A stretch of DNA of 32,953 nucleotides from Actinomycetes bacterium (GTDB taxonomy: Bacteria; Actinomycetota; Acidimicrobiia; Acidimicrobiales; Acidimicrobiaceae), in assembly GCA_021777475.1 (NCBI GenBank), contig JAJYDM010000015.1, positions 1 through 32,953 of the forward strand. Direction: 5' to 3'. This document shows, piece after piece, positions 1-32,953 of this stretch (position 1 is the stretch's first letter; each line of letters starts with the position of its first letter). Both the position numbers and the translations under genes were made by a program. Below the pieces are notes generated by a model. The model searched no databases and was not told the DNA's origin. It worked only from the letters and a program-made list of their open reading frames with translations.

Positions 1-1054
1 AGCGCATCACCTCACGGACTCCGCATTAACAAGTTCTCACTCCATCGAAGGTTTCTAAATCCCTCAACTTCAAAATAAAAACTTGCCAGCTTAGAATAGA
101 ACACCACTTTCGGATCCAAGAATGCAGTGAGATGCGACATGGTTCGAAACCCCTGCGGCCGTCCTCGATGGTGTCTTCGATGACTCTCGCGCGAATTGAA
201 GGCATTTGCAATCCTTCCGGACCAAAAGTGGCGATAACTCACACCAGCCACCACCCGTCCACCGAGGTCTAAAGACACCAGGTCGCTAAATCGGCACTTA
301 TTCGTCATAAGGATCTGCCCCGATTGCTGCAGCTTACAGCTTGCTGCCAAAGTCGGAACCCGCTTGGGCCACGACTAGCCAGTATTGCCGTCCGGGTTGA
401 AAGAGGTGGATGACCCCGGGTGTGTTCGACCACTGAAATCATTAAATGCCGACCAGTTCATCGACAGTGGCATGGGTCCCCACTCAGCCAATGCGACCAA
501 CCGCGCTCGAAAACAGTAGACCTTTCTCCTCTGCTCCATAACGGCCCACCGGAAGAACTCATCATTGGGGATGGCTTCGACCACATCGCGAAAGGTGACA
601 TCCATGTCCATCACACACAGTCCTGCCAGCTGGGAACCTACTGTTCACATTTCGCAACGGACCGGCAAAGCCCTCGTCGGGCCCGGCCTTGAACCAGAGG
701 CGAGAGAACTGTTTCAAAGGTGCCGCGTGTGGTTGCCGCCGGGGTACACGGTATCGGCTGGATTCGGTGGTATCTGCCCAGTTTGGAGATATGACACAAA
801 AAACCTTGTGGCGTCTTCGCCGTGAGCGCTATTTCCCCCGTCACGGATGGGGTTTGTCGCCTTGATTGCTCATAGAGCACCTAACAAATCCGTGTTGAAA
901 TTAAACGCAATCCCAGGTTTTAATCTCTATCGAACACGGCCATAATTTCACCGAAAGTTAGCAATTCCCATTGCAGATCGCAATCAACTCCGATAGCTTC
1001 TTTATCGCCCGATCCCTCAATCCACACCAAATCAGAAAGTATTGAGGATAGGCA
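1..1054. other. Gene-poor left end, no confident gene
   Basis: No reading frame here has a good start, ribosome site and natural-looking protein over its full length. The minus strand holds a broken frame, listed separately at 12-614. The last 150 bases before the cpaB-like gene are AT-richer and probably contain its promoter, but I could not assign -35 and -10 boxes with confidence. Confidence 0.5.
12..614 (-). pseudogene. Possible decayed gene, unknown function
   Basis: On the minus strand one frame runs from an ATG near 614 down to 12, interrupted by a single TAG at 375-377. The upstream part (DVTFRDVVEAIPNDEFF and onwards) and the part after the stop (DLVSLDLGGRVVAGVSYRHF) both have natural protein composition. 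Near 210 the neighbouring minus frame gives a better continuation (IRARVIEDTIEDGRRGFEP), which suggests a frameshift as well. I do not recognise the family. It could equally be chance open frame, so confidence is low. Confidence 0.25.
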
Positions 1055-1831
1055 TTGTTATCATTGTTGACGCACGGCGCCAAGTCAAAGCTGCCGCAGG
1101 GAAATCACCGTAAAAGAATTGTCCGAATTGTCATGGGGTACACCCTTCTGGCCGTTTCCATTGTCACGTCGCTTACCACCCTCGCCGTGTCGCTGAAACG
1201 GCCGCAGATATCTGTGCTGCAGGTGAGCGCGCCGATCGCCGCTGGAGAACACGTCTCAGCAACAAAGGTGCGCCAAATAGCGATCAGCAGCAGCAGCATT
1301 AACGGCGTATCACCTCAATTTGCCACCAAGACCGATCTGGCAGAGATGGTTACCCGACTGCCACTGGCAACCGGTCACTTGATCGAACTCTCCGATATGA
1401 CGAGCCCGAGCCAGGCAACGGACTCATCGGACGAAATGGTCATTCCACTGGCATCGTCGAAGGCACCGATAGACCAGATGCTCCCTGGCGACTTTTTGGA
1501 ACTTATTGCAACCGTCGGAACCGGCTCATCTGCGACATCCAGAGTGGTTGCGAACGCGGTCAAGGTGATCGGGATATCCAAGGCAACTTCCGCTTTCGGC
1601 CAAATTGGACAAAATGGAGCCAATGTCCTGCTTTCGATAAGCGACCCAGTTGAAGCTATAGCGATAGCACAGGCGGAGACCGCCGGATCGCTGGTCGGAA
1701 TTAAGGTTAACGGACCTGGCGCTGCCACCTTTCAGGGCATCTTCTCACTTGGCGACCCGCCAGGACAAAGTGGAGCCAATACATACCCGGCAGGCCAACC
1801 GAGCTCGATCCAGAATGTGCCCATAAGTTGA
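1055..1831 (+). CDS. cpaB: CpaB/RcpC-like Tad pilus assembly protein (SAF domain)
   Basis: The 258-residue product has a short basic N-terminus, one membrane helix at about residues 25-46, and then a SAF-type domain beginning around residue 51 (ISVLQVSAPIAAGEHV), as in CpaB/RcpC proteins. In that family the protein sits at the inner membrane with a periplasmic or external domain and helps Tad (Flp) pilus assembly. The second half (residues 125-220) resembles the RcpC/CpaB C-terminal region, and the last 35 residues are Gly/Pro/Gln-rich and probably disordered. The TTG start is supported by GAGG at 1044-1047, seven bases upstream. It is separated from the other tad genes by a reverse-strand hydrolase gene and a long non-coding stretch, which is unusual. 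The SAF domain occurs in other proteins, but the nearby tad genes favour CpaB. Confidence 0.78.
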   Translation: MLSLLTHGAKSKLPQGNHRKRIVRIVMGYTLLAVSIVTSLTTLAVSLKRPQISVLQVSAPIAAGEHVSATKVRQIAISSSSINGVSPQFATKTDLAEMVTRLPLATGHLIELSDMTSPSQATDSSDEMVIPLASSKAPIDQMLPGDFLELIATVGTGSSATSRVVANAVKVIGISKATSAFGQIGQNGANVLLSISDPVEAIAIAQAETAGSLVGIKVNGPGAATFQGIFSLGDPPGQSGANTYPAGQPSSIQNVPIS

Positions 1832-1858
1832 CGACACGATGCGAAAACGGCCAGAACC

Positions 1859-2743
1859 TCAGATAAGGCTGTAACGCTCCTCTTCATCCACCTCAATGAC
1901 ATCTCTCTGAACCAAATAAGTAAGAGACGCCCTTGTGGACTGCTTGGCCGGAAGGAAAAGGGACTCCGGCAATTCCGGACCATAAATCTTTCCCGTCAGA
2001 TCGTCAACGTGTAAAGATATGTCTTGATCGAGAATTGAAACGATCTGGGCCAGACGATAATGCCGATGTGTGATGTAATAGTCGATCACATCGGCAGACA
2101 GTTCCTCTGAGATCTCTGGCCCATGCCCAGGAAGGATGATTTGGCTTCCAAGATTCTTGACCTTTGTCAGCGAGGAAAGATACTTCTCTAGATCGCCATC
2201 AGGATAGGCAATCACCGAAGTCGAGCGTCCCAGTATATGATCTCCAGCGAGGAGGTGGCCATCATCAGTCTGAAAGGCCAGATGGTCGTGCACGTGGCCG
2301 GGTGTTTCCACCACCTTTATCTTTCGATTGCCTAATTCGAAGACATCGTCATCACCCAACACCCGGCCAACGCCAAAGACGAGACGTGCTAGAAACGCGC
2401 TCACCCCGACACCAAGGTCCTGAGACCAAAGTCTGGCAGTCTCACTGTGATCGAGATGATGGTGAGTCAGGAAGATGCCGATGGCTTCAACCTGGGCCTC
2501 ATCCAACACGCGCTTCACATTCGCGTAATGACTCTCGGATACTGGCCCAGGATCCACGATCAGTGCGGCGCCGCCTACACGGTCGAGAATTACATAGGTG
2601 TTGGTGCCGTCCAGGGTGTTTGGCGACGGATTTGGAGCAATGACTCTTACCAACTCGTCGCTGATTCTAGTCACAGTCTCCAACGTCCCAAGTGGAGGAA
2701 GACCTTTCAGTGTCCTGGGGTCCTCGGGTACGTTCTGGGTCAT
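1859..2743 (-). CDS. Metallo-beta-lactamase-fold hydrolase, LACTB2-like
   Basis: The product is 294 residues if started at the ATG at 2743, which has AAAGGGG five bases upstream; a GTG two codons earlier would overlap that ribosome site. The metal-binding HHHLDH motif lies at about residues 94-99, followed by further ligands in TPGHVHDH, LLAGDH and ILPGHGP. This is the full set for a dinuclear-zinc hydrolase. The C-terminal 80 residues look like the winged-helix tail of LACTB2-type enzymes, which include RNases and thioesterase-like hydrolases. The substrate cannot be told from sequence. It faces the cpaB-like gene convergently with only 27 bases between them, and is probably transcribed alone. 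No signal peptide is seen, so it is likely cytoplasmic. Confidence 0.88.
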   Translation of the reverse strand: MTQNVPEDPRTLKGLPPLGTLETVTRISDELVRVIAPNPSPNTLDGTNTYVILDRVGGAALIVDPGPVSESHYANVKRVLDEAQVEAIGIFLTHHHLDHSETARLWSQDLGVGVSAFLARLVFGVGRVLGDDDVFELGNRKIKVVETPGHVHDHLAFQTDDGHLLAGDHILGRSTSVIAYPDGDLEKYLSSLTKVKNLGSQIILPGHGPEISEELSADVIDYYITHRHYRLAQIVSILDQDISLHVDDLTGKIYGPELPESLFLPAKQSTRASLTYLVQRDVIEVDEEERYSLI

Positions 2744-4224
2744 GGCCACCCCTTTAAAGTCTTTAACCAGATCGTACCCGTGATTTCAAGCCTTTCCGCA
2801 CCTCCTCGAACCCAATGGAAATCCCCGTTAACACTTCGACGAGTCAACCTGCAACGACTCTTGCCTCTCAGTGTCGATGCGACACAAGCGGCCGCGCAAA
2901 AGAAACAAACTAAACCAAAGCAATTGATTGAACATGTCTAAAAGGTACTTAAAATATCTGAAGATCGAACTTGAAACAGCTGATCACCCGAACTGCGGAA
3001 GCTGAAATGTATACCTCGAACGGTTGTGCAAGAACCCTGAACGGATCGGAACCCAAAAACTGCCTCAACGAGCGGCTTCTGCAGGATCCTTGGATGTTGC
3101 CCCCTATGCAATGGTCAGGTTGCCCAAATGGTTCAAAGGTGCAAGAGGCCGTAGAAAACGCGAAACAAGATCTCTCAATTATTCGCAAAAGCCGATGAAA
3201 CTGAGCAGCCAGAGTTCATCCCCATTCGAAACATCCCAGATCCGCCTCCGTGCGGAATTAGCGAGCAAGCCCATGACAGCACCTCGGCTTAGCCCAGTGA
3301 ACTGACCAGGGACAACTCCATTCATAAGCAACCTCAGAAAGATATTGGAGACGAGAACTTGACCCGCAACCTTATGAAATAAGCGGAACTGAATCAGGCC
3401 CGAGCGATACAGCGACTAAAACTTACTGGACATTATTTCGACCAGACAGTTGCTCGAACAGCGGGACCAACTCCAAAAAACCCGCATGCCAACGTCCGCA
3501 AGAATGCGAACGGCACAGAGACGGGGAGGACTAAGCCAGGCGACAGCAGCCAGCGCGCACTTACAGCCCTCGCTAAAAACGCTCCCAGCTACATATGCGA
3601 TTTGAAAGATCCAAGAGCCACTCCGGCCATTGACGCCACAAGGAGTGAATCCGCCGTAGCGGCGGTTGCTTTGCCAGGAGCGATGCACCGCCAACAATCC
3701 AAGTCCCCCAAAAAAAGAACCAGCCACATTGGCGTCGTTCCGTCATGGCCAAAAGTGACATTCACTACAGTTTGGTACAGTCGGCACAACGAGGAGTATC
3801 GATGTTGCTAAGTAAGAGTCTCACAAAACCAAATAAGCCACCCGACCGGCAAAAGCCACGCCCTAACCCGCTAAACCAATAAAACCTGGAAGCACACACA
3901 AAGACTGGTTTGTCCGATCAATGTGGTTTACACTGACATCTCGAAAGATCAACGAAAATGCGATTTTCCCATAGAAAACAACTGGAAGAGCAACGGATGC
4001 ACTCAGTGGACTGTTACACCTGCTCCCCGAGGTGATCGATCCTTCGCATCCAAATCAGGCACCCAACCAAAGAGGGAATACATAACATCAATTCCTTGTG
4101 CCAGACAATTACTCTTATTGAAAAATAGCTCTTGATTCCGTTCCGTGTAGTTGCTAGCTTGTTCTGGCCTCCTCCGAAATGCAGACGGAACCACCTTTAG
4201 CGGTTCACGATCCCGGACCATAGA
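2744..4224. other. Long intergenic stretch, about 1.5 kb
   Basis: This stretch separates the hydrolase gene from tadA and should contain promoters for both. No frame here has a convincing start, ribosome site and protein-like product over a useful length. A decayed membrane-protein-like frame on the minus strand at 3433-3789 is listed separately. I found no long inverted repeat, tRNA or mobile-element end. Confidence 0.5.
3433..3789 (-). pseudogene. Possible decayed small membrane protein
   Basis: A minus-strand frame runs from an ATG at 3789 and is broken by one TAG at 3589-3591, then stays open in the same frame for 51 more codons to a TAA at 3433-3435. Both halves are hydrophobic: the first contains PMWLVLFLGDL and the second ARWLLSPGLVLPVSVPFAFL. 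This is what a recently inactivated membrane protein would look like, but hydrophobic frames also arise by chance opposite GC-richer DNA. No family is recognised. Confidence 0.2.
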
Positions 4225-5565
4225 TTGAACAAACTCAACGCGCTGGCCCCCTCTGAACCTTTGGGAGCCGCCGCTCAGATAGAGCGACAGCTGCTCGAGC
4301 ATCTCCGTAGGACAGAGGCGGATCTCAATACTCGGTCATCGCTCAAGAACGCCCGAACAGAACTTGCAAATCTCATCGAAAAGTGGAATGAGGAACATCC
4401 TTCAAGGACGATTGGCGACAAAACCGGCTTTGGTGAGGTTGTTCTCAGAAACCTAATAGGCTTTGGGCCGATTGAACCGTTGCTGGAAGATGACACCATC
4501 TGGGAAATCTCCATCAATGGGCCCAAAGACATCTTCATCAAGTCGCACAACGGGCCTCCCCAGCGTCACAGTGAAGGCTTCCATGACGACCAGCACCTGG
4601 AAAGGGTCCTTTCACGGATGCTAGAGACCTCGGTGGGAAGCACTAGACAGTTGGACCCTTCCCTGGGAGTTCAAGACGCTCAGCTACCGGATGGGACAAG
4701 ACTCCACATTGTCCATCCTGACCTCACCCGCAATTTCTCATTTGCAGTTTCGGTTCGAAAGTTTGCCAAGAATTCATTGCGCAACATTGCGGACTTCGTG
4801 GAGGTTGGATCGATCTCTCCACAGGCAGGAGACTTCCTCTTTAGAGCCGTCGCATCCGGAGCCACCGTCCTCGTTTCAGGGGCACCTGGCACCGGCAAGA
4901 CCACCTTGCTAACTGCCATGATCGATGCTCTACCGGACACAAGGCGAATCGTGATCATAGAGGAAACCCCGGAAATAAGTCTTTGCAAGCCTGACAATGT
5001 TCAACTTCATACCCGCACCAACAGGCCGGGACGTATGGAGATTCAACTAAGGACGCTTGTGAAGGCAAGCCTGAGAATGGGAACCGATGTCCTGATCCTT
5101 GGGGAAGTCAGAGACACCGAAAGCTTGCCATTGCTTCTCGCCCTGTCAACCGGTGTCCAGGGAATGAGCACGGTCCACGCATCCAACTGCAGAGATGCGC
5201 TTGCGAGAGTTCGGCTATTGATGCAGCTGTCACTCGACAATGGAGTACCAATCTGGGCTGTGAACCAGATAATCGCCAATTCGATCGATTTCGTCGTCCA
5301 GCTCAAAAGGGTGGGCACCTCCATTGTGGTGGAAGAGATAATCGCCGTGGAGGAGGGCTCAAAAGACCTCGATTTCGGATTTGTGACTACCCAGATCTTC
5401 TCGCTTGAAAGCGCCGAGTGGAGGCTCAAGTTCTCGGGGCAAAATGCCTTGCGGTTCAACCAAACCAAGGTACAAAAAGAGCTTTCGGAGAGACTCATGA
5501 ACGCACGGTCAATTATCCCAGGAAACGGCAATCTCGTGGTGGCATTGGAGGAGGCAAACCTGTGA
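4225..5565 (+). CDS. tadA: TadA/CpaF family pilus assembly ATPase
   Basis: This 446-residue protein is the hexameric secretion ATPase (type II/IV GspE superfamily, CpaF branch) that powers Tad pilus assembly from the cytoplasmic face of the membrane. The N-terminal part carries the typical IGFGPIEPLLEDDTIWEI segment at about residues 75-95. Walker A (GAPGTGKTT) is near residue 218, Walker B (DVLILGEVRDTES) near 288, and the His-box (GMSTVHASNC) near 312. The length is normal. The TTG start at 4225 has only a weak GGA upstream; a stop at 4198-4200 in the same frame rules out a long extension, and no better start exists nearby. The end overlaps the start of tadB in a GTGA arrangement, indicating translational coupling. 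Confidence 0.93.
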   Translation: MNKLNALAPSEPLGAAAQIERQLLEHLRRTEADLNTRSSLKNARTELANLIEKWNEEHPSRTIGDKTGFGEVVLRNLIGFGPIEPLLEDDTIWEISINGPKDIFIKSHNGPPQRHSEGFHDDQHLERVLSRMLETSVGSTRQLDPSLGVQDAQLPDGTRLHIVHPDLTRNFSFAVSVRKFAKNSLRNIADFVEVGSISPQAGDFLFRAVASGATVLVSGAPGTGKTTLLTAMIDALPDTRRIVIIEETPEISLCKPDNVQLHTRTNRPGRMEIQLRTLVKASLRMGTDVLILGEVRDTESLPLLLALSTGVQGMSTVHASNCRDALARVRLLMQLSLDNGVPIWAVNQIIANSIDFVVQLKRVGTSIVVEEIIAVEEGSKDLDFGFVTTQIFSLESAEWRLKFSGQNALRFNQTKVQKELSERLMNARSIIPGNGNLVVALEEANL

Positions 5566-6476
5566 AATCCATATTCCTGACCGCAATTGGCGCTATTTGT
5601 CTTCTCCCAATTCTAATTCCCAACAGACGGCTCACGAGAAAGGCGGCATGGAGGGCGTCATCAACCTTCGAACTTCGGGCCGGAAGTGTCTTCGGTGAAA
5701 TCTACCGAACCGTTGTCGGCACCAATTATTGCAAGCCGGCTTTCGGCTCACTCTCAACTACCGCCCTTGTCTCGGCCACATGCATCTGGTTAATGGGAAT
5801 TACTTGGTACCTGGCGCTGGCCATGGGCATACTTGCCTCCGCGACCCTCTACTTGCGCTCGCGGCAAATACGCAGGCTTAGAAGATTGGAGCTTGCATCC
5901 TCCTGGGCAAGTTACCTGGATCAAACCAGGGCCAAGATGCTCACGACTTCGCGGTCGCTTTCTTATGTTCTGTTCGAGCAGGGCAGCGCTGGTTCGCCGT
6001 TCCTGGCCGAACTAATGCAGCAAGGACGGCGCGAGTTCGATAACTCCGGAGACTTGGAGAAGGCGCTTCAGGCAGTATGGTCCGCGGGAGAAAACGAAGA
6101 GGTGACAAACTATGTGTGCAGTGCGTTGTGTGACTCACTAGGATCCACAAGCTCGCAAATCGAAAATCAGCTCTCACTTATCTCCTCCATCGTCAGATCG
6201 AGAAACGAACTGAAGCAGGAGACAATGTCCCGCCTGGCTGGCGTTCGTACAGCCAGGGCGTTCATCGTAATCATTCCAATCGGCCTGGCGATGGCCGGCA
6301 TCTCGTTCGCCGGTTCAATCAGTCCATTTCTCACACCCGTCTCGGTAGTTCAAATGCTGACAGCTATGGCAATACTTACGCTGTGCTGGTTCTGGTCAAA
6401 CAGGTTGATGACCTTTCCGGCTTGGCCGACACCAACCGTATCCAAGTTGCATCCAGACCCAAAGGTCCCACAATGA
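5562..6476 (+). CDS. tadB: TadB-like inner-membrane platform protein (T2SS F domain)
   Basis: I place the start at the GTG at 5562 because GGAGGAGG at 5547-5554 sits seven bases upstream and because it overlaps the tadA stop by four bases. The product is then 304 residues. It has an N-terminal membrane helix (SIFLTAIGAICLLPILI), a pair of helices around residues 70-95, a cytoplasmic helical GspF-type domain with an Arg-rich region, and two C-terminal helices. TadB with TadC forms the membrane platform on which TadA acts. Its stop overlaps the tadC start as ATGA. The family is assigned from topology and gene order more than from strict motifs. Confidence 0.82.
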   Translation: MKSIFLTAIGAICLLPILIPNRRLTRKAAWRASSTFELRAGSVFGEIYRTVVGTNYCKPAFGSLSTTALVSATCIWLMGITWYLALAMGILASATLYLRSRQIRRLRRLELASSWASYLDQTRAKMLTTSRSLSYVLFEQGSAGSPFLAELMQQGRREFDNSGDLEKALQAVWSAGENEEVTNYVCSALCDSLGSTSSQIENQLSLISSIVRSRNELKQETMSRLAGVRTARAFIVIIPIGLAMAGISFAGSISPFLTPVSVVQMLTAMAILTLCWFWSNRLMTFPAWPTPTVSKLHPDPKVPQ

Positions 6477-7186
6477 ACATCATTTTTGTAGCAATCATCG
6501 GCACCATCGGCCTGGGACTCGTTGGAAGACGGGGACGCTGGTCAATTAATTCACTGCATAAGATCAATGTGACATCACAAGTTAGAAAAAGACTTGCCGA
6601 AATAGTCATCTCGCTCCTGGGGGCCGCCATTGCAGTCGGCGTTCTCCCCATGCACGCAGTGTTGCCGTTTGCATTGCTAGGTGCCGGGTCGGCACTGGTT
6701 CTAACCAAAATAATTGAAAGAACCGTCCTCGATCATCGCAAAGAACGTCGAACAAAGGCACTCGACATTTCTATAATCGCCCTATTTGAACAGCTCCATC
6801 TCAAACTCGCAAATGGCAACTCACTTCAGAGTTCCATCGTACGCACAGATGGCATCACCAACAAAGACATCCTGTCTCTTCAAAACCTCATTAGGTCCGG
6901 AATGGCCCTTGAATCCGCCACTTCCTATTGGATAGACGAGTTCGACACGCCATCGAAAAGAAGAGCAGCCGACCTGCTCCTTGCCAAGACAACAACCTCA
7001 GAAACACTGGCTCTCCTGACCGGATTGATCATCCAGCTGCGGAACGAGCAAAGATTTGCCCTCATTGCGGAAATAGAGAGGCGAAATCAGCTGGTTTGGA
7101 TCCCCGTCACGATTGCAGTTCTCGTCCCTGGAATGATCTTCATCGCAATTCCGCTCGAGGCAACGCTTCGATCCCTACTTGGATAA
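6473..7186 (+). CDS. tadC: TadC-like inner-membrane platform protein
   Basis: The ATG at 6473 overlaps the tadB stop codon (ATGA), which fixes the start and gives 237 residues. An N-terminal helix (NIIFVAIIGTIGLGLVG) is followed by a hydrophobic pair at about residues 42-75, a cytoplasmic helical domain (EQLHLKLANGNSLQSSI) typical of the GspF/TadC core, and a C-terminal helix (LVWIPVTIAVLVPGMIFIAIPLE). TadC partners TadB in the pilus platform. The protein is shorter than many proteobacterial TadC proteins (about 300 residues), as expected for a compact actinobacterial type. The next gene follows after 45 bases. Confidence 0.8.
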   Translation: MNIIFVAIIGTIGLGLVGRRGRWSINSLHKINVTSQVRKRLAEIVISLLGAAIAVGVLPMHAVLPFALLGAGSALVLTKIIERTVLDHRKERRTKALDISIIALFEQLHLKLANGNSLQSSIVRTDGITNKDILSLQNLIRSGMALESATSYWIDEFDTPSKRRAADLLLAKTTTSETLALLTGLIIQLRNEQRFALIAEIERRNQLVWIPVTIAVLVPGMIFIAIPLEATLRSLLG

Positions 7187-7231
7187 TCGTTTTCCCCCAG
7201 AAACTCTAAAACCAGATCAGATAGGAGAACC

Positions 7232-7447
7232 ATGATATCTGTCTTCTGCTATGCATTTTCAGCTGTATCGACCCTGTTAAACCGATCGCACCATCCAAGC
7301 GACGAAGCTGGAGAGGGGGTAGTCTCTTCGGCTGTTGCGGTGGTGATCTTCTCCGCACTAGGGGTCGCAATGTGGTTTGCATTCAGAAACACTATGGATA
7401 CCGCCACCACGATGGTCAATTCACAGATTGCACAGTTGGGTAACTAG
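7232..7447 (+). CDS. Flp-like Tad pilin
   Basis: A 71-residue protein with a good ribosome site (AGGAG at 7222-7226). After a 27-residue leader comes DEAGEGVVSSAVAVVIFSAL, then about 20 more residues with a Trp and polar end. A charged/glycine junction followed directly by one long hydrophobic helix is the arrangement of Flp pilins and actinobacterial Tad pilins, where a prepilin peptidase cuts at the glycine and the helix packs into the pilus. The mature part would be about 45 residues. It is the most likely major pilin of this locus because of its size and its place right after tadC. No prepilin peptidase gene lies in the window. Confidence 0.75.
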   Translation: MISVFCYAFSAVSTLLNRSHHPSDEAGEGVVSSAVAVVIFSALGVAMWFAFRNTMDTATTMVNSQIAQLGN

Positions 7448-7449
7448 AA

Positions 7450-7842
7450 ATGTTCACCCTGCGGACCGAATCCAAGCCTGGAAGCGGCATAGTCAGCTCG
7501 CTCGTCGGCCTGATCTTCATTTTAACATTCCTGGTCTCAGCTGCAAAGTTGACCGAGATGGTGCTGCTTACACAAAGACTCAACGCTTTGGCCGCAGATT
7601 CGGTTCGCAGGCTCACGGTTGGTGGCGGCCTGGCAAATCCAAACTCACAGGCCGAGATCGAAAGTCGAATCGAAAATCTGCTGCCTGACTACAAAAACGA
7701 TCTGGCCTTCTCTCAAGAGCGGAGTGGAAATCTGCTCACCTTCCAAATTCGAGTGAATGACTATTCGATCACGGTCTGGCCGGGTCTTAGTGCCGGACCC
7801 TTCACCCTTTCTGCCTCGGCGAGTTCACGAATGGAGAGCTGA
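7450..7842 (+). CDS. TadE-like pseudopilin
   Basis: This 130-residue protein starts two bases after the pilin stop, so it is probably translated by coupling. Its N-terminus (PGSGIVSSLVGLIFILTFLV) repeats the pilin motif Gly-x-Gly-[Val/Ile]-Val-Ser-Ser followed by a hydrophobic helix, suggesting processing by the same peptidase. The rest is a globular domain of about 90 residues with beta-strand character (LLTFQIRVNDYSITVWPG). TadE/TadF proteins are minor pseudopilins needed for Tad pilus formation. The assignment rests on architecture and position. Confidence 0.7.
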   Translation: MFTLRTESKPGSGIVSSLVGLIFILTFLVSAAKLTEMVLLTQRLNALAADSVRRLTVGGGLANPNSQAEIESRIENLLPDYKNDLAFSQERSGNLLTFQIRVNDYSITVWPGLSAGPFTLSASASSRMES

Positions 7843-7845
7843 TTC

Positions 7846-8292
7846 TTGCAAACTAAAGAAAATCCGATACTAGATGAAAAAGGGGTCCTGGAAAACGTCT
7901 TCGTGTTTGCCGTTATAGCGAGCTCGATTCTTGCCATGGGGACGCTTTCGGCATTTGCGGTTCAGGCACAGCGGTATCAAGCTGGACTCGATCTAGCAAC
8001 TCACACCGCCGTCAGAGATCTCGTCGGAAACGTCAATTCACAGAACCCTGCACTGTTGGCGAGGGACGATCTGATAACCACGTTCCAAAACATGGGACTT
8101 AGCTCCGGGAATACATCGATAAATGTTAGTGATAGTCAGGGACGCTGTGGAACGATAGCAATATCGGAAAGCAAAGTCTTGAACTTCTTTTGGTCGAAGG
8201 CGTTTTCCGTTCGACTCTCATCGAACCAGAGTGAGCCCAACGATCCCCTGGCGTCAGGCGCAGGAGGAACGGCCACATGCATCGGACAATAG
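7846..8292 (+). CDS. TadE/TadF-like minor pseudopilin
   Basis: The 148-residue product starts at TTG 7846, with GGAGAG at 7833-7838 inside the end of the previous gene. It has a short charged N-terminus (ILDEKGVLEN), one hydrophobic helix (VFVFAVIASSILAMGTLSAFAV) and an external-type domain containing two Cys residues (GRCGTI and TATCIGQ) that could form a disulfide. This is the usual TadE/TadG layout of a single N-terminal helix plus a small domain. It overlaps the next gene by 16 bases. Exact orthology to TadE or TadF cannot be settled by eye. Confidence 0.62.
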   Translation: MQTKENPILDEKGVLENVFVFAVIASSILAMGTLSAFAVQAQRYQAGLDLATHTAVRDLVGNVNSQNPALLARDDLITTFQNMGLSSGNTSINVSDSQGRCGTIAISESKVLNFFWSKAFSVRLSSNQSEPNDPLASGAGGTATCIGQ

Positions 8293-8747
8293 ACAAGCCA
8301 GTTAAACCAGACCATGATCGGGGTTCCGCTATCTTCCTTGGCCCGTTGCTCGTCGTGATCATAGCCTACTTGACAGGCTTCTTTGTAGATCTGGGTGACG
8401 TGATGACCAAGGCGGATGGCTTTGACCAATCCCTTTCCTTAGCAGCTGCCGCAGGTAGTACCCAGGTATCGGCAACAGAATTCTACCGTAGCGGGCTGAT
8501 GGTGCTCAACCCGTCCACTGCCCAACGGGCCGCAATCTCGCAAGTTGAAACCACCTTGCCGCACGGAACCCGCTTGATCGGAGGTCCTTCCATTATCGTA
8601 TCCCAAGGTGCTATCTGCATCAGAGCAAACGAACTCATCAAACTGCCATTTTCCCTTGTGCCGGGAATGAGCCCATATGTATCCTATTCAAGCAGTTCAA
8701 GTGCTATCGCCCGCGGATCTGCGACCGTCACGGCACCAACCTGCTGA
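8277..8747 (+). CDS. TadG-like pilus-associated protein
   Basis: This 156-residue protein begins inside the previous gene and has an excellent ribosome site, AGGAGG at 8262-8267, nine bases before the ATG. The stretch DRGSAIFLGPLLVVIIAYLT matches the conserved N-terminus of TadG/TadE-like proteins (Arg-Gly-Ser followed by a hydrophobic helix, then a predicted helix with an Ala-rich ending, LAAAAGSTQV). A domain with two Cys (AICIRAN and the C-terminal TAPTC) follows. It is the last gene of the packed tadA-tadG-like run and is likely co-transcribed with it. Confidence 0.65.
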   Translation: MHRTIDKPVKPDHDRGSAIFLGPLLVVIIAYLTGFFVDLGDVMTKADGFDQSLSLAAAAGSTQVSATEFYRSGLMVLNPSTAQRAAISQVETTLPHGTRLIGGPSIIVSQGAICIRANELIKLPFSLVPGMSPYVSYSSSSSAIARGSATVTAPTC

Positions 8748-8775
8748 GTTGTAGAGGATCCAACCGAAGCTGGGG

Positions 8776-8801
8776 GTCACTATCTTTTATTGGATAGTGA
8801 C
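8776..8801. promoter_or_regulatory. Perfect 9-bp inverted repeat over phosphatase start
   Basis: GTCACTATC (8776-8784) and GATAGTGAC (8793-8801) are exact reverse complements with an 8-base loop. No T-run follows, so a classical terminator for the tad run is not supported. The right arm covers the GTG proposed as the phosphatase start. It may be an operator, an mRNA hairpin hiding the start, or a factor-dependent termination signal. Confidence 0.45.
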
Positions 8802-9828
8802 AAATGCAAATACAGTACCGATTGCGGTGAAAACCGGGCCAAGTAGTTATCTGATTGCTTATCAGCTTGCTGAACCTGAGATAGGCAGCTGGAGCACCGT
8901 GAATCCCGGATCGCGTTTCACAATTGAGGTCAGCAATCTCGGCCAGGACAACTGGACATATCTTGGATCAGTAGCATGCGGTGAAACATTCGAGGTGCCA
9001 AGCACCTTTGGGCCGATTCCGCTTTTCCGCAGCAAACTCGAGGAGACCTACCTCTACATAGGAATTCGCAAGATTGAACTTGAAGGCACGTCGAACTTTA
9101 GAGACATCGGCGGGTATCGTAGCGAGGATTCCTCACAAATTCGCTTTGGAAAGATCTTCCGCTCTGACAATCTGGCGAAGCTCACTAGGGCCGATTGGAA
9201 AGTGATCGAAGAGCTCGACGTCGGGTACATCATCGATTTGCGACAGGCCGATGAAAAGGCCCGCTCTCGAACTGCAGTGCCAAAAAGCTCAAACCTAGAG
9301 GTTATTGAGATTCCAATTGACGTCGATATTCTTGGTAAGAATGAACTGCTGCAACACATTTTTTCTAGGGAAATAAAACGCATCACTCACGACGACATGG
9401 CGCAGATGTATGGCGACATACTCACCAAATTCCGCTCGGAGCTGACCCAGGTAGTCTCGCTGCTCCTCGATCCCAGCCGAAGGAATAAGGTAGTCCACTG
9501 CACCGCTGGCAAAGACCGCACCGGGCTGAGCGTTGCTCTGATCCAACTCCTATGCAAGATCCCGAGGCAACAAATCGTCAGTGACTTCCTCCTATCGAAC
9601 TCGTTTCGAACCCCTGCCCGAATCGCCGCACTTTCTGAACGGCTCAGGTCACATAGCGTGGATATCGAGGACATCGTCCCCTATCTGAGTGCTTCGAAAC
9701 CAGCATTACTGCGTGCATTTGAGATCCTTGACAACCACTACGACGGTGCCGAAAACTACGTGACCTTTGATGAAACATCGTCTTGGGAACCGGCCGATTC
9801 ATGGAAGAGCGACCTGCTGTATCCCTAG
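8797..9828 (+). CDS. Protein tyrosine phosphatase, PtpB/Y_phosphatase3 type
   Basis: The 343-residue product contains the phosphatase loop HCTAGKDRTG around residues 233-242: a Cys nucleophile, the catalytic Arg, and the Lys-Asp pair typical of lipid/tyrosine phosphatases related to mycobacterial PtpB. Before it lie the family motif GTSNFRDIGGYR at about residues 98-109 and the IIDLRQADEKARSR segment. The first 90 residues form an extra N-terminal domain, probably beta-rich. No signal peptide is seen. The start is uncertain: GTG at 8797 lies within an inverted repeat and lacks a ribosome site, and GTG at 8827 is an alternative. It lies 49 bases after the tad run, so co-regulation is possible but not shown. 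Confidence 0.85.
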   Translation: MTNANTVPIAVKTGPSSYLIAYQLAEPEIGSWSTVNPGSRFTIEVSNLGQDNWTYLGSVACGETFEVPSTFGPIPLFRSKLEETYLYIGIRKIELEGTSNFRDIGGYRSEDSSQIRFGKIFRSDNLAKLTRADWKVIEELDVGYIIDLRQADEKARSRTAVPKSSNLEVIEIPIDVDILGKNELLQHIFSREIKRITHDDMAQMYGDILTKFRSELTQVVSLLLDPSRRNKVVHCTAGKDRTGLSVALIQLLCKIPRQQIVSDFLLSNSFRTPARIAALSERLRSHSVDIEDIVPYLSASKPALLRAFEILDNHYDGAENYVTFDETSSWEPADSWKSDLLYP

Positions 9829-9879
9829 CCGCCCAAGTAAATGGACAGATTTCTACTTCGTTCCCTTTATTAACGCGTG

Positions 9880-9987
9880 ATTTTTCATGAGAACCATTTT
9901 TTTGGAATTCTTATGTTGTAATATTCAGTTAATAATTGGCTTTAGGGCGAACCTTTAGTAGGGGCACAAATCCAGGGAGATTAAAGA
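9880..9987 (+). promoter_or_regulatory. AT-rich leader and probable promoter of acs
   Basis: The 159-base gap before acs is the most AT-rich piece of this part of the window. TAATAT, a fair -10 box, occurs near 9920, but the sequence 17 bases upstream is only a T-run, not a clear -35 box. GGGAG about nine bases before the acs ATG is the likely ribosome site. Confidence 0.3.
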
Positions 9988-11979
9988 ATGGCAGAGGAAC
10001 GACAAGAGCCGTCCGTCACGATTGAAGCGCTCATGAATGAGCAGCGGAGGTTTGCGCCTGCCAAGGAGTTCGTGGCTCAGGCAAACATTAGCTCGCAGTC
10101 GGTCTACAGCGAAGGCGAAGACTTCGAAACCTTTTGGGAGAATCAAGCCTCAAGTATTCTGTGGCGGAAAAAATGGACCAAAACTCTCGACTGGTCGGAT
10201 CCGCCGTTTGCCAAGTGGTTCGTGGATGGAAAACTCAATGTGACCGAAAGTTGCCTTGACAGACACCTTGAGAAGAACGGGGACAAGGTCGCCTATTATT
10301 TTGTCGGCGAACCCGGAGATGAGCGGACAGTAACCTATCGGCAGCTTTACGAAGAGGTCTGCCAGCTAGCCAATGGACTCGCATCACTGGGAGTAACCAA
10401 GGGTGACCGGGTTGCGATCTACATGGGCATGACCGTCGAGCTTCCAATAGCTCTACTGGCATGTGCCCGTCTGGGTGCTCCGCACTCAGTCGTGTTCGGA
10501 GGATTCAGCTCTGATGCTCTGACCGACCGAATCAACGATGCGGAAGCAAAGGTGCTCATCACCTGCGACGAATCATGGCGCAACGGAGGAAAAATCGCTT
10601 TGAAGAGCTATGCGGACACGGCTTTGGCCAACACCCCGTCCATAGAACATGTCGTGGTTGTCCGCCGGACCGGAAGTGAAGTCCCAATGAAGCAGGGAAG
10701 AGACATTTACTACCATGACCTTGTCAGGGATCAACCAAAGGACCGTCCAGCAACAGAGACTGACTCTGAAGACACACTCTTCATCCTCTACACTTCCGGT
10801 ACAACCGGAAAGCCCAAGGGGATAGTTCACACTACGGCAGGATATCTTCTGGGCGCGTCCGTCACCCACCGAAACGTCTTCGACATTAAGGACGACGACG
10901 TCTACTGGTGCACCGCGGACATTGGGTGGGTGACGGGACACAGCTACATCGTTTATGGTCCGCTTGCAAACGGTACAACCTCGGTCCTTTACGAAGGCGT
11001 GCCCAACTTCCCGGACAAGGACCGATACTGGGCTATCATCGAAAAGTACAAGGTGACCCAGCTGTACACCGCTCCCACCTCGATCCGCACCTTTATGAAA
11101 TGGGGTACCGAATACCCGGAACGCCATGACATGTCGTCACTTCGCCTCATCGGAACGGTCGGCGAGCCGATCAACCCCGAAGCCTGGGTCTGGTACAACA
11201 AGTACATAGGCGGGGGAAGGACGCCAATTGTAGACACTTGGTGGCAGACAGAGACGGGTCACATCATGATCTCACCCTTGCCAGGTGTCACAACCACCAA
11301 GCCGGGCTCCGCGACAGTCCCACTCCCTGGGATCGGCGCCGACATTGTGGACGAGGAGGGCAGCCATGTTCCCTTTGGCGGAGGTGGCTATTTGGTGCTG
11401 ACCCACCCATGGCCGGGAATGCTCCGGACAATCTTCAAAGATCCCCAACGCTTCGTCGACACCTATTGGGGCAGATTCTCTAAACCAAAGGAGAACCAAT
11501 GGGTATACTTTGCCGGTGACGGCGCCAAGCGGGACTCTGACGGATACTATTGGCTGCTTGGCCGAGTCGACGACGTGATGAACGTATCAGGCCACAGAAT
11601 CTCAACGCTCGAAGTCGAATCCGCATTGGTCGACCACCCTGACGTCGCCGAAGCGGCGGTCGTCGGACGCAATGATCCAATCACCGGACAGGCAATTGCG
11701 GCGTTCGTTACGCTAAAGGGCCACGTCCAAGGTAACGAACGGCTCATTTCTGAACTGCGTGATCACGTTGCGACCAAAATCGGCAAGATAGCAAGACCGG
11801 CCTCCATCGTCTTTACCGACGAGCTGCCCAAGACACGCTCCGGAAAGATTATGAGAAGACTGCTCAGGGATATCTCCGAGCAAAGACAACTGGGAGATGT
11901 AACAACACTGGCAAATGCCGACGTTGTAAAAGATATCGCCGCAAGGGCCGCGACATCCGCCATATCCCAGGAGGATTGA
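9988..11979 (+). CDS. acs: Acetyl-CoA synthetase (AMP-forming)
   Basis: At 663 residues this is full length for Acs, which activates acetate with ATP and CoA to acetyl-CoA in the cytoplasm through an acetyl-adenylate. Visible family motifs include the adenylate loop LYTSGTTGKPKG near residue 267, WWQTETGH near 417, the hinge LLGRVDDVMNVSGHRIS near 520, and the C-terminal PKTRSGKIMRR near 615. The Lys in that last motif is the conserved catalytic lysine that is reversibly acetylated in other bacteria. The ATG start has GGGAG upstream. The next gene is an acetate transporter, so the pair forms a coherent uptake and activation unit. Confidence 0.97.
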   Translation: MAEERQEPSVTIEALMNEQRRFAPAKEFVAQANISSQSVYSEGEDFETFWENQASSILWRKKWTKTLDWSDPPFAKWFVDGKLNVTESCLDRHLEKNGDKVAYYFVGEPGDERTVTYRQLYEEVCQLANGLASLGVTKGDRVAIYMGMTVELPIALLACARLGAPHSVVFGGFSSDALTDRINDAEAKVLITCDESWRNGGKIALKSYADTALANTPSIEHVVVVRRTGSEVPMKQGRDIYYHDLVRDQPKDRPATETDSEDTLFILYTSGTTGKPKGIVHTTAGYLLGASVTHRNVFDIKDDDVYWCTADIGWVTGHSYIVYGPLANGTTSVLYEGVPNFPDKDRYWAIIEKYKVTQLYTAPTSIRTFMKWGTEYPERHDMSSLRLIGTVGEPINPEAWVWYNKYIGGGRTPIVDTWWQTETGHIMISPLPGVTTTKPGSATVPLPGIGADIVDEEGSHVPFGGGGYLVLTHPWPGMLRTIFKDPQRFVDTYWGRFSKPKENQWVYFAGDGAKRDSDGYYWLLGRVDDVMNVSGHRISTLEVESALVDHPDVAEAAVVGRNDPITGQAIAAFVTLKGHVQGNERLISELRDHVATKIGKIARPASIVFTDELPKTRSGKIMRRLLRDISEQRQLGDVTTLANADVVKDIAARAATSAISQED

Positions 11980-11994
11980 TGACCCACACTTTTT

Positions 11995-12025
11995 GTCTCA
12001 TTATTTCGAAAGACGCAAATGAGAC
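11995..12025. promoter_or_regulatory. Inverted repeat between acs and the acetate transporter gene
   Basis: GTCTCATT (11995-12002) pairs exactly with AATGAGAC (12018-12025) across a 15-base loop. There is no T-run after it, so it is more likely an operator or an mRNA-stability or processing hairpin than an intrinsic terminator. Confidence 0.3.
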
Positions 12026-12148
12026 CTTATGACAATCTGACTCAAACGCGCATTGGCGCAGAGCTGCTGAACAATTTTCTTTCGTGTGCAGCAGTTAGCA
12101 ATACACTCCCAAGACATTCTTGGTCGAGTACAAATGAAAGGAATCAGG

Positions 12149-12745
12149 ATGGCAGATGATACCCCGGCCATTGCAGATCCAGCAGCATTAGGACTGGCTG
12201 GATTTGGAGTGACCACACTCGTTCTCAGCGTGTTTAACGCAGGGATCTTAAATGGCAAACTTGAAGGCGTGGTATTCCCCCTCGCCCTCATCTATGGAGG
12301 AATTGCACAACTCCTTGGCGGAATGTGGGAGTTCAAACGAGGCAACGTATTTGGTGCTGCCGCATTCACCTCATACGGTGCATTCTGGCTTTCATTTTAC
12401 TTTTACGCCAATACATTTGCAGCCGGCCTTCCGGCCGCGGAGGCCTACAAGGCAACGGGCCTCTTCCTGCTGGTATGGACACTCTTCACAGCCATTATGA
12501 CTGTTGCGGCATTTGGTCTCAATGGCGTGATAAAGACTCTGTTCGTCGTACTTCTCATAACATTTATCCTTCTGACAATTGGCGACTTCGCGACGGGCGC
12601 AAGTGCCACGAAAGATATATGGACCAAGATCGGCGGCTACGCTGGGATCCTCACTGCGCTGGTTGCCTTGTATGGAGTGTTGGGCATTGTTGCCAACACC
12701 ACCTATGGGAAAGAAGTAATACCCATGTTTGCAAAGAAGGCATGA
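12149..12745 (+). CDS. satP: Acetate transporter, SatP/YaaH (GPR1-FUN34) family
   Basis: I start the gene at the ATG at 12149 (MADDTPAIADPAALGLAGF), with GAAAGGA just upstream, because the family begins close to the NPAPLGL-like motif, here DPAALGL. The product is then 198 residues, the normal size, with six predicted membrane helices. The conserved SYGAFWLSF stretch is present around residue 72. Members carry acetate and succinate, with protons, across the inner membrane. It lies 169 bases after acs and is followed by a strong terminator, so the two genes probably share function and possibly a transcript. Confidence 0.9.
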   Translation: MADDTPAIADPAALGLAGFGVTTLVLSVFNAGILNGKLEGVVFPLALIYGGIAQLLGGMWEFKRGNVFGAAAFTSYGAFWLSFYFYANTFAAGLPAAEAYKATGLFLLVWTLFTAIMTVAAFGLNGVIKTLFVVLLITFILLTIGDFATGASATKDIWTKIGGYAGILTALVALYGVLGIVANTTYGKEVIPMFAKKA

Positions 12746-12760
12746 TTCGACAGGCTTTTC

Positions 12761-12802
12761 ACAGACGATCCCTCACATCATGAGGGATCGTCTGTTTTTT
12801 TT
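12761..12802 (+). terminator. Strong intrinsic terminator
   Basis: ACAGACGATCCCTCA (12761-12775) and its exact complement (12781-12795) form a perfect 15-bp stem with a 5-base loop. A run of eight T (12795-12802) follows on the + strand. It ends the acetate transporter transcript and separates it from the converging small gene at 12810. Confidence 0.95.
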
Positions 12803-12809
12803 CCATCTC

Positions 12810-13073
12810 TTATCTGCGAAATAACGGGCTGGCTGCCAATTCGTAGGGAGTGCCAGCTACGGCTCCTTTGAGTCTCCATTTTGCCGCATCGTTTGCATTA
12901 AACTTTAAGTAGTCTGAAATAGATTCAAGCAGTTCCGAGTTGACTCCCGAGACATCGAGGACCGAGGCCCGTTCAAGCAGGGTGTGGGCGATAACAAACT
13001 CGCCAGCGACCATTGCCTCTAACAGTCTGTAGATGACTGTCACGGCTTCCCGTTGGGATCTACCCCGATTCAT
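12810..13073 (-). CDS. Small hypothetical protein downstream of hemW
   Basis: The 87-residue product starts at an ATG at 13073 that overlaps the end of hemW by 14 bases, suggesting translational coupling. It is predicted to be mostly helical (REAVTVIYRLLEAMVAGEFV, then ELLESISDYLKF) and has no membrane segment, Cys pair or recognised motif. I do not know its family. The downstream neighbour is the strong terminator at 12761-12802, beyond which transcription on the other strand ends. Overlap with hemW and natural composition favour a real gene. Confidence 0.55.
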   Translation of the reverse strand: MNRGRSQREAVTVIYRLLEAMVAGEFVIAHTLLERASVLDVSGVNSELLESISDYLKFNANDAAKWRLKGAVAGTPYELAASPLFRR

Positions 13074-14220
13074 TGTCAAGCCCCTGGATCGTTCCGGGTC
13101 CACTTCTTTGCAGACTGGCTAGCTGCTCCAAGGTCACTAGAGACGGATCTAGCCTCAGAGCCACCTGGTTGGCCAGGAGGCGGCCTTCCAGGTTCAAAGT
13201 GGTGATTCCCTCGGAGTCGGAGCACAGGAATCCGATCTCATCAAAGTTGGCGATAGCCTGCGTTGGCACGCCAACACTAGTTCTAACCAGCAGTTCCAGT
13301 GCCTCGCCAACTCTGTTCAGACCAACGACATCCTCCGATCCTGCGACTGCGTCGCCATTATGGCTCACGACGGAAATATAGCGATTCAAATTGAAGATAT
13401 TCCAACTCCTTTTGGAATCCATGTGGGAGTGGGCAGAGCATCCAAGCCCGACATATTCGCCCTGCATCCAATAGTTCCAATTGTGACGCGAATAAGAATC
13501 GGGCTTTGCCCAGTTGGAAACCTCATACCAGTTCAGTCCACTGTCGGAAAGCATTGAATCAATGAGACGGTAAGCGTCGGCTTGGAAGTCTTCATCGGGG
13601 TGGCGCCGTGGGTCCCTCGCCAATGGAGTGTTCTGTTCAACCGTGAGCGCATAGGCGGAGACGTGTACAGGTGCCGGTGACAGCTCCAATACTTTCTGAA
13701 GCGTATTTTCCAAGATACTCAGCGATTCCGCGGCCGCGCCATAGATCAGATCCACTGAGTAGTTTTCAAAACCAACCTCACCAATGGCATCCACAGCGGG
13801 ATAGATATCCTCTGGGTCGTGAAATCGGCCCAACGATTTGAGTACTTCCTTTGAAAAGCTTTGCAATCCTAGAGAAATCCTGTTTACGCCGCAGTCCTTA
13901 TACAACTTCAACTTGTCAAGGGTCGTCGACTCTGGATTGCATTCGATCGTCACTTCTGATCCAACCTGCACTCCGGCTTCCTGCACGATTCTCGAAATGT
14001 GCTGAGGTGGCAACAGCGAGGGAGTACCACCACCAAAGTAGAGGCTGTTGGGAGAGCAGATCTCGCCTTTGGAACGCCTCCACTTCAACTCTGCCACTAC
14101 AGCGTCAACATAGGCGTCCACCCGATCATCGGCCCCGGCCCAGGTGGCAAATGCGCAGTAGTCGCACCTAGAGACACAGAAAGGAATGTGGACATAAAGT
14201 CCTCGGCCAGCTAACACCAT
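13060..14220 (-). CDS. hemW: HemW, radical SAM heme chaperone-like protein
   Basis: This 386-residue protein belongs to the HemN/HemW group of radical SAM proteins. The N-terminus YVHIPFCVSRCDYCAF contains the CxxxCxxC [4Fe-4S] cluster motif at residues 17-24. GGGTPSLL, around residue 64, is the SAM-binding glycine motif, and the SLGLQSFSKEVLKSLGR segment follows. HemW proteins are heme-binding chaperones that were long annotated as oxygen-independent coproporphyrinogen oxidases; size, the N-terminal cluster motif position and the lepA/hrcA neighbourhood favour HemW. The ATG start is preceded by an 81-base gap from the bldD-like gene. Confidence 0.92.
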   Translation of the reverse strand: MVLAGRGLYVHIPFCVSRCDYCAFATWAGADDRVDAYVDAVVAELKWRRSKGEICSPNSLYFGGGTPSLLPPQHISRIVQEAGVQVGSEVTIECNPESTTLDKLKLYKDCGVNRISLGLQSFSKEVLKSLGRFHDPEDIYPAVDAIGEVGFENYSVDLIYGAAAESLSILENTLQKVLELSPAPVHVSAYALTVEQNTPLARDPRRHPDEDFQADAYRLIDSMLSDSGLNWYEVSNWAKPDSYSRHNWNYWMQGEYVGLGCSAHSHMDSKRSWNIFNLNRYISVVSHNGDAVAGSEDVVGLNRVGEALELLVRTSVGVPTQAIANFDEIGFLCSDSEGITTLNLEGRLLANQVALRLDPSLVTLEQLASLQRSGPGTIQGLDNESG

Positions 14221-14301
14221 TTTAAGCGTAGATTGGACAAGCGAAGTGACGGCTCAAGCGCAAGTAGTTGTCTACCTTCGGCACGAACAGAGTCCGCGGC
14301 G

Positions 14302-14898
14302 CTAGTTCTGAATCCTCAAACCAAGGTCCTCAAGCCTCCTGGCCATGTCTTCCGCGGTTAGCTCGAACAGGCATGCCAAAACCTTCAGATCCTCATGTCG
14401 AATCGTGATCATCCTGCCATTAAAGTCCTGCCTTTGCACCTGAATCATTGAAAGATACCTGCGCAAGAGCTCCTTTTCAGGACCATCCATGAGATTAAGC
14501 TTGATCAGGTCGATGGTGACTTTGATACTGGGCTCGATCAATGGCGTCCGGCGCTCTTCACCAACAGCAACGGAAAAGGACTCTACCACCTCTTCCCCAC
14601 CACTGTTCGGCACTGAAAAGTTGACCAGAGGAACTATTGGTGTCTTGGGAGCAAGCTGCCTTGGAAGCAATTGATCCACGGGCACATCGTAGAGTTCGGC
14701 AAGGCGCTGTAGCCTGGGCACAGAGATCGAACGCTCACCACGCTCGTACGCACCAAGAACACTTGCCTTGAACTCCTGGTTTGAAGCCTCTTCCACCGCG
14801 TGAAGAGACAGATGCTTCTGCTTTCGGACAGAGCGAAGCCTCAGCCCCACCTTCCTCGCAAAACCATCGGATACCTCTTCATCCTCATTCACAGCCAT
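14302..14898 (-). CDS. bldD: BldD-like HTH regulator with c-di-GMP signature
   Basis: From the ATG at 14898 the product is 198 residues. An N-terminal XRE-type helix-turn-helix (LRLRSVRKQKHLSLHAVEEA, then AYERGERSISVPRLQRLAEL) closely follows the BldD pattern, followed by a linker and a C-terminal domain from about residue 120. That domain contains Arg156-x-Asp158, eight residues, then Arg167-x-x-Asp170, which is exactly the RxD-x8-RxxD signature by which Streptomyces BldD binds tetrameric c-di-GMP and then dimerises on DNA. A TTG at 14928 is an alternative start, but it lies only a few bases after a good -10 box (TACAAT, 14931-14936), so ATG fits better. Likely role: c-di-GMP-responsive master repressor. 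Confidence 0.88.
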   Translation of the reverse strand: MAVNEDEEVSDGFARKVGLRLRSVRKQKHLSLHAVEEASNQEFKASVLGAYERGERSISVPRLQRLAELYDVPVDQLLPRQLAPKTPIVPLVNFSVPNSGGEEVVESFSVAVGEERRTPLIEPSIKVTIDLIKLNLMDGPEKELLRRYLSMIQVQRQDFNGRMITIRHEDLKVLACLFELTAEDMARRLEDLGLRIQN

Positions 14899-14930
14899 AG
14901 TCTTAGCCAAGCACCACCCTATGTTCAATA

Positions 14931-14989
14931 ATTGTACGCATGCGACCGCTCACAGTGAAATAATAGCATATACGCTACTCACAGTAAAA
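14931..14989 (-). promoter_or_regulatory. Probable bldD-like promoter with repeated CTCACAGT boxes
   Basis: On the minus strand TACAAT (14931-14936) is a near-consensus -10 box placing transcription start about 25 bases before the chosen ATG. Upstream are two near-identical boxes on the + strand, CTCACAGTGAAA (14949-14960) and CTCACAGTAAAA (14978-14989), 29 bases apart. The first includes the palindrome TCACAGTGA, whose CACAGTG core partly agrees with the published Streptomyces BldD box. Autoregulation is inference. The second box overlaps the end of rsmE. Confidence 0.45.
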
Positions 14990-15716
14990 GGCCTAATCGT
15001 CTTACAGAAAGTATGCCGGAAACAACAACTGCAGCGGTTTCCGATCTCAAGATATTCCTTCCCAGGCCAAACCTACGGGAAAATAACTCCAGTTCAGAGT
15101 GGATAAATCCGCCCTCGGGGCCGACAACCGTCGGAACACCAAGCTCCAAAGCATCCGTACCACCCTGTGTACACACGCCGCACCCAGGGTACATTTCGAC
15201 GAAACTCTCCAAACTTTCTATTGGAAACAGAGTTGGCAGAAACGGTGAGCGTGACTGCATTCCCGCCTCCCTAATGACCCTTGCCAGCTTCTTTAGGTCA
15301 TTGCCATCCGTCTCAAGACCGGACTTTCTAACCGATGAGAACTTGGAGTAAAGCAGATGAATCTGGTCAACGCCCAGCTCGGTCATTTTCTGCAAGGCCC
15401 AACCGGCCCGATCAAGTGAAGGGAGGCAGAAACCGACCACAATTGGCGGTTCTTGCCTGGTCTCTTGAAATATTTCACCGGAAAAGTCGATCTGAATACA
15501 GGCCTTTCCACGGCTGCGACCCGTCTCGCGCAGTAAAGCCACTCTCCATCGGCCTTGCCCGTCACCAAGGGTTATTGCGTCTCCAGTTCTTAGTCGACGA
15601 ACTGCACCGAGATGATGCTGGTCTTCCTCCGTCAATTCGGCCCGGTGAAGATCCTCCACCACCACATGGGCAACTCCCGACTCCGCTAAAGACGTCATCC
15701 CTGGCACAGGGGACAT
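14979..15716 (-). CDS. rsmE: RsmE, 16S rRNA m3U1498 methyltransferase
   Basis: The 245-residue protein matches RsmE, a SPOUT (alpha/beta-knot) methyltransferase that modifies U1498 of 16S rRNA using SAM. An N-terminal PUA-like domain (AELTEEDQHHLGAVRRLRTGDAI) is followed by the SPOUT domain, with the knot motif VVGPEGGF near residue 200 and the closing LGRNILRSETAAV near residue 225. The ATG at 15716 lies four bases after the dnaJ stop. An internal ATG six codons later (15698) is possible. It is the third gene of the hrcA-dnaJ-rsmE run, a common actinobacterial arrangement. Confidence 0.93.
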   Translation of the reverse strand: MSPVPGMTSLAESGVAHVVVEDLHRAELTEEDQHHLGAVRRLRTGDAITLGDGQGRWRVALLRETGRSRGKACIQIDFSGEIFQETRQEPPIVVGFCLPSLDRAGWALQKMTELGVDQIHLLYSKFSSVRKSGLETDGNDLKKLARVIREAGMQSRSPFLPTLFPIESLESFVEMYPGCGVCTQGGTDALELGVPTVVGPEGGFIHSELELFSRRFGLGRNILRSETAAVVVSGILSVRRLGLLL

Positions 15717-15720
15717 GAAA

Positions 15721-16842
15721 CTACTTGAATGCCGACTTGATCTTGGAGAATATTCCGTGATCCCGATCGGCCACCTCTTCTCCTCTCAGGTCGGCAATTC
15801 TTCTAAAAAGTTCATCCTGGTCTGTATCAAGGTGGGCCGGTATTTCAACCAGAACCGTCACTACAAGGTCTCCACGGCGACCGCTGCCACGAAGGTCGGG
15901 AACTCCACGCGATCTGAGCCTGAACTGAGTTCCGGACTGAGTTCCTTGCGGTATTACAAGGTCCTCGGCACCGTCGAGTGTCTCAAATTTAAGAGCAGCA
16001 CCGAGGACTGCCTGAGACAAGGGAATGGTCAAATCGCATCTGAGTTCGTTGCCCTCCCGCCGGAAACGCGGATGCGGCTTTACCCTGATCTGAACGTACA
16101 AATCACCTGGCAAACCACCCCTTGGACCGGCTGGTCCCCGACCGGCAAGTCTAAGAGTAGATCCATGGTCCACCCCTGCGGGAATTTCAACCGAATAGGT
16201 TCGCTCCTCAGTACGACGACCCTCTCCACGACAGTCCTGGCAGGGAGTGGTGATCACCATGCCTTCACCCCGGCAGCGATCACACGGTGCCGTGGTAACC
16301 ATTCTTCCCAATATCGACTGAGCCACCCTCCTGACTTGACCGGTTCCGTCACAAACCGGACAGGAGCTTGCGGTTGTTCCTGGCTTTGCCCCAGATCCTG
16401 AACAAGTGGCACAAGTTACCGGCAGCCTGATAGTGACGTCCTTCTGTGCGCCAAAAACCGCTTCATCGAAGGAAAGGTCCACGTACACTTCGCTATCCGC
16501 ACCCCGCTGAGGACCTTTGCGTTGCTGGTTGAATCCACCACCGAAGGCCGACCCGAAGAAGGCGCCGAAGATGTCGTTGATTCCTCCTGCGCCGAACGGA
16601 CCGGCATCCCCAGCACCTCCGCGAAGCCCATCCTCTCCATATGTGTCGTAAATGCGACGTTTTTCTGGATCCCTCAGTGTTTCGTAAGCCGTAGTGATCT
16701 CTTTGAAACGGTCCTCCAACTCCTTATCGCCGCCGTTGGCATCAGGGTGAAGCTCCCTGGCCAAACGACGATAAGCCTTTTTGATTTCATCTTCGGAGGC
16801 GCTCCTCGAAACACCTAGAAGGCTGTAATAATCGTGTGCCAA
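15721..16842 (-). CDS. dnaJ: Chaperone protein DnaJ
   Basis: A complete 373-residue type I DnaJ. The J domain (residues 1-70) has the HPD motif in RELHPDANGG. A Gly/Phe-rich linker (residues 74-110) follows, then four zinc-binding CxxCxGxG repeats: CATCSGSG, CPVCDGTG, CDRCRGEG and CQDCRGEG. The C-terminal substrate-binding domains complete it. It stimulates DnaK ATPase and delivers unfolded proteins. The TTG start lies seven bases beyond the hrcA stop, with GAGGGA upstream inside the hrcA end, so the genes are coupled and should share CIRCE control. No dnaK or grpE is in the window. Confidence 0.97.
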   Translation of the reverse strand: MAHDYYSLLGVSRSASEDEIKKAYRRLARELHPDANGGDKELEDRFKEITTAYETLRDPEKRRIYDTYGEDGLRGGAGDAGPFGAGGINDIFGAFFGSAFGGGFNQQRKGPQRGADSEVYVDLSFDEAVFGAQKDVTIRLPVTCATCSGSGAKPGTTASSCPVCDGTGQVRRVAQSILGRMVTTAPCDRCRGEGMVITTPCQDCRGEGRRTEERTYSVEIPAGVDHGSTLRLAGRGPAGPRGGLPGDLYVQIRVKPHPRFRREGNELRCDLTIPLSQAVLGAALKFETLDGAEDLVIPQGTQSGTQFRLRSRGVPDLRGSGRRGDLVVTVLVEIPAHLDTDQDELFRRIADLRGEEVADRDHGIFSKIKSAFK

Positions 16843-16849
16843 CTAATCT

Positions 16850-17863
16850 CTATCCCTCACTGAGTCTTTTTCCAAGTCCCGCACTGACCAAATTTACCGC
16901 TGCCAATACCTTCGGGTAGTTCATCCGCGTGGGACCAACCAGACCTATAGATCCTACCTGCTCACCTTCCACCACATATGGCGAAACCACCACAGAACAC
17001 TCCGCAAGTGGTGCAATTCCAAGCTCGGACCCAATGGCGACCTTCTGACCTTTGGACAGAACGTCTCTAATCAACGACACCACCAAAAAGTGCTGTTCAA
17101 GTGTCACCAAAACCCTTCGCACGGTGTCCACGGCATCAAAAGCGCTGGCCACCTTCGATGCTCCTTCGATATAGACACTCTCGGTCTCTCCTTGGAACTC
17201 TCGCAGACTTTCAACAGCCAAGACACAGATCTGATCAACAAGCGGTTCACCCAACGGTTCAGGCTCGTCCAGCGAGCCCAACGGAACACCACGCAACCGT
17301 CTGGTTAAAAAGTTGGACGCAACTTCGAGTTCGGATTCACTAATCTCTATACTCAGCTCCAGCGTCTTCTTCTCTACAGCGCCCTTTGAATCCACCATCA
17401 GCAACAGGACTCTCTTGGGATCAAGTGAGATTAGCTGAACCGAACGAATGAGAACCGTCTCCGGGCTTGGCCCAGTCACTACAGCCGCATAGTTCGTCAA
17501 ATTGGTCAAGAGGCGCGATGTATCGCTAAACATCTCCGCCAACGCCCCGTGGGCCTTGGTGAAGAACTCCTCGACGCTCTGAAACTGCATGACATCGGAG
17601 TCATTCGTATCGCTCACAAATGTGTCCACATAGTACCTGTAACCCTTGTCAGTGGGAATTCGACCCGCACTGGTGTGAGGTTGAGTCAGATATCCCTCAT
17701 GCTCCAAGAGATTCATCTCGTTCCGAATCGTAGCGGGAGAGACTTGGATTCCCGCAATACGAGCCAGTAGAGACGACCCCACAGGTTCAGCGCACTGAAC
17801 ATATTCATCAACAACCGCCCGCAGAATAGCGGCTTTTCTTGAGTCCATAAAACCTGACATCAT
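16850..17863 (-). CDS. hrcA: Heat-inducible transcription repressor HrcA
   Basis: The 337-residue product begins with the HrcA winged helix (RKAAILRAVVDEYVQCAEPVGS, then PATIRNEMNLLEHEGYLTQPHTSAGRIPT), followed by the GAF-like and dimerisation regions ending in VVSPYVVEGEQVGSIGLVGP and MNYPKVLAAVNLV. HrcA binds CIRCE operators and represses chaperone genes until heat stress. I use the ATG at 17863; an ATG at 17848 (MDSRKAAIL) agrees better with the usual family N-terminus and is a fair alternative. A CIRCE element lies 22 bases upstream, showing autoregulation. Confidence 0.95.
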   Translation of the reverse strand: MMSGFMDSRKAAILRAVVDEYVQCAEPVGSSLLARIAGIQVSPATIRNEMNLLEHEGYLTQPHTSAGRIPTDKGYRYYVDTFVSDTNDSDVMQFQSVEEFFTKAHGALAEMFSDTSRLLTNLTNYAAVVTGPSPETVLIRSVQLISLDPKRVLLLMVDSKGAVEKKTLELSIEISESELEVASNFLTRRLRGVPLGSLDEPEPLGEPLVDQICVLAVESLREFQGETESVYIEGASKVASAFDAVDTVRRVLVTLEQHFLVVSLIRDVLSKGQKVAIGSELGIAPLAECSVVVSPYVVEGEQVGSIGLVGPTRMNYPKVLAAVNLVSAGLGKRLSEG

Positions 17864-17884
17864 TCCGCCTTCATCAGAACATCC

Positions 17885-17911
17885 CTAGCACTCTATTCTA
17901 TCGAGTGCCAA
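17885..17911 (-). promoter_or_regulatory. CIRCE operator upstream of hrcA
   Basis: CTAGCACTC, nine bases, then GAGTGCCAA matches the CIRCE consensus TTAGCACTC-N9-GAGTGCTAA at 16 of 18 positions. It lies just upstream of hrcA. On the minus strand TAGAAT, a possible -10 box (17895-17900), falls inside the spacer, so bound HrcA would cover the promoter. Confidence 0.93.
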
Positions 17912-18167
17912 TAGATATAAAAATCAATTAAACGAAGGAGATAACTATTCAGTGGACTTTTTCCAGTAAATCAGGTCAAAACCCAGCTGATGCGCTAGCT
18001 TTTGCCGAACAATCGACGTTCCCAGTAGGCTAAAACCGGGCCAGGGCGGGGTCTGAACCTGACCATCCATGCTTTCAGCGTGCTTCACCGGCAAAAACTC
18101 TCTCGGCTCTTAGGAGGAAGCCAGGGCGTCCTGAACTCAATAATTCAGGACTTCAAACACAGCAGCG
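17912..18167. other. Intergenic region between hrcA and the GH32-like gene
   Basis: Together with the CIRCE region this makes a gap of about 300 bases. It contains a perfect hairpin, GTCCTGAA (18128-18135) with TTCAGGAC (18144-18151), just beyond the 3' end of the sugar hydrolase gene. No T-run follows on either strand. The + strand has a strong AAGGAG near 17936 but only a 28-codon frame from ATT after it. Confidence 0.45.
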
Positions 18168-19184
18168 TCAAAGAACGGAGTCGGGCCTGGACATCTCCTG
18201 GAGCGTCAATTTACCATCAGTTTGCCAGGTCACCAACATAGGATCGGCCAAATGCCCCACAAAGTTGCCATTCTCATCATCGTTGGCAAAGGCCATGAAC
18301 AGCCATTTGGACTCACGATTCTGAATCAAACGACCGGCATACAACTTATCGTCAGTTATCAGTTGGGCATTATATATGTCGAAAGGTCCGAGAATCGAAT
18401 CACATGGTACCGCCCACACGCCACCGTTGCCACCACCACCGACGACGGCAGACCGTCTTACCGCAGAGAACTCACGGGCAAGGCAGGAAAACAGCAGTAC
18501 TGGCTTGCCCTCCACAATGCTAACTTGAGTGACTTCAAGGTCAGCGAAGCCCGATCCAGGTTCGGACAATGGTGGACGAATTTCCCAGTTCAAAAGGTCG
18601 AGGGAAAAAGCATGTCCCACTACGCCGCGATCATCATCCACACCGGTCTTGGCTCTGGCCGTGATAAACATATGCCAACCGCTTCCGTCCGGATCAGGAA
18701 ATACCCAGGGATCTCGCCAAGTCTCGTTCGACCACGTCGATTCACCCAATTTTTCGTATAAGAGGGAATCAGCAGCGAGAGGTGGAAAATCCTTCCTCTT
18801 TTCCCATTTGTACAGATCGTCCGACGTTGCCAGCCCGATCCTTTGCACAAGTCCACCCTCACGATACGAAATCCCGGTATAAAACATATACCAAAGATTT
18901 TCCGGACCCTTTACAACCGAACCCGTCCAGGTGGCCAAATCGTCAAATGCTTCATCATCAGATGGAGCCATGATGTCATCACAGACCGTCCATTCGAATA
19001 AATCTCTTGAAACCGCATGGCCAATGGTTGTTCTCGTATGGCGTCCATCTGGATTTCTGACCAGGTCTCGGCGACCATCCGGTGAGTGATACACCTTGGA
19101 GGCCTTTAGAAAGTAGATGTGATACACGTCGCCGGTATCAGCAATCCAAAAATCCCAAGTCCAGGTGTCAGTTAGCTGTAACAA
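18168..19184 (-). CDS. Clan GH-J five-bladed propeller glycosidase (GH32/GH68-like)
   Basis: The 338-residue protein has the GH32/GH68 hallmarks in order: TWTWDFWIADTGDVYHIYFL near the N-terminus, where the Asp of WDFW is the probable nucleophile; WTGSVV at about residues 90-95; WYMFYTG soon after; WRDPWVF at about residue 155 with the transition-state Asp; and LEVTQ at about residue 221 supplying the probable acid/base Glu. It consists of the beta-propeller only, without the C-terminal beta-sandwich of GH32 invertases, and has no signal peptide, so it should act in the cytoplasm. Sucrose or fructoside hydrolysis or transfer is likely but the substrate is not proven. TTG start with GGGA six bases upstream. 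No sugar transport genes adjoin it. Confidence 0.78.
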   Translation of the reverse strand: MLQLTDTWTWDFWIADTGDVYHIYFLKASKVYHSPDGRRDLVRNPDGRHTRTTIGHAVSRDLFEWTVCDDIMAPSDDEAFDDLATWTGSVVKGPENLWYMFYTGISYREGGLVQRIGLATSDDLYKWEKRKDFPPLAADSLLYEKLGESTWSNETWRDPWVFPDPDGSGWHMFITARAKTGVDDDRGVVGHAFSLDLLNWEIRPPLSEPGSGFADLEVTQVSIVEGKPVLLFSCLAREFSAVRRSAVVGGGGNGGVWAVPCDSILGPFDIYNAQLITDDKLYAGRLIQNRESKWLFMAFANDDENGNFVGHLADPMLVTWQTDGKLTLQEMSRPDSVL

Positions 19185-19932
19185 CCGTGTCCCAATCTCT
19201 TAATGCCAAAAAAATCGCGAAAGATTATGCGGCAACGGAATTGAAAACCGCCGCCTATCACTCTCCCTGACAAGCCCAGTCGGCACTTTCCATGGAAATC
19301 CCGCAGTAGAGACTCTCAACATATCAAACCAAAAGCCACAATTAGCGTCGAAACAGATCAGCAGACGCTTCTTGGGCGAATCCCCCTTCAGTCATTGGGT
19401 GGTCGGCAAATATATCGTATCTTCCATCGAGTACAGCACTTTCCACGCCGCATTATCAACTCAAATTGATAACCTAATCCTAAAGAGCTGAAAGCACCTT
19501 CCATGTGTTGACAATTCGGGGCAATGCATTGCGCAATTCCAAAAGTCCTTTGCGCAGTATTGCAACGTTGGCTACCACATTTTCAGCTAATACGACATCC
19601 CGTGCTTTGTCGATATCCGAATCGTCGCAATTCCCGTTTACCACAATGTCGAACATGCCGCCTGGCCCCGTCACTAATCTTCCTGCGGGATGCATCCCTT
19701 GGGATGCAGTGCATTTTCCAGGCAAAGATGCTGGTGAATGCCAATGAACGAATGTAGCGACACCTATGCAAGCCTAACCCAGACAATGGTTTCCCCTACT
19801 GCGCCATTCTTCCTCGCTCAAACGGGCAAGGCCGATCGCGCAATGCAATAACGGAGATCCACTCGAGCGTCCAAGCGCCGCCAAAGGTTTCCAGAGCAGG
19901 TAACTTCATAGCAACAAGCCTGGATCCTGACG
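19185..19932. other. Long intergenic stretch beyond lepA
   Basis: About 750 bases without a convincing gene, apart from the weak candidate at 19480-19725. It contains the 12-base palindrome GGGATGCATCCC (19687-19698) followed at once by a second GGGATGCA (19701-19708). The promoter of the sugar hydrolase gene should lie at its left edge. No terminator with a T-run is seen for lepA. Confidence 0.45.
19480..19725 (-). CDS. Weak candidate small protein, unknown function
   Basis: An 81-residue minus-strand frame whose C-terminal half (DIDKARDVVLAENVVANVAI and on to LLELRNALPRIVNTW) looks like a natural amphipathic helical segment. The N-terminal half is less convincing and no start has a well-spaced ribosome site. 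It could be the tail of a decayed gene. No family is recognised. Confidence 0.22.
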   Translation of the reverse strand: MPGKCTASQGMHPAGRLVTGPGGMFDIVVNGNCDDSDIDKARDVVLAENVVANVAILRKGLLELRNALPRIVNTWKVLSAL

Positions 19933-21723
19933 TCAATCGTCCAGTCTCAAGGCCGATATGAACGCCTCTTGAGGAACTTCTACCCTCCCGATGTTCTTCA
20001 TGCGCTTCTTGCCTTCTTTTTGCTTTTCAAGGAGCTTCCGCTTGCGGGATATATCACCTCCGTAGCATTTCGCCAAAACGTCTTTTCGGCGGGCTTTGAC
20101 GGTCTCGCGAGCAATGATCCTTCCACCTATAGCGGCCTGGATCGGTACGTCGAATAACTGCCTTGGTATCAAATCGCCCAGCTTGGCGGTCATTTTTCTG
20201 CCATAGTCATACGCTTTTGACTTGTGAATAATCGCTGAAAACGCGTCAACTGGGACCCCATTGAGTAGGATATCCAACTTGACGAGATCGCTCTCGCCGT
20301 ATCCAGCCGGATCGTAGTCCAAAGATGCGTATCCCTTTGTCCTGCTTTTCAGCTGATCGAAAAGATCGAGGACAACTTCGGCAAGCGGTATTCGGTAGCC
20401 AATCTCCAGTCTCTCCGGGGAGATATACTCCATCCGGTTCATCTCGCCACGTCGGCTCTGACATAGCTCCATGATCGCACCCGTGTACTCCGATGGGGTA
20501 ATGATGTTTATCTGAAGAAACGGCTCCTCCACCTTGGAAACCGATTGTGCAGCCGGCATATCGCTAGGCCTGTCGATCTTAACTGGTATGTCCGAACCCT
20601 CGAGATAGGCAATGTACTCGACCGAAGGAGATGTGGCAATTAAAGAAAGACCGAACTCCCGCTCAAGGCGCTCGCGGACTATCTCCATGTGAAGCAGCCC
20701 CAAAAAACCGCATCGAAAACCAAAGCCCAAAGCACCAGAGGTTTCAGGCTCATAGGTGAACGAACTGTCATTCAGCCTCAGCTTCTCCAGCGACTCCCTA
20801 AGATCCTCGAACTCGTCACCATCAACCGGGTAGAGCCCGCAAAAAACCATTGGTTTGGGATCCTGGTAGCCTTCCAGTGGCTCGAATGCGGGATCCGCAT
20901 AGGAGGTGACAGTCTCACCTGACCTCGCCTCTCCGACGTCTTTAATACCGGCGATCAGGTAACCCACCTCTCCGGGGCCAAGCGACTCCACCGCCACCTG
21001 GACAGGTGTCCTGATCCCAATCTCCTCAACCTCATGGACCGCAGAGGTCTGCATGAACCGCAACTTTGAATCGGTGCGAAGAGTTCCATCGACAACCCTG
21101 AGAGAAGAGATTACACCGCGGTATTGATCGTAATAAGAGTCAAAAATAAGCGCCCTGAGAGGCTTGTTCACATCCCCAACAGGCGCAGGGATCCTTGCCA
21201 CCGCAGCGTCGAGAAGTTCAGGAACTCCGACACCCGTCTTGCCCGAAATCCTTAGGATCTCATTTGCGGGAATGCCCAAAACCTTTTCGATTTCCGCAGC
21301 ATAGCGGTCTGGATCGGCAGCTGGAAGATCGATCTTGTTCAGAGCCGCGACGATTTCCAGATTGTGTTCCATTGCCAGGTAGCAGTTCGCCAAAGTCTGG
21401 GCCTCAATCCCCTGTGAGGCATCTACCAGAAGGATCACTCCTTCACATGCGGCCAATGAGCGCGACACCTCATAGCCAAAATCCACATGGCCAGGGGTAT
21501 CAATCAAGTGGATGATGTAGTCCTTCCAGCGAACACGGACATTCTGTGCTTTGATGGTTATTCCGCGCTCGCGTTCGATATCCATGGTGTCGAGATACTG
21601 CTCGCGCATCTCCCTTGGATCGACAGCACCGGTAAGCTCAAGGATTCGATCCGATAGGGTCGATTTGCCATGGTCAATGTGAGCGATAATGGATAAATTG
21701 CGTATTTTCGTGGAGTCAATCAT
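19933..21723 (-). CDS. lepA: Elongation factor 4 (LepA)
   Basis: Full-length, 596-residue LepA, a ribosome-binding GTPase that back-translocates or remodels stalled ribosomes and affects initiation. GTPase motifs are clear: AHIDHGKST (residues 14-22), DTPGHVDF (about 77-84) and NKID (about 131-134). The EF-G-like domains II, III and V follow, and the LepA-specific C-terminal domain is present ([20 protein letters not shown], then [20 protein letters not shown], then the Lys-rich [16 protein letters not shown]). It is divergent from rpsT with a 126-base gap. In many bacteria lepA is directly followed by hemW and hrcA; here a glycosidase gene and non-coding DNA intervene. Confidence 0.98.
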
Positions 21724-21789
21724 TTTTCTCTACAAAAGATTAGGCTCCCAAAGCCCGACTTAGGTTGAATGGGATCTAAACTCTTTTTC

Positions 21790-21820
21790 CCAGCATCCAC
21801 CTTTGTGCTGGATCATTTTT
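21790..21820 (+). promoter_or_regulatory. Leader hairpin with T-run before rpsT
   Basis: CCAGCA (21790-21795) pairs with TGCTGG (21806-21811) over a 10-base loop and is followed by ATCATTTTTG. This resembles a weak attenuator in the rpsT leader, 30 bases before the start codon, or a structure used for S20 autoregulation. The function is inferred. Confidence 0.35.
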
Positions 21821-21849
21821 GCGTCAAAGAAACGGACACGGAAACCACA

Positions 21850-22119
21850 ATGGCAAACATCAAAAGCCAAATCAAAAGAATCAGAACCAACGAGATAAGC
21901 AGACTCAAGAATAAGTCGGTACGCTCCGAACTGAAGACCAGGGTCAAAACGGCCGTGGCCGCGGTGGAGAATCAAGAGGAAAACAGCGCCGAGGCGATAA
22001 GACTGGCCGTAAAGAAGTTGGACAAAGCCGCATCATCTGGCGTAATTCACAAGAACCAGGCTGCAAGGAGAAAAGGCCGGCTGATGGCCCGACTCGCCAA
22101 GATCTCCCAGGCTCAATAA
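21850..22119 (+). CDS. rpsT: 30S ribosomal protein S20
   Basis: The ATG at 21850 gives the standard S20 N-terminus MANIKSQIKRIRTNEISRLK; an open frame continues upstream but has no family similarity. The 89-residue, highly basic, helical protein ends with the usual SGVIHKNQAARRKGRLMARL. S20 binds the 5' domain of 16S rRNA early in 30S assembly. The ribosome site is weak, which is common for S20 genes under leader control. Divergent from lepA. Confidence 0.97.
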   Translation: MANIKSQIKRIRTNEISRLKNKSVRSELKTRVKTAVAAVENQEENSAEAIRLAVKKLDKAASSGVIHKNQAARRKGRLMARLAKISQAQ

Positions 22120-22584
22120 GACTGGAAACGGATCAATTTCTTAGAACGTACACCCGGGCACACCTTTGAATCATGAAATCCGCCGCCATAGCGCTCCTTG
22201 GCTAAATGGACAGAGTGGTCCATACGGATGGACTCCGAGGCGGACGACCGACCAATTGACCAAGAGGCAGCATGGATCTCCTAAGCTTCAGGCCACAGTC
22301 TGAGTCACCCGAACCGCGAATTCCATGGGAAACTCCAAGTGGAATCCCGATTCGTAACCGCGTCAAGAAGGCCCGCAAGTCCAAGCACGTCACCAAAATT
22401 CACCTAAATCCACCGAAACTTTTCAGATGCCCGGACAAAGCCTCGCAGCTCCAACCCGGAAAAGAGAAGAGCTTCCACACATTCCACAGGCGAACCCCGT
22501 GTAATTTAAGTCCGATATCATCCCACGCCTCAACGGGCCTGACAAAAGATCGCATCCACCAGCGAATACTGTCGGGGACCTCAA
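22120..22584. other. Intergenic region between rpsT and the CDF gene
   Basis: About 465 bases. An open frame exists across most of it on the + strand but has an unnatural, Pro/Lys/His-rich composition and no ribosome site, so I do not call it a gene. No clear terminator, tRNA or long repeat is seen. Confidence 0.5.
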
Positions 22585-23715
22585 TTGTCTGACTCACCCT
22601 CCGATAGACCGTCCTTTCACTCCGACGAGCAACGAAACTTTGCACCTTCCCCCAATAAAAACTCAGGTCTGGAGCACCATGGACACCCCCATGTCCATGA
22701 TCATGGACATGATCATGGACTTCGATTCCTATCGCCCCTGATTGGATTCATAAAGCACAGCCACGCCGAAACTGACTTTTCCGCTTCAGCCATCGACACC
22801 AGCAGCGAGGGAATTCGGGCGCTAAAGGTCTCTCTTATTGGACTCGGCCTCACCGCAGTCATTCAGCTGCTGGTGGTCATCGTCTCCGGATCGATTGCGC
22901 TCTTTTCAGAGTCGATCCACAACTTTGCCGATGCTCTGACGGCCCTGCCCCTTGGAATTGCATTCGTGGTTGCAAAGAAGAAACCCAACTTACGCTATAC
23001 CTATGGATACGGAAGAGCTGAAGACCTTGCAGGTATTTTCATCGTCCTCGTCATCACCGCCTCATCGCTAACAGCCCTTTTCGAATCGATTTCCAGGCTG
23101 ATCCATCCGCATGAGATCCATCAGATTCCCGCCGTGATCCTCGCCGGAATTGTGGGATTTCTGGGAAACGAAGGGGTGGCGATATACAGGATCCGAGTCG
23201 GCACACGAATTGGCTCTGCAGCACTAACTGCTGATGGACTCCATGCAAGAAGCGACGGTCTCGCGTCACTTGCAGTTGTTCTCGGGGGGATTGGGGTAAT
23301 CTTTGGGTTTAGACAGGCTGATCCGATTGCCAGCCTCTTGGTCGGGGTTGCGGTCTTCGGTATTCTGCGCACGGCCACCCGCGACATTTACCGCAGGCTC
23401 ATGGATAGTGTTGACCCCATACTGGTTCAAAAGGTCCGCGGCGTACTGCTCTCAACTCCCGGCATCGAAGGCATCGAAGCTGTCCATATACGCTGGATTG
23501 GACATCAGCTAAGAGCGGAGGCAGATATCCTGTCCGACGCAAACCTGAGCCTTGTGGAAAGCCATCTCATCGCAGAAGATGCTCACCACCGGCTTCTCCA
23601 CGAAATTCCGCGTCTTTCGGAGGCCGTGATTCACACGAGTCCCATGCATCGCGATGGAAACTCAGCGCACCCAAATATCGCACACCACTTTCCCCAGAAC
23701 CCTCCCGTCGCCTGA
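22585..23715 (+). CDS. Cation diffusion facilitator (CDF) metal exporter
   Basis: The 376-residue product starts at TTG 22585 with GGGGA about seven bases upstream. A His-rich cytoplasmic tail (HHGHPHVHDHGHDHG, about residues 30-44) precedes six membrane helices. Both metal-site pairs of the family are visible: HNFAD in helix II (SESIHNFADAL) and HARSD in helix V (DGLHARSDGLAS). A C-terminal ferredoxin-like cytoplasmic domain follows (EGIEAVHIRWIGHQLRAEAD). The family exports Zn2+ and related divalent ions by proton antiport. The His-Asp pairs suit zinc or cobalt; the true metal is not known. The His-rich tail is encoded by a DNA palindrome. Confidence 0.92.
   Translation: MSDSPSDRPSFHSDEQRNFAPSPNKNSGLEHHGHPHVHDHGHDHGLRFLSPLIGFIKHSHAETDFSASAIDTSSEGIRALKVSLIGLGLTAVIQLLVVIVSGSIALFSESIHNFADALTALPLGIAFVVAKKKPNLRYTYGYGRAEDLAGIFIVLVITASSLTALFESISRLIHPHEIHQIPAVILAGIVGFLGNEGVAIYRIRVGTRIGSAALTADGLHARSDGLASLAVVLGGIGVIFGFRQADPIASLLVGVAVFGILRTATRDIYRRLMDSVDPILVQKVRGVLLSTPGIEGIEAVHIRWIGHQLRAEADILSDANLSLVESHLIAEDAHHRLLHEIPRLSEAVIHTSPMHRDGNSAHPNIAHHFPQNPPVA
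22690..22711. repeat. 22-base perfect palindrome within the CDF gene
   Basis: Positions 22690-22711 read the same on both strands (half site CATGTCCATGA), and part of it recurs directly to 22720 (ATGATCATGGAC). The segment encodes the His/Asp-rich HVHDHGHDHG tail. It may simply reflect repeated His-Gly-His-Asp codons. Confidence 0.8.
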
Positions 23716-23767
23716 CGGTCGCGAACGTCAATAAATCAGCCTGCGACTAAGAGTTCTTCGACCTCGA

Positions 23768-24844
23768 CTAATCAATGGCGGTCTGATAGTCTCCTCGTAG
23801 CGAAGCGATAACGGCCGGATGCACCACCTTACCGTGGGAAACGTTCAGTGAACCCGCGATACGTTCCGAGTTAGGATCCTTTGCCAAATCGATGAGTCTC
23901 GGAATCACCGCCGCCGAAAGCGCTCTGGATGATGTCCTTGGGTACTGCCCTGGAACATTGGTAACGCAGTAGTGAATCACCCCCGCTTCGACATAAGTCG
24001 GATTTGATAGAGAAGTCGGGCGCGAAGTCTCAACGCACCCGCCCTGGTCTATCGCTAAATCGACAATTACCGATCCTGGCCTCATCGATTCGACCTGGTC
24101 TTTGGTGACTACAACGGGTGCCCTGGCACCTGTCACCAAAGCGGCTCCGACTACCAGATCGGCGTTAACCACTGCCTCTCCAACGTTGTGATGATTCGAA
24201 TACAAGGTGGAAGTCACGATTCCCCTTTCATGGACTTCCAATAGCCGCTCAAGGTCGACATCAACCCCGGTGACCTCAGCATCCATGCCTCTGGCACCAC
24301 GCGCCGCCATAGTACCGACAACTCCCATTCCAATGACCACAACCCGTGCCGGAGGCGCACCAGCGGCACCCCCAAGCAAGGTGCCAGACCCCTCTGCGAG
24401 GTGAAATGCCCCGACAATTGCGGCCGCCCTGCCCGCTATCTCACTCATCGGCGCCAACAATGGCAGGCCTTTTGGCCAGGTCAGAGTTTCGAAAGCGTAT
24501 GCTTCGACCCCTGAGTTGGCAAGCGCCTCAGCAAGCGCTGGTCCGGCAGCAAGGTGCAGATATGCAAAAAGCTGAAGACCAGGCCTTAAATATGCCCATT
24601 CCGATGGTTGGGGCTCTTTGACTTTACAGACCAAATCTGCCGACCACACCTCCGCGGCAGTATCGACTATCCGTGCGCCAACCAAGGCGTAATCCTGGTC
24701 TTTGAAACCAGAACCGAGACCGGCACCCTTCTCGACAAGGGCCACAAGACCAGAATGGACCAACATCTTGACCGCGCTTGGATCGAGGGCAACCCGCCTC
24801 TCTCCATCCTTTATCTCTCTGGGGAGTCCAATTGTCTGCGTCAT
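23768..24844 (-). CDS. ald: Alanine dehydrogenase
   Basis: The 358-residue enzyme interconverts L-alanine and pyruvate plus ammonia using NAD(H). The N-terminus GLPREIKDGERRVAL, the pyruvate-binding Lys in VKEPQPSEW (about residue 75), the catalytic His in YLHLAAG (about 96) and the Asp in DLAIDQGG (about 268) are all present, as is the nucleotide-binding VVVIGMGVVGTMAA near residue 170. GGAGG eight bases before the ATG supports the start. It stands alone, converging with the CDF gene. A link to nitrogen or redox balance is likely; regulation is not visible. Confidence 0.96.
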   Translation of the reverse strand: MTQTIGLPREIKDGERRVALDPSAVKMLVHSGLVALVEKGAGLGSGFKDQDYALVGARIVDTAAEVWSADLVCKVKEPQPSEWAYLRPGLQLFAYLHLAAGPALAEALANSGVEAYAFETLTWPKGLPLLAPMSEIAGRAAAIVGAFHLAEGSGTLLGGAAGAPPARVVVIGMGVVGTMAARGARGMDAEVTGVDVDLERLLEVHERGIVTSTLYSNHHNVGEAVVNADLVVGAALVTGARAPVVVTKDQVESMRPGSVIVDLAIDQGGCVETSRPTSLSNPTYVEAGVIHYCVTNVPGQYPRTSSRALSAAVIPRLIDLAKDPNSERIAGSLNVSHGKVVHPAVIASLRGDYQTAID

Positions 24845-25227
24845 TCAAATTCCTCCTTCAACAAGAACTCGAATCCGCGATTTCCAAAAGAGACCGCGGT
24901 TTCCGCCTCGACACAACCGGCTCCGTTAAACTGCAACTGAACCTATTGAGGCCAAATCTACCACCGCTAATCCGATGTAGACAGTGACAGATCAGCTCCA
25001 TTGAGGCTGGCGTTCCAAGATATTTCAGCTTCTCACCCAACGCAAAGGAAATGAAATCGCCGTAAATCCGGCGAGCAAAACAGCCATCTTCTCCAACACC
25101 CACGGAGAGTACGCTTGCAAATCGCATTAGGAACCTTCACCTCAATCAAAACGTAAAGTGAGTGCCCAAACTTACCCGGGGTATCCTCTTCCATTTGCTG
25201 CTCAGGGTGTTGGATATGCGATCCGAT
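24845..25227. other. Intergenic region between holA and ald
   Basis: About 380 bases. A weak 89-codon minus-strand frame at 24858-25127 has an ATG with AAGG seven bases upstream but unnatural Cys/Ser/Arg-rich composition at its end; it is not called. The ald promoter should lie near the left edge. No terminator hairpin was found. Confidence 0.45.
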
Positions 25228-26238
25228 TCATGGCGCACGATTTGAAAAACTCTTGGCAAGCCGGGCTACCAGCAACTCAATCGCCAATTCTGGCGAGAGC
25301 CCTCCCTCTCCCTTTATCTGACGATCCGCCTGCGACATCCAGACAAATGCCTGGGCCAGCCTGGCAGGTCCCAAAGCTCTGGCGCTGGCAATCATCTTTC
25401 TGATCACGAACGGCGGTTTATTGAATTTGTTATCCCTTGCTCTTAGTCTGGCCAGAGCTTGTTCGGTATCGTGAATATTGGTCCCGGAGACAACCGCAAG
25501 TTCAATAAACCTTCGCTGTAGGATCGCGAGGACAACTAAGGGGTGTTTCTTTCCGGCCCTCATGAGCCTCCAGAGCATATCCAGGGCCTGACCCACTTTG
25601 CCAGCTTCTACGGCATCTGTGAAATCCCAAGGAGCCACATCACCAGGCGTCGGCAAATACATTTCGAGCGTTTGAGTATCTACCGTAGCACCCTCGCCAA
25701 GACTTGCCTTCAGCAACTCCAGCGTGGGAATTGCCTGTGCCACATCCTCACCTAACGTCTCGGCCAAACGCCTAAAGGCGTCCGGGCTAAAGTGCAGACC
25801 CGACTGGTGAACCTCGTCGCCAAGAAAGCTCGACTTTCCACCTTTGCTGTTGAGGGAGCAGTCGATCAGGGATCCCTTGCCGGAGAAGAAAGCTTTGAGT
25901 TTTGAATCAACAGTCCCTGAGAAGTTGGCCAGCACAAGGCAGTTGTCCCCCGTATAAGAGTTAAGCGCCGAAAGCAGGGCTTCGGCCTCCTCTGCACTTA
26001 GCTCAGAGGGATCTCTCAATGTGATGAGAGCGGCCGGGGAGAACATATAGTTCTGAGACATGGCGCTGACTATGTCCTGGACAGAGCACTCTCCTCCTTG
26101 AAAGCTGATCTTCTCGACGGCAAAGCCGAAACGGTGCTCCAACTTTTGAACAACTTCCTCCAGAGTCTTGTACACCAGTTCCGGCTCGTTGCCAACAATA
26201 AGGGTAAGACTTGAAATCACATCCCCAACTGATGCCAT
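25228..26238 (-). CDS. holA: DNA polymerase III subunit delta (HolA)
   Basis: The ATG at 26238 (MASVGDVISSLTLIVGNEPEL) has AAGGA six bases upstream; the open frame extends further but only into the folP-like gene in another frame. The product is 336 residues, normal for HolA, the clamp-loader subunit that opens the beta clamp. It shows the N-terminal GNEPELVYKTLEEVV segment, the LITLRDPSELSAEEAEALL region, the central CLVLANFSGTVDSKLKAFF strand-helix and the C-terminal collar domain (LARLRARDNKFNKPPFVIRK). It starts one base after the folP-like stop (TGATATG), so the two are coupled. Confidence 0.92.
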   Translation of the reverse strand: MASVGDVISSLTLIVGNEPELVYKTLEEVVQKLEHRFGFAVEKISFQGGECSVQDIVSAMSQNYMFSPAALITLRDPSELSAEEAEALLSALNSYTGDNCLVLANFSGTVDSKLKAFFSGKGSLIDCSLNSKGGKSSFLGDEVHQSGLHFSPDAFRRLAETLGEDVAQAIPTLELLKASLGEGATVDTQTLEMYLPTPGDVAPWDFTDAVEAGKVGQALDMLWRLMRAGKKHPLVVLAILQRRFIELAVVSGTNIHDTEQALARLRARDNKFNKPPFVIRKMIASARALGPARLAQAFVWMSQADRQIKGEGGLSPELAIELLVARLAKSFSNRAP

Positions 26239-26239
26239 A

Positions 26240-27094
26240 TCATTCCTTGGGCAGCCAGGCTGGCGGATATCCAGCTGCAATCGCGGCAATCGCATCGACA
26301 ACCTGACGCGTTCCAGCCACGTCATGCACCCTGAAAACTTTTGCACCCTGAACTGCTCCGATTGCTGCAGCCGATAGTGAGCCTGTGCGCCTCTCTGATA
26401 TCGTCTTACCAAGCACTTCCCCAACAAAACCCTTGTTGGAAGCTGAGATAAGAACTGGATACCCAAGACTGCACAACTCATGAGTGGACAAGAGTAGCTC
26501 CATCGACTGAACCGTAGTCTTTCCAAGGTCGAAGCCGGCATCGACAAGAATGCTCTCAGGAAGCACTCCGACACCTACCGCCTTTTTGACCCTATCTAAG
26601 AGAAATTGTTTCACCTCACCCTTTAAATGCTGGTAAACCGGGTTGGGATCGGCGACTCTTGGAACAAGACGTATGTGCGTTGCCACCACCGCACCACCAT
26701 ATTTTGCAACGCTCTCAAGATAACCCGGAGACCCAAAACCTGAGATGTCGTTTCCAAGGGAGGCACCTGCCTTCATGGCCTCTTCTATGACGCGGGCGTT
26801 CCACGTGTCCACACTCAACGCAACATCAAAACGAGCCCGCAAAAGTTCAATGGCCGGAATTACCCGATCCAGTTCCTCCGTCTCTGAAATCTCGGGACCG
26901 GGACCGGCCTTCACTCCCCCGACATCAAGAATGTCGGCACCCTCTTCGACAAGGCGCTCGGCACGAGACAGAAACGCATCTAGCTCGAAGTACTCTCCAT
27001 GATCAAAAAAAGAGTCGGTGGTGCGATTGAGAATCCCCATGACAAGGGACCTTTGCTCCAGATCAAATTGATGGTCTCTAAGTTTGAGCAGCAT
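26240..27094 (-). CDS. folP2: Dihydropteroate synthase paralogue, FolP2 type
   Basis: The 284-residue TIM-barrel protein is related to dihydropteroate synthase but has FolP2-type motifs. The first loop reads MGILNRTTDSFFDHG instead of the usual NVTPDSFSDGG. The second reads DVGGVKAGPG where true DHPS has GGESTRPG, the pABA/sulfonamide loop. The third reads SASNKGFVG instead of SRK. Mycobacterial FolP2 shows the same changes and lacks DHPS activity. The C-terminal RVHDVAGTRQVVDAI is normal. The true substrate is unknown. It lies directly upstream of holA and eight bases after the thioredoxin-like gene in the same direction. Confidence 0.87.
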   Translation of the reverse strand: MLLKLRDHQFDLEQRSLVMGILNRTTDSFFDHGEYFELDAFLSRAERLVEEGADILDVGGVKAGPGPEISETEELDRVIPAIELLRARFDVALSVDTWNARVIEEAMKAGASLGNDISGFGSPGYLESVAKYGGAVVATHIRLVPRVADPNPVYQHLKGEVKQFLLDRVKKAVGVGVLPESILVDAGFDLGKTTVQSMELLLSTHELCSLGYPVLISASNKGFVGEVLGKTISERRTGSLSAAAIGAVQGAKVFRVHDVAGTRQVVDAIAAIAAGYPPAWLPKE

Positions 27095-27102
27095 CCGAAG
27101 AG

Positions 27103-27813
27103 CTAGAAAAGCCTTGAGGTAAGCGCCTTGCGATACTGTGCCACCTTTGGGTCGGCAGCATCGAAGGTGGCAAGCAAGTCAAGATACTCTTTCCTTGCCT
27201 GATCATCTTCGCGTACTGAACTCAAGAGCTCGTTCAAGCGAGCCTCCACCTCATCCTGGGACGAAAAGCTGATGTCATTTGACAGTAGCCGGGCCTTTGC
27301 AGCCAGCTGATGCAGCTCATCAGTTTCAGGCACTCTGGACAGCAGTTCCAGAGCCGCGTCGTATTCGCCTTTGTCAATTTTCAAACTGGCCAACTTTGCA
27401 ATTGCTCCGACATGACCCGGATCAAGTTCTAGCGCATTCAACAAACTCTCTTCATCGTCGGCCTCAACGAGCAAGTCGGCGGGAGACTCAACAGGAGACA
27501 ACTTCTCAACCCAGGCCCGAATCTGCTCCTCCGGCAAAGCGCCAATGAAAGAGTCGACGATCTTTCTGTCCTTGAGGGCGAAAACAGCAGGAATCGACTG
27601 AACTCTGAAAGCCTGCGATATTGCCGGATTCTCGTCAACGTTAACCTTGACAAGCGCAACACGGCCCTGGGTCTCATCAATGACCTTCTCAATCATCGGG
27701 CCCAGAGTACGACAAGGGGCGCACCACGGCGCCCACAAATCAATGACCACAGGAACTTTTTCGGACAAATCCAAAACGTCAGTCTCAAAGGTAGCATCGG
27801 TAGCTTCAATCAT
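27103..27813 (-). CDS. cnoX: CnoX/YbbN-like thioredoxin with TPR tail
   Basis: The 236-residue protein has a thioredoxin domain (residues 1-105) with the active-site WAPWCAPC at about 28-35 and the cis-Pro in SIPAVFALK near 75. A helical TPR-like C-terminal half follows (LLNALELDPGHVGAIAKLAS, then DAALELLSRVPETDELHQLA). This is the layout of CnoX/YbbN co-chaperone-type thioredoxins. Unlike E. coli CnoX, which lacks the first Cys, this one keeps both cysteines and could be redox-active. No clear ribosome site precedes the ATG, so a leaderless mRNA is possible. It is first in a unit with folP2-like and holA. Confidence 0.86.
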   Translation of the reverse strand: MIEATDATFETDVLDLSEKVPVVIDLWAPWCAPCRTLGPMIEKVIDETQGRVALVKVNVDENPAISQAFRVQSIPAVFALKDRKIVDSFIGALPEEQIRAWVEKLSPVESPADLLVEADDEESLLNALELDPGHVGAIAKLASLKIDKGEYDAALELLSRVPETDELHQLAAKARLLSNDISFSSQDEVEARLNELLSSVREDDQARKEYLDLLATFDAADPKVAQYRKALTSRLF

Positions 27814-27934
27814 GCATTAAGCATATTCCATTCCGTCTCGCTACACCTCAATAGGCTGCTGCGCCGGTCGGACGGCTCAATATGTGTATCAAGATTCACC
27901 AACAAGGTCATCGAATCACTAAATCAATATCCCA

Positions 27935-29284
27935 CTAGTGCAGACTTACTTCACCGGTGGCATCAGATGACCAAACAGAAGAGTAGACGGACTTGCCACC
28001 CGAATAGAACGTCAGCTGAACCGGGGAGTTGCAGGCGGTGTTACAGGTACCGCGCACCTTTCCCAGGGGCAGTACAAAAAATGACCAGCCGTCAAGCTTT
28101 GCTGGTAACACCTTCATTTGCTGCGCCGAACTCCCTTGAACTTGCGCCCGAAATGAAGTGACAGAAGCGGGCATCAGTCCAAACACAAACCGCTGTCCAT
28201 TTTCAGCGGTCTGAAGCGCAATAGTTGGCGAGACCCTGGTGGACGAGAACCATTTTCCGTTCTGGAACTCTCCAGAATATCCGAGATCCACCCAAAAATC
28301 CCCTTTCTGCATGTCCGCCGACAGTGCCCAGTGGTGACCGGAAACCACCCCCGAAGCAAGTTCCACCCCTCCCGCTGGGACCATCGTTGAATCTATCGGA
28401 GGTGATCCACTTACGCCGGCCGCACAAGCACCGCTTCCAAGAGACTGGCCATCGACGATGCAGTTGCCAATCGAAGGATTGTAGGCAATTCCATTGGCAA
28501 CCTGGCGTAACACTGAAAGAGTCAAACCCTCGCCCAACAGCGTAAACATCACACCTTGCCGCTCGATCCACTGTAGGGATGTAGCTGGGTACAGGTTTCT
28601 CAAAGAGTGTGAGTTAGAGAATACCGGTCCCTGGGGTTGGTTTTTGATAGCTGTGAAAGCAGTGCGGCATATAGGGTCGATTTGACTCCTTGGGGCACTC
28701 ACGGGACCGCTGCAGCTAATACTCTGACGCTTTTGACCATTGACATAACTGGTGCTCACCTGGCCAGAAACGTGATCGAAATAATGCACGGCTAGAGCCT
28801 CATGACCTCTGACGCTTGTAAAGGCATACTCTGCCGACGAGGTCGAACTCAGCGATTGAGGAAGTTTCTGCTCAGACAGTGCCTGCTCAATCGTTAGACT
28901 GACCTGTGCAGGACCAACCGCGGAGTTGCCTTGGTAAACGATCGTCCTCAAGTAGTCCGCCGGAGTCGTCGTCTTGTTTACGCGTTCATCCGACACCAGC
29001 TGAAATCCAGAAGGAAGATATCCAAACTTCACCTCTTTGTCCAGCAGATGGGGTGGGCCAGGGGTCGTGAAACTAGTGAACTGGGAATTTGAAACAAAAT
29101 CTGACTTTCCAGTTCCAACGAGTGCAACCACCAGTATCACGAACGACAGAGTTCCGAGCCCAACGATCGACACCCGCCGCCTCAATCTCCTTTTCCTAGC
29201 ACGGAATCTGACTTCATCCACGGGCAGCGCCAACTTGGCCATTTCAGCCAAAAGGACATCTGACATTTCATATAGTTCTGACAT
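27935..29284 (-). CDS. Membrane-anchored partner of ECF sigma factor (putative anti-sigma)
   Basis: I start this at the ATG at 29284, with GAGG about nine bases upstream, giving 449 residues that overlap the sigma gene end by 17 bases. A basic cytoplasmic segment (residues 1-37, ending RFRARKRRLRRR) precedes one membrane helix (SIVGLGTLSFVILVVALVG, about 38-56). A large external domain of nearly 390 residues follows. It holds six Cys in three close pairs (SCSG/PICR, GNCIV/GACAA, GTC/TAC), suggesting three disulfides. No zinc-binding anti-sigma motif is present. Position and topology argue for a sensor/anti-sigma role; sequence alone does not prove it. Confidence 0.6.
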   Translation of the reverse strand: MSELYEMSDVLLAEMAKLALPVDEVRFRARKRRLRRRVSIVGLGTLSFVILVVALVGTGKSDFVSNSQFTSFTTPGPPHLLDKEVKFGYLPSGFQLVSDERVNKTTTPADYLRTIVYQGNSAVGPAQVSLTIEQALSEQKLPQSLSSTSSAEYAFTSVRGHEALAVHYFDHVSGQVSTSYVNGQKRQSISCSGPVSAPRSQIDPICRTAFTAIKNQPQGPVFSNSHSLRNLYPATSLQWIERQGVMFTLLGEGLTLSVLRQVANGIAYNPSIGNCIVDGQSLGSGACAAGVSGSPPIDSTMVPAGGVELASGVVSGHHWALSADMQKGDFWVDLGYSGEFQNGKWFSSTRVSPTIALQTAENGQRFVFGLMPASVTSFRAQVQGSSAQQMKVLPAKLDGWSFFVLPLGKVRGTCNTACNSPVQLTFYSGGKSVYSSVWSSDATGEVSLH

Positions 29285-29780
29285 TGCACCGATCCTCTTG
29301 GCCGCCATCACGAAAATCCATCATTTCGCCAAGCCTCTCATGAGCCGCGCGCAGTGTCTGAGAAACAGTCCCACGGGTTATTCCAAGCACCGCGGCAATC
29401 TGACCTTCAGTCAGGTCTCCAATGTATCTCAGAACCACCACCTCTCTTTGACGTCTCGAAAGACCGTTCACCATCTGCCAGATCTCGTGGAAGGTTGACG
29501 GAAACACTGACTCTTTAAAGTGAATATTCGAAGGGCCAAAAACCCGATTCGCACGCCTGGATTGACGGCGAACAAGGTTGAGAGCCACCCTATAGGTCCA
29601 CCCGGCAGGTGAATCCAGTGATCTCACCTTGGACCATCTGTCATAGGCCCTGACAAAGGCCTCGTCGACTGCCTCTTGTGCCACATATACGTCGCCAGTC
29701 ACCAATGCAAGTGTTGACAGAATTCGAGGATGCTCCGCCGAGTACCATGATTCAAATTCAGAGTCATCTTCGTTCTTCAC
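29268..29780 (-). CDS. ECF family RNA polymerase sigma factor
   Basis: The 170-residue protein has the two ECF regions. Region 2 includes VTGDVYVAQEAVDEAFVRAYDRWSKV, and the SPAGWTYRVALNLVRRQSRR segment follows. Region 4 is the helix-turn-helix GLSRRQREVVVLRYIGDLTE, then IAAVLGITRGTVSQTLRAAHERL. It directs RNA polymerase to stress or envelope genes. The start is GTG at 29780 with a weak AAGG ten bases upstream. The next gene overlaps its end and encodes a likely membrane partner. A candidate ECF-type promoter lies just upstream, which would mean autoregulation. Confidence 0.92.
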   Translation of the reverse strand: MKNEDDSEFESWYSAEHPRILSTLALVTGDVYVAQEAVDEAFVRAYDRWSKVRSLDSPAGWTYRVALNLVRRQSRRANRVFGPSNIHFKESVFPSTFHEIWQMVNGLSRRQREVVVLRYIGDLTEGQIAAVLGITRGTVSQTLRAAHERLGEMMDFRDGGQEDRCNVRTI

Positions 29781-29796
29781 AACCTGTTAAGCCTTT

Positions 29797-29833
29797 GAAC
29801 GACCCATTTTGCTGAGGTAAATTCCAAAATTCC
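29797..29833 (-). promoter_or_regulatory. Candidate autoregulatory ECF-type promoter
   Basis: On the minus strand GGAAT occurs twice (29821-29825 and 29829-29833), and CGTTC lies at 29797-29801, just before the sigma gene. The GGAAT/CGTT pair fits ECF promoters, but the spacer of 19 bases is about two longer than usual. Confidence 0.25.
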
Positions 29834-30182
29834 GTATCGGCCCAAGTCCGACCGCTGGCCCAAACTTACTCCACCATCAAACTTTTTCACATCCAGCACC
29901 CGGAAGTTTGGACCTCCTGATGGGCTCTCTCGGCCTCAACTCGGCTGCAAACGACAGTGCTCGCCAATGGAGACAATTCTGAGACCCCCTGACGAGGACA
30001 CATAAAGGCCTTTGGTTTGTCAGCTCTGGTCCAAGTGGGCTCAGTTACCTCAAAGATGGCCAGGTACGGCTTGAATAATGCCCCTAATCAGGTGGTCGCA
30101 AACGACATACAAATCGTCCTGCCCAGGTTGAAAGAATTAGGGAACAACATCAATCAAGACTTTTCGGCCCAATACTTCAGAC
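29834..30182. other. Intergenic region between leuS and the sigma gene
   Basis: About 350 bases (400 including the sigma promoter) without a gene. No open frame of note, repeat, tRNA or clear terminator hairpin was seen beyond the leuS stop. Confidence 0.5.
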
Positions 30183-32657
30183 CTAGATGACCAGTGAGAT
30201 CATCTTCGGCAACTTGACAATCGTCTTCCTGACTGTTTGACCGTGCAACGCTTGCTGCACCTTTAAAGAAGCCAGTGCAAGGTAAACAGCAGTCTGCTCA
30301 TCTATTCCAGAATCGACCTCTATCTTGTCTCTCACCTTGCCATTTACCTGGATAACCAAGGTTTCCTTTTCCGACTTCACCAGATCTGGGTCTGGAGTTG
30401 GCCACTTTTGAGCATGAACTAGTCCGCCGTTGCGCCTTTCCCAAATCTCGGCAGTGATGTGGGGAGCCATAGGGGCCAACAACATGATAAGGGTGTCAAC
30501 CGCAAAATCGAAGGTTTCGACCTGGGCGCCGTTCCCCGCATAGCGGTAAAGCGAATTGGTGAACTCCATCATGGCGGCAACAGCAGTATTGTACGACCAT
30601 CGCTCGTAGTCCTCTGAGACCTTGGCGATTAGCCTGTGCGCCAGCCGAAGGATTTCCCTATCGGAATGGTTGGTTTCACGATTGACGACCTTCACAGTGA
30701 CCCCAGGGAAACTCTCCGCGGTTCCAAGAGAAATTCTCCATACACGGTTCAGGAATCTGAAACAGCCGTCGATAACGTCATCCGTCTGTTCCGACCAGTC
30801 GAAGTCATCCGCAGGTGGACCAACAAAAAGATGGAATAAGCGAAGAGAGTCGGCACCGACGGTATCGAAGTACCTCTGGGGTGCTACCAGGTTACCCTTG
30901 GACTTTGACATCTTCGATCCACCCAAGCGGATCATCCCTTGGGTAAATAGTCTCTTGAATGGCTCTCTTATATGATCTGGAACATACCCCAGATCAGCCA
31001 AAGCCTTAGTGAAGAATCTTGCGTACATGAGGTGCAGTATCGCGTGCTCAATTCCTCCTATGTACTGATCGACAGGCATCCAGGCTGCGACTGCTTCTTT
31101 CGAGAAAGGTGCTTCATCTTCCGTTGGATCACAGAATCTCAGGAAATACCAGGATGAGTCCACAAAGGTGTCCATTGTATCTGTTTCACGAATTGCGTCT
31201 CCACCACATTTTGGACAAGCAGCGAATTTGAAAGTCGGATGAACCGCGAGCGGAGACTCACCTGTGGGAAGAAACTCAACATCGTCGGGAGCAAGGACAG
31301 GCAATGCCTCGAGGGGTACGGGAACCAGGCCACACCTTGGACAATTGACGATTGGAATCGGACAACCCCAGTATCTCTGTCTCGAAACGAGCCAATCTCT
31401 CAGCCGATACTGGATAGTACTCCCCCCTACTCCCGCCTCGGTCAGGAATTGGGTTGCCTTTGCCTTTGCTTCATCCACTTCCAGCCCATTGAGCCAATCT
31501 GAGTTGATCTTCGAACCCGATCCGGTATAGGCCTCCCCTGCAAAATCGTCCGGAGGTTGCACGGTTCTAATCACCGGAAGTCCATACAATTTCGCGAAGT
31601 CGTAATCTCTTTGATCCTCACCCGGTACAGCCATAATCGCTCCCGTGCCATACCCCATTAGGACATAGTCGGCGACATAGATGGGCACTTCCTTCCCAGT
31701 GAACGGGTTGACGGCATAGCTTCCGGTAAATACACCTCTTTTGATCTTGGAGGTGACTTCCGTCGATTGGCGTTCGATCTCGCTTCGATCAGAAGCTTCA
31801 ACCCGAAAGGCTTCGACCTCAACCTTGAATGCGTCCTTCGTGAGAACCTCAACCAATGGGTGCTCCGGAGCAATCACCGCATAGGTCATTCCAAATGTTG
31901 TGTCCGGCCTTGTTGTAAAGACCTCAAGAAAGAAGTCGTCTGACCCTGCAATCGCCATCTTGAACTTTGTCCCTTGGGACTTACCGATCCAGTTGCGCTG
32001 CATTGTCTTGACACGCTCAGGCCACTCAAGGTTATCAAGATCGGATAGAAGTTCTTCTGCATAACGTGTCGTCGCCAAAAACCACTGTTCCAAGTCCCGT
32101 TTAACCACTTGGTCCCCAGATCGCTCGCAAGTTCCGTCAGCCAGCACCTGCTCATTGGCAAGGACCGTCTGACAACCTGGACACCAGTTGACCGGAGCAT
32201 TCTTTTTATATGCCAGACCCGATTCGAAGAACTTGGTGAAGATGAACTGGCTCCACTTTATGTAGGACGGATCGTGGCTCTTTACTTCCCTTCGCCAGTC
32301 ATATACAGCACCCAACTTCTTAACTGATTCCTTCAGTTCGTCGATCCTCGCATTAGTAAAAGTCCTTGGATGAACACCAGTCTTAATCGCAGCATTCTCC
32401 GCCGGAAGCCCGAAGGAATCGAAACCGAATGGGGAAAGAACCGCCTCACCGCGCATCGTCCTGTATCTGACGATCAAGTCACCGAAGGTGTAATTTCTCA
32501 CGTGTCCCTGATGGGCAGCGCCTGATGGATATGGATACATACACAGGACATATGCCTTAGGTCGCGGATCGTCATTATCGACCTGGTACAGTCCCTCGGT
32601 ATCCCACCGTGCTTGCCACTTTGCCTCAATCTCTTTTACGTTGTACGAATCCGCCAT
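30183..32657 (-). CDS. leuS: Leucyl-tRNA synthetase
   Basis: A full-length class I leucyl-tRNA synthetase of 824 residues from the ATG at 32657 ([15 protein letters not shown]); a TTG three codons earlier (32666) is also possible. The HIGH-type motif reads HQGH in [16 protein letters not shown], and KMSKSKGN is present near residue 580. Zinc-ribbon-like Cys pairs occur at CPGCQ, CPRC and CPKC, and the CP1 editing domain includes [20 protein letters not shown]. The C-terminal domain ends with [11 protein letters not shown]. The enzyme charges tRNA-Leu and edits mischarged products. No T-box leader was recognised in the upstream 170 bases. Confidence 0.98.
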
Positions 32658-32834
32658 CTGGTCCAATCACCTTGGTCTGCAATTAGTAAATTCTGCACCT
32701 TCAAGCTAGTTGCTCATGCTTGAACAGGCTTTGTCTCCTAAACCAAGAATATCGTCCGGGATGGAAGAACAAATCTGTATTGTGTAGATGAGGCAGTTAG
32801 CAACTATCTGCACTATTGTGATCTAAGTCTTTGC

Positions 32835-32907
32835 GGGGGCGTAGCTCAGCTGGAAGAGCACTTGACTGGCAGTCAAGAGGTCGTGGGTTCGAGCCCCATC
32901 GCCTCCA
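32835..32907 (+). tRNA. tRNA-Ala (anticodon GGC)
   Basis: The 73-base sequence folds as a complete cloverleaf. The acceptor GGGGGCG pairs with CGCCTCC and includes the G3-U70 wobble pair that is the alanine identity element. The D stem is GCTC/GAGC. The anticodon stem CTTGA/TCAAG holds the loop CTGGCAG with anticodon GGC. The T stem is GTGGG/CCCAT with loop TTCGAGC. The discriminator is A, and the next bases are CCG, so the 3' CCA is not fully encoded. It diverges from leuS. Confidence 0.97.
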
Positions 32908-32953
32908 CCGCAAACTAGCAGGTCAGAGATTGTTTTATCCAAAATCATTGAAA

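Follow-up and report, generated by a model that had tools for sequence, protein, structure and literature searches.

The bldD-like gene and its surroundings

The window, i.e. the whole stretch of 32,953 nucleotides analysed here, comes from an uncultured acidimicrobiian with a GC content of 52% and a genome of 2.28 Mb (96% complete). Its closest relatives were acidimicrobiian MAGs sharing 82-90% identity (L097-L103) and a tree placed the window among them, in agreement with the original prediction of a lower-GC, non-Streptomyces actinobacterium. The gene under study, located on the reverse strand (14302..14898), encodes 198 amino acids from an ATG at 14898 to a stop codon at 14302-14304 and specifies the only BldD-like protein of this genome. 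A TTG at 14928, 10 codons upstream of the ATG, is a possible alternative start; in relatives, however, the position of the ATG is conserved as ATG or GTG.

Several conserved neighbours, all on the reverse strand, surround this gene: a hemW-like radical SAM gene downstream (13060..14220, PF04055), rsmE upstream (14979..15716, PF04452 and PF20260), followed by dnaJ and hrcA (15721..17863, assigned by Pfam matches and neighbourhood comparison). Most of the order shows the block hrcA-dnaJ-rsmE-bldD-hemW, with lepA near, a pattern that speaks for bldD having been inherited vertically. Two members of the order carried a second, divergent paralogue (L053, L055). A homologue was also present in a cultured relative, Aciditerrimonas ferrireducens (L132), and a search of viral contigs for relatives found none.

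The product was confirmed as a BldD-like protein, related to BldD, which represses sporulation in Streptomyces, as had been predicted. Its XRE-type helix-turn-helix (HTH) DNA-binding domain (residues 11-83, 14650..14868, reverse strand) matched Pfam HTH_3 (PF01381) with 38.3 bits and the solved BldD DNA-binding domain (2EWT) with 51% identity over 71 residues and a Z score of 14.2. The putative c-di-GMP-binding C-terminal domain (CTD; residues 124-198, 14305..14529, reverse strand) aligned with 5KHD_A and matched Pfam PF21179 (BldD-like_C) over residues 126-193 with 69 bits, against a gathering score of 27. Expectation values from phmmer were 8e-18 for the BldD DNA-binding domain (2EWT) and about 2e-8 for structures of the BldD CTD with c-di-GMP. 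Together, the CTD score, the N-terminal XRE HTH and the placement of the signature within the fold are those of the BldD-like_C family. The NCBIfam BldD equivalog NF050110 scored 138.5 bits, below its cut-off of 250, and the protein was therefore filed as BldD-like, outside the Streptomyces-type equivalog. Since relatives across the phylum share its features, the gene is well supported as one more representative of an established family, not as a new system.

The c-di-GMP signature and the supply of c-di-GMP

Two motifs form the signature of the CTD, both assigned by sequence and structure alignment on the reverse strand: R156-Q-D158 (14425..14433), equivalent to BldD R114-x-D116, and R167-H-E-D170 (14389..14400), equivalent to R125-x-x-D128. 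The full pattern RQD-X8-RHED is present once in the protein, where residue composition predicts 0.004 occurrences for a protein of this size, and it falls at exactly the place that the signature occupies in the solved CTD of BldD, so that it is not a chance match. An AlphaFold2 model built from 65 acidimicrobiian sequences reached pLDDT values of mostly 79-92 in the CTD, with low confidence in the linker (81-121); a single-sequence fold of the CTD was poor (pLDDT 65) and was left out. The modelled CTD superposed on 5KHD_A with a Z score of 10.9 and an rmsd of 2.1 over 71 residues, placing residues 126-197 onto 84-155. Owing to this offset of 42 residues, R156, D158, R167 and D170 fall on R114, D116, R125 and D128, so that the refuting condition set by the original prediction, a fold in which the four residues lie apart, does not apply. 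All nine c-di-GMP contacts listed for BldD by Tschowri et al. (PMC4151990) could be mapped, seven of them identical: besides the four signature residues, K84 corresponds to K126, I110 to I152, N118 to N160, S123 to T165 and R130 to K172, the last two pairs being the substitutions. Judging from signature and register, this domain is likely to bind c-di-GMP. Counting against a repressor of the BldD type, the CTD is only about 30% identical to that of Streptomyces BldD and a stretch of the HTH differs (EFKASVLGAYERGER versus RWKAVVVGSYERGDR in Streptomyces).

A profile search found the family in 115 of 396 genomes of the phylum. Because a set of loci seeded partly on motif 1 (80 of 80 with the signature) is biased, conservation was evaluated on profile-selected homologues. 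Equivalents of R114, R125 and D128 were invariant in the class and in the phylum, and D116 was matched by aspartate in 25 of 26 and 50 of 54 aligned homologues, respectively. The nine contact positions exceeded the remaining CTD positions in conservation, both in the class (0.90 vs 0.56, p 5e-5) and in the phylum (0.81 vs 0.54, p 0.002). Exceptions to the signature were few (L060, L067, L080, L092, L093). Throughout the phylum, nearly all members of the family thus carry the signature, which is not special to this genome. One of the exceptions, an acidimicrobiian homologue (L060, 4896-5426, genome G199), has REN in place of RxD as motif 1 and many GGDEF proteins encoded in its genome; it may offer a naturally occurring case in which to study loss of the signature.

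These data bear on an earlier claim that the gene would extend BldD to a new lineage. The host is indeed not a Streptomyces, but the claim goes too far, given the near-universal signature and the convincing bldD orthologue reported in Acidimicrobium in 2014 by Chandra and Chater (PMC4255298). That report predates the discovery of c-di-GMP binding and is silent on signature and operator; Tschowri et al. described the signature as strictly conserved in sporulating actinomycetes (PMC4151990). A literature search whose coverage excluded most subscription papers found no report of the signature in Acidimicrobiia.

The genome encodes three EAL domains and five GGDEF domains; four of the latter retain their GGDEF motif intact and have an I-site-like RxxD. 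GGDEF proteins were present in all 115 genomes of the phylum bearing bldD and in 242 of the 281 lacking it (396 genomes, p 1e-6); for order and class, the counts were 24/24 and 6/14 (Fisher p 6e-5). Both tests treat genomes as independent and ignore shared ancestry. The PilZ domain was absent from the genome. One MshEN domain was found, and the idea of BldD as the sole c-di-GMP receptor was rejected on this ground.

It is possible that the protein is a c-di-GMP-independent XRE repressor whose signature is conserved for the fold or for protein contacts. Homologues that lack the signature but share the domain layout (G199, G021, G006, G105, G061) show that the family can persist without it, and the many GGDEF proteins retained by G199 count against the co-occurrence argument. 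However, the arginine and aspartate contacts rank with the best-conserved positions in a CTD that varies elsewhere, GGDEF proteins are missing from none of the bldD-bearing genomes, and charge-swap of signature residues abolishes binding in Streptomyces BldD (PMC4151990). We therefore consider a c-di-GMP-independent repressor improbable.

The bldD promoter and candidate targets

A sigma-70-like promoter, TTTACT-17-TATTAT (14960..14988, reverse strand), was assigned to bldD by consensus match only. Two BldD-box-like sites accompany it on the same strand. The first, TCACTGTGAGCGG (14946..14958), lies just downstream of the -10-like hexamer and was recognised from its footprint and from class-wide enrichment: alignment of the window with its seven closest relatives revealed that a site of the CACN5GTG type is conserved some 50-60 bp ahead of the bldD start, after the -10-like element; the window copy is a degenerate form, whereas all seven relatives carry CACN5GTG. 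The second, TTACTGTGAGTAG (14975..14987), overlaps both the -35-like hexamer and the stop codon of rsmE; it has five of the six consensus bases and was not conserved in the upstream alignment of the relatives. An exact TNACN5GTNA box is thus absent from this promoter, which holds one site with 5/6 fixed bases and one weaker site.

CACN5GTG makes up the central part of the BldD box known from Streptomyces, TNACN5GTNA (PMC4151990), and the Streptomyces loci of our set had two exact boxes upstream of bldD. Of 107 acidimicrobiian loci, 74 had this core in the roughly 200 bp preceding bldD, or 59 of 91 after removal of redundancy, as compared with 5-13 for control spacers of 0-4 and 6-11 and with 3-10% for regions upstream of rsmE, dnaJ, hrcA and hemW. 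An apparent excess upstream of lepA (17/48) was due to partial matches and was discarded, as 1 of 31 remained with true starts. Since the core occurs at so many bldD promoters against low controls, autoregulation of bldD looks conserved in Acidimicrobiia. Putative operators that cover the -35 and directly follow the -10 would fit repression. This class-wide putative autoregulatory operator and the co-occurrence of bldD with GGDEF genes are what the present analysis adds.

The Tad pilus encoded in the same window had been proposed as a plausible target, and BldD might accordingly act mainly on these genes, linking attachment to surfaces with c-di-GMP. In the genus, bldD has Tad genes at a distance of up to 10 kb, and a few other lineages (L049, L052, L054, L170) also have them nearby; one exact box, TCACCGAAAGTTA, is found at position 948, 107 bp upstream of a cpaB-like ORF. 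Nevertheless, this box was missing from five relatives possessing the cpaB-like gene, no box core was detected near the start of the gene for the TadA-like secretion ATPase (4225..5565, forward strand, PF00437, 128 bits) in seven relatives, and the housekeeping cluster around bldD is kept whether or not Tad genes adjoin. Control of the Tad pilus as the main role of BldD is thus very unlikely, and the proposed target found no backing.

Some further features of the Tad region are worth reporting. In L049, L052, L054 and L170, which belong to other families of the order, the distance between bldD and Tad genes is likewise no more than about 8 kb, and the recurring linkage may reflect ancestral gene order. 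A promoter-like element, TTGATTCC...GTTGCTAGCTTGTT-N3-GCCTCCTCCGAAA (4132-4179), located about 50-90 bp upstream of tadA, was conserved in seven relatives while the surrounding DNA was not. Upstream of the cpaB-like ORF (1055-1831), an element of the GCCCGATCCCT type (1007-1017), which may resemble a sigma-28-type -10, was kept in five relatives, with one variant. The cpaB-like gene is separated from the remaining Tad cluster by about 1.4 kb devoid of any convincing gene (2750-4200), between a metallo-beta-lactamase-like gene and tadA.

Genome-wide, TCACN5GTNA showed no enrichment (194 sites vs 205 for a reversed-pattern control); the perfect palindrome TCACN5GTGA occurred 39 times vs 22 for the reversed control. 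A partial survey covering 21-22 of these 39 perfect sites and three genus-level genomes revealed no conserved intergenic target. The two palindrome pairs in the same register that involve this genome, in a DinB-like gene and an acyl-CoA dehydrogenase gene, were rejected as they lie inside coding sequence and are shared because of protein conservation.

A narrower version of our preferred explanation would have BldD act mainly as an autoregulator and as a regulator of c-di-GMP enzyme genes, in a feedback circuit. The CACN5GTG core was present upstream of two of the five GGDEF genes, as compared with about 4% of random 230-bp windows: on contig C75 (L002), it precedes the ATG of a GGDEF-EAL gene by 47 bp, and on contig C129 (L005), it lies about 224 bp ahead of the first start of a GGDEF gene. 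Streptomyces BldD targets include cdgA, cdgB, cdgC and cdgE, so that such feedback is seen in part there (PMC8325347). These numbers are small, however, and both boxes, identified in this genome, are imperfect; restriction of BldD to this circuit may be envisaged but is rather unlikely.

Proposed mechanism and comparison with known systems

From its domains, signature and promoter, the protein is very probably a BldD-type, c-di-GMP-dependent transcriptional repressor. We infer that high c-di-GMP, supplied by the genome's own diguanylate cyclases, would lead the RQD-X8-RHED surfaces of two CTDs to bind a c-di-GMP tetramer. The tetramer would pair two protomers, allowing their HTH domains to bind a BldD box (TNACN5GTNA-like). 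The bldD promoter would be one operator, resulting in negative autoregulation, and a wider regulon may exist.

On a broader scale, BldD-(c-di-GMP) may be an ancient c-di-GMP output of Actinomycetota predating sporulation, acting in Acidimicrobiia as an autoregulated switch on non-developmental genes, possibly those of c-di-GMP enzymes, and recruited later for development in Streptomyces; we see this scenario as evenly balanced between right and wrong. If binding were confirmed, c-di-GMP sensing of the tetramer type would be demonstrated beyond the sporulating actinomycetes, where it has been studied, and the original job of BldD could be addressed in small-genome, non-Streptomyces actinobacteria. 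The conserved putative autoregulatory operator represents a concrete, testable target on DNA in a class where our literature search revealed no report of a BldD target.

Three known systems come close, one of them being BldD of S. venezuelae and S. coelicolor (2EWT, 4OAZ, 5KHD). Both proteins share the succession of HTH, linker and CTD, the RXD-X8-RXXD register, the basic, I, N and S/T contacts and, in imperfect form in the window, BldD-box-like sites at their own promoters. The acidimicrobiian protein differs by its low CTD identity, its longer linker (about 40 low-confidence residues), its HTH residues, the replacement of R130 by K, its conserved rsmE-bldD-hemW neighbourhood and its lack of a known developmental role. 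The Acidimicrobium orthologue (PMC4255298) belongs to the same class and presumably to the same orthologous group. The RsiG-sigma WhiG switch is likewise a c-di-GMP output found in Streptomyces and in non-sporulating actinobacteria, and it controls type IV pili in Rubrobacter (PMC8325347). However, its proteins are unrelated to BldD and no FliA/WhiG sigma scored above the cut-off in this genome.
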